Shown here piece by piece: positions 1-64,000 of a stretch of 64,000 nucleotides of DNA (positions are counted from its first letter, which is position 1; each line of letters begins with the position of its first letter). The stretch spans positions 186,001-250,000 of the forward strand of contig NZ_BOMZ01000015.1 of assembly GCF_016862455.1 (NCBI RefSeq), in the 5' to 3' direction. The DNA comes from Actinoplanes utahensis. GTDB taxonomy: Bacteria; Actinomycetota; Actinomycetes; Mycobacteriales; Micromonosporaceae. Position numbers and translations under genes: made by a program. The notes beneath the pieces were generated by a model. The model was given only the letters and a program-made list of their open reading frames with translations, did not search any database and was not told the DNA's origin.

Positions 1-906
1 GTCCAGCAGCTCGTCGACCCGCTGGACCGGCTGGTCGGCTGGCTCGACGAGCTGGAGGTGGGTGCGGCGGCCCTGGCCCGGCTGCTGGGCGTGGCGGCCG
101 GTCCGCCGCCGGCCGCCACGCCGAGGCCGGAGCCGGCCGGGAACCGGATGCGGGTGTGCGGGGTGCGCTTCTCCTACGAGCCGGGCCGGGAGGTGCTGCA
201 CGGCATCGACCTGGTTCTGGAGCCGGGCGAGCGGCTGGCCGTGGTCGGCGTCTCCGGGGCCGGCAAGTCCACCCTCGGCCGCCTGCTCGCCGGGGTGCAC
301 CAGCCGACCGCGGGCAGCATCACGGTCGGTGGGGTGCCGCTGGCCGCGCTGCCACCCGAGCGGCTGCGCGCCGAGGTGGCTCTGGTCACCCAGGAACACC
401 ACGTCTTCATCGGTACGCTCCGCGACAACCTCGCCATGGTCCGGCCGGGCGCGCAGGAGGGCGAGATCCGGGCCGCGCTCACCGCCGTACAGGCCCTCAC
501 CTGGGCCGACGAGCTGCCGAACGGCCTCAGCACGGTGGTCGGAGCCGGTGGTCATCCGCTGTCCCCGGCGCAGGCGCAGCAGGTGGCGCTGGCCCGGGTG
601 GTGATCGCCGACCCGCACACCCTGGTGCTCGACGAGGCGACCGCGATGCTGGATCCGCGGGCGGCCCGGGACCTGGAGCGATCCCTGGCGGCGGTGGTCA
701 GCGGCCGGACGGTGGTGGCGATCGCGCACCGGCTCTTCTCGGCGCACGACGCGGACCGGGTGGCGGTGGTGGAGGCCGGCCGGATCGTCGAGCTGGGCCC
801 GCACGACGAGCTGGTGGCGGCCGGTGGGGTGTACGCCGCCCTGTGGGACTCCTGGCAGGGCGGCGCGATGAAAAAGGCGCGCCCGGAGGGCGCGCCTTTC
901 CCGTAG
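1..906 (+). CDS. ABC exporter ATP-binding region, 5' truncated by the window
   Basis: The frame is open from base 1, so this is the C-terminal part of a longer protein; the start lies outside the window. The visible part has a short hydrophilic linker and then a full nucleotide-binding domain: Walker A VSGAGKST, Q-loop VTQEHH, Walker B TLVLDEAT and an H-loop histidine in IAHRL. This arrangement is typical of fused membrane/ATPase exporters. The signature motif reads LSPAQ instead of LSGGQ, which suggests a degenerate ATP site such as one half of a heterodimeric exporter. The last codons run through a transcription terminator stem, so the final dozen residues (MKKARPEGAPFP) are probably terminator-derived. 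The substrate cannot be told. Confidence 0.85.
   Translation, partial: VQQLVDPLDRLVGWLDELEVGAAALARLLGVAAGPPPAATPRPEPAGNRMRVCGVRFSYEPGREVLHGIDLVLEPGERLAVVGVSGAGKSTLGRLLAGVHQPTAGSITVGGVPLAALPPERLRAEVALVTQEHHVFIGTLRDNLAMVRPGAQEGEIRAALTAVQALTWADELPNGLSTVVGAGGHPLSPAQAQQVALARVVIADPHTLVLDEATAMLDPRAARDLERSLAAVVSGRTVVAIAHRLFSAHDADRVAVVEAGRIVELGPHDELVAAGGVYAALWDSWQGGAMKKARPEGAPFP
873..899. terminator. Bidirectional hairpin terminator inside the ABC gene's 3' end
   Basis: The arms AAAGGCGCGCC and GGCGCGCCTTT are perfect (11 bp) with loop CGGAG. Five A on the left give a U5 tract on the minus strand, so it terminates groEL transcription well. On the plus strand it ends the ABC transcript. It lies within the last codons of the ABC gene. 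Confidence 0.85.
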
Positions 907-919
907 ATCTACCGGGTGA

Positions 920-2584
<1,665 letters not shown>

Positions 2585-2593
2585 TCACGCACC

Positions 2594-2626
2594 GGCGCCC
2601 TGCCCCGAGATTCGGAACAGGGCGCC
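2594..2626 (-). other. Intercistronic hairpin between groES and groL
   Basis: The arms GGCGCCCTG and CAGGGCGCC (9 bp, 15-nt loop) lie between the two chaperonin genes. There is no U-tract. It could mark mRNA processing or partial attenuation that sets the GroES:GroEL ratio; this is inference. Confidence 0.5.
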
Positions 2627-2644
2627 TGCACAGACGGTTAGGTC

Positions 2645-2959
2645 TTACTTCTCGATGACCGCGAGGACGTCGCGGGCGGAGAGCACCAGGTACTCCTCGC
2701 CGGCGTACTTGACCTCGGTGCCGCCGTACTTCGAGTAGAGAACAACGTCGCCGACCTTGACATCGAGCGGGACGCGGTTGCCCTTGTCGTCGATCCGGCC
2801 GGGGCCGACGGCCAGGACGGTGCCCTCCTGGGGCTTCTCCTTGGCGGTGTCGGGGATCACGATGCCGGAGGCGGTCGTGGTCTCAGCCTCGTTCGCCTGG
2901 ACCACGATGCGGTCCTCGAGCGGCTTGATCGCAACCTTGGTCGCGGTAGTCACGGGCAT
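2645..2959 (-). CDS. groES: 10-kDa co-chaperonin GroES
   Basis: This 104-residue protein is the GroEL lid. It begins with the family pattern [11 protein letters not shown] and contains the mobile-loop region [14 protein letters not shown] and the C-terminal [17 protein letters not shown]. The length is normal for the family. The start ATG follows a strong AGGAGGG site. It is the first gene of the groES-groL operon and is read from a heat-shock promoter bracketed by two CIRCE operators, so HrcA repression is expected. Confidence 0.97.
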
Positions 2960-3084
2960 ACCCTCCTGGGTATCAGGTTTCGCCGGCCGTGAAACAGGCC
3001 GGTCAATGCCTCATGCCACCGGGCGGGGCCGTCGTCGCGGGTGCCGGTCCGCCTGGTGCCTAACCGCACGGACGGGCCGCACGG

Positions 3085-3111
3085 CTGGCACCCTCATGGT
3101 GAGAGTGCTAA
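3085..3111 (-). promoter_or_regulatory. CIRCE operator, downstream copy (imperfect)
   Basis: The arms CTGGCACCC and GAGTGCTAA are separated by 9 bp, as in the CIRCE consensus TTAGCACTC-N9-GAGTGCTAA. The right arm is perfect and the left arm matches 6 of 9. It lies just downstream of the groES -10 box, around the start of transcription. Confidence 0.8.
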
Positions 3112-3116
3112 CGCCG

Positions 3117-3145
3117 AGACTATGCCGGAACTAGCACTCCGTCAA
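3117..3145 (-). promoter_or_regulatory. groES promoter
   Basis: On the minus strand TTGACG (3145-3140) and TAGTCT (3122-3117) are spaced by 17 bp. The -35 box lies in the spacer of the upstream CIRCE element and the second CIRCE lies just after the -10 box, so bound HrcA would block polymerase. Confidence 0.75.
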
Positions 3146-3157
3146 CCAGAGTGCCAA
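3131..3157 (-). promoter_or_regulatory. CIRCE operator, upstream copy
   Basis: The arms CTAGCACTC and GAGTGCCAA have a 9-bp spacer; each arm differs from the CIRCE consensus at one position. It overlaps the groES -35 box and ends 28 bp before the start of the divergent methyltransferase gene. Confidence 0.9.
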
Positions 3158-3184
3158 CCCGTCACGCCAGGGAGAATGCCTGCC

Positions 3185-4363
3185 ATGACCCCCGAGTTGT
3201 TGCGATTGTTGCGTACCCCTGAGGGGTTGAACGCCCTGGCCGCGGCGGTCGAGGTGACCGGCGGTGAGCCCCTCGCCGCAGCCTCGGCCATGCGGGCCCG
3301 GGGCTTCGGCGCGGACCTCGCCGCGGCCGCCTTGACCCAGGCTAGTTTGCGGGCGCGCGCCGCGATGAAGTTCGGCCCGGACGCTGCCCGGATGTTCTTC
3401 ACCAGGGCGGGCCTGGAGCAGGCCACCCGCGGTCCGGTCGCGGACCGGCGTGCCGCGCGGCTGGCCGCCTCCGGCGTCCGGACCCTCGCCGACCTGGGCT
3501 GCGGGCTGGGATCGGACGCGCTGGCCGCGGCCCGGCACGGCATCTCGGTGTACGCCGTGGACGCCGACCCGCTGACCGCCGCGCTGGCCGCCGCGAACGC
3601 CGAGGCCGCCGGGCTGGCCGACCTGATCACCGTGGCGTGCGCCGACGCCACCACGGTGCCGGTGGAGCGGTACGACGCGATCTTCGCCGACCCGGCCCGC
3701 CGTCAGGCCGGCCGCGGCCGGGTGTTCGACCCGAAGGCCTACTCGCCGCCGTGGGACTTCATCGCCGCCCTGCCCGGACGGGTGCCGCGCACGGTGCTGA
3801 AACTGGCGCCCGGCATCGACCACACGCTGCTGCCGCCGGGCGCCGAGGGTGAATGGGTCAGCGCCGGCGGCGACCTGGTGGAGGCCGCGTTCTGGTGCGG
3901 CCCGCTGGCCGGGGTGCCCCGCCGGGCCACCCTGATCGGCGCGGGCGTCACCGAGATCACCGGCTCGGGGGTGGAGCGGGCGCCGGTGGGCCCGGTCGGC
4001 GCGTGGATCTACGACCCCGACCCGGCGGTGGTCCGGTCACACCTGGTGGCCGAGTTCGCCGCGTCGGTCGGCGGCCGGCTGGGCGACCCGGACATCGCCT
4101 ACGTCTACACCGACGATCCGGTGGACACCCCGTTCGCCCGGCGGCTGGCGGTGACCGAGGTGCTCCCGTTCTCGCTGAAGAGACTGCGGGCGCTGCTGCG
4201 GGACCGCGGGGTCGGCGTGCTGGAGATCCGCAAGCGGGGCTCCGCGCTCGTGCCCGACCAGCTGCGCAAGGACCTGAGACTGGCCGGGCCGAACGCGGCG
4301 GGACTGGTGCTGACCCGGGTGGACGGCGCGCCGGTCGTCCTGCTGACGGAGATGGCGCGGTAG
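3185..4363 (+). CDS. Class I SAM-dependent methyltransferase, THUMP-like C-terminus
   Basis: This 392-residue cytoplasmic protein has the SAM-binding motif I LADLGCGLGSDALA, an acidic motif II (VYAVDADPLT) and the motif IV-like FADPARR. The C-terminal third has an alpha/beta layout like the THUMP-like domain found in this actinobacterial family. The substrate is unknown; RNA is plausible because THUMP-type domains accompany RNA-modifying enzymes. I chose the ATG at 3185, which has GGAG ten bases upstream; an ATG at 3176 is in frame but too close to that site. It is divergent from groES across the CIRCE operators. Confidence 0.8.
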   Translation: MTPELLRLLRTPEGLNALAAAVEVTGGEPLAAASAMRARGFGADLAAAALTQASLRARAAMKFGPDAARMFFTRAGLEQATRGPVADRRAARLAASGVRTLADLGCGLGSDALAAARHGISVYAVDADPLTAALAAANAEAAGLADLITVACADATTVPVERYDAIFADPARRQAGRGRVFDPKAYSPPWDFIAALPGRVPRTVLKLAPGIDHTLLPPGAEGEWVSAGGDLVEAAFWCGPLAGVPRRATLIGAGVTEITGSGVERAPVGPVGAWIYDPDPAVVRSHLVAEFAASVGGRLGDPDIAYVYTDDPVDTPFARRLAVTEVLPFSLKRLRALLRDRGVGVLEIRKRGSALVPDQLRKDLRLAGPNAAGLVLTRVDGAPVVLLTEMAR

Positions 4364-4369
4364 TACCGT
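4364..4369 (+). promoter_or_regulatory. -10 box for a leaderless ybaK transcript
   Basis: TACCGT is followed by 6 nt and then the ATG of the next gene, the spacing expected when transcription begins at the start codon. No Shine-Dalgarno sequence is present. Confidence 0.5.
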
Positions 4370-4375
4370 GCGCGC

Positions 4376-4858
4376 ATGGCCAAGAAAGCGGCGGGCACGC
4401 CGGCGACCGTCCTGCTGACCGCCGAGCGGGTGGCGCACACCCTGCATCCGTACGACGTGTCACCGGACGCCCCGAACTACGGTGCGCTCGTCGCGCAGGC
4501 TCTCGGTGTGGCGCCGGAGGCGGTGTTCAAGACCCTGGTGGCCGAGGTCGACGGCCACCTCGTGGTCGGGGTGGTGCCGGTGACCGGCGACCTCGACCTG
4601 AAGGCGCTCGCGGCGGCCGCCGGCGGCAAGCGGGCGGTCCTCGCCGACCGGGCGGCCGCCGAGCGCAGCAGCGGTTACGTGCGCGGCGGGATCAGCCCGC
4701 TGGGCCAGCGCAAGCGCCTGCCCACGGTGATCGACGACACCGCCGGGAGCCTCGATCTGATGTACGTCTCCGCGGGCCGCCGTGGCCTCCAGGTGTCGCT
4801 CGCCCCGGCCGATCTGATTCGGCTGACCGGAGCCACCACCGCCCCGCTGCGCACTTAG
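4376..4858 (+). CDS. ybaK: Cys-tRNA(Pro)/aminoacyl-tRNA deacylase, YbaK/EbsC family
   Basis: This 160-residue protein of the YbaK family hydrolyses mischarged Cys-tRNA(Pro), a quality-control step in translation. Recognisable parts are the N-terminal TPATVLLTAERVAHTLHPYD, VFKTLVAEVDG, the GDLDLKALAAAAGGK stretch containing the family's conserved lysine, and the GGISPLGQRKRLPTVID segment that shapes the active site. The length is typical. It begins 12 bp after the methyltransferase gene and is probably leaderless. Confidence 0.92.
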   Translation: MAKKAAGTPATVLLTAERVAHTLHPYDVSPDAPNYGALVAQALGVAPEAVFKTLVAEVDGHLVVGVVPVTGDLDLKALAAAAGGKRAVLADRAAAERSSGYVRGGISPLGQRKRLPTVIDDTAGSLDLMYVSAGRRGLQVSLAPADLIRLTGATTAPLRT

Positions 4859-4943
4859 GCTTGACCTCGGGGGGACCGTGTTTGCGGGATCGTTATCGCA
4901 GGCCACGGGATAGACCATCGTTGCCGCTTGTGTTCTGCGCCAC

Positions 4944-4963
4944 GGCGCGAATACGTTCGCGCC
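4944..4963 (+). promoter_or_regulatory. Candidate operator upstream of the sugar transporter
   Basis: The perfect palindrome GGCGCGAA-TACG-TTCGCGCC ends 18 bp before the xylF ribosome site. It is a reasonable site for the ROK repressor encoded at the end of this gene set, or for a general catabolite regulator. There is no binding evidence, and a short mRNA hairpin is the alternative. Confidence 0.4.
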
Positions 4964-4997
4964 CCGGATGTACCTCCCCCCGAAAGGAACTGTAGGG

Positions 4998-6083
4998 ATG
5001 CGTAAGGGAATCTGTGCCCTTGCCGCGGCCGGCCTTCTGGCCACCGGAGGTGTGGCCGCCTGCGGCCGGCAGAAAGACGGCCCCGGCAACGGCACGAAGG
5101 CGCAGGTCGGCGTGATCCTGCCGGACACCCGGAGTTCGGCCCGCTGGGAGTCCGCCGACCTCAAGTACCTCACCGAGGCGTTCGCCGCGGCCGGCGTCAC
5201 GGCCGAGATCAAGAACGCCCAGGGTGACAAGGCCCTGTTCCAGACCATCGCGGACGGGATGATCCAGAGCGGCGTCGAGGTCCTGATGATCGTCAACCTG
5301 GACTCCGGCACGGGCAAGAACGTGCTGGACAACGCCAGGAAGGCCGGGATCCGTACGATCGACTACGACCGGCTCACCCTCAACGGCGGCGCCGACTACT
5401 ACGTCACCTTCGACAACGTCGAGGTCGGCCGCCTCCAGGGTCAGGGTCTGGTGGACTGCCTCACCGCCGCCGGGGTCACGAAGCCGGTGGTGTCGTACCT
5501 CAACGGGTCGCCCACCGACAACAACGCCACCCAGTTCAAGACGGGTTACCACTCGGTCCTGCAGCCGAGGTTCGACTCCGGCGAGTACCTCCAGGGCCCG
5601 GACCAGGACGTTCCGGAGTGGGACAACGCCCGGGGTGGCACGATCTTCGAACAGCAGCTCACCCGCAACAACCGGATCGCCGGCGTGATCGCCGCCAACG
5701 ACGGCGTCGCCAACGCCGTCATCGAGGTGCTGAAGAAGAACAAGCTGAACGGGACGGTGCCGGTGACCGGCCAGGACGCCACCGTCCAAGGACTACAGAA
5801 CATCCTCGCCGGCGACCAGTGCATGACCGTCTACAAGGCGATCGACAAGGAGGCCGCCGCCGCCGCCGGCCTGGCCGCCGCCCTGGTCAAGGGGCAGACG
5901 CCGACGGCCACCGGCCTGATCACCGACCCGCAGACGAATCAGCCGGTCAAGTCGGTGCTGCTGCAACCGGTCGCCGTCACCAGGGAGAACATGAGGACTG
6001 TCGTCGACGACGGGTACGTCACCAAGGCGGAGCTCTGCACGGGCGCCTTCGAGAAGGCCTGCGCCGAAGCGGGCATCAGCTGA
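4998..6083 (+). CDS. xylF: Sugar ABC transporter substrate-binding lipoprotein, XylF-like
   Basis: This 361-residue exported lipoprotein has an N-terminal Lys/Arg-rich start, a hydrophobic core and the lipobox VAAC (Cys about 27). The mature part is a type-1 periplasmic binding fold; VGVILPDTRSSARWE, the IDYDRL motif and FDNVEVGRLQGQ resemble D-xylose-binding XylF. It would capture a pentose or related sugar outside the membrane for the permease encoded downstream. The ATG at 4998 follows AAAGGAA. It is the first gene of a SBP-ATPase-permease operon followed by a ROK regulator. The exact sugar is inferred only. Confidence 0.85.
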   Translation: MRKGICALAAAGLLATGGVAACGRQKDGPGNGTKAQVGVILPDTRSSARWESADLKYLTEAFAAAGVTAEIKNAQGDKALFQTIADGMIQSGVEVLMIVNLDSGTGKNVLDNARKAGIRTIDYDRLTLNGGADYYVTFDNVEVGRLQGQGLVDCLTAAGVTKPVVSYLNGSPTDNNATQFKTGYHSVLQPRFDSGEYLQGPDQDVPEWDNARGGTIFEQQLTRNNRIAGVIAANDGVANAVIEVLKKNKLNGTVPVTGQDATVQGLQNILAGDQCMTVYKAIDKEAAAAAGLAAALVKGQTPTATGLITDPQTNQPVKSVLLQPVAVTRENMRTVVDDGYVTKAELCTGAFEKACAEAGIS

Positions 6084-6112
6084 CCCGCGCACCGAACGAA
6101 GGAGAGACATCC

Positions 6113-6916
6113 GTGGCCGCGAAACCGCTCCTCGAGCTGCGCGGGATCGACAAGAGCTTCGGCCCCGTACGGGTCCTGCACGACGTCTCGCTGAGCGTCT
6201 ACCCGGGCGAGGTGACCGCTCTGGTCGGCGACAACGGAGCCGGCAAGTCGACGCTGGTGAAGTGCATCAGCGGCATCTACCCGATCGACGCGGGCACGGT
6301 GACCTTCGAGGGCCGGGAGGTCGCCGTGCACAGCCCGCGGGACGCCGCCGAGCTGGGCATCGAGGTCGTCTACCAGGACCTGGCGCTCTGCGACAACCTG
6401 GACATCGTCCAGAACATGTTCCTGGGCCGGGAGATCAGGCGCGGCATCGCCCTGGACGAGCCGGCCATGGAACGGCTGGCCGGGGAGACCCTGGCCAGCC
6501 TCTCGGTACGCAGCGTCAACTCGCTGCGCCAACTGGTGTCCAGCCTGTCCGGTGGCGAGCGGCAGACCGTGGCGATCGCCAAGGCGGTCCTGTGGAACAG
6601 CCGGATCGTCATCCTGGACGAGCCGACCGCCGCGCTCGGTGTGGCACAGACCACCCACGTGCTGGAACTGGTCCGCCGGCTGGCCGACAACGGGCTCAGC
6701 GTGGTGCTCATCTCGCACAACATGAACGACGTCTTCGCCGTCGCGGACCGGATCGCCGCGCTCTACCTGGGCCGGACGGCGGCCCAGGTGCGCGCGAGCG
6801 ACGTCACCCACGCCCAGGTCGTCGAGTTGATCACCATTGGGCGCAGTGGGAATCTTGGCCTTCCGCCCGAGGCGCCCAACGACTTCGCCGACCTTCTGCC
6901 CGGAGCTCCCCGATGA
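6113..6916 (+). CDS. xylG: Sugar ABC transporter ATPase, single-domain XylG type
   Basis: This 267-residue ATP-binding subunit powers sugar import. Motifs are Walker A GDNGAGKST, Q-loop VVYQDLALCDN, signature LSGGERQ, Walker B IVILDEPTAAL and H-loop VVLISHNM. It has one nucleotide-binding domain, as in the short XylG proteins of actinomycetes, whereas enterobacterial XylG has two. The GTG start at 6113 has GAAGGAGAG upstream. It ends in a 4-bp ATGA overlap with the permease gene, which indicates translational coupling. Confidence 0.88.
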   Translation: MAAKPLLELRGIDKSFGPVRVLHDVSLSVYPGEVTALVGDNGAGKSTLVKCISGIYPIDAGTVTFEGREVAVHSPRDAAELGIEVVYQDLALCDNLDIVQNMFLGREIRRGIALDEPAMERLAGETLASLSVRSVNSLRQLVSSLSGGERQTVAIAKAVLWNSRIVILDEPTAALGVAQTTHVLELVRRLADNGLSVVLISHNMNDVFAVADRIAALYLGRTAAQVRASDVTHAQVVELITIGRSGNLGLPPEAPNDFADLLPGAPR

Positions 6917-8175
6917 CCAGCATGACGACGTTCGAGACCCCCGGCGGGGTGACGGCCGCCAAGCCGACCGTCGCTGGGCATGTCCGGGACTATCTGGCCC
7001 GGATCCGCGGCGGGGATCTCGGCGCGCTGCCCGCGGTGCTGGGCCTCGTACTCCTCACGCTGATCTTCGGCAGTGCCGAGCCGGAGACGTTCTTCAGCGC
7101 CGGCAACTTCGCCAACCTGTTCAATCAGGCCGCCGGCGTCACCATGATCGCGATGGGCCTGGTCTTCGTTCTGCTGCTCGGCGAGATCGACCTGTCGGCC
7201 GGGTACGCCGCCGGCGTCTGCGGCGCGGTACTGGCGATCCTGCTCACCGATTTCGGTTACCCGCAGCCCGTCGCCCTGGTGGCCGCCCTGGCCGCCGGCG
7301 CCGCGATCGGGCTGGTGCTCGGCTTCCTGGTCGCCAAGATCGGCATCCCGTCGTTCGTGGTCACCCTGGCGGCTTTCCTCGCCTTCCAGGGTGTCCTGCT
7401 GAACCTGCTCGGCGAGAGCCAGATCGTCTCCATCCCGGACGGTTTCATCAAGTCGCTGAACAAGGACAGCCTTCCGGTCACCTGGAGCTGGATCCTGGCC
7501 GGCGTCGCGACGGCCGGCTACGCGGTCGCGCAGCTCCTGCGCTTCCGCGCACGGACCCGGTACGGGCTGGTCACCGAACCGATCGGGATCGTGCTGTTCC
7601 GGATCGCCGGTCTCGCCGCGCTGGTCCTGACCGCGACCGCGGTGCTCACCCAGGAGCGGGCCATCAATCCGGACGTCACCTCGCTCAAGGGCGTCCCGAT
7701 CGCGGTGCCGGTGATCGGCGGCTTCCTGGTGCTGTGGACCTTCGTGCTCGGCCGCACCTCGTACGGCCGGCACGTCTACGCGGTGGGTGGCAACCCGGAG
7801 GCCTCCCGCCGGGCCGGCATCCCCGTCGACCGGATCCGCATCTCGGTCTTCGTGGTCTGCTCGTTCATGACCGCGGCCGGCGGCATCATGCTGGTGAGCC
7901 GGGCCGGTTCGGTCGACCCCGGCACCGGCGGCAGCAGCACCCTGCTCAACGCCGTCGGCGCCGCGGTGATCGGCGGCATCAGCCTCTTCGGAGGCAAGGG
8001 AAAGGTGATCCACGCCGTGATCGGTGGCGCGGTGATCGCGGTCATCGACAATGGCATGTACCTGATGGACTTCTCGTCCGGCACCCGCTACATCTTCACG
8101 GGTGTGATCCTGCTTGTCGCGGCCGGCGTCGACGCGCTGGCCCGGCGCCGGGCCGCCGCGACCGGCAACAGGTAA
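6913..8175 (+). CDS. xylH: Sugar ABC transporter permease, XylH-like
   Basis: This 420-residue polytopic inner-membrane protein is of the BPD_transp_2 / ribose-xylose permease family. It has about ten hydrophobic segments starting near residue 35 (LPAVLGLVLLTLIFG), the family motif GEIDLSAGYAAG and the cytoplasmic coupling segment RTSYGRHVYAVGGNPEASRR that contacts the ATPase. The start codon overlaps the xylG stop (ATGA). With XylF and XylG it forms a complete importer. Confidence 0.9.
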   Translation: MTSMTTFETPGGVTAAKPTVAGHVRDYLARIRGGDLGALPAVLGLVLLTLIFGSAEPETFFSAGNFANLFNQAAGVTMIAMGLVFVLLLGEIDLSAGYAAGVCGAVLAILLTDFGYPQPVALVAALAAGAAIGLVLGFLVAKIGIPSFVVTLAAFLAFQGVLLNLLGESQIVSIPDGFIKSLNKDSLPVTWSWILAGVATAGYAVAQLLRFRARTRYGLVTEPIGIVLFRIAGLAALVLTATAVLTQERAINPDVTSLKGVPIAVPVIGGFLVLWTFVLGRTSYGRHVYAVGGNPEASRRAGIPVDRIRISVFVVCSFMTAAGGIMLVSRAGSVDPGTGGSSTLLNAVGAAVIGGISLFGGKGKVIHAVIGGAVIAVIDNGMYLMDFSSGTRYIFTGVILLVAAGVDALARRRAAATGNR

Positions 8176-8212
8176 CGATGGTCGAGTCACGGGGACGGGG
8201 AACGAAACGCTG

Positions 8213-9391
8213 ATGCGCGCGAGCCCGAGCCAGGAAGAGGTGCGCCGGCACAACCTGGGAACCCTCCTGCGGTACGTGCACGTCCACGGCGCCACCTCCC
8301 GGGCCGAGCTCACCACCCGCCTCGGCTTGAACCGCAGCACCATCGGCGCTCTCACCTCCGACCTGATCGGCGCCGGGCTGGTCACCGAGGCGGCGCCCCG
8401 CGAGACCGGCCGCGCCGGCCGCCCGTCGCTGGTGGTCCGGCCCGAGTCCGGCCGGGTGTACGCCTACGCCCTCAGCATCGAGGTCGACCGGATCCGCGCC
8501 GCCCGCGTCGGTCTGGGCGGCCGCATCCTCGAGCAGTACGAGACCGCCCGCCCACCCGGCATGAGCACCGCCGAGGCGGTCCGCCCGCTGGCCCGGTTCG
8601 TCTCGACGATGCGTTCCGGGGTGCCCGACGACGGCCGCTGCGTGGGCAGTGGCGTCGCGGTGTCCGGCATGGCCCGCGGCGAGGACGGCATGGTCCGGCT
8701 CGCCCCGGTGGCCGGCTGGCTGGAGGAGCCGCTCGGCGAGGCGCTCCGTTCCGGCCTCGGCGAACACGGGCAGATCAGCGTCGGCAACCACGCCGACGTG
8801 TGCGCCCTCGCCGAACACTCGCGCGGGGCCGCGGCCGGCTCCGACAACGTCATCTACCTCTACGGCGATGTCGGGATCGGGGCCGGGATCGTGGCCGGCG
8901 GGCGGCGGGTGATCGGCCACGGCGGGTACGGCGGCGAGGTCGGGCACATGGTCGTCAACCCGTACGGCTCGGCCTGCAGTTGCGGCTCCCGCGGCTGCTG
9001 GGAGACCGAGGTCGGCGAGCACGCCCTGCTGCGCCTGTCCGGCCGCGCCGACCGCAGCGGCCGGGACGCGGTGCTCGCCGTGGTGGACGCCGCGATGCGC
9101 GGGGACAGCCAGGCCCAGCACGCGTTACGGCAGGTCGGTGACTGGATCGGGTTCGGCGTCGGCAACCTGGTCAACATCTTCAACCCGGAAGTGATCATTT
9201 TCGGCGGCACGTTGCGGGACGTCTATCTCGGCGCGGCGGCGCAGATCCGCAGCCGGCTCAACGCGATCGGTCTGCCGGCCTTCCGCGAGCACGTCCGGCT
9301 GCGCACCCCGGAACTCGGCACCGACGCCGCCCTGATCGGCGCCGCCGAGCTCGCCTTCGAGCATCTCCTCGACGATCCGCTGGTCATCTGA
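8213..9391 (+). CDS. ROK-family transcriptional regulator (XylR/NagC-like)
   Basis: This 392-residue protein has an N-terminal winged helix-turn-helix (TSRAELTTRLGLNRSTIGALTSDL, residues about 25-48) and a ROK sugar-kinase-like body. The zinc site CSCGSRGCWE is intact and the glycine-rich GDVGIGAGIVAGG is present. Such proteins repress sugar-uptake genes and release DNA on binding the sugar. Placement immediately after xylFGH suggests it controls that operon, possibly through the palindrome at 4944-4963. The ATG at 8213 has only a weak purine-rich site. A kinase role is less likely because the DNA-binding domain is clear. Confidence 0.88.
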   Translation: MRASPSQEEVRRHNLGTLLRYVHVHGATSRAELTTRLGLNRSTIGALTSDLIGAGLVTEAAPRETGRAGRPSLVVRPESGRVYAYALSIEVDRIRAARVGLGGRILEQYETARPPGMSTAEAVRPLARFVSTMRSGVPDDGRCVGSGVAVSGMARGEDGMVRLAPVAGWLEEPLGEALRSGLGEHGQISVGNHADVCALAEHSRGAAAGSDNVIYLYGDVGIGAGIVAGGRRVIGHGGYGGEVGHMVVNPYGSACSCGSRGCWETEVGEHALLRLSGRADRSGRDAVLAVVDAAMRGDSQAQHALRQVGDWIGFGVGNLVNIFNPEVIIFGGTLRDVYLGAAAQIRSRLNAIGLPAFREHVRLRTPELGTDAALIGAAELAFEHLLDDPLVI

Positions 9392-9439
9392 GAGGTCCGC
9401 GGCGATCTCTTCACCCGGAAACCGGCGAGTATCGCGGAA

Positions 9440-9459
9440 GATCTATGCTGCCCGCCATG
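9440..9459 (+). promoter_or_regulatory. Leaderless-type start region, copy 1
   Basis: TATGCT (9444-9449) lies 7 nt before ATG 9457. The 20 bases from 9440 to 9459 are identical to those before the second copy of the module at 12008-12027, although the flanks differ. Confidence 0.6.
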
Positions 9460-10296
9460 CTCCCGCGTCAACCGGTTCTGGACCCGGCAGCCGCGTACCC
9501 CCGGATCGCCGCCCTGCGCACCGCCCTGGACTCCGGGGACTGGCCCGCCTGCCGGGAGATCCTGGACGCCGCCGAACCGGTGGAACGCACCTGCCTCACC
9601 ACGGTCGCCGCCGACGCCGACGGCGTCGCCGACTTCCTCCGCGGCGTGCTGCGCGGTGATCCCGCCGACGGCGCCGCGGGTGCGCTTCTCGGCCGGAATC
9701 TCGGTGGTACGCCCGAAGCCGAGCGGATCCTCGTCGACGCCGCCGCCCGGAGCCCGTACGACCCGGCGATCTGGACGGCCCGCGTCGGCACGGCCCGCAG
9801 CCTGGGCCTCGGCGCTTCCGAAGCCCGCCGCCGCTACCGCCGGCTCGCCGCGATCGACCCGCACCACCTGCCCGGCCAGTCCGCCTTCCTGCACCACCTC
9901 TGCGCGCACGACGCCGGGGCGGCGCACGCGTTCGCCCGGACGGCCGCCGCCGAGGCCGCGCCCGGTTCGCTCAACCCGGTGCTGATCGCCGAGTACCACC
10001 TGGACCGTCACCTCACCGGTGACCGCCGCCACCTCGCCGCCGAGGAGGTCCGCGCCGAGATCGCCGGGGCCGCCGACCGGTCGGTCCGGCACCCGGAGTT
10101 CCGCCGTACCCACGGCTGGGTCCAGGCGACCAGCACGTTCGCCATGGCGTTCGCTCTGATCGACGACCAGACGGCCGCGGCCTCGTTGTTCGCCTCGCTC
10201 GGGGATTTCGATTCGGCGTGGCCCTGGGAGCGCCTCGGCGACCCGGCCACGGTGATCAGCAGGTATCGCAAACGGGCGTCGGGAGGCGAGCGGTGA
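9457..10296 (+). CDS. Unrecognised soluble protein, copy 1 of a duplicated module
   Basis: I do not recognise the family. The 279-residue product has no signal peptide or membrane segment. It is helical and Ala/Arg-rich, with paired-helix stretches such as ALRTALDSGDWPACREILDA that resemble tetratricopeptide repeats. A homologue lies at 12025-12969; both share DPADG, YDPAIW/GDPAIW, LPGQ and GWVQATSTFAM/GWVGALSTFAM. I prefer ATG 9457 because TATGCT lies 7 nt upstream; ATG 9445 is also in frame. The stop overlaps the next start (GTGA), so it is translationally coupled to the M16-like gene. A scaffold or adaptor role for that partner is inference. Confidence 0.7.
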   Translation: MLPRQPVLDPAAAYPRIAALRTALDSGDWPACREILDAAEPVERTCLTTVAADADGVADFLRGVLRGDPADGAAGALLGRNLGGTPEAERILVDAAARSPYDPAIWTARVGTARSLGLGASEARRRYRRLAAIDPHHLPGQSAFLHHLCAHDAGAAHAFARTAAAEAAPGSLNPVLIAEYHLDRHLTGDRRHLAAEEVRAEIAGAADRSVRHPEFRRTHGWVQATSTFAMAFALIDDQTAAASLFASLGDFDSAWPWERLGDPATVISRYRKRASGGER

Positions 10297-11981
10297 TCAC
10301 GCGACACGAGGTCGACGGGGTGCCGGCGGTGCTCGCGCCAGCGGACGGCCCGATGCACGCCGGCCTGGTCTTCCGGGTCGGCACGGCGGACGAGACCCTG
10401 CCGCTGCGCGGCATCACCCGCCTGGTCCGGCATCTGGTCACCGCGGGCAGCGGCACGATCGGGCCCGAGCACACCTCCTTCCACTTCAGCGGTACGGCCA
10501 CCGGGATCGCTGACTTCCTCACCGGTGTGTGCGCCGCCCTGCGCAACCCGCCGGCCGACCTGATCGCCGCCGCCCGGGAGCGCATGGCGACCGTCCGAGA
10601 CCGCGATCCACTGCCGATGTGGCGGTACGGCGCCCGCGGCTACGGCGTCGCCAGCTACCCCGAATGGGCTCTGCCCGGACTCACCGCCGACCAGGTCCAG
10701 GAATGGATCGCCGGCTACTTCACCAGGGAGAACGCCGCCCTCTGGGTGGCCGGTGAACTCCCCGAGGACCTGCGCCTCGATCTGCCGTCCGGCAGCCGCA
10801 GGCCCGCGCCCGAGGCGGTCACCGTGCTCCCGGCCACCCCCGCCTGCTTCCCCGGCGACGGCGGCGCCGGCTGGGACACCGTGGTACGCCGGGAGGCCGC
10901 CGCCGCGGTCTTCGCCAACGTCCTGGAACGCCGGATCCTGCACGACCTGCGCGACGGCGACGGCGTCGTGGCGTCGGCCCGCACCGAGTACGAGCCCCGC
11001 GCCGACGGCACCGCCCGGATCCTGGCCGTCGTCGACGCCGCCCCGGATCAGCGTGAGGCCGCGCTCGGCGGTCTGATCGACGTGCTGGCCGCGATGCGGG
11101 CCGGCCGGATCGACACGGACGAGGTCGACGCCGTGGTCAAACTGACCTGCGACGGGCTGCGTATCGCCGAGGCCCGCGGCGCCCGTCTCCCCGGCCAGGC
11201 GTTCAACCTGCTCGGCGGCCGGGAGGTGCAGACCCTCGACGACGCGCTCACCGAGGTCGGCGCGGTCACCGCCGCCGAGGTGGCCGAGGTCGCGGCCGCC
11301 GCCTACAACGCCGGGCTGCTGATGACACCGGGCCGGGTCCGCGCCGACTGGGCCGGCTACCTGCCCGCCCCGGAGATGTCCGACACGGTGCTGCCCGGCC
11401 GGGTCCACCGCGGCCGCGGCGACCGCCGGCTGCGCCTGATCAGCGGCGACCAGGGGATCAGCGTGATCGAGGGGGACGTGGTCGGCACCGTCCGCTACGA
11501 CTCCTGCGCCGCCCTGCTGGCCTGGCCGGACGGCGCCCGGCAGCTGATCGGCCAGGACGCCGTGATGGCCCGGGTCGAACCCACCCTCTACCGGGACGCG
11601 GAACGGGCGGTACGCGACGTCGACGCGTGGATCCCCGCCCGGCTGCGGATCGAGATGCCGCCCCGCGCCCGGGACCGGATCCCCCGGCCCCGGCCCGCCG
11701 CCGGCCCGGACACCCCGCGCGAGGGCCTGCGGCCGCTGCTGACCCTGCTGCTGGCCGGCACGTTCGCGGTCTTCGTGGTGGCCGGCGGCCTGTGGGTACT
11801 GGCCACGATGATCGCCGAAAGCGCCCGGCACGGCTCCGGCGCCCTCACCGACCTCGGCGAATACGCCCTGGTCGCCGCCGCCAGCATCCTCTTCGGCACG
11901 TTCGCCGGCCGGCTGGCGGTCGACGCCGCCGTCGAGCTCCGCGACCGCCGCCGCTCCCGGGGTGCGCCAGGTCACGAGTGA
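10293..11981 (+). CDS. M16 peptidase-like protein lacking the zinc motif, membrane-anchored
   Basis: This 562-residue protein is homologous along its length to the M16 peptidase at 12966-14663. The M16 zinc motif HxxEH, present there as HLVEH, is here RLVRH (residues 43-47), and the downstream glutamate region reads IAAARERMATVR, so catalysis is very unlikely. The C-terminal half carries the M16-like SSDV-type fold region, then a segment (about 385-440, LISGDQGISVIEGDVVGTVR onward) that looks like a small PH-like domain, and two hydrophobic segments near residues 488-515 and 527-545. There is no signal peptide, so the bulk is probably cytoplasmic. Inactive M16 subunits commonly pair with active ones. 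Confidence 0.75.
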   Translation: MITRHEVDGVPAVLAPADGPMHAGLVFRVGTADETLPLRGITRLVRHLVTAGSGTIGPEHTSFHFSGTATGIADFLTGVCAALRNPPADLIAAARERMATVRDRDPLPMWRYGARGYGVASYPEWALPGLTADQVQEWIAGYFTRENAALWVAGELPEDLRLDLPSGSRRPAPEAVTVLPATPACFPGDGGAGWDTVVRREAAAAVFANVLERRILHDLRDGDGVVASARTEYEPRADGTARILAVVDAAPDQREAALGGLIDVLAAMRAGRIDTDEVDAVVKLTCDGLRIAEARGARLPGQAFNLLGGREVQTLDDALTEVGAVTAAEVAEVAAAAYNAGLLMTPGRVRADWAGYLPAPEMSDTVLPGRVHRGRGDRRLRLISGDQGISVIEGDVVGTVRYDSCAALLAWPDGARQLIGQDAVMARVEPTLYRDAERAVRDVDAWIPARLRIEMPPRARDRIPRPRPAAGPDTPREGLRPLLTLLLAGTFAVFVVAGGLWVLATMIAESARHGSGALTDLGEYALVAAASILFGTFAGRLAVDAAVELRDRRRSRGAPGHE

Positions 11982-12007
11982 TATCGGTGCGCAGCCTCAA
12001 GATCGAC

Positions 12008-12027
12008 GATCTATGCTGCCCGCCATG
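12008..12027 (+). promoter_or_regulatory. Leaderless-type start region, copy 2
   Basis: TATGCT (12012-12017) lies 7 nt before ATG 12025. The sequence is identical over 20 bases to 9440-9459. Confidence 0.6.
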
Positions 12028-12969
12028 CCACCACCGACCGACGTGGTCTTCGACGCCGTCGCCGTGTACCCCCAGAAGGCGACCCTGCGCGCCGCGCTGC
12101 ACAGCCGGGACTGGTCGACCTGCCGGGCGGTCCTCGACGCCGCCGCCCCGATGGACCGCACCGCGCTGATCGGCCACGTCAGCCAGGAGCGGGGGATCGA
12201 GCCGTTCCTGCGGTCGGTGCTGACCGTCGATCCGGCCGACGGCACCGCGGCGGCCCTCCTCGGAACCCACCTGATCGACGTCGGCTGGGAGATCCGCACC
12301 GGGAAGCGCGCGAAGTACGTGAGCCGGGAACAGTTCGCCCAGTTCCGGGAGTGGCTGTGCCGGGCCGAGCAGGTGCTGATCGACGGCGCGATGCTCAACC
12401 CGGGCGACCCGGCGATCTGGAAGGCCCGGCTCACCTCCGCCCGCGGTCTGTCGCTGGGGCTCGCCGAGGTCCGCCGGCGGTACGACCGGATGCAGGCCGC
12501 CGATCCCGGCCACCTGCCCGGGCAGTTCCAGATGCTCCAGTCGTACTGCCCCAAGTGGGACGGAACGTGGGAGCAGCTGCACCAGTTCGCCCGGGAGGCG
12601 ACCGAGGCCACGCCGCCCGGCAGCCCGCACGCCGTGCTGATCGTGGACGCGCACATCGAGCACGCCCTCGACGAGGGCGGACTGGCCGAGATGGTGGGCT
12701 ACCTCTCCCAGCCTCACGTACGGGCTGACATCTACCAGGCCGCCCAGCGGTCCATCGGGCATCCGGACTTCACCCGCGGTTACGGCTGGGTGGGCGCGCT
12801 GAGCACCTTCGCCATGTGCTTCACGATCCTGGACGACCGGAACGCCGCCGCGACGGCGTTCCGCGAACTCGGTGTCCTGGCCACCGAAGACCCGTGGCAC
12901 TACCTGAGCGCGAACCCCGCCGAAGAGATCCGGAAGGCGCGGGCCTGGGCGTTCGGAGGAACCCGATGA
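12025..12969 (+). CDS. Unrecognised soluble protein, copy 2 of a duplicated module
   Basis: The 314-residue product is homologous to the protein at 9457-10296 but has an insertion of about 35 residues (VGWEIRTGKRAKYVSREQ and following). It is helix-rich, without signal peptide or membrane segment, and weakly TPR-like (LRAALHSRDWSTCRAVLDAA). I do not recognise the family. ATG 12025 is preferred on the leaderless spacing; ATG 12013 is the in-frame alternative. The stop overlaps the next start as ATGA. It is probably co-expressed with, and acts on or with, the following M16 peptidase. Confidence 0.72.
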   Translation: MPPPTDVVFDAVAVYPQKATLRAALHSRDWSTCRAVLDAAAPMDRTALIGHVSQERGIEPFLRSVLTVDPADGTAAALLGTHLIDVGWEIRTGKRAKYVSREQFAQFREWLCRAEQVLIDGAMLNPGDPAIWKARLTSARGLSLGLAEVRRRYDRMQAADPGHLPGQFQMLQSYCPKWDGTWEQLHQFAREATEATPPGSPHAVLIVDAHIEHALDEGGLAEMVGYLSQPHVRADIYQAAQRSIGHPDFTRGYGWVGALSTFAMCFTILDDRNAAATAFRELGVLATEDPWHYLSANPAEEIRKARAWAFGGTR

Positions 12970-14663
12970 TCACCGAACTCGCTGTCGACGGCGTCCCGGT
13001 CCTGCTCGCGCCGACCACCGGCCCGATGCACGCCGGGCTCGCCTTCCGGGTCGGCCTGGCCGACGAGCCGCTGGCCCGGCGCGGCATCACCCACCTGGTC
13101 GAGCACCTGGCCCTGCACTCCATCGGGGTCGCCGACTACCACTACAACGGCGCCACCACCACCGAGTTCACGTTCTTCCACATGCAGGGCGCCGAGGCCG
13201 ACATCGTCGCCTTCCTCAACGGCGTCTGCCGGGCCCTCACCGACCTGCCGATGGACCGCCTCCCGGTGGAGAAGGAGATCCTGCGGACCGAGGAGAACGG
13301 CCGCGGCGGGAACCCGGCCGACATGCTGGCGCTCTGGCGGCACGGGGCCCGTGACTACGGCACGGTCGCCTATCCGGAGTGGGGCCTGACCGGAATTACG
13401 CCGGACGATCTGCGCGCCTGGGTGACCCGGTACTTCAATCGGGGCAACGCCGTCCTCTGGATCGCCGGTCCCGGCCTGCCCGACGGACTCGAACTCGGCC
13501 TGCCCGACGGGGAACGGCAACCGGCCCCCGCCGCCTCGTCGGCGCTGCCGGTCCGCCCGGCCTACTTCTCCGGCCCGCCCAACGTCGTCGCCTGGAACGC
13601 GATCGTGCCGCGCGGCGCCGCGGCCGGGGTCTTCACCGCAGTCCTGGAACGGGTCCTGTTCCGCTCGCTGCGCCAGGAGAGCGGCCTCTCCTACACCGTG
13701 CGCAGCGGTTACGAAGGCCGCGCCGACGGCACCGCCGAGATCACCGCGCTCGCCGACGCGCTGCCGGAGAAGCAGGGCGCCGTCCTCGGCGGTTTCGTCG
13801 ACGTGCTCGCGGCCATGCGGCTCGGCCTGATCGACGAGGCCGACATGACCGCCGTCGTCAACCAGCGCGCCGAGGAGCTGACCCGGGCCGACGAGACCGG
13901 CGGCCTGCTGCCCGGGCGGGTGTTCGGCCTGCTCACCGGACGCCCGGTGCAGACCCTCGAGCAGGACCTCGCCGACCTGCGAGCGGTCACCGGCAAGGAC
14001 GTGGCCGAGATCGCGGCGGTCGCCTGCGCGGACGGGCTGCTGATGACTCCCGGCCGGACCAGGGCCGATTGGGCGGGGTACGCCGAGGCTCCGGCTGAAT
14101 CCACATCGGCGGTCGAGGGCGTCGCGTACCCCATGATCAATCACCCCGAGGTCCGGCTGATCGCCGGAGACGCCGGCGTGAGCCGGACCGGAGACGACGA
14201 GATCGTCACCGTGCGGTACGCGGAATGCGCGGCCGTGCTCGCCTGGCCGGACGGGGCCCGGCGGCTGATCGGCCACGACGGGATCCAGGTGCAGGTCGAA
14301 CCCACGCTGTTCGCCGGAGCCGGGACGGTGGTGCGGGAGATCGACGCGCGGCTGCCGGCGGAACTCCGGATCCCGATGCCGGCCCGGGACCCGGACACGA
14401 TCCCGGCGCCGCCGCCGGCCGCGCCCAAGCCGACCTGGCGCGACCGGGCCCGCGTGCTCGGCGGCTACGCCAGCCGGTACGCCTGGCTCGCCGGCCTGAC
14501 CCTGATGACCCTGGTGTGCGGTCTGGGGGCACTCTTCGCGCTCATCCTGTTGATCACCGGCGACGAGGACGCCCCCGGGCTCGGGCCGCTGGCCGTCATG
14601 ATCGCGCTGGCCGTGGTGATGGGGCGTGCGGCGGTGGCGCAGGTCCGCGAGATGCGGGAATGA
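12966..14663 (+). CDS. M16-family zinc peptidase with C-terminal membrane anchor
   Basis: This 565-residue protein has the inverted zinc motif HLVEH at residues 43-47, followed about 55-63 residues later by VEKEILRTEE, which supplies the third ligand. This spacing is shorter than the usual 74-76. The N-terminal fold (VLLAPTTGPMHAGLAFRVG...RGITHLVEHLAL) and the later SGLSYTVRSGYEGRADG match M16 domains. A PH-like segment (about 395-445) precedes two hydrophobic helices (about 495-525 and 535-555). There is no signal peptide, which suggests a tail-anchored enzyme facing the cytoplasm. The substrate is unknown. It is coupled (ATGA) to the preceding gene and paired in the locus with a catalytically dead paralogue. 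Confidence 0.82.
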   Translation: MITELAVDGVPVLLAPTTGPMHAGLAFRVGLADEPLARRGITHLVEHLALHSIGVADYHYNGATTTEFTFFHMQGAEADIVAFLNGVCRALTDLPMDRLPVEKEILRTEENGRGGNPADMLALWRHGARDYGTVAYPEWGLTGITPDDLRAWVTRYFNRGNAVLWIAGPGLPDGLELGLPDGERQPAPAASSALPVRPAYFSGPPNVVAWNAIVPRGAAAGVFTAVLERVLFRSLRQESGLSYTVRSGYEGRADGTAEITALADALPEKQGAVLGGFVDVLAAMRLGLIDEADMTAVVNQRAEELTRADETGGLLPGRVFGLLTGRPVQTLEQDLADLRAVTGKDVAEIAAVACADGLLMTPGRTRADWAGYAEAPAESTSAVEGVAYPMINHPEVRLIAGDAGVSRTGDDEIVTVRYAECAAVLAWPDGARRLIGHDGIQVQVEPTLFAGAGTVVREIDARLPAELRIPMPARDPDTIPAPPPAAPKPTWRDRARVLGGYASRYAWLAGLTLMTLVCGLGALFALILLITGDEDAPGLGPLAVMIALAVVMGRAAVAQVREMRE

Positions 14664-14752
14664 CCGGGAAACTCCTTACGAACCGAGGAACGAAGCGCTC
14701 CTGAGGCGTGCGGGCGTACGCGGGCGGGGTTCCGGCGGGGCAGGATGGTGCG

Positions 14753-16453
14753 GTGAAGCCATCGATACGGGCCGGGCTCGCCGGTGTGGGAGCGGCCGCG
14801 GCCGCGCTGGGCGTCGCCGAGCTGGTCGCCGTGGTGACCGGGGATCGGTCGTCGCCCCTCGTCGCGGTCGGTGGCGTCGTCGTGGATCACGTGCCGGCGC
14901 CGGTGAAGGATTTCGGCATCGCCGTGTTCGGGGTGCACGACAAGACGGCGCTGCTGGTGGGGACGGTCGTGCTGCTGGCGGCGTACGCCTACGGGGTCGG
15001 GCTGCTCGCCCGGCGTCGGTGGTCGTGGGCGGTCGGGGGGATCGCGTTGTTCGGGCTGGCCGGGGCCGTCGCGGCGGTGACCCGGCCGGGAGCGGGCCCG
15101 GCGGCGGTGGTGCCGTCACTGGGCGGGGCGGCCGTGGCGGTGCTGGTCCTGCGGCACCTGTCACGCCTGTCGCAATCGGCCGCGCCGGACCCGGCACCGG
15201 CAGCGGTCACGACCGGGCCGGCTTCCGGAGCGGCGGCGGGGCCGTCCTCCGGCGCGGTGCCGGGACCGCCTTCCGGCGCGGTGCCGGGATCGCCTTTCGG
15301 GACGACCGGGCCGGAGGAGCGTGGTGCGACCGCCGGAGCGGGCGAACCGGCCTCTTTCGTCGAGCCGGGCGGGAGTGGCCCGTACCGGATCCAGGAAAGC
15401 CGTCGCCGCTTCCTCCGTGATCTCGGCATCGTCGCCGGTGTGGCCGCCCTCGCCGGGGTCGGCGGCAGACTGCTCACCTCGCGCCGCGCGGTGACGGTGG
15501 CCCGGGAGAGCGTCGCGTTGCCGGTCGCGGTGGAAGCCGCGCCGGTGCTGCCCGCCGGAGTGCAGGCGCCGGGGGCTGTGCCGTTCGTCACGGCGAACCG
15601 GGACTTCTACCGGATCGACACCGCCCTGGTCACCCCGCAGGTGGACCCGGCGACGTGGGAGCTGCGGATCCACGGGATGGTCCGGAACCCGATCACGATC
15701 ACCTGGGAAGACCTGCTGAAGCGGCCGATGGTCGAGCGGCACGTGACGATCGCCTGCGTGTCCAACGAGGTCGGCGGCGACCTGATCGGTACGGCGCGCT
15801 GGCTGGGCACGCCGATCAAGGCACTGCTCGACGAAGCGGATCCGCTGCCCGGCGCGGACCAGGCGGTGCAGCGATCCGTCGACGGCTGGACCTGCGGGAC
15901 ACCGACGGCGGTGCTCCGGGACGGGCGGGACGCGCTGCTCGCGATCGGGATGAACGGCGAACCCCTGCCGGTCGCGCACGGATTCCCGGCCCGGATGATC
16001 GTTCCCGGACTCTACGGGTACGTCTCCGCCTGCAAATGGATCACCGAGATCGAGCTGACCCGGTTCGTGGACTTCGACGCCTACTGGGTGCCGCGAGGCT
16101 GGTCGGCGCAGGCCCCGGTGAAGACGCAGTCACGAATCGACAGCCCGCGCCACGGCGCCGTCAAGCCCGCCGGGCCGGTCGTGGTGGCCGGAGTCGCATG
16201 GGCGACACATCGGGGGATCGCCAAGGTCGAGGTGCAGGTCGACGACGGTCCGTGGCAAGACGCACAACTGGCCCCGGCGGCGTCCGCGGACACCTGGCGG
16301 CAGTGGAGCCTGACCTGGCCGGCTTCCACCGGTCAGCACACGTTGAGGGTACGGGCGACCGATCTCGATGGGGTGACCCAGACCCCGGAGGAGGCGCCAC
16401 CCGCCCCGGACGGCGCGACCGGATGGCATCAGGTGAACATCGAGATCGGGTAG
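14753..16453 (+). CDS. Membrane-anchored sulfite-oxidase-like molybdopterin enzyme
   Basis: This 566-residue protein has three parts. The N-terminus (1-135) has four hydrophobic segments. Residues 140-210 are a Pro/Gly/Ala linker with repeated SGAVPG units. Then comes SRRRFLRDLG (216-225), a twin-arginine-like motif followed by a fifth hydrophobic segment. The C-terminal catalytic part has the oxidoreductase molybdopterin domain with the molybdenum-ligating cysteine in VTIACVSNEVGG (Cys335), the HGFPARMIVPGLYGY signature and the Mo-co dimerisation domain. It would face outside the membrane. The substrate could be sulfite, another sulfur compound or oxidised methionine. The GTG start at 14753 was chosen because membrane helix 1 follows directly. 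Confidence 0.85.
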   Translation: MKPSIRAGLAGVGAAAAALGVAELVAVVTGDRSSPLVAVGGVVVDHVPAPVKDFGIAVFGVHDKTALLVGTVVLLAAYAYGVGLLARRRWSWAVGGIALFGLAGAVAAVTRPGAGPAAVVPSLGGAAVAVLVLRHLSRLSQSAAPDPAPAAVTTGPASGAAAGPSSGAVPGPPSGAVPGSPFGTTGPEERGATAGAGEPASFVEPGGSGPYRIQESRRRFLRDLGIVAGVAALAGVGGRLLTSRRAVTVARESVALPVAVEAAPVLPAGVQAPGAVPFVTANRDFYRIDTALVTPQVDPATWELRIHGMVRNPITITWEDLLKRPMVERHVTIACVSNEVGGDLIGTARWLGTPIKALLDEADPLPGADQAVQRSVDGWTCGTPTAVLRDGRDALLAIGMNGEPLPVAHGFPARMIVPGLYGYVSACKWITEIELTRFVDFDAYWVPRGWSAQAPVKTQSRIDSPRHGAVKPAGPVVVAGVAWATHRGIAKVEVQVDDGPWQDAQLAPAASADTWRQWSLTWPASTGQHTLRVRATDLDGVTQTPEEAPPAPDGATGWHQVNIEIG

Positions 16454-16548
16454 CGGAAAGCCGCACTTTCGGTCCGACTCGAAAAAGCAAGTCGCTCATA
16501 CGGTGGCTTGCATGTCCACCAATGCGGTTGAAGAACCGCTGAACCACG

Positions 16549-16578
16549 CGACACGGTCCTCCATGGAGGACCGCGTCG
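16549..16578. terminator. Hairpin between convergent genes
   Basis: The arms CGACACGGTCCTCC and AGGACCGCGTCG pair around ATGG. A smaller hairpin, GCGGTT-GAAG-AACCGC, abuts it on the left. It sits 35 bp after the whiD stop on the minus strand and 96 bp after the molybdoenzyme gene. No U-tract is present. Confidence 0.55.
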
Positions 16579-16612
16579 GAAGCCGTGTGGTGATGCCGCG
16601 TGCCGGGCGGCG

Positions 16613-16999
16613 TCAGGCCGCCGGTGCCTGCCGTTGCGCGGGTACCGCCGTCTTGTGGGGCCGGCCGAGGCGCGCCTCGAGCCGGAGCAGGTCGACGCGT
16701 CCGTGACGATCGGCAAGGTCCTCCCAGCCGACCGCGAGCAGCCGCAGCCGCTCCGATTCGCTGAAACCTCCCCAGACCCCGTACGGCTCGCGAACCGCGA
16801 GGGCGTGCGCGGCGCACTCGGCCCGAACCGGGCACGCGCCACACATCGTCTTGGCCTTCGCCTCGCGGCGACTGCGGGACGACCCGCGCTCGCCATCCGG
16901 GTGGAAGAACTGTGCACTGTCCCGGCCCCGGCAGAGACCCAGTCGCTGCCAATCCCAGAGATCGGCGATGGGACCGGGCAGTCTGCGAACGTTCGACAT
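16613..16999 (-). CDS. whiD: WhiB-family iron-sulfur regulator, WhiD/WhiB3 type
   Basis: This 128-residue protein has the four cluster-binding cysteines C23, C53, C56 and C62 (GLC, CGAC, EC), the invariant GVWGG turn and a basic C-terminal tail. The N-terminus MSNVRRLPGP and LWDWQ, together with FFHPDGERG, match the WhiD/WhiB3 subgroup. Members bind a 4Fe-4S cluster and the main sigma factor and control sporulation septation or redox responses. Its position divergent from bldM matches the Streptomyces SCO4767-SCO4768 pair. The start at 16999 has GGAGGAGGG upstream; an in-frame start 24 bp earlier lacks one. Confidence 0.9.
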   Translation of the reverse strand: MSNVRRLPGPIADLWDWQRLGLCRGRDSAQFFHPDGERGSSRSRREAKAKTMCGACPVRAECAAHALAVREPYGVWGGFSESERLRLLAVGWEDLADRHGRVDLLRLEARLGRPHKTAVPAQRQAPAA

Positions 17000-17230
17000 C
17001 AACACCCTCCTCCCGCGCGGCACCGCGGAGCGTTCGTCGTGAGGGGCCTGGGTCAGGCCTTTCGCCGGTGTACCCCGGCAACACCCGGCTCACACGCACC
17101 ATGTCGATGTCTTCCCCAGCGGCATGGCAAAGCAGTGGCAAGTCATACCTTTCTTTCCCGTTTTTTCCATCTAAAGCGCGTAATGCTGCGGCCCTCGCGT
17201 GATCTCCTCTGAGAGAGAAGGAGGATCACT

Positions 17231-18085
17231 GTGCGTACCGTCCTCGTGTGCGTCCGAACCCCGCTGGCGGCCCAGACCGTCGCGTCCACCGCGGCCCGGC
17301 TCGGCATGACCGGCGTCGTCCGGACCGCGGTCAGCGAGACCGAGGCCATGATCCGACTGGCGGAACGGCCGGCCGAAGTGGTCCTGGCCGACACCGCCGT
17401 GACCCGACCCGACAGCGTCGGGTTCACCCGGCGCGTACTGGCCCGCGCCCCACAGGCACAGGTGGTGCTCTTCGGAGCGGAAGACCCCCGGGTCGCCGCG
17501 GCGGCAGTCGCCGCCGGAGCCCGCGGCGTCATCCGCGGCGTCGAACACGACCTCGTCAGCGTCGTGGCGAAGGCGCTGCTCCTACTGCTGCTCCCGGTAC
17601 GCCCCCAAGGCATGCCGATCAACGGCGCCAACGCGCAACCGGCCACCGTGGCCGGCGGCGTACGCAACACCAACTCCCCGGCAACCCGCGGCCAATACCA
17701 CAACGGGCCCGGCGGACTCGGCGTCTCCAATGCGGCCGCCGTCCCCGCCATGATCGGGCCCAACGCCCCCATGGTCCCGGCACAGCGCGGCGACGCCCCG
17801 ATCGACCCCGCCACCGGCCGCCCCATGGTCGCCTGGCCCGGCAACGAAGCCGGCGTCGGCATGGGCGAGGCGGCCCCGGCCGGCCGGCGGCTCACCCTCA
17901 CCGAACGTGAACTACAGGTCCTCCGCGGAATGGCCGACGGCAAGAGCAACGCGGAGATCGGCAGAGAACTCTTCGTCTCCGAAGACACGGTCAAAACCCA
18001 TGCACGACGACTGTTCCGCAAACTCGGTGCACGAGACCGCGCCCATGCGGTCGCCGCAGGCTTCCGGGCCGGACTCGTCGCCTGA
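17231..18085 (+). CDS. bldM: BldM-like orphan response regulator (LuxR-type DNA-binding)
   Basis: This 284-residue protein has a receiver-like domain (1-121) and a LuxR/NarL helix-turn-helix (221-284) nearly word-for-word like BldM: LTERELQVLRGM, KSNAEIGRELFVSEDTVK, ARDRAHAVAAGFR. The receiver is degenerate. The acidic pair is replaced (VLVCVRTP), Asp54 remains in VLAD, and the switch lysine is Arg102. A Pro/Asn/Gly-rich linker of about 95 residues (125-218) separates the domains and makes it about 80 residues longer than Streptomyces BldM. BldM activates development genes, alone or with WhiI. The GTG start follows AAGGAGGA by 5 nt. The 231-bp gap to whiD must hold both promoters; it is T-rich near 17147-17167. 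Confidence 0.85.
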   Translation: MRTVLVCVRTPLAAQTVASTAARLGMTGVVRTAVSETEAMIRLAERPAEVVLADTAVTRPDSVGFTRRVLARAPQAQVVLFGAEDPRVAAAAVAAGARGVIRGVEHDLVSVVAKALLLLLLPVRPQGMPINGANAQPATVAGGVRNTNSPATRGQYHNGPGGLGVSNAAAVPAMIGPNAPMVPAQRGDAPIDPATGRPMVAWPGNEAGVGMGEAAPAGRRLTLTERELQVLRGMADGKSNAEIGRELFVSEDTVKTHARRLFRKLGARDRAHAVAAGFRAGLVA

Positions 18086-18168
18086 CACAGCTACGACGGG
18101 TGGGGCGGTGCCGGAAGCCGCCCCACCCACGTGACCACGGGCCGGTCACGGCGGCCCGCCCACCCACG

Positions 18169-18342
18169 GGACGAGGTTGTTCGCTCGGTCGCCCGGGGGA
18201 CGGGGTTGTCGGTTTGGTCGCCCGCGGGGTGAGGTTGTTGGCTTTCTCGCCCGGGGGACGAGGTCGTCGGTTTGGTCGCCCGCGGGGTGAGGTTGTTGAC
18301 TCTCTCGCCCGGGGGACCAGGTATCCGGCTTTCTCGCCCCTC
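18169..18342. repeat. Six 29-bp tandem repeats, left array
   Basis: The units start at 18169, 18198, 18227, 18256, 18285 and 18314. Consensus features are GGRBGAGGTTGT, a variable middle and TCGCCCGSG. Units 2 and 4 (GGTTTGGTCG) alternate with units 3 and 5 (CTTTCTCG or CTCTCTCG), giving a 58-bp higher-order period. Its reverse complement resembles the right array at 18871-19106. Confidence 0.85.
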
Positions 18343-18379
18343 TGAGCTTGCTGGCTTCGCTTCGCTCCGCGGCAAAATG
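18313..18379. repeat. 67-bp inverted repeat, left arm
   Basis: It runs from GGGACCAGGTATCC to CGGCAAAATG and matches the reverse complement of 18831-18897 at 66 of 67 positions; the only difference is GCTCCGCGG versus GCTTCGCGG. Confidence 0.92.
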
Positions 18380-18475
18380 CCTTGTAACCGGTGTCGAGGC
18401 GTGCGATTTTCCGCCACCCAGCAAACCCCACTGGGCGTCGGAAAATCACTCGCCTCGACACCGGCGGCATTTTGC
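18372..18475. repeat. Long palindrome A
   Basis: The nested pairs are GCAAAATGCC/GGCATTTTGC (10 bp), CCGGTGTCGAGGCG/CGCCTCGACACCGG (14 bp), GATTTTCCG/CGGAAAATC (9 bp) and CCCAG/CTGGG around a loop of about 9 nt. It is homologous to palindrome B but in the opposite orientation. Confidence 0.9.
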
Positions 18476-18477
18476 GT

Positions 18478-18648
18478 GACCGTTCCGTGGCCACGCGCAC
18501 ACTGGAAAACTACGGGGTGAGGACCGTTGCGTGGCCACGTGTACCAGAGACCACGGGGCGGGGACCGTTGCGTGGGTACGTGTGCGGGGGCACTGCCGGG
18601 CTTCACCGTTGCGTGGCCACGGGAGCGGGCAGCAGTGTTGTGGCCACG
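18478..18648. repeat. Direct repeats with a roughly 42-bp period
   Basis: The motif GACCGTTGCGTGGCCACG recurs at 18478, 18522, 18563 and 18604 with small changes, plus a partial copy at 18636-18648. The spacings of 44, 41 and 41 bp are uneven and the intervening sequence is less conserved. It sits in the centre of the inverted structure. Confidence 0.75.
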
Positions 18649-18732
18649 GAGGTCTGCTGAAGCGCGCACGGTTCGGTTGCAGCCGTTATCCAACCCCGTA
18701 GTTGCCGCAAGGTCGTATTCACAGAACTGCCC

Positions 18733-18838
18733 GCAAAATGACCGTTGGTGTCGAGACAGTCGATTTTTCGACGCCCAGTGGTTTTTGCTGGGTGGCGGAA
18801 AATCGACTGTCTCGACACCAACTTAAAGGTCATTTTGC
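18733..18838. repeat. Long palindrome B
   Basis: The nested pairs are GCAAAATGACC/GGTCATTTTGC (11 bp) and a perfect 22-bp stem (18745-18766 with 18800-18821, containing GGTGTCGAGACAGTC / GACTGTCTCGACACC), then CCCAG/CTGGG around a loop. Compared with A, the stem sequence differs but pairing is kept. Confidence 0.92.
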
Positions 18839-18897
18839 CGCGAAGCGAAGCGAAGCCAGCAAGCTCAGAGGGGCGAGAAAGCCGGATACCTGGTCCC
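18831..18897. repeat. 67-bp inverted repeat, right arm
   Basis: It runs from CATTTTGCCGCG to CTGGTCCC and is the reverse complement of 18313-18379 with one mismatch. With the left arm it encloses a 451-bp centre. Confidence 0.92.
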
Positions 18898-19106
18898 ATG
18901 GGTGACAGAGCCAGCGCGCCTGTTCCCGTGGGTGGGAGGGTCAGCGCGCCTGTTCCCGTGGGTGGGAGGGTCAGCACGCCTGTTCCCGTGGGTGACTGAG
19001 CCGGCTACCTGGTCCCGTAGGCGGGAAGGTCGGCACGCCTGTTCCGTGGGTGACCGAGCCGGCTACCTCTTCCCCGTAGAGAAGCGACCCAACTACCTCA
19101 TCCCAT
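18871..19106. repeat. Eight 29-30 bp tandem repeats, right array
   Basis: The units start at 18871, 18900, 18930, 18960, 18990, 19019, 19048 and 19078. A typical unit begins GGGTGACTGAGCCGGCTACC and ends TGGTCCCGT; a second subtype has GGGTGGGAGGGTCAGCRCGC. A degenerate ninth unit follows. It is the same family as the left array, inverted. Confidence 0.85.
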
Positions 19107-19168
19107 GGCTGGGAGGGCCCGGCGGCCCGGCCTGCGGGCGGAAACGGCACGCCTCGTCCCAGGGTGGT

Positions 19169-19573
19169 TCAGCTTTCGTCGTCGTTGCCTTCGGTGAGGG
19201 TGTCGTGGACGCCGTCGGCGTAGCCGCGGGCGTATTCCCACGTGACGTAGTGGTCGGGGTCGGGGTCGTAGGCGGGTTCGTGGACGCGGGGCCGGCCGCT
19301 GCTCAGCAGGTGGCGCAGGTTGCCGCGGAGCAGGTCCCAGTCGAAGTAGTGCGGTTCGTGGCAGTCCTCGCACTCGATCACCAGCCCGCGGATGCCCGTC
19401 GGACTGAGCAGTGCCTGGTAGATCTCCAGGTCGGAGAGGTCTTCCAGGACGTCCTGCCGCTCGTCCTCGGTCAGCGGTTCGGACTCGGCGTCCTCGTTGA
19501 GGTCGTCGAGACCGGCGGCCGGGTCGGTCGGGTCGCCGTTGAACGGGTCGATCGGCTCATCTTGCACCCCCAT
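19169..19573 (-). CDS. DUF5319 family protein
   Basis: This 134-residue acidic protein has no membrane segment. Visible parts are a disordered acidic N-terminus (DEPIDPFNGDPTDPAAGLDD), a helical middle (LTEDERQDVLEDLSDLEIYQ) and a conserved core ECEDCHEPHYFDWDLLRGNL with a CxxC-type pair. The family, in Actinobacteria only as far as I know, has no assigned biochemical function. It lies divergent from guaB, as Rv3412 does beside mycobacterial guaB2, which supports orthology. The start has GAGGTGAG upstream. Confidence 0.85.
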   Translation of the reverse strand: MGVQDEPIDPFNGDPTDPAAGLDDLNEDAESEPLTEDERQDVLEDLSDLEIYQALLSPTGIRGLVIECEDCHEPHYFDWDLLRGNLRHLLSSGRPRVHEPAYDPDPDHYVTWEYARGYADGVHDTLTEGNDDES

Positions 19574-19684
19574 ACCGTACTCACCTCGCGCGTGAGTGTG
19601 CTGGCCCGCACGTTCTGTCCGCCAGCCGGGTGGCCGCTTCGCCGATGGGTAGGATGATGAACCCCGCCTCTTCTCTAGGGATGA

Positions 19685-21175
<1,491 letters not shown>

Positions 21176-21230
21176 GCCGTCCGACCGCCCCGCCCGCCAC
21201 CCCGAAATAGGAATGAAGGCAGCACCTGTC

Positions 21231-22352
21231 ATGCGTGACGTAGTGGAGATCGGCCTCGGCAAGACCGCCCAGCGCGGTTACCACCTGGATGACATCGCCA
21301 TCGTTCCGAGCCGTCGCACCCGGGATGTGGACGACGTGTCGACCGAGTGGAAGCTCGACGCGTACCCGTTCAAGATCCCTTGCGTCGCGCATCCGTCGGA
21401 CGCCACTCAGAGCCCGGAGTCGGTGATCGCTCTGGGCCGCCTCGGTGGCCTGGGTGTGCTCAACGCCGAGGGTCTCTGGACGCGGTACGAGGACCCCAGC
21501 AAGATCCTCGAGGAGCTGGCCTCGCTGGATGAGGACGCCGACGCCACGCGGCGCCTGCAGGAGGTCTACGCCGAGCCGATCAAGCCGGACCTGATCGCCG
21601 AGCGGGTCCGGCAGATCCGCGCGTCGGGTGTCACCACGGCTGTCCGGGTGTCGCCGCAGCACACCCTGGCGCTCGCCCCGGTGGTGCTGGACGCGGGCGT
21701 CGACCTGCTGGTCATTCAGGGCACTCTGGTCTCGGCCGAGCACGTGTCGACGACCGACGAGCCGCTGAACCTCAAGGAGTTCATCGCCGACCTGGACCTG
21801 CCGGTCATCGTCGGCGGTTGCACCGACTACAAGACGGCCCTGCACCTGATGCGGACCGGTGCGGCCGGTGTCATCGTCGGGGTCGGCGCCGACGAGTGGT
21901 CGACCACCGACACGGTTCTCGGCATCCGGGTGCCGATGGCCACCGCGATCGCCGACGCCGCGGCCGCTCGCCGGGACTACCTGGACGAGACCGGTGGCCG
22001 GTACGTGCACCTGATCGCCGACGGTGGCCTGGCCACCTCCGGTGACATCGCCAAGGCGATCGCCTGCGGCGCGGACGCGGTCATGCTCGGTGAGCCGCTG
22101 TCGCTCGCCGAGGGCGCTCCCGCCGGTGGCGCGTGGTGGCATTCGGCCGCGTCGCACCCGGCTCTGCCGCGTGGTGGCTTCTGCATCGCCGGTGAGCCGG
22201 ACGGCACCCTGGAGGAGGTCCTGTACGGGCCGGCCAACAGCCCGAACGGCCAGCTCAACCTCTTCGGCGGCTTGAAGCGTGCGATGGCCAAGTGCGGTTA
22301 CCGCGACGTCAAGGAGTTCCAGAAGGTCGCCCTGGTCCTCGACCGGGCCTGA
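21231..22352 (+). CDS. guaB3: GuaB3 family IMP dehydrogenase-related protein
   Basis: This 373-residue protein has the IMP-dehydrogenase barrel ([64 protein letters not shown]) but no CBS domains and no CxT catalytic loop like that of GuaB. This matches mycobacterial guaB3, which lies next to guaB2. Its function is uncertain: it may use a related nucleotide or be regulatory. The ATG at 21231 with GAAGG upstream gives the conserved start MRDVVEIGLGK; ATG 21213 is an in-frame alternative. Confidence 0.92.
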   Translation: MRDVVEIGLGKTAQRGYHLDDIAIVPSRRTRDVDDVSTEWKLDAYPFKIPCVAHPSDATQSPESVIALGRLGGLGVLNAEGLWTRYEDPSKILEELASLDEDADATRRLQEVYAEPIKPDLIAERVRQIRASGVTTAVRVSPQHTLALAPVVLDAGVDLLVIQGTLVSAEHVSTTDEPLNLKEFIADLDLPVIVGGCTDYKTALHLMRTGAAGVIVGVGADEWSTTDTVLGIRVPMATAIADAAAARRDYLDETGGRYVHLIADGGLATSGDIAKAIACGADAVMLGEPLSLAEGAPAGGAWWHSAASHPALPRGGFCIAGEPDGTLEEVLYGPANSPNGQLNLFGGLKRAMAKCGYRDVKEFQKVALVLDRA

Positions 22353-22367
22353 CAGTCGGTGACGAAC

Positions 22368-22398
22368 GCGCCCACCCCGCACCGGCGGAGGTGGGCGC
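22368..22398. terminator. Hairpin terminator between guaB3 and the M1 peptidase gene
   Basis: GCGCCCACC and GGTGGGCGC pair with a 13-nt loop. It serves two convergent genes. Confidence 0.75.
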
Positions 22399-22434
22399 TT
22401 CCGTTCCACGGGACCTTTGGTACGGCGTACCGAA

Positions 22435-23838
22435 TCAGGGTTTCGGCGGTTTGGTCGTGCCGTTGAGCCAGGCTTCGAAGAAGGCGTCCAGGTCCTTGCC
22501 GGCGGCGGTCTCGGCGGCCTGGATGAACTGGGCGGTGGTCACGTTGCCGTCGCGGTGTTCGGCGGTCCAGGATTTGACGAGTTTGAAGAAGGCGTCGTCG
22601 CCGAGGGTCTTGCGGAGGGCGTGGACGGTCATGCCGCCGCGCTGGTAGACGGCTGCGCCGAAGAGCCGTTGCGGGGTGGGGTCGCCGGGTGTCTCGGACC
22701 AGTTGAAGCCGGCGTAGGTGTCGTCGAAGAGCTGCTGGGCGGTCTCGTCGCCGGATTTCTCGGACCAGAGCCACTCGGCGTATGTCGCGAAGCCCTCGTT
22801 GAGCCAGATGTCCTGCCAGCGGCCGAGGGCGAGGCTGTCGCCGAACCACTGGTGGGCGAGTTCGTGGGCGACGACGCCGGTGTTCTCGCCGCCGAGGAAG
22901 AACGAGTTGCCGTAGACGGGACGGGACTGCGTCTCCAGCGCGTAGCGGATCTGCTCCTCGTCGACGACGACGCCGCCGTTGGCCTTGAACGGGTACGGCC
23001 CGAACCGGGTCTCGAGGAAGTCGGTGATCTCGCCGGTGCGGGCCAGTGATCGCGCGGCCGGCCCGGTGGCGGGCATCGACTCGGGGACGGCGGTGACCAT
23101 CGGCCGGCCGGCGTGGGTGGCGGTGGTGATCCGGTACTGCCCGATCACGACGGTGGCCAGGTAACTCGCCATCGGCGACTCCTCGGCCCAGCGCCACGTG
23201 GTCCGGCCGCCGGCTGTGTCGTTCTTGCCGGGGACGCCGTTGCTGAGGACCTCGACACCGTCCGGGACGGTCATCGCGAGCCGGAACGTCGCCTTGTCGG
23301 ACGGGTGGTCGTTGACCGGGAACCAGGTGCTCGCCGACTCGGGCTGGCCCAGGGCGATGGCGCCGGCGCCGGATCTGAGCCAGCCGCTGGTGCCGAGGGT
23401 GTCGTTGTGGGTGGGCGCGGGCGTGCCGCCGTAGGTCACCACGGCGGTGAAGGCGCGGCCGCTCGGGATGCCGGCGGCCGGGGTGATCACCAGTTCGGCG
23501 CCCTCCCGGGCCGCGGTCGCGGCGGCGCCGTCGACGGTGACCGCGGAGACGGCGAGCCCGGCCAGGTCCAGGTTGAACCGGGACAGCGCCTGGGTGGCGG
23601 TCGCGGTGATCGTCGCGGTGCCGTCCAGCTTGCCGGAGGCGGGGTCGTAGCGCAGCGCCAGGTCGTAGCCGGCGACGTCGTAGCCGCCGTTGCCGTACTT
23701 CGGGAAATACGGATCGCCGGCGCCGTCGGCGCCGGGACCGTAGCTCACCGTGGGCGTGGGCGTCGGTTTCTCGTCGGCGCCCGTGGAGCAGCCGGACAGC
23801 ACCAGCAGGAGGATCAGCCCGTAGCCCCGTCGCCTCAT
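22435..23838 (-). CDS. M1-family zinc aminopeptidase, exported lipoprotein
   Basis: This 467-residue protein begins MRRRGYGLILLLVLSGC, a lipoprotein signal with the lipobox LSGC. It has an N-terminal beta-sandwich (YDLALRYDPASGKLDGTATI) and the gluzincin catalytic centre HELAHQWFGD with the downstream NEGFATYAEW glutamate. The exopeptidase GxMEN-type motif is replaced by FLGGENT. At 467 residues it lacks the long C-terminal helical domain of classical aminopeptidase N. It would trim peptides outside the cell membrane. It is probably leaderless (TAACCT 7 nt upstream). Confidence 0.9.
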   Translation of the reverse strand: MRRRGYGLILLLVLSGCSTGADEKPTPTPTVSYGPGADGAGDPYFPKYGNGGYDVAGYDLALRYDPASGKLDGTATITATATQALSRFNLDLAGLAVSAVTVDGAAATAAREGAELVITPAAGIPSGRAFTAVVTYGGTPAPTHNDTLGTSGWLRSGAGAIALGQPESASTWFPVNDHPSDKATFRLAMTVPDGVEVLSNGVPGKNDTAGGRTTWRWAEESPMASYLATVVIGQYRITTATHAGRPMVTAVPESMPATGPAARSLARTGEITDFLETRFGPYPFKANGGVVVDEEQIRYALETQSRPVYGNSFFLGGENTGVVAHELAHQWFGDSLALGRWQDIWLNEGFATYAEWLWSEKSGDETAQQLFDDTYAGFNWSETPGDPTPQRLFGAAVYQRGGMTVHALRKTLGDDAFFKLVKSWTAEHRDGNVTTAQFIQAAETAAGKDLDAFFEAWLNGTTKPPKP

Positions 23839-23845
23839 GCCACCG

Positions 23846-23851
23846 AGGTTA
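23846..23851 (-). promoter_or_regulatory. -10 box for a leaderless M1 peptidase transcript
   Basis: On the minus strand TAACCT is followed by 7 nt and the ATG at 23838; no ribosome site is visible. Confidence 0.5.
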
Positions 23852-23854
23852 CGT

Positions 23855-24958
23855 CTAAACCCTGTCGACCAGTTTGGGGTGCGACCTCAGATAGGCGACA
23901 TGAGCGCCCTTCGCCAACGCCCGGACGAAGCCGAGACCCTCGGGTTTGAGCTGCTCACCGAGGTATCCGCCGCCGCTGCCGACCCCGGCGCCGGGCAGGG
24001 TGACGGTGGTGATCCGGTTCGGGGCGAGGTTGCGGAGGGCGTAGGCGTACTCGAACGGTGTACGCCCGCCGACGTAGACCAGCGAGCCACCCAGTGACTT
24101 GATCATCGGGCCGAGCCTCGCCGGATCGTCCAGGTCGACGTCGAGCGCCCGGTCCAGGATCGCGCGGACCAGCTGCCGATGGTGACGCTGGCGGTCGTAG
24201 TCGCCGTTCGGCAGGCCGTACCGCTGGCGGGCGTAGTCGATCGCCTGCCAGCCGACCAGCTTGCGTTTCCCGGGCAGGTAGGTGGCTTGCGGGCCGACGT
24301 AGTCGCCGCCGGCGAGGGTCCGCATCGAGCCGTCCGGCCGGCGGTGCTTGGACGTCACCTTCTGATCGATCACCATCTCGATGCCGCCGAGTTTGTTGAC
24401 CAGTCCGTCGAGGCCGCCGAAATTGAGGATCGCGCCGGCCTGGAAGGTCTTGATGCCGGTGTAGGCGCTGAGTGTCCGGGTGAGCAGTTCGTAACCCTGC
24501 TCGACACTTTTCCGGTTCGATCCGGGGATCCGTGATCCGCGACTCATCGCTTCAGTGATCTTGTGCTTGCCGCCGGCGAAACCCGCTTTCCGGTACGCCG
24601 GGATCTGCACCCGGAGATCGCGCGGCAGCGAATACAGGTATGCCGACTTCAGATCGGCTTCCACGTGCAACAGCATGATCGTGTCGGCGTGCGGCTCCCA
24701 GCCCGGAACGCTGACCCGGGTGTCGACGCCGATCAGCACCAGGTCGAGCGGGCCCTTGATGTCCGCGCCGGGCGAAGGTGCGCTGCTCGGAACGGGTGCG
24801 GCAGCGCTCGCGGAGGCGGCGGCGGAGACGGCGGGGGACGGCGCCGCCGTGGGCGCGGGCGCTGATCTCCGGTTGACCGCGATGGCGACGCCCACTCCGG
24901 CGACCAGAGCGAGGACGGCGCCGACCACGATCGACCAGGTGATCTTGCTGCTTCGCAT
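23855..24958 (-). CDS. LytR-CpsA-Psr (LCP) family cell-wall ligase
   Basis: This 367-residue protein has a short cytoplasmic N-terminus, one membrane helix (residues 7-27, WSIVVGAVLALVAGVGVAIAV), a Ser/Ala/Pro linker and the LCP domain: DLVLIGVDTR, DTIMLLHVEA, SLPRDLRVQIP, GGLDGLVNKLGGIEM and YARQRYGLPNGDYDRQRHHR. LCP enzymes move undecaprenyl-linked polymers onto peptidoglycan outside the membrane. The arginines and aspartates of the pyrophosphate-lipid pocket are present. It ends 16 bp before the M1 gene start and is read in the same direction. It has a leaderless-type start. Confidence 0.9.
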   Translation of the reverse strand: MRSSKITWSIVVGAVLALVAGVGVAIAVNRRSAPAPTAAPSPAVSAAASASAAAPVPSSAPSPGADIKGPLDLVLIGVDTRVSVPGWEPHADTIMLLHVEADLKSAYLYSLPRDLRVQIPAYRKAGFAGGKHKITEAMSRGSRIPGSNRKSVEQGYELLTRTLSAYTGIKTFQAGAILNFGGLDGLVNKLGGIEMVIDQKVTSKHRRPDGSMRTLAGGDYVGPQATYLPGKRKLVGWQAIDYARQRYGLPNGDYDRQRHHRQLVRAILDRALDVDLDDPARLGPMIKSLGGSLVYVGGRTPFEYAYALRNLAPNRITTVTLPGAGVGSGGGYLGEQLKPEGLGFVRALAKGAHVAYLRSHPKLVDRV

Positions 24959-24964
24959 AGCCGA

Positions 24965-24970
24965 ACAGTA
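24965..24970 (-). promoter_or_regulatory. -10 box for a leaderless LCP transcript
   Basis: TACTGT on the minus strand lies 6 nt before the ATG at 24958. Confidence 0.5.
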
Positions 24971-25109
24971 AATGACGTGCGGAAGGTGCTCAACGTCGAT
25001 GCGGACTCGATCGATGAAAGGGCCTATTGCCAAATCTAAGATCACCGGTACGCTGTCGCGGCGATTCCCCGGTCCGCGGTGGATCGCCGCACGGGGAGGC
25101 TGTCCGAGA

Positions 25110-26954
25110 ATGAAATCCATCCACCGGCGGATCGTCGTCGGAGTGTCCGCCGCCGCGCTCGTCGCCGGCGCGAGCATCGCTTCGATCGCCAACGCCTCGG
25201 TGACCGGGCCCACAGCCGGCGACGCCGACTCCACGGTGCGCCTGCTGGTCGGCCTGCGGACCGGCGTACAGGCCGACGTCAGGCTGCCCAGCCTCGACCG
25301 GCTCGGCCTGGCCGGCGCCGACGGCAAGGGCGACCCGCTCGGCCGGCGGCTGCTCAGCCAGATCCGGGCCAAGTCCGTCGAGGTGCCCGCGGGCCGGGCG
25401 ACGGCCGTGACCACGGCGCTCAAGCTCGACCCCAACGTGGCGTACGTGCAGGCCGACCCGGTGGCCAAGAAGCTCGACGTGACGCCGAACGACCCGCTGT
25501 TCACCGCCGGCCGGCAGCCCGAGCTGGCCCAGCTGAAGGTGCCGTCCGCCTGGGACACCACGACCGGCGCGGAGGTCACCGTCGCGGTCCTGGACACCGG
25601 CGTGACCGCGTACTCCACCAGCGACCTGCACGGCAAGCTGCTGCCCGGGTACGACTTCGTCAACGACGACAACAGCCCGACCGACGACGAGGGCCACGGC
25701 ACCATGGTGTCGTCGCTGATCGCGGCCACGCCGGACAACGGCGTCGGCATGGCCGGCGTCTGCGCCAAGTGCCGCATCCTGCCGGTCAAGGTCCTCGACG
25801 GCCAGGGCAGCGGCAGCCACTCGGAGATCGCGCAGGGCATCCTCTACGCGACCCAGCAGGGCGCGAAGATCATCAACCTGTCGCTCGGCGGCTACGCCGG
25901 CTCGGCCGTGCTGCAGAACGCGGTCGCCTGGGCCAACGCGCGCGGCGTCCTGGTCGTGGCGGCGGCCGGCAACAACGGCAACAACCGGGTGGTCTACCCG
26001 GCGGCGTACCCGGACGTGCTCGCGGTGGGCGCCACCGACACCCGGACCGGCGGGACCACCCGTGCCGACTTCTCCTCCTACGGCCCGTGGGTGGACGTGG
26101 CGGCGCCGGGCATCACCGCGGCCATGAACCGGTACGGCCAGTACTGCTTCGACGGCGACCGGACCTGCTGGGTCACCGTCCGGGACCGGTACGGGAGGAT
26201 CGTCTACGACGACTACGAGGTGCAGGGCACGTCCTTCTCGTCGCCGCTGGTCGCCGGCGTCGCCGCGCTCGTCGCGTCGAAGAACCCGGGCTACACCGGC
26301 TGGAGCCTGCAGCGGGCGGTCGTCGCGTCGGCCCGCAAGGACGCCTCCTGGACCCAGCACGGCTCGGTGAACGCCGCGACCGCGCTGACGGCCGGCACCG
26401 ACACCACCGCGCCCACCGTGACCGGGATCAGCCCGGCGGAGTGGGCCCGGGTCCGCGGCAACGCCGCCATCACCCCGACCGGTCTCACCGACAACTGGTC
26501 CGGCATCCGCTCCGTCGAGATCATCGCCGACGGCAAGTGGCACAGCTGGGACATCGCCGCCCCGTTCGCGCCGGTCCTGAACACCGCCGGCCGCAACGGC
26601 ACGATCAACGTGCAGCTGCGGATCACCGACAAGGCCGGCAACCAGCGGCTGACGGGCGTGCGCAAGCTGTGGGCCGACAACATCGCGCCGACCGCGTCGA
26701 TCATCAGCGCGCCGGCGAACGGCGCCAAGGTGAGCGGCGTCGTCACCACGACCGTGAAGGCCGCCGACGCGTCCGGGATCAGCCAGGTCCAGCTGCTCGT
26801 GAACGGCGGCGTGGTGGCGACCGACACCACGGCGGCGTACCAGCTCGCCTTCAACACCGCCAACCGGGCCAAGACCCTCAAGGTCCAGGCGCGGGTGTAC
26901 GACCGCGCCGGCAACGTGACGTACACACCGATCCGCACCTACACCCGATCCTGA
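25110..26954 (+). CDS. Secreted S8 subtilisin-like serine protease with Ig-like C-terminus
   Basis: This 614-residue protein has a signal peptide (MKSIHRRIVVGVSAAALVAG, likely cleaved after IANA) and a propeptide of about 100 residues. The subtilase domain has Asp in VAVLDTGV, His in DEGHGTMV and Ser in GTSFSSPLVAG, with the oxyanion Asn in AAAGNNGNN. After ALTAGTDTTAPTVTG come two Ig-like beta domains of about 90 residues each, likely for attachment or substrate binding. Four cysteines (VCAKC; YCFDGDRTC) may form disulfides. The ATG at 25110 was chosen because it starts the signal peptide; the open frame extends further upstream without support. Confidence 0.92.
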   Translation: MKSIHRRIVVGVSAAALVAGASIASIANASVTGPTAGDADSTVRLLVGLRTGVQADVRLPSLDRLGLAGADGKGDPLGRRLLSQIRAKSVEVPAGRATAVTTALKLDPNVAYVQADPVAKKLDVTPNDPLFTAGRQPELAQLKVPSAWDTTTGAEVTVAVLDTGVTAYSTSDLHGKLLPGYDFVNDDNSPTDDEGHGTMVSSLIAATPDNGVGMAGVCAKCRILPVKVLDGQGSGSHSEIAQGILYATQQGAKIINLSLGGYAGSAVLQNAVAWANARGVLVVAAAGNNGNNRVVYPAAYPDVLAVGATDTRTGGTTRADFSSYGPWVDVAAPGITAAMNRYGQYCFDGDRTCWVTVRDRYGRIVYDDYEVQGTSFSSPLVAGVAALVASKNPGYTGWSLQRAVVASARKDASWTQHGSVNAATALTAGTDTTAPTVTGISPAEWARVRGNAAITPTGLTDNWSGIRSVEIIADGKWHSWDIAAPFAPVLNTAGRNGTINVQLRITDKAGNQRLTGVRKLWADNIAPTASIISAPANGAKVSGVVTTTVKAADASGISQVQLLVNGGVVATDTTAAYQLAFNTANRAKTLKVQARVYDRAGNVTYTPIRTYTRS

Positions 26955-26979
26955 CCGGTCCGGGGTACTCGCCCGTCGG

Positions 26980-26985
26980 TAAACT
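26980..26985 (+). promoter_or_regulatory. -10 box for a leaderless guaA transcript
   Basis: TAAACT lies 6 nt before GTG 26992, with no ribosome site between. Confidence 0.6.
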
Positions 26986-26991
26986 CGCCGG

Positions 26992-28539
26992 GTGAGTACC
27001 CCGCGTCCCGTTCTCGTCGTCGACTTCGGCGCCCAGTACGCTCAGTTGATCGCCCGCCGGGTCCGCGAGGCCCGTGTCTACTCCGAGATCGTCCCGCACT
27101 CGATGCCGGTGGCCGAGATGCTGGCGAAGAACCCCGCCGCGATCATCCTGTCCGGCGGCCCCTCCAGCGTCTACGAGCCGGGTGCGCCCACGCTCGACGC
27201 GGGGCTGTTCGCTCATGATGTGCCGGTCTTCGGTATCTGCTACGGCTTCCAGGCGATGGCCCAGGCCCTCGGTGGCACGGTCGCCCACACCGGTTCCCGG
27301 GAGTACGGGCGGACCCTCCTGGAGTCCCGTGGCGGCACGCTGCTCCGCGAGCTTCCCGCCGACCTGCCGGTCTGGATGAGCCACGGCGACAGCGTCGCGG
27401 TCGCCCCGGACGGCTTCACGGTCACCGCCTCCACGCCGGGAGCCCCGGTCGCCGCCTTCGAGGACCTGACCTCCAAGCGGGCCGGTGTGCAGTTCCACCC
27501 CGAGGTGGCGCACACCGAGCAGGGCCAGGAGATGCTCAAGCGTTTCCTGTACGACATCGCCGGCATCGAGCCGACCTGGACCCCCGACAACATCATCGAG
27601 GAGCAGGTCGCCCGGATCCGTGAGCAGGTCGGCGACAAGCAGGTCATCTGCGGGCTCTCCGGCGGCGTCGACTCCGCCGTTGCCGCGGCGCTGGTCCACA
27701 AGGCGATCGGTGACCAGCTCACCTGCATCTTCGTCGACCACGGTCTGCTGCGCGCCGGCGAGGCCGAGCAGGTCGAGAAGGACTACGTCGCCGCCACCGG
27801 CATCCGCCTCAAGGTCGTGGACGCGTCGGAGCAGTTCCTCGGCCACCTGGCCGGGGTGACCGACCCGGAGCAGAAGCGCAAGATCATCGGCCGGGAGTTC
27901 ATCCGGACGTTCGAGCAGGCGGCCCGCGAGCTGGACGCCGAGCGGCACATCGAGTTCCTGGTCCAGGGCACGCTCTACCCGGACGTGGTGGAGTCCGGCG
28001 GTGGCACCGGCACCGCCAACATCAAGTCGCATCACAACGTCGGCGGCCTCCCGGACGACCTGCAGTTCGCGCTGATCGAGCCGCTGCGCACGCTGTTCAA
28101 GGACGAGGTGCGGGCGCTCGGGGCCGAGCTGGGCCTGCCGGAGGAGATGGTCCAGCGCCACCCGTTCCCCGGGCCCGGCCTGGCGATCCGGATCATCGGC
28201 GCGGTCGACCGGGAGCGTCTCGACATCCTGCGCTCCGCCGACCTGATCGCGCGCGAGGAGCTGGCGGCCTCCGGGCTGGACCGGGAGGTCTGGCAGTTCC
28301 CGGTGGTGCTGCTGGCCGACGTGCGCAGCGTCGGTGTGCAGGGCGACGGGCGGACCTACGGGCACCCGGTGGTGCTGCGGCCGGTCTCCTCCGAGGACGC
28401 CATGACCGCCGACTGGTCCCGGCTGCCGTACGACCTGATCGCCAAGATCTCGAACCGGATCACCAACGAGGTGCGCGAGATCAACCGGGTGGTGCTGGAC
28501 GTCACCAGCAAGCCCCCGGGCACCATCGAGTGGGAGTAA
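26992..28539 (+). CDS. guaA: GMP synthase (glutamine-hydrolysing)
   Basis: This 515-residue enzyme converts XMP to GMP using ATP and glutamine. The class I amidotransferase domain (1-190) has the nucleophile in [11 protein letters not shown] and the His-Glu pair in [10 protein letters not shown]. The ATP-pyrophosphatase domain has the P-loop [11 protein letters not shown], and the C-terminal dimerisation domain ends KPPGTIEWE. The length is normal. With guaB it completes the two-step branch from IMP to GMP, here separated by the protease genes. Confidence 0.97.
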
Positions 28540-28562
28540 CGGTCAGTAGTGGATCAATCGCC

Positions 28563-28584
28563 CAGGGCGGTGTAACCCGCCCTG
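28563..28584 (+). terminator. Hairpin terminator after guaA
   Basis: CAGGGCGG and CCGCCCTG pair around TGTAAC, 24 bp past the stop codon. Confidence 0.65.
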
Positions 28585-28634
28585 AGCTGCGATTACTCGC
28601 CGTTATCCCACTGTCAGGAATTTGACAGATGTTC

Positions 28635-28662
28635 TTGAGAGGTAACATAAAGCGGGCAGAAT
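28635..28662 (+). promoter_or_regulatory. Promoter of the first tandem-Nudix gene
   Basis: TTGAGA (28635-28640), a 16-bp spacer and CAGAAT (28657-28662) are followed by 7 nt to GTG 28670, which predicts a leaderless transcript. A second TTGACA at 28622-28627 may provide another promoter. Confidence 0.55.
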
Positions 28663-28669
28663 GCCGCCC

Positions 28670-29617
28670 GTGACCCCCGCACTCGAACCGCTCCGCAGGA
28701 TCGCCGCCTACGCCGTCGCCCGTGACGGCGAAGGCCGCGTCCTCCTGGTCCGGGCCTCGTCCAAATCCGGCACTCCCGGAGTCTGGTCGCTGCCCGGCGG
28801 CGCCGTCGATCACGGCGAAGACCCCAACCACACCGTCGTCCGCGAGACCGCGGCGGAGACCGGGCTCTCCGTCGCCGTCTCGGGGCTCCAGGACGTGCTC
28901 GCCGACATGCGCTCGATGCCGCACCGCGGCGTCACCATCCACACCGACCGGCTGATCTACACCGTGTCGGTGCGCGGCGGCACCCTGATCGACCGGGTCG
29001 GCCACGCCACCGACCTGGCCCGATGGCTCACCCTGGAAGAAGCGGAGAAGCTCAAGCTCCGACCGTTCACCGCGGCCGCGCTCGGGCTCTCCGCCGCCTC
29101 CGCCGACCTGCGGCCCGAGGAGGCGCCGGTCTTCCCCTCGTTCTACGCCTACGAGGGGCCGGACGGGCTGCACCGGGCGCAACGGTTCGCGGCGTACGCG
29201 ATCGCCACCGACCCGTACCAGAACCTGCTCCTCACCCGGATCTCCGAGGGCTACCCGGGCGCCGGCTGCTGGCACCTGCCCGGCGGTGGCACCGACTACG
29301 GCGAACAGCCCGGCACCGCTCTGCTCCGCGAGCTCGTCGAGGAGACCGGGCAGGTGGGCCGCCTGATCGAGCTGCTCGGCGTGGCCAGCCACCGGGACGC
29401 CGCCTCGCTCGGCCCGGAGGGGTACCCGATCGACTGGCACGGCGTCCGGGCCTTCTACCGGGTCGTCGTCGACAAGCCGACCGAGGTCACCATCCACGAC
29501 GTCGGCGGCTCCACCTCCGAAGCCCGGTGGATGCCGCTCCAGCAGGTCGCCGGACTGGGGAGCGACCAGATCACCGAAGTGACCGCCGAGGCGCTGCGGG
29601 CGGCGCGGCTAATCTAG
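28670..29617 (+). CDS. Tandem-Nudix hydrolase, paralogue 1
   Basis: This 315-residue protein contains two Nudix domains in one chain, each about 140 residues. Nudix enzymes cleave nucleoside diphosphates linked to another group, using the box Gx5Ex7REUxEExGU. The first domain reads GAVDHGE...RETAAETG, with an alanine where the first metal-binding glutamate of EE is expected. The second, GGTDYGE...RELVEETG, is complete. I chose GTG 28670 on promoter spacing; ATG 28661 is an alternative. It lies directly before a paralogue of the same design, so the locus holds four Nudix domains. The substrate is unknown. Confidence 0.88.
   Translation: MTPALEPLRRIAAYAVARDGEGRVLLVRASSKSGTPGVWSLPGGAVDHGEDPNHTVVRETAAETGLSVAVSGLQDVLADMRSMPHRGVTIHTDRLIYTVSVRGGTLIDRVGHATDLARWLTLEEAEKLKLRPFTAAALGLSAASADLRPEEAPVFPSFYAYEGPDGLHRAQRFAAYAIATDPYQNLLLTRISEGYPGAGCWHLPGGGTDYGEQPGTALLRELVEETGQVGRLIELLGVASHRDAASLGPEGYPIDWHGVRAFYRVVVDKPTEVTIHDVGGSTSEARWMPLQQVAGLGSDQITEVTAEALRAARLI
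29610..29615 (+). promoter_or_regulatory. -10 box for a leaderless second Nudix transcript
   Basis: TAATCT lies 7 nt before GTG 29623 and overlaps the last codons of the preceding gene. Confidence 0.5.
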
Positions 29618-29622
29618 GACCG

Positions 29623-30516
29623 GTGAAGATCCTCAGACGGGCGGCGGCGTACGGAGTCTGCCGCTCCGCCACCGGAGACGTGCTGCTCACCCGCGGATCG
29701 GACGCCAGCGCGTTCCCCGGCGTCTGGTCCCTGCCCGGCGGCGGCATCGACCAGGGCGAGCACCCGGACGACACCGTCGTCCGGGAGTTCACCGAGGAGA
29801 CCGGCCTGGCCGTGCGGATCACCGGCGTCCGGACGGTGCTGGCCGACCTGGCCCGGCTCCCGGACGGCTCGGTCGAGCACACCGACCGGATCATCTACGA
29901 CGTCGAGGTGACCGGCGGCACACTGCGGCACGAGGCCGACGGCACGAGCGACCTCGCCGAGTGGATCACCTCCACCGAGGTGGCGGCCCGCCCGCTGCTG
30001 CCCTTCACCGCCGGTGTCCTCGGCGTCACCTTCGACACCGCCGGCCTGGGCGACGTGCCGGCCGGCGAGCCGGAGCGCACCGGGCGGGTGCAGCGGTTCG
30101 GAGCGTACGCGCTGGCCACCGACCCCGCCGGGCGGATCCTGCTGACCCGCATCGCCGAGGGATTCCCGGGTGCGGGACTGTGGCACCTGGCCGGCGGCGG
30201 CACCGACTTCGGTGAGACCCCGGAGCAGGCGCTGGCCCGCGAACTCTACGAGGAGACGTCCCAGAAGGGCCGGATCATCGGCCTGGCCGGCATCTCGCAC
30301 CGTTACGACCCGGCCGCCCTCGGACCCGAGGGCGTGCCGCTGGACTGGCACGTCATCCGGGTGGTGTACCAGGTCAGCGTGGACGAACCGGTCGCTGCGG
30401 CGGTCACCGAGGCGGCCGGCGGATCGACCGCGGAGGCCGCCTGGTTCACCCGTGAGCAGGCCCGCAACCTCCCGCTCACCGAACTGGCCCGGGATGCACT
30501 CGTCCGCACGGGCTAA
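29623..30516 (+). CDS. Tandem-Nudix hydrolase, paralogue 2
   Basis: This 297-residue protein is homologous over its length to the preceding one (shared AAYGV/AAYAV, PGVWSLPGG, RFGAYALATDP/RFAAYAIATDP, GAGLWHLAGGGTDFGE). Here the first Nudix box is complete (GGIDQGE...REFTEETGL), while the second ends RELYEETSQKG with the box glycine replaced by serine. The intact and altered boxes are therefore swapped relative to paralogue 1. It starts 5 bp after the previous stop. GTG 29623 was chosen because the conserved Nudix core begins at once. The two may form a hetero-oligomer; this is inference. Confidence 0.87.
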   Translation: MKILRRAAAYGVCRSATGDVLLTRGSDASAFPGVWSLPGGGIDQGEHPDDTVVREFTEETGLAVRITGVRTVLADLARLPDGSVEHTDRIIYDVEVTGGTLRHEADGTSDLAEWITSTEVAARPLLPFTAGVLGVTFDTAGLGDVPAGEPERTGRVQRFGAYALATDPAGRILLTRIAEGFPGAGLWHLAGGGTDFGETPEQALARELYEETSQKGRIIGLAGISHRYDPAALGPEGVPLDWHVIRVVYQVSVDEPVAAAVTEAAGGSTAEAAWFTREQARNLPLTELARDALVRTG

Positions 30517-30706
30517 AATCGTCGTAAGGAAGGTTGAGGACGCGTCCTTCGACAGGCGCGGGGAATGCGACAGGTGTCTCCCGTCGTTGCACCCCAGGAC
30601 TGTTCGCCCTCTCGCCAAGGCCGTCCGGCTGTGCGATGGTGTAACCCGCAATTTCGCCGGGCACATGTGTGACCGACGGAACAACCGAACTCCATGGAGG
30701 AAGCAC

Positions 30707-31669
30707 GTGCCGAGTACCCCTTGGCGCCGGCGTCGAACGACGGATAGTCCCCGTCCCGCCGGGCGTCGTTGGGCTGGCCGGCTGCGCCGCGGCGGGACTC
30801 TCGCGCGGCAAGCCCTGTTGGTTCGGGTGGGCCGCCGCTCCGCTGAGACCGGGCGGGCCGCGACCGCGACCCGAGCCGAGGTTCTTCACGTCGGATCCGA
30901 GCCGGTGCGGACGATCACCATTCCCGCGCCGGGGGTTCCTGTGGACGTGACCGTCGCCGAGTCCGACCCGGCGCCGGCTTCCATCCCCCTGCTTCCCGGT
31001 GAGCGCACCATGTCCCGCCGTGCGAGCTTCGCCCTCGTCAACGCCTGCACCCTGGCCAGCCTGGGCCTCGGCCTGATGGCGATCTTCCTGGCCATGGACG
31101 GCCAGGTCCGGATCGCCGCCGCGTTCCTGGTCGCCTGCGTCATCTTCGACGGCCTGGACGGCGCGCTCGCCCGCAAGCTCGGCGTCGCCAGCCCGTTCGG
31201 CGCGCAGATGGACTCCCTCGCCGACATGTGCTCGTTCGGCCTCGCCGCGCCCGTGGTGGTCTACGCCTCCCTCGCCGACGAGGTGCCCCCGGCCGCCGCC
31301 GCCGTCGCCACCGCCCTGGTGGCCGGATGCGCCGCGATCCGGCTGGCCCGCTTCAACGTCTCACCGAAGGACGGCCGCTTCTTCTGCGGCGTCCCCACCA
31401 CGATGGCCGCCGCGGTCCTGGCCCTCACCGTGCTGATCGGCCTGCCGCTGCCCGGCATGGTCCTGCTGGCCGGCGTGACGCTGCTCGCTTTCGCGATGGT
31501 CTCCAGCTTCCCCTACGCGAAACTGGCCCGCCTGATGAAGCTGCCGCCGTGGCTGTGGCTGCTCCCGATCGTCGGCGCCCTGATCGAGCCCCGCATGACT
31601 TTCGTCCTCATCGTCGCGACGTACCTGTTCAGCGGCCCGGTCCTCTGGATGCGCGCCAAGCGCGCCTGA
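30707..31669 (+). CDS. pssA: CDP-diacylglycerol-serine O-phosphatidyltransferase
   Basis: This 320-residue membrane enzyme makes phosphatidylserine from CDP-diacylglycerol and serine. The CDP-alcohol phosphotransferase signature DG-x2-AR-x8-G-x3-D-x3-D is visible as DGALAR...G...D...D in FDGLDGALARKLG and QMDSLADMCSFG. It has about eight hydrophobic segments after residue 105. The first 100 residues are an Arg/Pro-rich, probably disordered extension. The GTG at 30707 has a very strong GGAGGAAG site, so the extension is likely real; a later start near MSRRASFALVNA would give the usual core. psd, the next step of the pathway, lies tail-to-tail with it about 0.9 kb away. Confidence 0.9.
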   Translation: MPSTPWRRRRTTDSPRPAGRRWAGRLRRGGTLARQALLVRVGRRSAETGRAATATRAEVLHVGSEPVRTITIPAPGVPVDVTVAESDPAPASIPLLPGERTMSRRASFALVNACTLASLGLGLMAIFLAMDGQVRIAAAFLVACVIFDGLDGALARKLGVASPFGAQMDSLADMCSFGLAAPVVVYASLADEVPPAAAAVATALVAGCAAIRLARFNVSPKDGRFFCGVPTTMAAAVLALTVLIGLPLPGMVLLAGVTLLAFAMVSSFPYAKLARLMKLPPWLWLLPIVGALIEPRMTFVLIVATYLFSGPVLWMRAKRA

Positions 31670-31679
31670 CCCCATCACC

Positions 31680-31720
31680 ACGGCGAAGGCCGCCTCCCTC
31701 AGGGAGGCGGCCTTCGCCGT
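31680..31720 (+). terminator. Strong hairpin after pssA
   Basis: ACGGCGAAGGCCGCCTCCCT and its exact reverse complement are separated by a single C, giving a 41-base near-perfect palindrome 11 bp past the stop. Confidence 0.85.
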
Positions 31721-31817
31721 GCACGCTTCCGGTCTGCCCGTGGGCGCGGTCTGCCCACTGCATGGACCATGCTTTCGTACGCACGTCGCCGCCCCCGAAC
31801 GCATCGATCCCGTTCCG

Positions 31818-31955
31818 TCCGCTCCGCGCGAGGCAGGCCCGCCTTACGGCCGAAACGCGCCTTACGGGCGTTGCGCCGGGTTGGCCTCCGCTCCGCGCGA
31901 GGCAGGCCCGCCTTACGGCCGAAACGCGCCTTACGGGCGTTGCGCCTGGGTGGCC
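31818..31955. repeat. 69-bp tandem duplication
   Basis: Copies start at 31818 and 31887 (TCCGCTCCGCGCGAGGCAGG at both) and are almost identical through GCGTTGCGCC. A third partial copy begins at 31956 with TCCGCTGCGCGG. Confidence 0.88.
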
Positions 31956-32366
31956 TCCGCTGCGCGGCGCCGGCCAGTGGGCCAGTGCTGGCCAGTGCCG
32001 GCTAGTGGGCCAGTGCCGGCCGGGGGCGAGGGTGAGTGGGGTGGTCCCGGTGGGGCGGTGGGCGCGGTCAGTGCCGACTGGTTCTCTGTGCTGTCCCTGC
32101 TGACCAATTGCTTGCCCGCCGGTTGTCGATCTTGTGGGGTTGTGGTGAACCGGTTCGCCCGAAACTCACCGATCTCGCGCGTGAGGGGTGTCTCCGTCGC
32201 GGGCGGGCGGGTTTTTGTCCGCTGGGTTGGATCCGGTGAGCGCGTGGTGGCGCGGGCAGCGCAATCTCCCCATCGACAGGGGCCGGCGAATTGGCCAGCA
32301 GGGTCTGTGCTGTCCCCACGTCGGGAGAGCGGAGAGATCCAGGTCGGAACAGCAAAGAACCAGCCG

Positions 32367-32481
32367 GAACCACCGCGACCATCCGGGACCACCGCGACCA
32401 TCCCGGGCCGCCGCGGGCAGTCGGGGCCGCCGCGGGCAGTCGGGACCACCGCGAGCAGCCGGAACCACCGCTACCATCCGG
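32367..32481. repeat. Imperfect 18-20 bp tandem repeats
   Basis: Six units have the pattern GGACCACCGCGACCATCCG, with variants GGGCCGCCGCGGGCAGTCG and GGACCACCGCGAGCAGCCG. They read as low-complexity Gly/Arg/Pro in every frame, which does not support coding. Confidence 0.7.
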
Positions 32482-32521
32482 GACCAGCCGGATGGTCGCC
32501 TTACGGCCCCCGGGTCGGCGG

Positions 32522-32568
32522 CCGCCTCGCGCCGGAGCCACGGGGAGGTGTGGCTGCGGTTGAGGCGG
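32522..32568 (-). terminator. Nested hairpin after psd
   Basis: The outer arms CCGCCTC/GAGGCGG and the inner arms AGCCAC/GTGGCT begin 26 bp beyond the psd stop on the minus strand. Confidence 0.55.
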
Positions 32569-32593
32569 CCGGCGGCGTACCGGAGAAGGGTTG

Positions 32594-33841
32594 TCAGCTC
32601 TTCCAGCGGGCGATGACCGTCGAACCGCCGACGACGCGTTCGCCGACCGACACCAGGGCCTCGGCCTCGTCGGCGGGGAGGTAGACGTCGGTGCGGGAGC
32701 CGAAGCGGATCAGGCCGTAGCGCTCGCCCTTGGCCAGCAGGGTGCCGACCGGGGCCCGCTGCACGATCCGGCGGGCGATCAGACCGGTCCGCTGGGCGAC
32801 GACGACAGTGCCGCGGGCGGTGTCCAGGACCGTGTAGGCGGCCACGTTGTGCTCGGCCGCGGCGGTCGCGGCGTTGGCGTAACCACCCTCCTCGACGAAG
32901 TAGTCGGCGACCCGGCCGGCCACCGGCGCCCGGTTGACGTGCACGTCGAAGACCGACAGGAAGACCGCGATGCGCAGGAACTCGCCGGGGCCGAACCGGT
33001 CGTCGCGCAGCCGCTCCACCGAGAGGACCTTGCCGTCCGCGGCGGAGGCGATGGCCGACGGGTCGGTGGGGACGTCCCGCTCCGGGTCGCGGAAGAAGGC
33101 GGCGACCGGGGCGGCGGCGACCGCGGGGATCAGCCACAGCTTCGACTTCGGCCGGGCGCGGCGGGCCAGCGCGGCCAGACCGAGCGCGATGCCGGCGGCG
33201 GCGACACCGTTGGAGTCGATGTGCATGGTGCGGGTCAGTGGCACGCTCGACGTCCGGTAGGCGGGGGCGACCGCGGAGGCGGTCGACACCTCGGCCGGGC
33301 TGAAGCGGAGCTTGTGGATCCGCAGCGGCGGCTGGTTACGGACCACCAGGTCGGAGCCGACCCCGAAGAGGGCGCCCTGGCGGAAGAGCTCGGCGGCGGC
33401 GCCGGCGGTGCGGCCCGGGCCGGCGGGCACGGCCACCGAGAGGACGGCGCCGTCGGCGAGGTACTTGCCGAGCCGGTCGATCAGGGTGCGGGTCTCCTCG
33501 GCGGTGCCGGTCAGCGGCTCCCCGAGGATCACCACGTCGGCGGGCTGGGCCTCGTCGAGGGACTCGAGAACTTTCACCCGGTCGGCGACCCAGCTGCCCA
33601 GGCCGGAGATGTGGCCGCGGAGCAGGTCGGTGCTGCTGTTGTCACCGGGAATCAGGGTGAGGGTGTCGCCGGGCAGCAACGCCTCGACGACGGCGGCCAC
33701 CACGGCCGAGGCGTGGTCGGCGCCGACCAGCAGAGCGGACGTTGCCGCGTTCTGCCGGGCGAACTCGGCGGTCAGGGCGCGGGCGGCCCGGGCGCCCACG
33801 CCGGGGACGGGCGCGACGGAAACGGTCGGAAACGCGGTCAT
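32594..33841 (-). CDS. psd: Phosphatidylserine decarboxylase with N-terminal methyltransferase-like domain
   Basis: This 415-residue protein is about twice the length of short-form Psd. The C-terminal 210 residues are Psd: a hydrophobic anchor (AGIALGLAALA; LWLIPAVAAAPVAAFF), FFRDPERDVP, ADGKVLSV, FLSVFDVHVNRAPVAG and the self-cleavage site GGST (Ser about 407), which yields the pyruvoyl cofactor. The N-terminal 190 residues resemble a class I methyltransferase fold (SALLVGADHASAVVAAVVEAL, DVVILGEPLTGT, LADGAVLSVAVPAG) but the glycine motif is weak, so activity is uncertain. Psd turns phosphatidylserine into phosphatidylethanolamine at the membrane. It is probably leaderless. Confidence 0.88.
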   Translation of the reverse strand: MTAFPTVSVAPVPGVGARAARALTAEFARQNAATSALLVGADHASAVVAAVVEALLPGDTLTLIPGDNSSTDLLRGHISGLGSWVADRVKVLESLDEAQPADVVILGEPLTGTAEETRTLIDRLGKYLADGAVLSVAVPAGPGRTAGAAAELFRQGALFGVGSDLVVRNQPPLRIHKLRFSPAEVSTASAVAPAYRTSSVPLTRTMHIDSNGVAAAGIALGLAALARRARPKSKLWLIPAVAAAPVAAFFRDPERDVPTDPSAIASAADGKVLSVERLRDDRFGPGEFLRIAVFLSVFDVHVNRAPVAGRVADYFVEEGGYANAATAAAEHNVAAYTVLDTARGTVVVAQRTGLIARRIVQRAPVGTLLAKGERYGLIRFGSRTDVYLPADEAEALVSVGERVVGGSTVIARWKS

Positions 33842-33847
33842 CCAGCG

Positions 33848-33853
33848 AGCATA
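33848..33853 (-). promoter_or_regulatory. -10 box for a leaderless psd transcript
   Basis: TATGCT on the minus strand lies 6 nt before the ATG at 33841; no ribosome site is seen. Confidence 0.55.
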
Positions 33854-34031
33854 TTGCCCCGCACATGGGAGAGTCCTGCGTGGGCGGGGGCCAGAGTTCC
33901 GTCTCGCGGATCCCTCAGGGCTCCGTAAGACGGGAACCAGGCGGGAAAGCCGCCGGCTTCGGGGTCCCGACCTTGGGTGGACCTCGGCCGCTGTTCGCGC
34001 CCGAAGCCCACACGGTCGAAAGCCGGGGCCG

Positions 34032-34379
34032 CTAGTCCTTGGCGGGACGCTGGGCCGTCGAGTGCTCGCGGTCGAACTTGTCGGCCGGGTCGTCCAGCAG
34101 CTCGCGGACGATCGCGGCGTGCATCTCCGGGGGCAGATCGCCGGGGGTCCCGGTGGTTGCGGAGGCCGGGACCGGCGCCGGGACGGGCGTCTCGCGCCGG
34201 CCGGACCGGATGGCGCCGAACAGGCCGATCACCCCGAAGAAGATCAGTCCGCCGGCCACGATCCAGCCCACCGCCGGCAGCTCGAGGGTGATCACCTGGG
34301 AGATCGCCCACCAGAGCGCGACGGTCAGGAAGATCAGCCCGAAGCTGAGGGACACCCCGTCCATCCGGTGCGGTTTCAT
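34032..34379 (-). CDS. Small two-helix membrane protein
   Basis: I do not recognise this 115-residue protein. It has two hydrophobic segments (about residues 10-30, SLSFGLIFLTVALWWAISQV, and 37-57, VGWIVAGGLIFFGVIGLFGAI) and then an acidic, Pro-rich cytoplasmic-type tail. The start overlaps the stop of the upstream PspC gene by ATGA, so the two are translationally coupled and probably act together in the envelope. A stress-related role is suggested only by that context. Confidence 0.7.
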   Translation of the reverse strand: MKPHRMDGVSLSFGLIFLTVALWWAISQVITLELPAVGWIVAGGLIFFGVIGLFGAIRSGRRETPVPAPVPASATTGTPGDLPPEMHAAIVRELLDDPADKFDREHSTAQRPAKD

Positions 34380-36031
34380 CGGATCACCTCCAGGTTGCCG
34401 GCCTCGACGCGGATGTCGAGGGCGAGCTTGCCGTCGTCAGTGCCCTGCGCGCCGTTGTCGGCGACCTCCCGGGGCGAGCTGTCGTTGAACTCCTCGCCGA
34501 AGAGGACCATGCGGCCGCCGTCGACCCCGGCCGAGACGGTCGCGTCGACATCCGGCGGGAGCAGGATCTTGAGCTGGCCGAGCTCCATGGTGACGCCGAT
34601 GCTCTGGCTCTGCTTGTCGAAGTCGACGGCACGCAGGTCGAGGGTGACGTTGCCGATGTCGAAGTCGTACTGGTCGGCGACGGCGGCGAGCGTGGTCGGG
34701 CGGTAGACGCTGGGCGTCCAGTCCTCGCCGAAGCGCTCCAGCCCGGAGGAGACGCCCAGTGCGAAGCTGAGCACCACGGCCAGCGCGATCAGCCCGCGGG
34801 CCCGGCCGAACCAGGTGCCGACGATCAGGCCGAGAGCGGTGGTGACCAGGGCCGCCGCGAAGTAGGCGGAGATGTCCACGTCCAGGCCGCTCATGTCGAG
34901 CAGGCCGACCAGGCCGGTCACCATGACGACGGCGAAGAAGGTGAGGCGGCCCAGGATCGAGCGCTCCTTCGGCGGCTTCGGCGGTTTCTGCGGGGCGGGC
35001 GGCGGAGGCGGCGGCGGGGTGGGCCCGGCGAACGGCCCGTGCGGGGCGAACGGCGGGCGGAACCCCCCGGCCGGCGGGGCGGGCGGCGGAGGCGGGATGT
35101 AGGCGGGCGGGGTGTAGGCCGGTGGCGTGTAGGCCGGCGGCGGCGTGGGCGTGCTCACCGGTTCAGCGGCCGGTGCGGCCGGGGCCGGCGCGGTGAACGC
35201 CATCGTCGGCTCGTCGGCCGCCGGACCCGGACCCGGAGCCGGGCCCGAGGACGGTGATGCTGCCGGTGCGCCCGGAAACGAGGGCGCGCCACCCCGCTTG
35301 ATCAGCAGGAACGCGCCGAGGATGACGGCCGCGGCGAGCATGCTGGCGCGGGCGCCGGAGTTGACGATGAAGGCGAAGGTGATCAGCGCGGCGGCGCCGA
35401 GCAGCACCACCGACAGCGGCGCCATCCCGGACTGGCCCTTGCCGAGCAGCGACTCGACTGGGGAGGCGGAGTCGCCGTCGGACGGGATGATCAGCCAGCC
35501 GATCAGATAGAGCAGGACACCGGTGCCGCCGAGGACGCCGAGCACGGCGAGCAGCACCCGCCAGAGCACCGGGTCGGTGTTGGTGGCCCTGCCGAGGGCG
35601 CCGCAGACGCCTGCCACGTAACGGCCGTGGCGGGGGCGGACCAGTTGCTGGCGGGCCCAGGCCGCGGAGGCGGCGGAGACCCAGGGCGGCACGCCGGATC
35701 CCGGCGGGAAACCGGGACCGGCCTGACCGGGGCCTGAATGACCCGCACCGGGCTGACCCGCACCAGGATGATCAGGGCCGGGATGACCCGCACCAGGATG
35801 GTCAGGGCCGGGATGACCCGCACCGGCCTGGCCGTGACCGGGCTGATCGGGACCGGCCTGGCCGTGACCGGGCTGATCGGGGCCGGGCTGATCGGGGCCG
35901 GGCCGGGCCGGATCCGGCTGGCCTGGGGAGGGCTGATCGGCGGTGGTGGGAGAAGCGGAAGGTGCCGGCGCGTCCTGCGGACCGGCACCCGGCGTGGAAG
36001 GCCCGCGGGGTTCGGCAGCTTCGTCGTTCAT
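34376..36031 (-). CDS. PspC-domain membrane protein with collagen-like repeats
   Basis: This 551-residue protein begins with a disordered stretch rich in Gly-Pro-Asp/His/Gln (43-107, including PDQPGHGQAG twice). A PspC domain follows (about 130-185: RPRHGRYVAGVCGALGRATNTD and a membrane helix), then further membrane helices, a long proline-rich segment (about 265-370) and two more helices. The soluble C-terminus of about 130 residues resembles the beta-strand toast-rack region (GNVTLDLRAVDFD, LGQLKILLPPDVDATV) seen in LiaF-like sensors. It is divergent from a PspC-type kinase, so it probably modulates that two-component system. The start at 36031 is inferred from composition; the frame is open further upstream. 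Confidence 0.82.
   Translation of the reverse strand: MNDEAAEPRGPSTPGAGPQDAPAPSASPTTADQPSPGQPDPARPGPDQPGPDQPGHGQAGPDQPGHGQAGAGHPGPDHPGAGHPGPDHPGAGQPGAGHSGPGQAGPGFPPGSGVPPWVSAASAAWARQQLVRPRHGRYVAGVCGALGRATNTDPVLWRVLLAVLGVLGGTGVLLYLIGWLIIPSDGDSASPVESLLGKGQSGMAPLSVVLLGAAALITFAFIVNSGARASMLAAAVILGAFLLIKRGGAPSFPGAPAASPSSGPAPGPGPAADEPTMAFTAPAPAAPAAEPVSTPTPPPAYTPPAYTPPAYIPPPPPAPPAGGFRPPFAPHGPFAGPTPPPPPPPAPQKPPKPPKERSILGRLTFFAVVMVTGLVGLLDMSGLDVDISAYFAAALVTTALGLIVGTWFGRARGLIALAVVLSFALGVSSGLERFGEDWTPSVYRPTTLAAVADQYDFDIGNVTLDLRAVDFDKQSQSIGVTMELGQLKILLPPDVDATVSAGVDGGRMVLFGEEFNDSSPREVADNGAQGTDDGKLALDIRVEAGNLEVIR
35711..35905. repeat. Short in-frame repeats coding the collagen-like stretch
   Basis: Related 15-30 bp units around CCGGGATGACCCGCACC and GGGCTGATCGGGACCGGCC recur within the PspC gene. 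They encode residues 43-107 and may vary in number between strains. Confidence 0.75.
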
Positions 36032-36161
36032 GCTTCGATCCTGCTCGCGGCCACACCCCACCCGCTTCCGGAACCGACCCTGAGGCCACCCTGAGATATC
36101 GACCCCGGGTACCGGGGAAACCCCCGTGGCACCGCCTTCCGCGACGTGTGACGATCGGAGG

Positions 36162-37418
36162 GTGACCACCGCTGCCGCGCCGCAACCGCGCCGTCTCTAC
36201 CGGCCGCGCGACCACCGCATCGTCGCCGGGGTCGCCGCCGGGCTGGCGCGCCACCTCGGCATGCCGGTCCTGGCGATCCGCATCACGCTCGTCGTTCTGC
36301 TCGGCTTCAACGCGCTCGGCCTGCTGCTCTACGCCGCCTACTGGGCGGTGCTGCCGCAGGAGGCGCGCGGTGACGAGGAGCCGGCCCGCCGGGATTTCGG
36401 CGCCCTGCTGCCGTTCGCCGCGATCGGCATGGGCGTGGTGCTGCTGCAGGCGCTGGTCTTCGAGGATCAGGTGGCCACCACGGCCGGCTGGATGATCGCG
36501 GTGATCGCGGTCGGCGCCGGCGTGATCTGGCACCAGTCCGACCCGAGCCGCCGCGAGATGCGCTCGGAGAATCTGGCGTCCACCCCATGGTTCGCGGCCA
36601 TCGTGTCGGAGACCGACAGGCGTTCCTTCCTGTTCCGGTTCATCGGTGGCGGGGTCCTGGTCGCGGTCGGCATCATCGGCGTGGTCGCCGTCTACGCCAA
36701 CGGCTCGCTCACCGCCGTGGTCAACGGCGTGATCTTCGCGTTCGTCGGCCTGCTCGGCGTCGGTGTGGTGGTCGCCCCGCTGGTCTGGCGCACGTTCGGG
36801 CAGTTGCGGGCCGAGCGCGAGGGCCGGATCCGGGAGCAGGAGCGGGCCGAGCTGGCCGCGATGATCCACGACCAGGTGCTGCACACGCTGGCCCTGATCC
36901 AGCGCAACTCCGCCGACATCAAGGAGGTGCAGCGCCTGGCCCGCGGGCAGGAGCGCAGCCTCCGCAACTGGCTCTACCGGCCGACCGCCTCGCCGACCGA
37001 GCGGTTCGCCGCGGCGCTGGAGCAGGCCGCGGCCGAGGTCGAGGACACCTTCGCGATCACCGTGGAGACCGTCGTGGTGGGTGACACCTCGTGCGACGAG
37101 CGGGTCGCGGCGCTCGTCGCGGCCGCCCGGGAGGCGTTGGTCAACGCGGCCCGGCATGCGGGCGTGCAGACGGTTTCGCTCTACGCCGAGGTGGAGGAGG
37201 ATGAGCTGAGCGTCTTCGTCCGGGACCGGGGGGCGGGCTTCGACCTCGGCGGCGTGGCGGACAGCCGGCACGGGGTCCGGGGCTCGATCATCGGGCGGAT
37301 GCAGCGCCATGGCGGGCGTGCGGAGATCCGCAGCGCTCCCGGAGACGGTACGGAGGTGCGGCTCATGCTTTCCATGACGAGGGAGAGTGTGACCGCCGGT
37401 AAGGAGTCTGTGCGATGA
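36162..37418 (+). CDS. PspC-domain sensor histidine kinase (NarL/HisKA_3 type)
   Basis: This 418-residue membrane kinase has an N-terminal PspC domain (LYRPRDHRIVAGVAAGLARHL), about five membrane segments, a short coiled linker (LRAEREGRIREQERAELA) and the phosphoacceptor helix AAMIHDQVLHTLALIQ. The ATP-binding domain follows, with the N box AAREALVNAARHAG, the G1 region VRDRGAGFDL and a GVRGSIIGRM segment. It autophosphorylates on the histidine and passes phosphate to the regulator encoded next, with which it overlaps by ATGA. The GTG at 36162 directly precedes the PspC core. The signal is probably envelope or lipid stress. Confidence 0.9.
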   Translation: MTTAAAPQPRRLYRPRDHRIVAGVAAGLARHLGMPVLAIRITLVVLLGFNALGLLLYAAYWAVLPQEARGDEEPARRDFGALLPFAAIGMGVVLLQALVFEDQVATTAGWMIAVIAVGAGVIWHQSDPSRREMRSENLASTPWFAAIVSETDRRSFLFRFIGGGVLVAVGIIGVVAVYANGSLTAVVNGVIFAFVGLLGVGVVVAPLVWRTFGQLRAEREGRIREQERAELAAMIHDQVLHTLALIQRNSADIKEVQRLARGQERSLRNWLYRPTASPTERFAAALEQAAAEVEDTFAITVETVVVGDTSCDERVAALVAAAREALVNAARHAGVQTVSLYAEVEEDELSVFVRDRGAGFDLGGVADSRHGVRGSIIGRMQRHGGRAEIRSAPGDGTEVRLMLSMTRESVTAGKESVR

Positions 37419-38083
37419 CCGAGTCCGCGATCGAGCCGGAGGCGCGGCGGCTGACCGTCTTCCTGGTCGACGACCATGCGATGTTCCGTGCCGGGGTGCG
37501 CGCCGAACTGGGCGCCCACGTCGATGTGGTGGGGGAGGCGAGTTCGGTGGCCGAGGCGGTCAGCCGGATCGCCTCGGTGCAGCCCGACGTGGTGCTGCTG
37601 GATGTGCACATGCCGGACGGCGGTGGCCGTGCCGTGCTGGAGTCGGTGCGCCGCACCCATCCGCAGGTCCGGTTCCTGGCCCTGTCGGTGTCGGATGCCG
37701 CGGAGGATGTGATCGGGCTGATCCGGGCCGGCGCCCGGGGCTATGTGACCAAGACGATCTCGCCGGGCGAGCTGGCCGCGGCGGTGCGCCGGGTGGCCGA
37801 CGGCGACGCGGTCTTCAGTCCCCGGCTGGCCGGTTTCGTGCTGGACGCGTTCGCTTCGCGGGCCGATGTGCCGGTGGCCGATCCGGAGCTTGATCAGCTC
37901 ACCAACCGGGAGCGGGAGGTGCTGCGGCTGCTCGCGCGGGGATATGCGTACAAGGAGATCGCGAAGGAGCTTTACATCTCCATCAAGACCGTGGAGACCC
38001 ACGTTTCGAACGTTCTGCGCAAATTGCAGATGAGTAACCGTTACGAACTGTCACGATGGGCGGCCGATCGGCGTCTCGTCTGA
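37415..38083 (+). CDS. NarL/LuxR-family response regulator
   Basis: This 222-residue protein has a complete receiver domain with the acidic pair in FLVDDHAMF, phosphoacceptor Asp in VVLLDVHMPDGGG, Thr/Ser at LALSVSD and Lys in GYVTKTIS. The LuxR helix-turn-helix follows (LTNREREVLRLLARGYAYKEIAKELYISIKTVETHV). It is the partner of the preceding kinase, with overlapping genes. The divergent PspC operon is a likely target, by analogy with LiaRS-type systems; that is inference. Confidence 0.94.
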   Translation: MTESAIEPEARRLTVFLVDDHAMFRAGVRAELGAHVDVVGEASSVAEAVSRIASVQPDVVLLDVHMPDGGGRAVLESVRRTHPQVRFLALSVSDAAEDVIGLIRAGARGYVTKTISPGELAAAVRRVADGDAVFSPRLAGFVLDAFASRADVPVADPELDQLTNREREVLRLLARGYAYKEIAKELYISIKTVETHVSNVLRKLQMSNRYELSRWAADRRLV

Positions 38084-38118
38084 CCCGGCCGACGGAGGTC
38101 CGGCGGTGGCCCCTGCGC

Positions 38119-38124
38119 TAAGCT
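38119..38124 (+). promoter_or_regulatory. -10 box upstream of dppA
   Basis: TAAGCT lies 7 nt before GTG 38132, which opens a 60-codon frame ending at the dppA ribosome site. It may drive the whole dipeptide transporter operon. Confidence 0.45.
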
Positions 38125-38131
38125 GCGCTCC

Positions 38132-38314
38132 GTGCCGGATCCGGAGCCCCTTGGAGTATCCGCAGTTCAGGAGGATTTAATCCGCCTAAACGGATGCTCA
38201 AAGGATCTTCTCGGGATGTATACGGCGAATATCGGCTTGATAACGGGGCTCCGGGTTTTCGTGTCTCTGTGTCACAGTGGCAGCGACTCACACACCCCTC
38301 GTGAGCGCCCCTGA
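38132..38314 (+). CDS. Possible 60-residue leader ORF before dppA
   Basis: Leaderless spacing (TAAGCT-N7-GTG) and a stop (TGA 38312-38314) touching the AAGGAGG site of dppA suggest a small translated leader. The product has no recognised domain and is less GC-biased than its neighbours, with Ile, Asn, Leu and Ser codons. Nothing else supports it: it could be untranslated leader RNA, and an internal GGATTTAATCC palindrome hints at regulation. Confidence 0.3.
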   Translation: MPDPEPLGVSAVQEDLIRLNGCSKDLLGMYTANIGLITGLRVFVSLCHSGSDSHTPRERP

Positions 38315-38327
38315 AGGAGGCACTCCC

Positions 38328-39962
38328 ATGTTTGGGAAACGCCCATGGAAGATGGCGGCCTGTGCGGCCGCCATCTCCTTGTTGGTCGCCGGCTGTGGTG
38401 ACGGTGATGCGGACGATGCGAGCGCGAACGCCAACACCATCGTGATCGGTATCGCCGAGCCGGCCGCCCTCCTGCCGACCAACGTCGGTGACGCCACGGG
38501 TTCTCAGGTGCTGAAGTCGTTGTTCTACCCGCTGGTGGACGTCAACGCGCAGAACCAGCCGGTCGAGGTCGCCGCCGAGGCGATCCGCCCGGACAAGACC
38601 AACAGGGTGTGGACGATCAAGCTCAAGCCGGGCTTCACGTTCCACAACGGCGAGAAGGTCACGGCGCAGAGCTACGTCGACGCCTGGAACTACGGCGCCT
38701 ACGGGCCGAACGCGCAGAACAGTGGTTACTTCTTCGCGCGGATCGCCGGTTACGCCGAGATGAACCCCGAAGACCCGGACGGCAAGGGTCCGCAGAAGGC
38801 GCCCAAGCCGAAGGTCAACAAGCTCTCCGGCCTCAAGGTGATCAACGAGCTGACCTTCTCGGTGACGCTCTCCGCGCCGTTCTCCGGCTGGAAGACGGTG
38901 CTCGCCTACTCGGTCTTCTACCCGCTGCCGAAGGCCGCGTTCGCCAAGGACGGCTCGATCGTCAAGGGCTTCGAGGAGAAGATCATCGGCAATGGCCCCT
39001 TCAAGATGAAGGGCCAGTGGGAGCACGACGACAAGATCGTCGTGGAGAAGGTCGCCGACTTCAAGGGTCAGGTGCCGAAGATCGACGGCATCACCTGGAA
39101 GGTCTACCAGGACCAGGTGGCTCAGTACGCCGACCTGGTCTCGAACAACATCGACGTGCAGACCGACATCCCGATCGAGTCGCTGTCCAAGGCGTCGGCC
39201 GACCTGGGCGACCGTTACCAGACGAGCAGCAACTCGACGATCGACTTCCTCGGGTTCCCGCTGTACCAGCCGGAGTACAAGAACCCCGACGTCCGCCGGG
39301 CCATCTCGATGGCGATCAACCGGGAGGAGATCACCAACCAGATCTTCCTCGGTGCGCGGCTGGTGTCGAAGTCGTTCGTGTCGCCGGTGGTGTCGGGTTA
39401 CCGGGAGAACACCTGCGGCGAGTCGTGTGACTACAACCCGTCCAAGGCCAGGGAGCTGTACGCCGCGGCCGGCGGTCCCGCCGAAATCAAGATCACTTAC
39501 AACGTCGACGGTGGCCACCAGGCCTGGGTCGACGCGGTCTGCAACCAGATCCGGGCCATCCTCGGCGTGACCTGCACCGGCGTGCAGGAGACGAAGTTCG
39601 CGGTCCTGACGGCGAAGGCGCGGGCCCGTGAGCCGCTCGGCCTGATGCGTATGGGCTGGGTCATGGACTACCCGCTGATGGAGAACTACCTCGGCCCGAT
39701 CTACGGCATCGACGGCTCCTCCAACTTCTACGGCTACGAGAACGCGGAGTTCGACGAGCTGGTGGCCAAGGGCTCGGAGGCCACCACCCAGGCCGCCGCG
39801 GAGAAGAAGTGGCAGGAGGCCGAGGACATGCTGGCCGAGGACATGCCGGTCATCCCGCTGTTCTCCCGGATGAACGTCTTCGGGTACTCGGAGCACGTGC
39901 AGAACGTGGAGATGGACCTGTTCTCCAACGTGAACCTGTACGACATCGAGACGGTTGCCTGA
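38328..39962 (+). CDS. dppA: Oligopeptide/dipeptide ABC transporter substrate-binding lipoprotein
   Basis: This 544-residue exported lipoprotein has the signal MFGKRPWKMAACAAAISLLV with lipobox LVAGC. It is a family 5 solute-binding protein: IVIGIAEPAALLPTN at the start, VWTIKLKPGFTFHNGEKVTAQSYVDAW, FSGWKTVLAYSVFYPLPKAAF, and PDVRRAISMAINREEI. It captures peptides and hands them to the two permeases encoded next. The ATG follows AAGGAGG by 7 nt. It is the first gene of a full five-gene operon. The substrate class is inferred from the family. Confidence 0.93.
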   Translation: MFGKRPWKMAACAAAISLLVAGCGDGDADDASANANTIVIGIAEPAALLPTNVGDATGSQVLKSLFYPLVDVNAQNQPVEVAAEAIRPDKTNRVWTIKLKPGFTFHNGEKVTAQSYVDAWNYGAYGPNAQNSGYFFARIAGYAEMNPEDPDGKGPQKAPKPKVNKLSGLKVINELTFSVTLSAPFSGWKTVLAYSVFYPLPKAAFAKDGSIVKGFEEKIIGNGPFKMKGQWEHDDKIVVEKVADFKGQVPKIDGITWKVYQDQVAQYADLVSNNIDVQTDIPIESLSKASADLGDRYQTSSNSTIDFLGFPLYQPEYKNPDVRRAISMAINREEITNQIFLGARLVSKSFVSPVVSGYRENTCGESCDYNPSKARELYAAAGGPAEIKITYNVDGGHQAWVDAVCNQIRAILGVTCTGVQETKFAVLTAKARAREPLGLMRMGWVMDYPLMENYLGPIYGIDGSSNFYGYENAEFDELVAKGSEATTQAAAEKKWQEAEDMLAEDMPVIPLFSRMNVFGYSEHVQNVEMDLFSNVNLYDIETVA

Positions 39963-40049
39963 TCTGACCGCTTGATCAATGGTGGCGTCACGGAGGGTAT
40001 GCGACCGTGGCGCCACCTCATGGTGTGTTGAAGAAGAGGCAATAACCGG

Positions 40050-40976
40050 ATGTTCCGCTATGTCGTGCGGCGCCTACTGCAGATGATCCTGACGTTCTTC
40101 GGGGCCACCTTCGTGGTATTCGCGCTGATGTTCGCCAACCAGGACGATCCCGTTCAGGCGCTGGCGGGCGAGAAACCGGTCAGTGACAGCCTGCGCGCTC
40201 AGCTCACTGAGCGTTACCACCTGGACGAGGGGTTCCTCGGCCAGTACTGGTACTACATGCAGGGCCTGCTCACCGGCGATCTGGGCCGGTCCCTGACCGG
40301 CCGGGAGATCTCCACGGTGCTGTCGGAGGCCTGGCCGGTGACGCTCCGGCTGTCGCTGATGGCGATCGTCATCGCGGCGGTGATCGCGATCGTGGCCGGC
40401 GTCTACTCCGGCATCCGCCGCGGCAGCCTCTTCGACAACGGTGTCCTGGCGGTGACGCTGCTGCTGCTGGCCATGCCGATCGTGGTGCTGGCCCCGACCG
40501 CGCAGCTGGTCTTCGGCATGGAGCTGGGCTGGTTCCCGGCGACCGCCTCCCGGAACGCCTCCTTCTACGCGATGCTGCTGCCGGCGATCGTGCTGGCCAC
40601 CACCGTGGTCGCCACCGAGCTGCGGGTGACCCGTACCTCGGTGGTGGAGAACCTGCGGTCGGACTATGTGCGGACCGCGCGGGCCAAGGGCCTGACCCCG
40701 CGCCGGGTGACCTGGGTGCACGTGCTGCGCAACTCGCTGATCCCGGTGATCACGCTGATCGGTGTCGACCTGGGCACGCTGATGTCCGGCGCGCTGATCA
40801 CCGAGGAGGTCTTCAACATCCCGGGTGTCGGCCTGAAGCTGGCCCAGGGCATCCGCAACGAGGACGGCCCGATGGTGGTCGGCTTCGTCAGCATCCTGGT
40901 GATCATCTTCTTGTTCGTGAACCTCCTCGTCGACCTGCTGTACGCCGCCCTCGACCCCAGGATCCGCTATGAATGA
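40050..40976 (+). CDS. dppB: Peptide ABC transporter permease, DppB type
   Basis: This 308-residue inner-membrane subunit has the typical start MFRYVVRRLLQMILTFFGAT, six predicted helices and the coupling loop RVTRTSVVENLRSDYVRTARAKGL, which engages the ATPases. The final segment FLFVNLLVDLLYAALDPRIRYE is characteristic of DppB. It overlaps the next gene by 8 bp, so the permeases are translationally coupled. Confidence 0.95.
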   Translation: MFRYVVRRLLQMILTFFGATFVVFALMFANQDDPVQALAGEKPVSDSLRAQLTERYHLDEGFLGQYWYYMQGLLTGDLGRSLTGREISTVLSEAWPVTLRLSLMAIVIAAVIAIVAGVYSGIRRGSLFDNGVLAVTLLLLAMPIVVLAPTAQLVFGMELGWFPATASRNASFYAMLLPAIVLATTVVATELRVTRTSVVENLRSDYVRTARAKGLTPRRVTWVHVLRNSLIPVITLIGVDLGTLMSGALITEEVFNIPGVGLKLAQGIRNEDGPMVVGFVSILVIIFLFVNLLVDLLYAALDPRIRYE

Positions 40977-41856
40977 GACTCCAGGATCCGTGGTGAACGT
41001 GACGCGCAGCCTCGCCGGCGACGCCTGGAGCGACCTGCGCCGCAACAAGATCTTCTGGGGCGCCGCGGTCCTGGTCGTGGTGGTGCTGACGATGGCGGCG
41101 GTTCCGTCGTTGTTCACCTCGGCCGACCCGGCCTCCTGCACGCTGGGCAACCAGCACAAGGGCCCGTCCGGCGGCGCCATCTTCGGGTACGACTTCCAGG
41201 GCTGTGACGTGTTCGCCCGGACCGTTCACGGCACCCGCAACTCGATCCAGGTCGGGATCCTGTCCACCCTGCTGGCCGGGATCCTCGGCATCGCGTTCGG
41301 GCTGACCGCCGGCTACTTCGGCGGGGCGGTCGACGCGGTGCTGTCCCGGCTCACCGACATCTGGCTGGGTGTGCCGTTCCTGCTCGGCGCGATCGTCCTC
41401 TCCGGCCGGCTGTCCGCGGGGGAGAAGAACGACGGCGTGATGGCGGTGACCCTCACCCTCGGCGTGCTGACCTGGACCTCCTCGGCCCGGGTCATGCGGT
41501 CCTCGGTGATCACGGCGAAGAGCCAGGATTACGTGGCGGCGGCCCGGATGCTCGGGGCGGGCCCGGCGCGGCTGATGTTCCGGCACATCCTGCCGAACTC
41601 GATCGCCTCCGTCATCGTGGTGCTGACCCTGCTGCTCGGCGCCAACATCGCCACCGAGGCGACGCTGTCCTACCTGGGTGTGGGCCTGAAGGGCGGCGCG
41701 CTGAGCTGGGGCCTGCAGATCGCCGACGCGCAGAGTTACGCCCGGATCGCGGCCGCGCCGCTGATCTGGCCGTCCGCCTTCCTCGCCGCCACCGTGCTGG
41801 CCTTCATCATGTTGGGCGACGCCATCCGCGACGCCTTCGACCCGAAGCTGCGGTGA
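40969..41856 (+). CDS. dppC: Peptide ABC transporter permease, DppC type
   Basis: This 295-residue partner permease has a short cytoplasmic N-terminus, a first helix (FWGAAVLVVVVLTMAAVPSLF), a Cys-containing external loop (DPASCTLGNQ) and the coupling segment VMRSSVITAKSQDYVAAARMLGAG. It ends LGDAIRDAFDPKLR, the family's C-terminal signature. It forms the membrane channel with DppB. Confidence 0.95.
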   Translation: MNETPGSVVNVTRSLAGDAWSDLRRNKIFWGAAVLVVVVLTMAAVPSLFTSADPASCTLGNQHKGPSGGAIFGYDFQGCDVFARTVHGTRNSIQVGILSTLLAGILGIAFGLTAGYFGGAVDAVLSRLTDIWLGVPFLLGAIVLSGRLSAGEKNDGVMAVTLTLGVLTWTSSARVMRSSVITAKSQDYVAAARMLGAGPARLMFRHILPNSIASVIVVLTLLLGANIATEATLSYLGVGLKGGALSWGLQIADAQSYARIAAAPLIWPSAFLAATVLAFIMLGDAIRDAFDPKLR

Positions 41857-41861
41857 TCTCC

Positions 41862-41942
41862 ATGAGCGAGCCTACGAGCGAATCAGTCAGCACCACAGGT
41901 GGGCCGGGACGGCGCCGGAGCGAAGCGGAGGCGACGGCATGA
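41862..41942 (+). CDS. Possible 26-residue ORF coupled to dppD
   Basis: The ATG lies 5 bp after the dppC stop, and the frame closes with TGA overlapping the dppD ATG (ATGA). The product is short, Ser/Glu/Arg-rich and unrecognised. It may simply serve to reload ribosomes onto dppD, or be chance. Confidence 0.25.
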   Translation: MSEPTSESVSTTGGPGRRRSEAEATA

Positions 41943-42970
41943 CCGACATCAAGGCGCAGATCGACGTGCTGCCCGGTACCGACCCGCGGGCACCGTTGTT
42001 GCAGGTCAACGACCTGCATGTGGAGTTCCGCACCCGGGACGGGGTGGCGAAGGCGGTCAACGGGGCGAGCTTCTGGCTGAACCCCGGCGAGACCCTGGCG
42101 ATCCTCGGTGAGTCGGGCTGCGGCAAGTCGGTGACGGCGAGCGCGATCATGGGCATCCTGGAGACCCCGCCCGGCCGCATCACCAAGGGCGAGATCCGCT
42201 ATCGCGGCGTCGACCTGCTGAAACTGCGCGGGGCCGAACGGCGCCGGGTGCGCGCCAACAAGATCGCGATGATCTTCCAGGACGCGCTGTCGGCGCTGAA
42301 TCCGGTCTACACCGTCGGTTTCCAGCTGGCCGAGCTGTTCCGGGTGCACCGCGGCATGTCCCGCGCGGACGCCAAGAACCGGGCCGTCGACCTGCTCGAC
42401 CAGGTCCGGATTCCGGCCGCGCGGAGCCGGGTCGACGACTATCCGCACCAGTTCTCCGGCGGTATGCGGCAGCGCGTCATGATCGCGATGGCGCTGGCGC
42501 TCGACCCCGAGGTGCTGATCGCCGACGAGCCGACCACCGCGCTCGACGTCACCGTGCAGGCGCAGATCATGGGTCTGCTCGCGGAGCTCCAGCGGCAGCG
42601 CAACATGGGCCTCATCCTGATCACGCACGACATGGGCGTGGTCGCCGACGTCGCCGACCGGATCTCGGTCATGTACGCCGGCCGGGTCATCGAGGAGGCG
42701 CCCGTGCACGACGTCTACGCGCGCCCCGGTCACCCGTACACCCGCGCCCTTCTCGAATCGATTCCCCGGCTGGACCTCAAGGGCCAGCAGCTCAACGTGA
42801 TCCGCGGCCTGCCGCCGGCGCTCACCGACATCCCGCAGGGGTGCGCGTTCAATCCGCGCTGCCGGTACGCGAAGGATCCCTGCCGCCAGGACCCGCCGCC
42901 GCCGGCCTACGCGATCGCGCCGCGCCGCACCGCCCGCTGCCACTTCTTCCGGGAGGTCCTCGGTGAGTGA
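41939..42970 (+). CDS. dppD: Peptide ABC transporter ATPase, DppD type
   Basis: This 343-residue subunit has Walker A GESGCGKSVTASA, Q-loop MIFQDALSALNP, signature FSGGMRQR, Walker B VLIADEPTTALD and H-loop ILITHDMG. The C-terminal oligopeptide-transporter extension has the cysteines of CAFNPRCRYAKDPC, which in this family can hold an iron-sulfur cluster. It is paired with DppF, whose gene it overlaps by 8 bp. Confidence 0.95.
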   Translation: MTDIKAQIDVLPGTDPRAPLLQVNDLHVEFRTRDGVAKAVNGASFWLNPGETLAILGESGCGKSVTASAIMGILETPPGRITKGEIRYRGVDLLKLRGAERRRVRANKIAMIFQDALSALNPVYTVGFQLAELFRVHRGMSRADAKNRAVDLLDQVRIPAARSRVDDYPHQFSGGMRQRVMIAMALALDPEVLIADEPTTALDVTVQAQIMGLLAELQRQRNMGLILITHDMGVVADVADRISVMYAGRVIEEAPVHDVYARPGHPYTRALLESIPRLDLKGQQLNVIRGLPPALTDIPQGCAFNPRCRYAKDPCRQDPPPPAYAIAPRRTARCHFFREVLGE

Positions 42971-43925
42971 CGTCGTCCTCGAGACCCGCGGCCTGGTCAA
43001 GCACTTCAAGCAGGTGCGGGCGGTCGACGGCGTCGACGTGCACCTGCGGCGCGGCGAGACCCTCGGCGTGGTCGGCGAGTCCGGCTGCGGCAAGTCGACC
43101 CTGGCCAAGCTGCTGGTCGGCCTGGAGAAGCCGACCTCCGGCTCGGTCATGGTGCGCGGGCAGGACATGACCCGGCTCAAGGGCGGTGACCTGCGCCGGG
43201 CCCGCCGCAACATCCAGATGGTGATGCAGGACCCGTACACCTCGCTCAACCCGCGGATGACGGTCGGCGACATCATCGGCGAGCCGTTCGAGATCCACCC
43301 CGACGTGGTGGCGAAGGGCAAACGGCAGCAGGCCGTGCAGGACCTGCTCGACACGGTCGGCCTGAACCCGGACCACGTCAACCGGTACCCGCACCAGTTC
43401 TCCGGCGGTCAGCGGCAGCGCATCGGCATCGCCCGGGCGCTGGCGCTGCGGCCCGAGATCATCGTGTGCGACGAGCCGGTGTCGGCGCTCGACGTCTCCA
43501 TCCAGGCCCAGGTGATCAACCTGCTGGAGCGGCTGCAGGACGACTTCGGGCTGTCGTACATCTTCATCGCCCACGATCTGTCGGTGGTGCGGCACATCTC
43601 CGACCGGGTCGCCGTGATGTACCTCGGCAAGATCGTCGAGCAGGGGCACGACGTGGCGATCTACGATCAGCCGACCCACCCGTACACCCAGGCCCTGCTC
43701 TCGGCCGTGCCCGTGCCGGACCCGCGCCTGCGGGGCCACCGCAACCAGATCGTGCTGGAGGGCGACGTCCCGTCACCGGCCGATCCGCCGTCCGGCTGCC
43801 GTTTCCGTACCCGTTGCTGGAAGGCGCAGCACGTCTGCGCCGAGCAGGAGCCGGTGCTGCAGATCCGGGAACGCTCGCCGCACCCCAGCGCCTGCCACTT
43901 CGCCGAGATCCGGCGTATTCATTGA
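42963..43925 (+). CDS. dppF: Peptide ABC transporter ATPase, DppF type
   Basis: This 320-residue subunit has Walker A GESGCGKSTLAK, Q-loop MVMQDPYTSLNPRM, signature FSGGQRQR, Walker B IIVCDEPVSALD and H-loop FIAHDLS. It has the family C-terminal cysteine motif CRFRTRCWKAQHVC. It starts at a GTG inside the end of dppD. It completes the five-subunit importer; a terminator follows 8 bp later. Confidence 0.95.
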   Translation: MSDVVLETRGLVKHFKQVRAVDGVDVHLRRGETLGVVGESGCGKSTLAKLLVGLEKPTSGSVMVRGQDMTRLKGGDLRRARRNIQMVMQDPYTSLNPRMTVGDIIGEPFEIHPDVVAKGKRQQAVQDLLDTVGLNPDHVNRYPHQFSGGQRQRIGIARALALRPEIIVCDEPVSALDVSIQAQVINLLERLQDDFGLSYIFIAHDLSVVRHISDRVAVMYLGKIVEQGHDVAIYDQPTHPYTQALLSAVPVPDPRLRGHRNQIVLEGDVPSPADPPSGCRFRTRCWKAQHVCAEQEPVLQIRERSPHPSACHFAEIRRIH

Positions 43926-43932
43926 GGGATGC

Positions 43933-43960
43933 GCGACGGGCACGGTCTGCGGCCCGTCGC
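43933..43960 (+). terminator. Terminator of the dpp operon
   Basis: GCGACGGGC and GCCCGTCGC pair with a 10-nt loop and are followed by a T-rich CTCTTCTCTTTT. Confidence 0.75.
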
Positions 43961-44060
43961 GGCCCGTCTCTTCTCTTTTCCGGTACGGGCTACCCGCGGC
44001 CCGGACAGCGAGGACCACGGCAGGCGCGGCCTCAACTCGCGACAGTGCACGAAGCTCCGG

Positions 44061-44351
44061 TCACAGCGGGCCGCGACCGGAGCGCAGCAGCAACAGGGCG
44101 ACCTGTGTGCCGTCCGGGCCGAGCGCCTCGCGGAAGTGCTCGATGATCTCCCGCTCCCGGGCCAGCACCAGGCGGGTGCCACCGCTGGCCATCCGGGTCT
44201 TGCCGACCTCCTGCGAGAGCGACGCGCGCTCCAGCCAGAGATCGATGATCGTCTTGTCGATCTCGTTGATGCGCTCGCGGATCGCGCGGATCTTGGCAGC
44301 GGCCTCTTCCTCGCCCGCGCCGGTGGTCTGGTCCATCACTTCGGCGGTCAT
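44061..44351 (-). CDS. Chorismate mutase, AroQ type
   Basis: This 96-residue all-helical enzyme converts chorismate to prephenate on the way to phenylalanine and tyrosine. The AroQ pattern is visible: IRERINEIDKTIIDLWLERASLSQEVG, then a conserved arginine and lysine (KTRM), and REREIIEHFREALG. The size, and the position one gene from pcrA as in Rv0948c-Rv0949, suggest the AroQ-delta subclass, which is weak alone and activated by DAHP synthase. The start at 44351 has GAGGAG upstream; an upstream in-frame start is unlikely. A structured leader precedes it. Confidence 0.9.
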   Translation of the reverse strand: MTAEVMDQTTGAGEEEAAAKIRAIRERINEIDKTIIDLWLERASLSQEVGKTRMASGGTRLVLAREREIIEHFREALGPDGTQVALLLLRSGRGPL

Positions 44352-44398
44352 GTCCTGCTCCTCGGGTGCTGGCGTCCCGGCCAACCCGGCCCGGACAG

Positions 44399-44494
44399 CA
44401 TCAAGCCCCGAGCTGGGCGGCCCGGGGCTTGATGTAGGTCTGGGAATCAGGAGCGACCTACGGCTGCCGGGCTTCCGGTGCCGTAGTAAAAAAA
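44399..44494 (-). promoter_or_regulatory. Structured leader of the chorismate mutase gene
   Basis: Read on the minus strand: a U7 run (44494-44488), hairpin CTACGGC/GCCGTAG (44486-44458), an alternative stem GTAGGTC/GACCTAC (44461-44455 with 44440-44434) that shares bases with it, then a 12-bp hairpin CATCAAGCCCCG/CGGGGCTTGATG (44434-44399). This layout could be an attenuator. I see no leader peptide rich in Phe, Tyr or Trp. Confidence 0.4.
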
Positions 44495-44586
44495 TCGCGC
44501 CTGCTGGATCACGAGCCGAGTATGCCCCCGGCTCGGACGGTCCCGCAAGGAAACCGCCCGAGTGTTGGGACGAAAGTAGGGGCTGA

Positions 44587-46398
44587 TCAGGGGGTGGTCG
44601 TCACCCGGTCGGCCGGTCCCGGCGCGATCGGGCCGGTGGCCAGGTACGCGACGAGTGCGTCCACGTCGAAACCCGGCGCGGTGACCCGCCCGTCGCCGAG
44701 TGTCAGATTGCTGAACCCGTCCCCGCCGTTGGCCAGGTAGTCGTTGGTGGTGACCAGATAGGTCGCGGCCGGGTCGATCGGCGTCCCGTCCAGTGCCAGG
44801 GCGCTCAGCTTGGAACCGGGCGGCGCGGACGCGCTCCAGGTGTAGGTCAGCCCGGCCGACACCTGCAGGATCCGCTGGGTGGTCTGCCCGCCGAACCCGA
44901 CGAACTGCTGCTCCAGGACGTTCTTCAGCTCGGCGCCGGTGAGGCTCTGGGTGACGACCAGGTTGTTGAACGGCTGGACGGTGAACGCCTCGCCGTACGT
45001 CACCTGGCCGTAGGCCTCGCCGCCGGAGGACTGGTCGGCGTCCAGGTCGGCGCGGATGCCGCCCGGGTTCATCAGGGCGATCTGCGCGCCCGCCGGCCGG
45101 GTGTAGGCGAGCTGGGCGTCGGCGATCACATCGCCGAGCGGGCTCTCCCCGGCCGCGTTGTTCGTCCGGACGATGTCCGCGCTGATGCTGCCGACCAGCC
45201 GGTTCGCGATCGGGGCGACCGCGGTGCGGTACTTGTCAGCCACCTTCTTGGCGGCGGCGTCCACGGTGTCCGGGTTGCGCAGGTAGGCGCCGGACGCGTC
45301 CTTGAGCCAGCCGCCGGCACCGTCCGGCACCCCGTTCTCGACGATCACGTTCCGCGCGCTGATCTCGGTGAACCGGCCGGTCCGCCGGTCCAGCGTGTAG
45401 TCGATGTCGGTGACCAGCTGACCGTTGGCGCCGGCGCTGGTGACGATGGTCTTCCGGCCCGTGCTGCCGGGCAGCGCACACGAGTAGAAGCGGTGCGTGT
45501 GCCCGGAGATCACCACGCTGATCGCGGGGTCGAGGCCCGCGACGATCGGCACCACCGGGCCGGTGAAGTTCACGCAGTCCGAGACGCCCGGCGTCGGCGT
45601 GGCCGAACCCTGCGAGCCGCCCTCGTGCAGGAGCAGCACCTGGGCCTTCACCCCGTACGACGTCAGCACCCGGCTCCACCTGTTGGCGGTCGCCACCTCG
45701 TCGGTGAAGGTCACGTCCTTGATGCCGGCCGGGTTGACGATGTTCGCCGTGCCTTCGAGGGTCAGGCCGATGAACCCGACCGGAACACCGCCCACGTACC
45801 GGATGTCGATCGGCGGCAGGATCGGCTTGCCGGTCCGCTTGTCGATGGTGTTCGCCGCCAGATAGGTGAAGCGGGCGCCCCGGTACGGATCGCCGTCCTG
45901 ACACCCGTCGGTGGGGTGGCAGCCGCCCCGCTGGATCCGGATCAGCTCCGCCACGCCCTCGTCGAACTCGTGGTTGCCGACCGAGCTGACCTGCAACCCG
46001 ATCTCGTTCATCAGCTCGATCGTCGGCTCGTCGTGGAACGCCGCGCTGACCAGCGGGCTCGCCCCGATCAGGTCACCGGCCCCGGCCGTGATCGTCGGCC
46101 GCTCCGCACGCAGCCTCTTCAGAACGGTGGCGAGGTACTCCACTCCGCCGGCCGGGGTGCTGGTGCCGCTGGCGTTGACCACCGCGCCGCTGCCGGTCGG
46201 TGGGTCGATCGCCCCGTGGAAGTCGTTGTAGCTGAGGATCTGGCCCTGGACCGTCTGAGCTCCACCTCCGTAGTAGGCGGAGGCCGGGGCGAACTCGGGC
46301 GGTGGAGCGGCGGCGGTCGGTGTGGTCGGGATCGCCGTGAGCACGCCGGCCGCGGCCAGCAGAGCGGCCGGTCCGGCAAGGTGACGCCGCATCTTCAT
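44587..46398 (-). CDS. Secreted 5'-nucleotidase / metallophosphoesterase
   Basis: This 603-residue exported enzyme releases phosphate from nucleotides. It has a signal peptide (MKMRRHLAGPAALLAAAGVL, cleavage near TAAA). The metallophosphatase domain has the metal-binding motifs NDFHGAI, GAGDLIGASP, GNHEFDEG and GHTHRFY. The C-terminal 5'-nucleotidase domain has MNPGGIRADL and TTNDYLANGGDGF. Three cysteines lie in CHPTDGC and SDC. It is transcribed divergently from pcrA. Likely roles are scavenging phosphate and nucleosides outside the cell. The start at 46398 has GGGGGA upstream and opens the signal peptide. Confidence 0.92.
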   Translation of the reverse strand: MKMRRHLAGPAALLAAAGVLTAIPTTPTAAAPPPEFAPASAYYGGGAQTVQGQILSYNDFHGAIDPPTGSGAVVNASGTSTPAGGVEYLATVLKRLRAERPTITAGAGDLIGASPLVSAAFHDEPTIELMNEIGLQVSSVGNHEFDEGVAELIRIQRGGCHPTDGCQDGDPYRGARFTYLAANTIDKRTGKPILPPIDIRYVGGVPVGFIGLTLEGTANIVNPAGIKDVTFTDEVATANRWSRVLTSYGVKAQVLLLHEGGSQGSATPTPGVSDCVNFTGPVVPIVAGLDPAISVVISGHTHRFYSCALPGSTGRKTIVTSAGANGQLVTDIDYTLDRRTGRFTEISARNVIVENGVPDGAGGWLKDASGAYLRNPDTVDAAAKKVADKYRTAVAPIANRLVGSISADIVRTNNAAGESPLGDVIADAQLAYTRPAGAQIALMNPGGIRADLDADQSSGGEAYGQVTYGEAFTVQPFNNLVVTQSLTGAELKNVLEQQFVGFGGQTTQRILQVSAGLTYTWSASAPPGSKLSALALDGTPIDPAATYLVTTNDYLANGGDGFSNLTLGDGRVTAPGFDVDALVAYLATGPIAPGPADRVTTTP

Positions 46399-46561
46399 GG
46401 GTCCCCCGATCGGAGAGATTTTTTCGTCGACCCGGACAGCCTGGTGGACCGGTCGATTCATCGCCACACTTCGGGGTGACGCATTCATAGTCTGACGCTG
46501 ATGGGTACGGGGGTCGGGCGGCGGATTCGTGTCGGTGGGTCGGCATACACTGGCTCCCGCG

Positions 46562-48997
46562 ATGCGACCTTCCTCAGAACCTTCCGACGCCCTGTTCTCG
46601 CTGCCCGCGGTGCGGACCCCGGCGCCGCCCCGGCCGGCGCCCCGCCCGGCCGCCCGGCGCCTCGACCCGGAGGAGCTGCTGACCGGTCTCAACGGTCCGC
46701 AGCGGGATGCGGTGACCCATGCCGGGTCGCCGCTGCTCATCGTGGCCGGCGCGGGTTCCGGCAAGACCCGGGTGCTCACCCACCGGATCGCCTACCTGCT
46801 GGCCGAGCGCGACGTGCACCCCGGCGAGATCATGGCGATCACCTTCACCAACAAGGCCGCCGGTGAGATGAAGGAGCGGGTCGCCGCCCTGGTCGGCCCG
46901 CGCGCCCGGCTGATGTGGGTGTCGACGTTCCACTCGGCGTGCGTGCGGATCCTGCGGGCCGAGCACGAGCACGCCGGGCTGAAGAGCACCTTCTCCATCT
47001 ACGACGCCGACGACTCGCGCCGTCTGATGACCCTCGTCGCCCGCGAGCTCGACCTGGACCCGAAGCGGTACACCGCTCGGAGCCTGGCCGCCCAGGTGTC
47101 GAACCTGAAGAACGAGCTCATCGAGCCGGAGGAGTACAAGAAGGGCGCGAAGGGCCCGAACGAGCGGGCCGTCGCGGAGGCGTACGAGCTGTATCAGCGG
47201 CGGCTGCGTGAGGCGCACGCGCTCGACTTCGACGACATCATCATGACCGTGGTGCACCTGTTCCAGTCGCACCCGCACCTGGCCGAGGCGTACCGCCGCC
47301 GGTTCCGGCACGTCATGGTCGACGAGTACCAGGACACCAACCACGCGCAGTACACGCTGATCCGTGAGCTGGTCGGCGTGACCGGTGGCGACGTCGAGCC
47401 GAGCGAGCTCTGCGTGGTCGGTGACGCCGACCAGTCGATCTACGCGTTCCGGGGCGCGACGATCCGCAACATCCTGGAGTTCGAGCGGGATTACCCGGAG
47501 GCCCGCACGATCCTGCTCGAGCAGAACTACCGCTCCACCCAGACCATCCTGACCGCCGCCAACGCGGTGATCGACCGCAACACCTCGCGCAAGCCCAAAC
47601 GGCTCTGGAGCGACCAGGGCCAGGGCGAGCAGATCGTCGGCTACGTCGCCGACACCGAGCACGCCGAAGCGGACTGGGTGGCCCGGGAGATCGACCGGCT
47701 CACCGACAACCACGACGTGCGACCCGGTGACGTGGCGGTGTTCTACCGGACGAACGCGCAGTCCCGGGTGTTCGAGGAGGTGTTCATCCGCGTCGGCCTG
47801 CCGTACAAGGTGGTCGGCGGGGTGCGCTTCTACGAGCGCAAGGAGGTCCGCGACGCGCTGGGCTACCTGCGCGCGATCGTGAACGACGACGACACCGTCA
47901 GCATCCGCCGGGTGCTGAACACCCCGAAACGCGGCATCGGCGACCGGGCCGAGGCCTGCGTCGAAGCCCTCGCCGCACGAGACCGGGTCTCGTTCGGCCA
48001 GGCGCTGCGGCGGGCCAAGGACGCGCCCGGCATCTCCACCCGCGCGGTCAACAGCATCACCGACTTCGTGCAGCTCCTCGACGATCTGCGGGACCTGGCG
48101 CTGTCCGCACCGCCGGAGGAGGTCCTGGAAGCGGTTCTGCAACGGTCCGGCCTGCTCAGCGAGCTGGAGGAGAGCCTCGACCCGCAGGACCAGGGCCGCG
48201 TGGAGAACCTTCAGGAGCTGGTGAGCGTCGCCCGGGAGTACACCGAGCGCGTCGAGTCGCTGGCTGATCCGGACTCGTCCGACGACGGCGAGCAGGTCGC
48301 CACCCTGGCCGGCTTCCTCGAGCAGGTCGCGCTCGTCGCCGACGCCGACCAGTTGCCCGACGACGACCCGGACAACCAGGGCGTGGTCACGCTGATGACC
48401 CTGCACACCGCCAAGGGGCTGGAGTTCCCGGTGGTGTTCCTGACCGGTCTGGAGGACGGCGTCTTCCCGCACATGCGGGCACTCGGCGACAACACCGAGC
48501 TGGAGGAGGAGCGCCGCCTGGCGTACGTGGGGATCACCCGGGCCAGGCAGCGGCTCTACCTGTCCCGCGCGGTGACCCGGTCGGCGTGGGGCCAGCCGCA
48601 GTACAACCCGCCGTCGCGGTTCACCGACGAGTTGCCGGCCGAGCTGGTGCGCTGGGAGCGGACCGGCGGGTCGTACACGTCCTGGTCCGGCACCGGCGGC
48701 GGGGTCGGCGGCCGGGGTGGCGGCGACCGGCAGCGCGGTGGCGGCTTCTCCGGTGGCACGCCGAAAGCGCAGCGCATCGCCGAACGGCTCGGTATCGACG
48801 CCAGCAAGCTGTCCACCGCGAGCGAGCTCAAGCAGACGCCGAAGGTGGATCCGGGCGACCGGGTCAACCATCAGCGCTACGGTCTGGGCCGGGTGCTGGC
48901 CGTGGAAGGGCACGGTCCGGGCACCCGGGCGCAGATCGACTTCGGTGACCAGGTGATGTGGCTGGTCCTCCGCCACGCCCCGATCGACAAGCTGTAA
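46562..48997 (+). CDS. pcrA: ATP-dependent DNA helicase PcrA/UvrD
   Basis: This 811-residue superfamily 1 helicase works in nucleotide-excision repair and replication restart. Motifs in order are LNGPQRDAVTH (Q), GAGSGKTRVL (I), TFTNKAAGEM (Ia), VDEYQDTN (II), GDADQSIYAFRGA (III), NYRSTQTI (IV), TLHTAKGLEF (V) and YVGITRARQRLYL (VI). The C-terminus has the PcrA Tudor-like end (KVDPGDRVNHQRYGLGRVLAVEG), which contacts RNA polymerase. The ATG at 46562 follows a non-conserved stretch; TACACT ten bases upstream may be its promoter. The chorismate mutase and M23 gene neighbours match mycobacterial uvrD1. Confidence 0.96.
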   Translation: MRPSSEPSDALFSLPAVRTPAPPRPAPRPAARRLDPEELLTGLNGPQRDAVTHAGSPLLIVAGAGSGKTRVLTHRIAYLLAERDVHPGEIMAITFTNKAAGEMKERVAALVGPRARLMWVSTFHSACVRILRAEHEHAGLKSTFSIYDADDSRRLMTLVARELDLDPKRYTARSLAAQVSNLKNELIEPEEYKKGAKGPNERAVAEAYELYQRRLREAHALDFDDIIMTVVHLFQSHPHLAEAYRRRFRHVMVDEYQDTNHAQYTLIRELVGVTGGDVEPSELCVVGDADQSIYAFRGATIRNILEFERDYPEARTILLEQNYRSTQTILTAANAVIDRNTSRKPKRLWSDQGQGEQIVGYVADTEHAEADWVAREIDRLTDNHDVRPGDVAVFYRTNAQSRVFEEVFIRVGLPYKVVGGVRFYERKEVRDALGYLRAIVNDDDTVSIRRVLNTPKRGIGDRAEACVEALAARDRVSFGQALRRAKDAPGISTRAVNSITDFVQLLDDLRDLALSAPPEEVLEAVLQRSGLLSELEESLDPQDQGRVENLQELVSVAREYTERVESLADPDSSDDGEQVATLAGFLEQVALVADADQLPDDDPDNQGVVTLMTLHTAKGLEFPVVFLTGLEDGVFPHMRALGDNTELEEERRLAYVGITRARQRLYLSRAVTRSAWGQPQYNPPSRFTDELPAELVRWERTGGSYTSWSGTGGGVGGRGGGDRQRGGGFSGGTPKAQRIAERLGIDASKLSTASELKQTPKVDPGDRVNHQRYGLGRVLAVEGHGPGTRAQIDFGDQVMWLVLRHAPIDKL

Positions 48998-49009
48998 AGC
49001 CCCGGCTGG

Positions 49010-49050
49010 TTCGCATCGCCGTCTCAGCGACGCTGAGCCGGTGATGCGAA
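49010..49050. terminator. Hairpin between convergent pcrA and M23 genes
   Basis: The outer arms TTCGCATC/GATGCGAA and the inner arms CTCAGC/GCTGAG around GAC form one bulged stem that serves both strands. Confidence 0.65.
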
Positions 49051-49052
49051 TC

Positions 49053-49820
49053 TCAGGAGCAGCCGGGGATCGGCACGCCGTGCTCGCGCATCCAGGCGGT
49101 CGGTTCCACCGGGTTCTTGAAGTGCCCCCGGTGCACCTCGAAATGCAGGTGCGGGCCGGTCGAGTGCCCGGTCGAGCCCTCGTCGCCGATCCGCTGGCCG
49201 GCCTCGACCGTCTGGCCGGCCTCGACCGCGACCGCCGACAGGTGACCGTAATGGGTGAGCCAGCCGTCGCCGTGGTCGAGCAGGACCGCGTTGCCGTAAC
49301 CGCCGTTCGGGCCGGCCGCCACGACCACACCGGCGCCGGCCGCGACGATCGCCGTGCCGTGCGGGGCGGCCAGGTCGACGCCGGCGTGCAGGCGGCCCCA
49401 GCGCTGCCCGAAACAGGACGTGGTCCGGGCGGCCGGATTCGGGTTCACCCAGGCGGCTTCGGGGAGCGGGCGTTCCTTCCGGCGTACCGGGGCGGCGGCC
49501 GGGGCGCCGCCGATCTCCTCGGGCAGCGGCTCCAGGAACTTCGCGGGCGCGTCGTCGCCGGGCGGCGGGACGATCGGCAGCGCCGCGGTGGCGTGCGCGG
49601 CGGTGGGCAGACCGGATCCGCCGTGGCCACCGACGGGGGACGCCGACGCCGCGACAGTAGCGGCGCCGACCCCGGCGGCCAGGGTGGCGCTCAGCGCGGT
49701 GATCGAGAGCGCGGAACGGCTGCGGGTGGCGAAGAGCGCGGGGAAGGCGGGGGCGCGGTGCCGGTGCAGATTCTCCTGGCGGTGCCGGCCACCTCGGCCT
49801 GATGACGAATGCTGCCCCAC
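49053..49820 (-). CDS. M23 metallopeptidase, exported
   Basis: This 255-residue protein has a basic N-terminus followed by a hydrophobic segment (SALSITALSATLAAGVGAATVAA) that acts as signal or anchor. A Pro/Ala-rich stretch follows, then the LytM/M23 domain: zinc ligands in HAGVDLAAP and HLHFEVH, plus HYGHLS. It would cut peptidoglycan cross-bridges or activate amidases. It has a single cysteine near CFGQRWG and a C-terminal PGCS. The GTG start has GGGGAGGAG upstream. It lies downstream of, and parallel to, a second M23 gene. Confidence 0.9.
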   Translation of the reverse strand: MGQHSSSGRGGRHRQENLHRHRAPAFPALFATRSRSALSITALSATLAAGVGAATVAASASPVGGHGGSGLPTAAHATAALPIVPPPGDDAPAKFLEPLPEEIGGAPAAAPVRRKERPLPEAAWVNPNPAARTTSCFGQRWGRLHAGVDLAAPHGTAIVAAGAGVVVAAGPNGGYGNAVLLDHGDGWLTHYGHLSAVAVEAGQTVEAGQRIGDEGSTGHSTGPHLHFEVHRGHFKNPVEPTAWMREHGVPIPGCS

Positions 49821-49966
49821 GCGGTTGCTCCTCCCCGACGGCCGTGACGTTGGCTTGTCACATGCCTGTCGGTCCGGGAGCGGGCGGCGCTGAGGGGGTG
49901 GAGCCGGGTTCTACCGACCTGCAACCGGGCAGGTTTCAAGTGGTCCCGGTCAGGAAAGTGGAGACG

Positions 49967-50707
49967 TCAGGAAGCCTGCTCGGCGGCGATCCCGGCGTAG
50001 ACGGACTCCATCTGGAGCTTGATGTCGACGCCACGCTGCAGCAGGAACGTGATCGGGTCGGTCGGGGTGCCGTTGACGTGGACCTCGAGGTGCAGGTGCG
50101 TGCCGTACGAGTAACCGGTGTTGCCCACCTCGCCGATCACCTGACCAGCCTGGACCTTCGCGCCCTTGTCGACGAGCGTGCGCCGGGAGTGGGCGTAGAT
50201 GATCTCGGTGCCGTCGTCCTGCTTGATGGTGATGGAGTTGCCGTACCCGCCGTTGTAGCCGACCTGGGTCACGGTGCCCGCGTGGATCGCCTTGTAGGGG
50301 GTGCCGTCCGGGGCGGCCAGGTCGATGCCGGCGTGCAGCTGGCCGAAGCGGACCCCGTAACCCGACGTGAACTCGTACTCGTCGAGGGGCAGCAGGTAGG
50401 TGTCCTTGGCGGCCTGCTCGGCGGTCAGCTCGGTGGCCGCCTGACGGTTCTCACCGCGGGAGGCGGCGTTCGAGCCCTCGCGGTTCTCCAGGGCCTCGGT
50501 GGCGACCTGCGAGTTCTGCGACATCCCCTGGAGGATCTCGGGGTCGACGGCCTTCTGATCCGGGAGGTTCGAGGCGGCGCCGAGAGCGACGACGCCGGCA
50601 CCGATGAACGCGGAGGTGACGACGACCGCGTAGCGGCTGCGGGGAGGGGTGGGAACGCGACGCCGGCCGCGATAGCGATCGGGCTCAGACGACAAGCGCT
50701 GGCGCAC
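49967..50707 (-). CDS. M23 metallopeptidase with N-terminal membrane anchor
   Basis: This 246-residue protein has a basic cytoplasmic N-terminus (residues 1-25), one membrane helix (YAVVVTSAFIGAGVVALGAAS), a helical linker and the M23 domain with HAGIDLAAPDG, a histidine in YAHSRRT and HLHLEVH. In TGYSYGTHLHLEV the canonical GxSTGxHLHF pattern is altered to GYSYGTHLHL. The GTG start has GGAGGG upstream. A long leader region of about 420 bp precedes it and may be regulatory. Confidence 0.9.
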   Translation of the reverse strand: MRQRLSSEPDRYRGRRRVPTPPRSRYAVVVTSAFIGAGVVALGAASNLPDQKAVDPEILQGMSQNSQVATEALENREGSNAASRGENRQAATELTAEQAAKDTYLLPLDEYEFTSGYGVRFGQLHAGIDLAAPDGTPYKAIHAGTVTQVGYNGGYGNSITIKQDDGTEIIYAHSRRTLVDKGAKVQAGQVIGEVGNTGYSYGTHLHLEVHVNGTPTDPITFLLQRGVDIKLQMESVYAGIAAEQAS

Positions 50708-51128
50708 GAAGGACCCTCCGTCGATGGCATTGCGGGCGGCGCGGTGAGCTCAGATCCCGGGAAATTGGGTTGAGCGTCGGTCCGGCCGGGCTGTCGCCGT
50801 GGGGGGAACCTGTGTGACAGCCGTGGCCACGGTAACGAAACGGCGACCGGGTCACAAGTCGCAGCGCCAATTTCGTGACAGTTCCTGGTCGGCATTGATC
50901 AGCTATTGTCCGAATTGATTACCTTTCTGGAACCCGGTTGTGGCGACCGTGTGTAATTGAACACGAAACGGAAAGTAATGTGACCCAGGGAACTATTCCT
51001 CGTGCCCATCGGCCGTGGTCAGCGGCTACCCCGGCCCGGCGCGGCAGGTTACCGTTCGTTCAGGTGACCACGGCGGTCGTCCCGCGTGGCGGCCGGACAC
51101 CGGGGTCGGAGAGCCCGAAGGGGTCAGC
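50708..51128. other. Divergent intergenic region, M23 gene and B12-binding gene
   Basis: No gene is visible in these 421 bp. The region near the M23 gene is structured: the perfect palindrome CCGTGGCCACGG lies at 50821-50832 and the arms GCTGTC/GACAGC at 50790-50795 and 50816-50821. The middle (about 50890-50990) is unusually AT-rich for this window and probably holds both promoters. I looked for a c-di-AMP riboswitch core and did not find one. Confidence 0.5.
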
Positions 51129-51533
51129 ATGCAAGCACGGATCAGGGTCGTCGTCGCCAAGCCCGGGCTGGACGGGCATGACCGCGGGGCCAAGGTGATC
51201 GCGCGCGCCCTGCGCGACGCCGGCATGGAGGTGATCTACACCGGGTTGCACCAGACCCCGGAGCAGATCGTGGAGACCGCGATTCAGGAGGACGCCGACG
51301 GCATCGGCCTGTCCGTGCTCTCCGGCGCGCACATGACGCTCTTTCGGAGAGTGCTCGAACTGTTGGCGGAGCGTGACGCGTCCGACATCGTGGTATTCGG
51401 CGGCGGCATCATTCCGGACGACGACATCACGGAATTGCAATCACTCGGGGTAGCCGCGCTATTCACTCCCGGTACCTCACTCGAAACCGTCGTCGAATGG
51501 GTCCGCGCCAATGTGGCGGCGCCGGTCTCCTGA
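51129..51533 (+). CDS. Stand-alone cobalamin-binding protein, methylmalonyl-CoA-mutase C-terminal type
   Basis: This 134-residue protein consists only of a B12-binding domain. The base-off/His-on motif DxHxxG is present as [10 protein letters not shown], followed by [11 protein letters not shown] and [12 protein letters not shown]. This domain normally forms the C-terminus of methylmalonyl- or isobutyryl-CoA mutase. Free-standing forms act as the small subunit of an acyl-CoA mutase or as a B12 carrier. The ATG follows GAAGGGG. No large mutase subunit is in the window. The next genes, sucCD, handle succinyl-CoA, the product of methylmalonyl-CoA mutase, which may be coincidence. Confidence 0.9.
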
Positions 51534-52116
51534 CCGGTGGGACTGAGCCGGCTGGTTCTCACAGCTGTCTCGACGCCGCCGAGGCGGCCCTGAGAACCAG
51601 CCGGAGGCGGTCGGAGGCAGTCGGAGGCAAGGGGAGAGGCCGGACGCACCCCTCACACGTCCGGCCCCTCTATGCGCGATGCCCCGCCGCCACCCCTCGA
51701 CCGACAGGGCATCGGCCGCTTCCTTGCGGGCGCCGCAGCGCTCCGACACCACACTCAACGACCCCTCGGCGGGCCGGTTACGCGCGCCCGCGGGACTTTT
51801 TCGCGGGCGCCGGCGAGATGCCTCACCACAACGGCGCGAGACCTGTCGTGAAATCTCCCCAGGCACTTGGTGCACGGTGGCCCCGACCGTCCCGGAGCTG
51901 CGCTTTCGTCCCACTGGTGTGTGGTCTTGCACACCCTGTACCCGCGCGGGCACAGGGCCCTATTCGGTCGCTACTCTGCGGATGAGGGCCATTCGTCAGT
52001 TTGCGGATGGCCGGACGATCCTCACGCTGGCGGCGCGCCGCGCTGCCTCGCGCACACAGGTCGGGACGCAATGGTGCGGCTTGCCGGCGCTTGGCGTCGC
52101 GAGCGAAAGGAGACAC
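51534..52116. other. Intergenic region before sucC
   Basis: No convincing gene occupies these 583 bp, although the sucC frame is open through much of them. It contains the terminator at 51548-51604, GGCAGTCGGA-type short direct repeats just after it, and a hairpin at 51934-51957 (CCCTGT-A-CCCGC / GCGGG-C-ACAGGG). A candidate -10, TACTCT near 51973, would give a leader of about 130 nt. Confidence 0.5.
51548..51604 (+). terminator. Hairpin terminator after the B12-binding gene
   Basis: CCGGCTGGTTCTCA and TGAGAACCAGCCGG (14 bp, perfect) enclose a second small hairpin, GCCGCC-GA-GGCGGC. Confidence 0.8.
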
Positions 52117-53295
<1,179 letters not shown>

Positions 53296-53299
53296 ACTA

Positions 53300-54181
53300 A
53301 TGGCTATCTGGCTCACCAAGGACTCCAAGGTCATCGTCCAGGGCATCACCGGTGGTGAGGGCTCCAAGCACACCAAGCGGATGCTCGCCGCGGGCACCCA
53401 GGTAGTAGGCGGCGTCAACCCGCGCAAGGCCGGCACCAAGGTGGACTTCGACGGCACCGAGCTGCCCGTCTTCGCCACCGTTGCCGAGGCGATCGCGGAG
53501 ACCGGCGCCGACGTGTCCGTCATCTTCGTGCCGCCGGCGTTCACCAAGGCCGCGGTGGTCGAGGCGATCGACGCCGAGATCCCGCTCGCCATCGTGATCA
53601 CCGAGGGTGTGCCGGTGCAGGACTCGGCGGCCTTCTGGTCGTACAACGTGGCCAAGGGCGAGAAGACCCGGATCATCGGGCCGAACTGCCCCGGCATCGC
53701 GTCGCCCGGCGCCTCCAACGCGGGCATCATCCCGGCCGACATCACCCCGCACGGCCGGATCGGCCTGGTCAGCAAGAGCGGCACGCTGACCTACCAGCTC
53801 ATGTACGAGCTGCGGGAGTTCGGCTTCTCCACGGCGGTCGGCATCGGTGGTGACCCGATCATCGGCACCACCCACATCGACGCGCTGAAGGCGTTCCAGG
53901 AGGACCCGGACACCGACGCGATCGTCATGATCGGTGAGATCGGTGGCGACGCCGAGGAGCGGGCCGCCGAGTTCATCAAGGCCAACGTCACCAAGCCGGT
54001 CGTCGGCTACATCGCCGGCTTCACCGCGCCGCCCGGAAAGACGATGGGCCACGCCGGCGCCATCATCTCCGGCTCGGCCGGCACTGCCGACGCCAAGAAG
54101 GTCGCTCTCGAGGCGGCCGGCGTCAAGGTCGGCAAGACGCCGTCCGAGACCGCCCAGCTCATGCGCGACATCCTGAGCTGA
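53300..54181 (+). CDS. sucD: Succinyl-CoA synthetase alpha subunit
   Basis: This 293-residue subunit binds CoA in its N-terminal Rossmann domain ([19 protein letters not shown]) and carries the phosphorylated histidine in [22 protein letters not shown] and [15 protein letters not shown] are further family markers. It forms the active enzyme with SucC. Confidence 0.97.
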
Positions 54182-54197
54182 ATCGGCACCGTGCACA

Positions 54198-54241
54198 CGG
54201 CGCGCCGTCGATCGGGGAACGACCCGATCGGCGGCGCGCCG
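54198..54241 (+). terminator. Hairpin terminator after sucD
   Basis: A 19-bp stem begins CGGCGCGCCG and continues to CGATCGGG on the left arm, with one mismatch and loop GAACGA, 16 bp past the stop. Confidence 0.8.
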
Positions 54242-54288
54242 TCGCATCTGTGTCGCCGTAGTGGCCACGGCATGGAAAAGTAGGCGCG

Positions 54289-55761
54289 ATGTCCAGCACA
54301 ACCGACCGGCCCGGCGGCTCGGAGGACCCGTTCGCGGTCGCCGAGGCGCTCCAGTCCGTGGTGCGGGACACCGCCGCCATCGATCGGGACCGGCCGGTGA
54401 TCGCGCCCGCCGAGCCGGTCGAGCGGCCCACCGAGGCGATCGGCGCCGACGGCGACCGGCAGCACGACACGGTGGTCGTCGACGACGCGATGCTCGGGCG
54501 CCGGGAGACCGTCCGGGTGCCGATCCAGCGCCGCCCGCCGCGGGGACGGCGTGCCCCGCTGCTGGTGGCGGTGCTCTTCGCCACCCTGTGGGCGGCCCTG
54601 CTCGGCTATCTGCCGGTGGCCGTGGTGATCGGGCTGGCCCGCACCCTGGAGGGGTCCGCGGGCCTGGCCGGGGCCGCGCACGCCGGGCTGGCCGGCTGGC
54701 TGCTCGGGCACGGCGTGCCGATCGGCACCTCGATCGGCCCGCTGGCGCTGACCCCGCTGCTGCTCACGGTCTTCATGATCTGGCGGCTCAACCGGGCCGG
54801 CCTGCACGTCACCCGGGCGATCGGGGCGCGGCACAGCGGGTCGGCCGGCCGGGCGCTGCTGGTCGCGCTGCTGGTCGCCTCGGCGTACGCGCTGGTCGGC
54901 GCCCTTGCCGCCGTTCTCGTCGACGGCCGCGGCACCGACGTGACCGTCGGCCGTACCGCCGCGCACTTTCTGATCCTCGGCTTCTCCGGGGCCCTGCTCG
55001 GCGCCCTGCGCGGCACGGGCGCGGTCGCCACCCTGGCTCGGCGGGCGCCGCAGGCGATGCGGCACGGCATCCGGGCCGGCCTGGTCGCGGCCCTGTTGAT
55101 CCTCGGCGCCGGCGCGGTGGCGGGCGGGCTCGCCGTCGCGCTCGGCGGCGCGCAGGCGGCCGACATCATCGCCGGCTACCAGACCGGCGTCGCCGGCCAG
55201 GCCGGGATCACCCTGGTCAGCATCGGGTACGCGGTGAACGTCGCGATCTGGGCCGCCGCCTACCTGCTCGGCCCGGGTTTCGCGCTCGGCGTCGGCACGA
55301 CGGTCCGGCTGACCGAGGTGACGGTCGGCGCGACGCCGATGGTGCCGCTGGTCGCGGGCCTCCCCGAGGGCCCGATGGGCACCCGCGGCACCCTGCTGCT
55401 GGCATTGCCGGTGATCGCCGCCGCCATCGCGGGCTGGGCGCTCACCCAGCGGCTGCGGTTCGGCCGGGACAACGCCTGGCGGGCGTCGGGCGCCGGCCCG
55501 GCCGGCACCGAGCCGGCCTGGTCGATGGTGCTGGCCCCGGCCCTGTTCGCGGGCCCGGTCGCCGGTCTGGTGCTGGGGCTGCTCGCCTGGCTGTCCGGCG
55601 GCTCGCTCGGATCCGGCCGGCTGTCCCGGATCGGCCCGGACCCGGTGCAGACCGGTGTGATGACCGCGATCGTGGTGGCCGTGGCGGTCGGCATCGGGGC
55701 GGCCGCGACGAGGGCGTTCACCAAACGCCCCGGCAAGGGACGGGCAACCCCGCGGAGATAG
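54289..55761 (+). CDS. perM: DUF6350 polytopic membrane protein, PerM-like
   Basis: This 490-residue protein has a disordered hydrophilic N-terminus (1-88) followed by about ten to twelve membrane helices rich in Ala, Leu and Gly (PLLVAVLFATLWAALLGYL onward). It resembles the DUF6350 family. Its place between sucCD and purN-purH matches mycobacterial Rv0955 (PerM), a protein needed for cell division under stress. The biochemical function is unknown. The ATG at 54289 lies 47 bp after the sucD terminator. The symbol rests on position and topology. Confidence 0.75.
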   Translation: MSSTTDRPGGSEDPFAVAEALQSVVRDTAAIDRDRPVIAPAEPVERPTEAIGADGDRQHDTVVVDDAMLGRRETVRVPIQRRPPRGRRAPLLVAVLFATLWAALLGYLPVAVVIGLARTLEGSAGLAGAAHAGLAGWLLGHGVPIGTSIGPLALTPLLLTVFMIWRLNRAGLHVTRAIGARHSGSAGRALLVALLVASAYALVGALAAVLVDGRGTDVTVGRTAAHFLILGFSGALLGALRGTGAVATLARRAPQAMRHGIRAGLVAALLILGAGAVAGGLAVALGGAQAADIIAGYQTGVAGQAGITLVSIGYAVNVAIWAAAYLLGPGFALGVGTTVRLTEVTVGATPMVPLVAGLPEGPMGTRGTLLLALPVIAAAIAGWALTQRLRFGRDNAWRASGAGPAGTEPAWSMVLAPALFAGPVAGLVLGLLAWLSGGSLGSGRLSRIGPDPVQTGVMTAIVVAVAVGIGAAATRAFTKRPGKGRATPRR

Positions 55762-55764
55762 GGT
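55759..55764 (+). promoter_or_regulatory. -10 box for a leaderless purN transcript
   Basis: TAGGGT overlaps the stop codon of the preceding gene and lies 6 nt before GTG 55771. Confidence 0.55.
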
Positions 55765-55770
55765 GCAAAG

Positions 55771-56388
55771 GTGACTGCCCCCGCGCCCGCCCGCCTGGTC
55801 GTCCTCATCTCCGGATCGGGCAGCAACCTGCAGGCTCTTCTCGAAGCGACAGCCGACCCGGCGTACGGCGCCGTCGTCGTGGCCGTCGGCGCCGACCGGG
55901 ACGGGATCGCCGGCCTGGAGCACGCCGCGGCCGCCGGCATCCCCACGTTCGTGGATTCGGTGAAGGCCTACCCGAGCCGTGACGACTGGGACGCCGCGCT
56001 CGCCGCGCACGTCGCCGAGCACCGGCCCGACCTGGTGATCTCGGCCGGTTTCCTGAAACTCGTCGGCAAGCAGTTCCTGGACGCGTTCGGCGACCGGTAC
56101 ATCAACACCCACAACGCGCTGCTCCCTGCCTTCCCCGGCATCCACGGGCCGCGGGACGCGCTCGCTTACGGGGTGAAGGTGGCCGGGGCGACGCTGTTCT
56201 TCGTGGACGCCGGTGTGGACACCGGCCCGATCATCGCGCAGACCGTGGTCCCCGTGCTCGACGACGACACGGAGGAGACGCTCACCGAGCGCATCAAGGT
56301 GGCCGAGCGGGCCCAGTTGGTCGACTGTGTCGGCCGCCTGGTCCGTGAGGGCTGGACCATCCAGGACAGAAAGGTACGGATTCCGTGA
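55771..56388 (+). CDS. purN: Phosphoribosylglycinamide formyltransferase
   Basis: This 205-residue enzyme transfers a formyl group from 10-formyl-tetrahydrofolate to GAR in purine synthesis. The phosphate-binding start [17 protein letters not shown], the catalytic Asn and His in [12 protein letters not shown] and Asp in [11 protein letters not shown] are present. In most PurN proteins the residues after the catalytic His are Pro-Ser; here they are Asn-Ala. It overlaps purH by 4 bp (GTGA). Confidence 0.95.
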
Positions 56389-57950
56389 CCACCACTGACG
56401 AGGGTCGTCGTCCGATCAAGCGGGCGCTGCTGAGCGTCTGGTACAAGGACGGCATCGTCGAGTTGGCGCAGGCGCTGCACTCCGCCGGTGCGGAGATCGT
56501 CTCCACCGGTTCGACCGCGTCGACCGTGGAGAAGGCCGGTGTGCCGGTGACCCGGGTGGAGGAGCTGACCGGTTTCCCGGAGATCCTCAGCGATCGGGTC
56601 AAGACCCTGCACCCGAAGGTGCATGCCGGACTGCTCGCCGACCTGCGGCTGGAGAGCCACGTCGCGGAGCTCGCCGAGCTGGGCATCGAGCCGTTCGACC
56701 TGCTGGTCAGCAACCTGTACCCGTTCACCGAGACGGTGGCCTCGGGCGCGGGTGTGGAGGACTGCATCGCGAAGATCGACATCGGTGGCCCGGCGATGGT
56801 CCGTTCCGCGGCCAAGAACCACGCCTCGGTCGCCGTCGTCACCTCCGCCGCGGCGTACCCGCTGGTCGCCGAGGCCGCCGCGGCCGGCGGTTTCACGCTG
56901 AAGCAGCGTAAGGCGCTGGCGGCCCAGGCCTTCGCGGACATCGCGGAGTACGACGTGGCGGTCGCCCGCTGGACCGCCGCCGCCCTGGTGGACGAGGCCG
57001 AGTGGCCGGCGTTCGACGGGCTGGCGCTGCGCCGGGAGAACACCCTGCGGTACGGCGAGAACCCGCACCAGAAGGCCGCGCTCTACCTGGACCCGGCCGC
57101 GCCGGCCGGCCTGGCCCAGGCCGAGCAGCTGCACGGCAAGGAGATGTCCTACAACAACTACGTCGACGCGGACGCTGCCTGGCGTAGCGCCAACGACTTC
57201 ACCGAGCCGTGTGTGGCGATCATCAAGCACGCCAACCCGTGCGGCATCGCGATCGGCGCGGACGTGGCCGAGGCGCACCGCAAGGCGCACGCCTGTGACC
57301 CGGTCTCGGCGTTCGGTGGTGTCGTGGCGGTCAACCGTGAGGTCACCGTCGAGCTGGCGCGCCAGCTGGGGGAGATCTTCACCGAGGTCGTGGTGGCGCC
57401 GTCGTTCGAGGCCGAGGCACTGGAGCTGTTCCGGGAGAAGAAGAACCTGCGGGTGCTGGTGGCCCCGGCCTGGAACCCGCCGGCGGCGGAGATCAAGCAG
57501 GTGGGGGGCGGGCTGCTGGTGCAGACCGCGGACCGGATCGACGCGGCGGGCGACGACCCGGCGAACTGGACTCTGGCGACCGGCGAGCCGGCCTCGGCCG
57601 CTCAGCTGGCCGATCTCGCCTTCGCGTGGCGGGCGATCCGCAGCGTGAAGAGCAACGCGATCCTGCTGGCCAGCGACGGCGCCACGGTCGGTGTCGGGAT
57701 GGGCCAGGTCAACCGGGTCGACTCGGCGAAGCTGGCGGTGGACCGGGCCGGTGCCGAGCGCGCCGCGGGCAGCGTGGCGGCCTCGGACGCGTTCTTCCCC
57801 TTCCCCGACGGTCTCGAGGTGCTGATCGAGGCGGGCGTCAAGGCGGTGGTCCAGCCGGGCGGCTCGATCCGTGACAACCTGGTGATCGAAGCGGCGGAGA
57901 AGGCGGGCATCACCGTCTACCTGACCGGTACGCGTCACTTCTACCACTGA
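56385..57950 (+). CDS. purH: Bifunctional AICAR transformylase / IMP cyclohydrolase
   Basis: This 521-residue enzyme performs the last two steps to IMP. The N-terminal cyclohydrolase (MGS-like) domain has [13 protein letters not shown] and [13 protein letters not shown]. The C-terminal transformylase domain has the Lys-His pair in IIKHANPCG and the [13 protein letters not shown] motif. The product IMP feeds guaB and guaA. The GTG start overlaps the purN stop. The length is typical. Confidence 0.97.
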
Positions 57951-57962
57951 TCACAACCGAAA

Positions 57963-58003
57963 CCGGTCGGCTGAGGTGGCTTATCTCCCGTTCAGCCGAC
58001 CGG
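57963..58003 (+). terminator. Hairpin terminator after purH
   Basis: CCGGTCGGCTGA and TCAGCCGACCGG (12 bp) pair with a 17-nt loop. Confidence 0.75.
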
Positions 58004-58071
58004 CTGGTAATCAACCGTTAACCGGCTGATACGGTCGCGAAAAATCGCCCGGACACTGGGAGTGCAGAGCT

Positions 58072-59022
58072 ATGGGCAAGAAGGTAACCGTCGTAGGCGC
58101 CGGTTTCTACGGGTCCACGACCGCGCAGCGTCTCGCGGAGTACGACATCTTCGAGACGGTGGTCCTCACCGACATCCTCGAAGGCAAGCCGGCCGGCATC
58201 GCTCTCGACCTCAACCAGTCCCGCGCGATCGAGGGCTTCGAGAGCAAGGTCGTCGGTGTCAGCACCGGCCCGAACGGCGAGGGCTACGAGCAGATCGAGG
58301 GCTCGGACGTCGTCGTCGTCACCGCCGGCCTGCCGCGTAAGCCGGGCATGAGCCGGATGGACCTGCTCGAGGTCAACGCGAAGATCGTTCGTCAGGTCGC
58401 CGAGAACATCAAGAAGTACGCGCCGAACGCCGTGGTGATCGTGGTGTCCAACCCGGTCGACGAGATGACCGCGCTGGCCCAGCTCGCCACCCAGTTCCCG
58501 AAGAACCAGGTCTTCGGCCAGGCCGGTGTGCTCGACACCGCCCGGTTCACCAACTTCATCGCCGAGGAGCTGAACGTTCCGGTCGCCAGCGTCAAGGCGC
58601 TGACCCTGGGCTCGCACGGCGACACCATGGTGCCGGTCCCGTCGCGCTGCACCGTCGACGGCAAGCCGCTGTCCGATCTGCTTCCGGCCGACAAGATCGA
58701 GGAGCTGGTGGTCCGGACCCGTAACGGTGGCGCCGAGGTGGTCGCGCTGCTGAAGACCGGGTCGGCCTACTACGCCCCGTCGGCCGCCGCGGCCCGGATG
58801 GCCAAGGCCGTGGCCGAGGACTCCGGCGTGGTCCTGCCGGTCTGCGCCTGGGTCGACGGCGAGTACGGCATCTCCGGCGTCTACCTGGGCGTCGAGGCCG
58901 AGCTCGGCGCGCAGGGCATCAAGAAGGTCGTCGAGGACAAGCTCACCGAGAGCGAGCTGGCCGGCCTGAAGGAGGCCGCCGAGGCGGTCCGCGCCAAGCA
59001 GGCGGACGTCGCGCACCTCTGA
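58072..59022 (+). CDS. mdh: Malate dehydrogenase, LDH-like type
   Basis: This 316-residue NAD enzyme interconverts malate and oxaloacetate. It has the Rossmann motif VTVVGAGFYGSTTAQ, the acidic end of strand 2 (LTDILEGK), the substrate-specificity loop RKPGMSRMDLL with the arginine typical of malate, VSNPVDEMTAL, and the catalytic histidine in LGSHGDTMVP. It belongs to the LDH-like MDH group rather than the longer cytosolic-type actinobacterial enzymes. A GGGAG site precedes the ATG. Downstream is icd, another citric-acid-cycle gene. Confidence 0.95.
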   Translation: MGKKVTVVGAGFYGSTTAQRLAEYDIFETVVLTDILEGKPAGIALDLNQSRAIEGFESKVVGVSTGPNGEGYEQIEGSDVVVVTAGLPRKPGMSRMDLLEVNAKIVRQVAENIKKYAPNAVVIVVSNPVDEMTALAQLATQFPKNQVFGQAGVLDTARFTNFIAEELNVPVASVKALTLGSHGDTMVPVPSRCTVDGKPLSDLLPADKIEELVVRTRNGGAEVVALLKTGSAYYAPSAAAARMAKAVAEDSGVVLPVCAWVDGEYGISGVYLGVEAELGAQGIKKVVEDKLTESELAGLKEAAEAVRAKQADVAHL

Positions 59023-59040
59023 TCCACACGGTTCCACCGA

Positions 59041-59075
59041 GAAAGGCCGGGGCGCTCCGAACGCCCCGGCCTTTC
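59041..59075. terminator. Bidirectional terminator, mdh and membrane protein gene
   Basis: GAAAGGCCGGGGCG and CGCCCCGGCCTTTC (14 bp) have loop CTCCGAA. The runs at each end give U-rich tails both ways; it ends at the last base before the convergent gene's stop codon. Confidence 0.88.
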
Positions 59076-59621
59076 TCATGGCCGGGACAGCACGACGGCG
59101 GCGATCAGGGTCGCGATGACGAAGGCCATGACCGGCACGGCGAGGGCGATCAGCCGGACGCGTTCCCCGAGGGATTCCTTGAGGGCGTCGTTGAACAGCA
59201 CGAACGGCGCGACGAGTGACGGCGCCAGCCCGGCCAGGAAGCCGTTGCGCATCCCGGTGACGACGGCGCTGCCACCGGGCCCGCTGACGGCGTCGGCGAG
59301 CCAGTGATTCGTGTCGCCGGGGTAGACCGGCAGGATGCTGGGTACCAGGAGGAACAGCATGCCGATGCAGACGGCGGTCCGTTTCCGGGCCGACGACTGC
59401 GTGGTGAACAGCACGATGAGCCAGACCAGCACGAACGGCGCGAGGAACAGCAGCCAGCCGCTGACCGCCATCACCCCGGTGTGCCCGCCGCTGACCAGGC
59501 GGGCCAGGCCGGCGTAGGCCGCCACGGTGAACTTGCCGGCGGCGAACAGCCCGATCAGCAGTGCGATCAGCGCAAACGTGGCCCACTTGCGGTTGCGTTC
59601 CCACCAGACATTGTCGATCAC
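59076..59621 (-). CDS. Unrecognised four-to-five-helix membrane protein
   Basis: I do not recognise this 181-residue protein. It has hydrophobic segments at about residues 15-35, 48-73, 84-100, 122-143 and 155-180. The first cytoplasmic-type stretch is MIDNVWWERNRKW. No catalytic motif is visible. The GTG start has no ribosome site but TAGCAT lies 6 nt upstream, so it is probably leaderless. It is divergent from icd and convergent with mdh. Confidence 0.7.
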   Translation of the reverse strand: MIDNVWWERNRKWATFALIALLIGLFAAGKFTVAAYAGLARLVSGGHTGVMAVSGWLLFLAPFVLVWLIVLFTTQSSARKRTAVCIGMLFLLVPSILPVYPGDTNHWLADAVSGPGGSAVVTGMRNGFLAGLAPSLVAPFVLFNDALKESLGERVRLIALAVPVMAFVIATLIAAVVLSRP

Positions 59622-59627
59622 CGCTGA

Positions 59628-59633
59628 ATGCTA
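59628..59633 (-). promoter_or_regulatory. -10 box for a leaderless membrane-protein transcript
   Basis: TAGCAT on the minus strand lies 6 nt before the GTG at 59621. Confidence 0.55.
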
Positions 59634-59790
59634 AGTGGCGGCCGCGACTGCCTGCTTTTCGGTGCGCCGGTTCGTCCCGGCCTGGAATGGTAGTGGTTGG
59701 TCCGTCAGACGGGGCCGCCCGCCGAAGATCGCCGGGCGGGCAGTACGCTCGTACTGCTAAGCGTGTGTTTCGGGAGAGGAGCGCCGGCCG

Positions 59791-61005
59791 ATGGCGAAAA
59801 TCAAGGTCAAGAACCCGGTCGTGGAGATCGACGGCGACGAGATGACCCGGATCATCTGGAAGCAGATCCGTGAGCAGCTGATCCTGCCGTACCTCGACGT
59901 GAACCTCGAGTACTACGACCTGTCGATCCAGTACCGGGACGAGACCGACGACCAGGTCACGATCGATTCGGCCAACGCCATCAAGCGGCACGGTGTGGGC
60001 GTCAAGTGCGCCACCATCACGCCGGACGAGGCGCGGGTCGAGGAGTTCGGCCTGAAGAAGATGTGGCGGTCGCCGAACGGCACGATCCGCAACATCCTCG
60101 GCGGCGTCGTCTTCCGCGAGCCGATCATCATGAGCAACGTACCCCGGCTGGTACCGAGCTGGACGAAGCCGATCATCATCGGCCGGCACGCCCACGGTGA
60201 CCAGTACAAGGCGACCGACTTCGTGGCGCCGAGCGCCGGCAAGATGACGGTGACCTTCACCCCGGCCGACGGCTCCGAGCCGATGGAGTTCCTGGTCTCC
60301 GACTTCCCGGCCGGCGGCGTCGGCATGGCGATGTACAACTACGACGAGTCGATCCGCGACTTCGCGCGCGCCTCGTTCCGGTACGGCCTGGCCCGCAACT
60401 ACCCGGTCTACCTCTCCACCAAGAACACCATCCTGAAGGCGTACGACGGCCGCTTCAAGGACCTGTTCGCGGAGATCTTCGAGACCGAGTTCGCCGACCA
60501 GTTCAAGGAGGCCGGCCTCACCTACGAGCACCGGCTGATCGACGACATGGTCGCCGCCGCCCTGAAGTGGGAGGGTGGCTACGTCTGGGCCTGCAAGAAC
60601 TACGACGGTGACGTGCAGTCCGACACCGTGGCCCAGGGCTTCGGCTCGCTCGGCCTGATGACCAGCGTGCTGATGACCCCGGACGGCAAGACCGTCGAGG
60701 CCGAGGCCGCGCACGGCACGGTCACCCGGCACTACCGGCAGTGGCAGAAGGGCGAGAAGACCTCGACCAACCCGATCGCCTCGATCTTCGCCTGGACCGG
60801 CGGCCTCAAGCACCGCGGCAAGCTGGACGGCACCCCCGAGGTGACCGAGTTCGCCGAGAAGCTCGAGCGCGTCTGCATCGAGACCGTCGAGGGCGGTCAG
60901 ATGACCAAGGACCTCGCGCTGCTGATCGGTCGGGACGCCCCGTGGCTGTCGACCGACGAGTTCATGAACGCGCTGGACGAGAACCTGGCCCGCAAGCTGG
61001 CCTGA
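59791..61005 (+). CDS. icd: NADP-dependent isocitrate dehydrogenase, eukaryote-like dimeric type
   Basis: This 404-residue enzyme oxidises isocitrate to 2-oxoglutarate. The start [21 protein letters not shown], the substrate region [27 protein letters not shown], the metal-binding [25 protein letters not shown] and the NADP loop [15 protein letters not shown] identify the dimeric subfamily II, not the 740-residue monomeric enzyme common in actinomycetes. GGAGAGGAG precedes the ATG. The length is normal. Confidence 0.97.
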
Positions 61006-61020
61006 GGTTCGCATCGAGTG

Positions 61021-61044
61021 AAGGTCCCGCTTCGGCGGGACCTT
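61021..61044 (+). terminator. Terminator after icd
   Basis: AAGGTCCCGC-TTCG-GCGGGACCTT is a 10-bp stem with a stable UUCG loop followed by TTCC. Confidence 0.88.
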
Positions 61045-61102
61045 TTCCTCTCGTTGGGCTCCGCACCCGGAAGCGACGATGAAGTCGACGAGGGAGCGTG
61101 AG

Positions 61103-63685
61103 ATGAACGAGATCGACGGCCTGGTGGGCAATGCTCAGAGGGCTCTGGCCGAGTACGCCGACTTCACCCAGGAGCAGGTCGACCACATCGTCGGCAAGGC
61201 CTCGGTGGCCGCGCTGGACAAGCACGGGGACCTGGCCCGGCTGGCGGTCGAGGAGACCGGCCGCGGTGTCTTCGAGGACAAGGCCGTCAAGAACATCTTC
61301 GCCTGCGAGCACGTCACCAACAGCATGGCCGGGATGAAGACGGTCGGCGTCATCCACCGCGACGACGTCGACGGGATCACCGAGATCGCCGACCCGGTCG
61401 GGGTGGTCTGCGCGGTCACCCCGGTCACCAACCCGACCTCGACCACCATCTTCAAGGCGCTGCTGGCGCTGAAGACCCGCAATCCGATCGTCTTCGCCTT
61501 CCACCCCAACGCACAGGCCTGCAGCGCGGAGGCGGCCAGGGTGGTCCGGGACGCGGCGATCGCGGCGGGCGCGCCGGAGAACTGCATCCAGTGGGTCGAG
61601 CAGCCGTCGCTCCAGGCTACGGCAGCGCTGATGAACCACCCCGGTGTCGCGACGATCCTGGCGACCGGTGGGAACGCGATGGTCCGGGCCGCCTACTCGA
61701 CCGGCAAGCCGGCTCTCGGCGTCGGCGCGGGCAACGTTCCGGCGTACGTCCATCCGTCCGCCGACGTGGTTCGCGCCGCCCACGACATAGTGCTGTCGAA
61801 GACCTTCGACAACGGCATGATCTGCGCCTCCGAGCAGGCCGTCGTCCTGGACCGCTCGATCGCTGCGCGGGCGCTGCGCGAGTTCGCCCGGCTGCACGCC
61901 TACCTGGTCACGCCGGAGGAGAAGCGGCTTCTCCAGGACTTCATCTTCCCGCCGGACGGGGAGGGCACCGACTGTGTCGGCGAGAAGCTCAACGCCGCGG
62001 TGGTCGGCCGGTCGCCGGTGTGGATCGCCGAGCAGGCCGGTTTCACCGTGCCGGCGGACACCTCGATCCTGCTCGCCGAGATCGGCGAGGTCGGCCCGGC
62101 CGAGCCGCTGAGCCGGGAGAAGCTGTGCCCGGTCCTGGCCGTGCTCACCGCCGAGGACGAGGAACAGGGCATCCGGTACGCCGAGCAGATGGTCGAGTTC
62201 CACGGCCTCGGGCACAGCGCGGTCGTGCACGGCAGGGACGCCGACCTGGCGGAGCGGTTCGGCAAGCGGATGAAGGCGGTCCGGATCATCTGGAACGCGC
62301 CCGCCTCGCAGGGCGGCATCGGCGACATCTACAACGGCTTCCGCCCGTCGCTGACCCTCGGCTGCGGCAGTTACGGCCACACCTCGGTCTCCGACAACGT
62401 CTCCGCCCTCAACCTGCTCAACATCAAGCGCATCGGCCGTAGGACGAACAACATGCAGTGGTTCAAGGTGCCGGCGAAGATGTACTTCGAGCCGCACGCC
62501 ATCCGCTACTTCCGGGACATGCCGGACGTCCGGCGGGTCACCATCGTCACCGACCACACCATGACCAGGCTCGGTTACGTCGACCGGATCAGCAACGTGC
62601 TCCGCGAGCGGCCCGAGCCGGTGACCATCCAGATCATCGACACCGTCGAGCCGGAGCCCAGCATCGACACGGTCCGCGGCGGCGCGGCTCTGATGCGCTC
62701 GTTCCGCCCGGACACCATCATCGCCCTCGGCGGTGGCTCGCCGATGGACGCGGCCAAGGTGATGTGGCTGCTCTACGAGCACCCGGATGTCGACTTCGCG
62801 GACATGAAGGAGAAGTTCTTCGACGTCCGTAAGCGGGCCTTCAAGTTCCCGGCCCTGGGCGGCCTGGCGAAGCTGGTGTGCGTGCCGACCACGTCCGGCA
62901 CCGGCGCCGAGGTGACCCCGTTCGCGGTGATCACCGACACCGCCACCGGGCAGAAGTACCCGCTGGCCGACTACGCCCTCACGCCCAGTGTGGCGATCAT
63001 CGACCCGCACCTGACCCGGGACCTGCCGCCGGTGGTGACCGCGGACAGCGGCTTCGACGCGCTGACCCACGCCACCGAGGCGTACGTCTCGGTCTACGCC
63101 AGCGACTTCACCGACGGGCTGGCCCTGCACGCGATCAAGCTGATCTTCCAGAACCTGGAGCGGGCGGTCACGGCCGGCCCGGAGGACCCGGTCGCCCGGG
63201 AGAAGATGCACAACGCCGGGACGATCGCCGGCATGTCGTTCGGCAACGCGTTCCTCGGCATCGTCCACGCCATGGCGCACACCCTGGGCGCCAGTTTCCA
63301 CGTCGCGCACGGCCGGACCAACGCGATCCTGCTGCCGCACGTGATCCGGCACAACGGCACCGTGCCGTCGAAGTTGAACAGCTGGCCCAAGTACGAGCGG
63401 TACATCGCCCCGGAACGGTTCCAGGAGATCGCCCGGCACCTGGGCCTGCCGGCCGACACCCCGCAGCAGGGCGTCGAGTCGTACGCCCAGGCCGTCGAGA
63501 GGCTCCGCGAGGCGGTCGGGATCCCGGCGTCGTTCAAGGGCGCCGGCGTGGACGAGGACGAATTCCTGGCCGCGCTCCCGCAGCAGGCGATGAACGCGTA
63601 CCTCGACCAGTGCGCGCCGGCCAACCCGCGGATGCCGATGCTGGCGGATCTCGAGCGGATCATGCGGACCGCGTACTACGGGTAG
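61103..63685 (+). CDS. adhE: Bifunctional acetaldehyde-CoA / alcohol dehydrogenase
   Basis: This 860-residue fusion enzyme reduces acetyl-CoA to acetaldehyde and then ethanol, or works in reverse. The N-terminal aldehyde dehydrogenase domain (1-440) has TPVTNPTSTTIFKALLALKTRN, GVGAGNVPAYV and the catalytic cysteine in FDNGMICASEQ. The C-terminal iron alcohol dehydrogenase domain (450-860) has GGGSPMDAAKVMW, PTTSGTGAEVTPF and the iron-binding histidines in HAMAHTLGASFHVAHGRTNA. The start at 61103 (MNEIDG) has GAGGGAG upstream; ATG 61079 is in frame with a weaker site. Full-length AdhE is unexpected in an aerobic actinomycete. Confidence 0.95.
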   Translation: MNEIDGLVGNAQRALAEYADFTQEQVDHIVGKASVAALDKHGDLARLAVEETGRGVFEDKAVKNIFACEHVTNSMAGMKTVGVIHRDDVDGITEIADPVGVVCAVTPVTNPTSTTIFKALLALKTRNPIVFAFHPNAQACSAEAARVVRDAAIAAGAPENCIQWVEQPSLQATAALMNHPGVATILATGGNAMVRAAYSTGKPALGVGAGNVPAYVHPSADVVRAAHDIVLSKTFDNGMICASEQAVVLDRSIAARALREFARLHAYLVTPEEKRLLQDFIFPPDGEGTDCVGEKLNAAVVGRSPVWIAEQAGFTVPADTSILLAEIGEVGPAEPLSREKLCPVLAVLTAEDEEQGIRYAEQMVEFHGLGHSAVVHGRDADLAERFGKRMKAVRIIWNAPASQGGIGDIYNGFRPSLTLGCGSYGHTSVSDNVSALNLLNIKRIGRRTNNMQWFKVPAKMYFEPHAIRYFRDMPDVRRVTIVTDHTMTRLGYVDRISNVLRERPEPVTIQIIDTVEPEPSIDTVRGGAALMRSFRPDTIIALGGGSPMDAAKVMWLLYEHPDVDFADMKEKFFDVRKRAFKFPALGGLAKLVCVPTTSGTGAEVTPFAVITDTATGQKYPLADYALTPSVAIIDPHLTRDLPPVVTADSGFDALTHATEAYVSVYASDFTDGLALHAIKLIFQNLERAVTAGPEDPVAREKMHNAGTIAGMSFGNAFLGIVHAMAHTLGASFHVAHGRTNAILLPHVIRHNGTVPSKLNSWPKYERYIAPERFQEIARHLGLPADTPQQGVESYAQAVERLREAVGIPASFKGAGVDEDEFLAALPQQAMNAYLDQCAPANPRMPMLADLERIMRTAYYG

Positions 63686-63715
63686 TAACCCGGGATCCAC
63701 GCGATTCGTTGGACG

Positions 63716-63749
63716 AAGTGGGGAGGCCTTGTCCCGGGCCTCCCCACTT
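63716..63749. terminator. Hairpin terminator between adhE and galT
   Basis: AAGTGGGGAGGCC and GGCCTCCCCACTT (13 bp) have an 8-nt loop and a T-run at the right end. It lies between convergent genes. Confidence 0.85.
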
Positions 63750-63757
63750 TCGCGGGG

Positions 63758-64000
63758 TCAGATGTCGCGCAGCCGCTGGGCGGCGGCCTCCGGGACGATG
63801 TCGTTGACGAAGGCGCCCATCGCCGACTCCGACCCGGCCAGGAACTTCAGCTTGTCCGCCGCGCGCCGGATGCTGAACAGCTGCAGATGCAGGTAGCCCA
63901 GGTCACGGCCCTCGCCGACGACCGCCTGGTGCCAGGCCGAGATGTACGGCATCGGCTTGCCGAACAGGCCGTCGAACCGGCGCAGGACGTCCAGGTAGAG
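63758..64000 (-). CDS. galT: Galactose-1-phosphate uridylyltransferase, C-terminal part only
   Basis: The last 80 residues are visible; the gene continues beyond base 64000. PMPYISAWHQ, LHLQLFSIRRAADKLKFLAGSES and FVNDIVPEAAAQRLRDI match the GalT C-terminal domain, in which the histidine-containing LHLQ strand and the LKFLAGSE loop contact the sugar nucleotide. The enzyme belongs to the Leloir pathway. It is convergent with adhE. Confidence 0.85.
   Translation of the reverse strand, partial: LYLDVLRRFDGLFGKPMPYISAWHQAVVGEGRDLGYLHLQLFSIRRAADKLKFLAGSESAMGAFVNDIVPEAAAQRLRDI

Follow-up and report, generated by a model that had tools for sequence, protein, structure and literature searches.

A dispersed palindromic element at gene 3' ends in Actinoplanes and the two-unit repeat island it forms between convergent luxR-type and DUF5319 genes

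Results

Anatomy of the repeat island

The window analysed here is a 64,000-nucleotide stretch of the Actinoplanes utahensis genome (contig NZ_BOMZ01000015.1, positions 186,001 to 250,000). Within it, two convergent genes, encoding a luxR/GerE-type regulator and a DUF5319 protein, are separated by a gap of 1,083 bp, and a repeat island lies inside this gap. An earlier note on the same DNA had described a gene-free block of 0.94 kb at this place, and indeed no gene was called in the block. The features of the locus, in window coordinates, are as follows.

17231..18085, plus strand: luxR/GerE-type regulator gene (PF00196, E 6e-20), with its 3' end bordering the island
18098..18128: intact native hairpin GGGTGGGGCGG..CCGCCCCACCC, terminator-like, directly after luxR (read in the sequence)
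18168..18322: left minisatellite, 29-nt unit (58-nt dimer; TRF)
18313..18379, plus strand: left arm of a 67-nt inverted repeat, one mismatch
18342..18372, plus strand: head of element 1, CTGAGCTTGCTGGCTTCGCTTCGCTCCGCGG (alignment of copies and covariance-model match)
18372..18475, plus strand: hairpin of element 1, with the one-sided bulge TTGTAA at 18382-18387
18476..18640, plus strand: tail of element 1 and direct repeats of about 41 nt (a similar tail follows single copies elsewhere in the host genome)
About 18733..18838, minus strand: hairpin of element 2 (covariance model)
18831..18897, minus strand: right arm of the 67-nt inverted repeat
18838..18868, minus strand: head of element 2, CTGAGCTTGCTGGCTTCGCTTCGCTTCGCGG in minus-strand reading (covariance model)
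18889..19060: right minisatellite, 30-nt unit (59-60-nt dimer to 19068; TRF), with degenerate units to about 19110
19169..19573, minus strand: DUF5319 gene (PF17252, E 3e-50), the right border of the gap, convergent with luxR

The island is made of two units of a dispersed element, one per strand and placed tail to tail with the tails inward; a unit consists of a 31-nt head, a hairpin of about 104 nt with a one-sided bulge, and a tail, and the element encodes no protein. The earlier reading of the arms as two inverted copies of one composite element was borne out by a single covariance model that matched both units on opposite strands (element 1 at contig C15:204341-204480, or window 18341-18480), and the two palindromes put at about 105 nt in that reading are the two hairpins. 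Likewise, the 67-bp inverted repeat with one mismatch was recovered at exactly 67 nt, whereas 20 dinucleotide shuffles of the block yielded none longer than 16 nt; it forms the core of a 91-nt, 90% inverted repeat (18297-18387 / 18823-18913).

Tandem arrays flank the two units. On the left, where six repeats of 29 bp had been counted, TRF reported a period of 29 with 5.3 copies, and the 58-nt dimer fitted better (90% matches); on the right, where eight repeats of 29-30 bp had been counted, the period was 30 with 5.8 copies. Both arrays are therefore real, and the counts of six and eight depend on degenerate units. The central direct repeats, described earlier with a period of roughly 42 bp, start 44, 41 and 41 nt apart and are 74-87% identical to the first. 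When compared with tail sequence typed from single copies in the host, central repeats 1 and 2 scored above all 2000 shuffles and the other two gave p values of 0.4 and 0.03; the first of the four is the tail itself, the second is clearly similar and the other two are weak. In shuffle tests against the head, two of the six left-array units were similar (p 0.0005 and 0.005; the other four 0.06-0.61) and none of six right-array units reached p < 0.05, so that a derivation of the 29-30-nt arrays from the head is only suggestive.

Copies in the host genome and across the family

The block used as a query gave 22 matches on several contigs of the host genome. Raw counts from the covariance model (16 in the host and 49 in genome G021) were too high, since each palindrome can be hit on both strands; the distinct copies numbered nine in the host at E < 1e-10 (one truncated), with two weak matches besides, and G021 and G019 had 33 and 24 places, respectively, at E up to 1e-10. 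A second stretch of the same order (80% identity across 579 bp) extends up to the end of host contig C20, and its presence in the same genome makes a one-off assembly error an unlikely origin of the island. The arrays are secondary, since single host copies on contigs C3, C16 and C111 contain the unit without them; the arrays in the window may represent later amplification around two elements, in which the central repeats would be duplicated tails, clearly so for two of the four.

The unit was defined by an alignment of 33 copies, six from the host and 27 from relatives. Its consensus comprises the head CTGAGCTnGCTGGCTCCGCTTCGCTCCGCGG, an outer stem of the GCAAAACGCC type, a one-sided bulge of the TTGTAA type, an inner stem and a loop of the GCAAACCCCGC type. 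A tail of about 40 nt follows the unit in the host and in some relatives (G007, G072, G082), and the head occurs as a tandem duplicate of 36-38 nt in G021 and G007.

The earlier note had proposed a search of the host and its relatives, and this search returned many dispersed copies, with model matches in 60 of 67 Actinoplanes genomes in addition to the host copies given above. As an exact 20-mer, the head was found in 106 stretches of the named genome collection, and among the 80 listed, 72 belonged to Actinoplanes or Paractinoplanes and eight were scattered strays. At L070 (Idiomarina aquatica NZ_PIPS01000001.1), the region from about 2400 to 7800 contains tandem blocks in which the head 20-mer GGCTCCGCTTCGCTCCGCGG alternates with GGCCTTCGGCCGGGGTA-type sequence, and these blocks look like an independent repeat family.

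When 200 genomes were sampled from the family, the model matched 31 of the 36 that belong to the genus and at least one of 164 from other genera, the latter figure being a lower bound as the stricter filters applied there missed G088. With laxer filters, G176 and its congener G088, which belong to another genus of the family, gave five matches, the best at E 1e-11 in G088, so that the element has a wider range than the stricter scan indicated. On the proper strand, GAGCT (CTGAGCT in three) stands ahead of a similar head and hairpin in each of the five copies (L401, L402 and L404 in G176; L400 and L403 in G088), and a simple gene caller placed every one of them between convergent genes. A further palindrome, termed B-type, occupies the luxR gap of five species and has the same order of parts with other stems (four of the five were folded). 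The B-type copies and the missed G088 indicate that the model under-counts a wider superfamily. The loop motif of L401 and L402 (CAAAGAG type) reads in the reverse direction compared with that of the Actinoplanes B-type elements.

Placement at gene ends and in pyrB

Placement was assessed on 106 copies (50 from named genomes, 24 from G019 and 32 loci of G021), with genes called by a simple codon-usage script that misses some short genes. Six A. flavus copies (A. flavus is apparently the same as G019), the contig-edge copy L061:5-135 and matches under about 70 bits were dropped, and degraded copies are under-represented because the named copies were found via an intact 20-nt head. Both neighbours were called for 99 copies, of which 70 lay between convergent genes, 18 plus 9 between tandem genes and 2 between divergent genes. 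Among background gene pairs away from the element, 33 of 245 were convergent and 58 of 245 divergent (74 and 72 of 336, respectively, with all pairs counted), and the convergent share was 59 of 86 copies after G019 loci shared with G021 were dropped. The gene on the head side pointed into the element in 92 of 103 cases; 34 of these 92 gene ends had their stop codon within the head (28 of 77 without the G021-shared G019 loci). These data show that the element lies mainly in the gaps of convergent genes and that its head often supplies the stop codon. It should be noted that this bias may reflect no more than a tolerance of insertions in convergent gaps, and that pneumococcal repeats (PMC3049150) show it too.

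Copies were often flush with, or overlapping, the last codons of the neighbouring genes, and in 15 of the 70 convergent cases the gap was little larger than the element. In such tight gaps the hairpin of the element is the only large one left, which suggests that it ends transcription from both sides. If the hairpin does act as a bidirectional terminator, insertion at a gene 3' end would be tolerated, or could even replace the native terminator.

A single copy of the 106 was located inside a gene, pyrB. In G004 (A. durhamensis, L090:2054-3103) and G013 (L157), pyrB contains 42 extra residues at one position with the frame open, and that of G008 (L376) contains a longer related insert with an internal repeat; the 13-residue insert in G047 (L382) may be a remnant. 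In all four species the position in pyrB is the same. The pyrB probe matched 66 of 67 genomes, and in the other 27 of the 31 species read the gene has no insert.

The luxR/DUF5319 gap across species

The gap between luxR and DUF5319 was resolved in 65 of 67 species (all but G049 and G062), and the luxR gene ends in AGLVA* in 65 of the 65. Classed by eye from heads and sequence, 15 gaps hold this element, five hold the B-type, 18 are short and empty (15-40 bp) and 27 contain other sequence, with G055 among the 27 possibly holding a remnant. The element stands in one orientation in ten of the 15 filled gaps, in the other orientation in four, and in both in the host. A quick tree was built from the flanking genes, with strong support for 23 of its 62 inner branches; on this tree the presence of the element changed state at least ten times, and the differing sister pairs G013/G020, G040/G060, G045/G067 and G019/G021 (the last differing in orientation) are among the strongly supported branches.

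A small, strong native hairpin is located in the gap of 11 of the 18 species with a short empty gap, and in G069 the element sits between two halves that resemble such a hairpin. The suggestion in the earlier note of a terminator element is thus plausible, though unproven: the native hairpins in these empty gaps, the copies at convergent gene ends and the frequent supply of a stop codon all agree with it.

Another large inverted-repeat family, with GATCTTC-containing arms (CTCCCGCGGGGACCCTTNCGGG), was seen in the same gap in G010, G059, G066, G016, G023 and G051 (L216, L259, L197, L275, L220 and L205), and the gap seems to attract several repeats. The longest gaps, of 1,486 bp in G001 and 1,241 bp in G061 (L283 and L261), begin alike and may hold an extra gene.

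Subfamilies and turnover between sister species

The median identity of copies within a genome was 0.91 in G019, 0.88 in G021, 0.89 in the host, and 0.82 in KI2 and subtropicus, compared to 0.68-0.75 against other species. Six of the eight genomes with at least three copies had copies more alike among themselves (medians 0.82-0.91) than between species (0.68-0.80); in the other two the copies were no or scarcely more alike (NBRC 103695, 0.63 within versus 0.63 between; tereljensis, 0.71 versus 0.68). For 46 of 90 copies, the nearest neighbour was a copy in the same genome.

In the sister species G019 and G021, 14 of the 32 G021 loci and 15 of the 24 G019 loci were common to both, with flanks 91-99% identical (one site was matched via one flank, and two contig-end G019 loci correspond to one G021 site). 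Two of the 14 shared sites were in opposite orientation. The copies of one reversed pair, L232/L321, are 0.94 identical, which fits an inversion in place, whereas those of the other, L328/L319 in the luxR gap, are 0.75 identical, which fits a separate insertion. Six unshared G021 sites were checked in G019; four had a shorter gap without the element there and two (L238, L330) had a longer gap. At L233, the adjoining gene ends six codons later in G019 and G072, whereas G021 lacks these six codons and has its stop in the head of the element. Across 124 loci under 30 species labels, 18 gaps held the element under more than one label, five of them with both orientations; nine of the 18 lie beyond the G019/G021 pair, and a few genomes carry both a G handle and a species name.

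These data show that the unit is dispersed, that it forms lineage-specific subfamilies in most multi-copy genomes, and that it is present or absent at given sites between sisters, which supports the earlier suggestion of a mobile non-coding repeat. The copies could instead descend from shared ancestry, as an immobile functional element such as a bidirectional terminator or a 3'-UTR structure; the element keeps its orientation at 12 of the 14 sites common to G019 and G021, same-site copies can be 0.90-0.96 identical, and the flush fit between gene ends described above is in keeping with such an element. However, vertical inheritance is unlikely in view of the empty sites in sisters, the opposite orientations, the subfamilies within genomes and the in-frame copies inside pyrB.

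Another dispersed repeat, of the CACCGATCT..GCCCGGCGGGCGCGGCAC type, adjoins the element at L226, L228, L234 and L236 in G021 and at L352 in G019, and at L228 the element seems to replace part of it.

Covariation of the hairpin

Both sides changed in 24 of the 35 base pairs of the hairpin, a number reached in none of 500 shuffles, and double-sided changes were found in 160 cells versus 45 in shuffles. Furthermore, 95.8% of cells were paired, compared to 34-55% when the partners were slid; since the tested structure had been drawn from the alignment itself, the covariation result is biased in its favour. G·U or U·G pairs occupied 25 cells, and one single pair accounted for 12 of these. As a rule, RNA structures change via G·U pairs, and covariation with few such pairs is therefore read as maintenance at the DNA level; we infer that the hairpin is kept as DNA and not as RNA, and the process involved may be recognition as single-stranded DNA or copying from arm to arm.

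Arm-to-arm copying of this kind (quasipalindrome correction) is, by itself, expected to produce double-sided changes with few G·U pairs, and it is also expected to erase a one-sided bulge. The whole pattern could accordingly be ascribed to template switching and slippage at gene ends, with spread by local copying or gene conversion and no transposition, and the tandem duplicates of head and tail, as well as the L233 site, which lost target sequence instead of duplicating it, fit such a course of events. However, the one-sided 6-nt bulge and the asymmetric head are kept across species in the alignment where correction should have erased them, and the same unit stands at many unlinked loci of one genome. 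Template switching without transposition is thus also an improbable account.

Insertion signature and candidate mover

No target-site duplication of at least four identical flanking nt was found in 76 copies, identical flanks of 2-3 nt occurred at chance level (16 versus 14.2 and 3 versus 3.3), and 38 copies showed no clear target motif; the element therefore bears no classical transposition signature. The alignment columns after the stem showed no T run in 38 copies. Insertion into terminator loops was rejected as a general rule, as the flanks of the 76 copies paired no better than mismatched flanks (median energies -16.7 versus -16.5, with two of 76 below the 2% mark; the means were distorted by one copy with masked letters and an invalid energy). 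Insertion resembling this mode was seen only at single sites outside the 76-copy set, namely G069 and L013.

Mobility would be supplied in trans. The only family searched as a mover was the Y1 transposase (Y1_Tnp, PF01797), which had no match in the draft assembly of the host and is present in 21 of 67 genomes of the genus. Mobilisation by such a transposase (RAYT) would make the element a REP/BIME, and the two resemble each other in several respects. According to PMC3733652, REPs (REP/BIME/REPIN, GTAG- or CGTC-tagged) are palindromes with a preference for gene 3' ends, often occur as inverted pairs, and lie in convergent and tandem gaps; the island in the window is an inverted pair, the Actinoplanes element has many extragenic copies downstream of genes, and some copy-rich genomes (G021, G019, G010, G062) have Y1 genes. 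However, 41 of the 60 element-bearing genomes lack PF01797, including the copy-rich G013, G020, G059, G005 and G064, and PF01797 and copy number (counted on both strands) gave a rank correlation of 0.18 (p 0.14). By eye, no GTAG or CGTC tag was found at the stem base, where CGCGG or a variant comes before the stem and GGG or gene sequence after it, and the units are several times longer than REPs (about 140-180 nt, not 20-40) and have a one-sided bulge and a separate head and tail. The REP/RAYT candidate was rejected as unlikely on the PF01797 counts, and with the remaining differences it appears quite improbable.

A conserved structured RNA (sRNA or 3'-UTR element), which the earlier note had entertained, is suggested by the covariation and by the strong fold of the hairpin 1 region (z = -5.9, DNA parameters) but is very improbable given the few G·U pairs, the occurrence of both orientations at one site, and an Rfam search that gave chance-level matches only, none near the gathering score.

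Discussion

The best explanation of the island is a non-autonomous mobile palindrome with insertion at gene 3' ends, where it can serve as stop and bidirectional terminator; we consider this explanation probable. A bolder form of it, which we put forward tentatively and hold to be possible rather than likely, is that of a gene-ending cassette: a self-spreading palindrome, with stop codons in its head and a hairpin that terminates transcription from both sides, would replace natural gene endings, would be moved as folded single-stranded DNA by non-Y1 machinery, and would have diversified within Actinoplanes and in one or more further genera of the family.

Among known systems, the pneumococcal SPRITE, BOX and RUP repeats, as described in PMC3049150, are short stem-loop repeats that are clustered and overrepresented between convergent genes; SPRITEs lie near gene 3' ends, have been proposed to be co-opted terminators and have no matching IS ends, and BOX has one module in variable numbers. 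The Actinoplanes element shares their enrichment in convergent gaps; however, its sequence and architecture are different, with no U-rich tract, a longer hairpin and an asymmetric head with stop codons, and it is spread over a genus with covarying stems. Rickettsia palindromic elements, as described in PMC10969869, are palindromes of about 150 bp, some of which stand in frame in metabolic genes, as the element does here in pyrB; in-frame copies are the exception in Actinoplanes, where gene ends are the rule. Like MITEs (compare PMC10969869), the element is short, non-coding, dispersed and hairpin-forming and has no enzyme of its own, but it differs from them in the lack of target-site duplication and in an asymmetric head outside the inverted repeat, and no parent IS was noticed.

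In location and anatomy, the element is closest to pneumococcal SPRITE/BOX and to REPs, and the in-frame copies recall Rickettsia palindromic elements. It would work, by this analogy, like a terminator-type interspersed repeat, but looks like a family of its own. Among the matches listed for literature on palindromic, interspersed and intergenic repeats of Actinoplanes and Micromonosporaceae, the element was absent by title and abstract, which is weak evidence as the search covered open-licence PMC text.

If the mobile-palindrome explanation is true, a mobile hairpin is taking the place of natural gene endings throughout a genus of soil bacteria, the sites in sister species are ready before-and-after pairs for the takeover of transcription termination by a repeat, and the family offers a route to a new kind of DNA-hairpin mobilisation. 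The element may also explain breaks in draft assemblies. Six host contigs (C20, C52, C53, C62, C111 and C112) have an end that coincides with element or array sequence or is no more than about 30 bases away from it; the host may therefore hold more islands, with its draft assembly probably broken at them.
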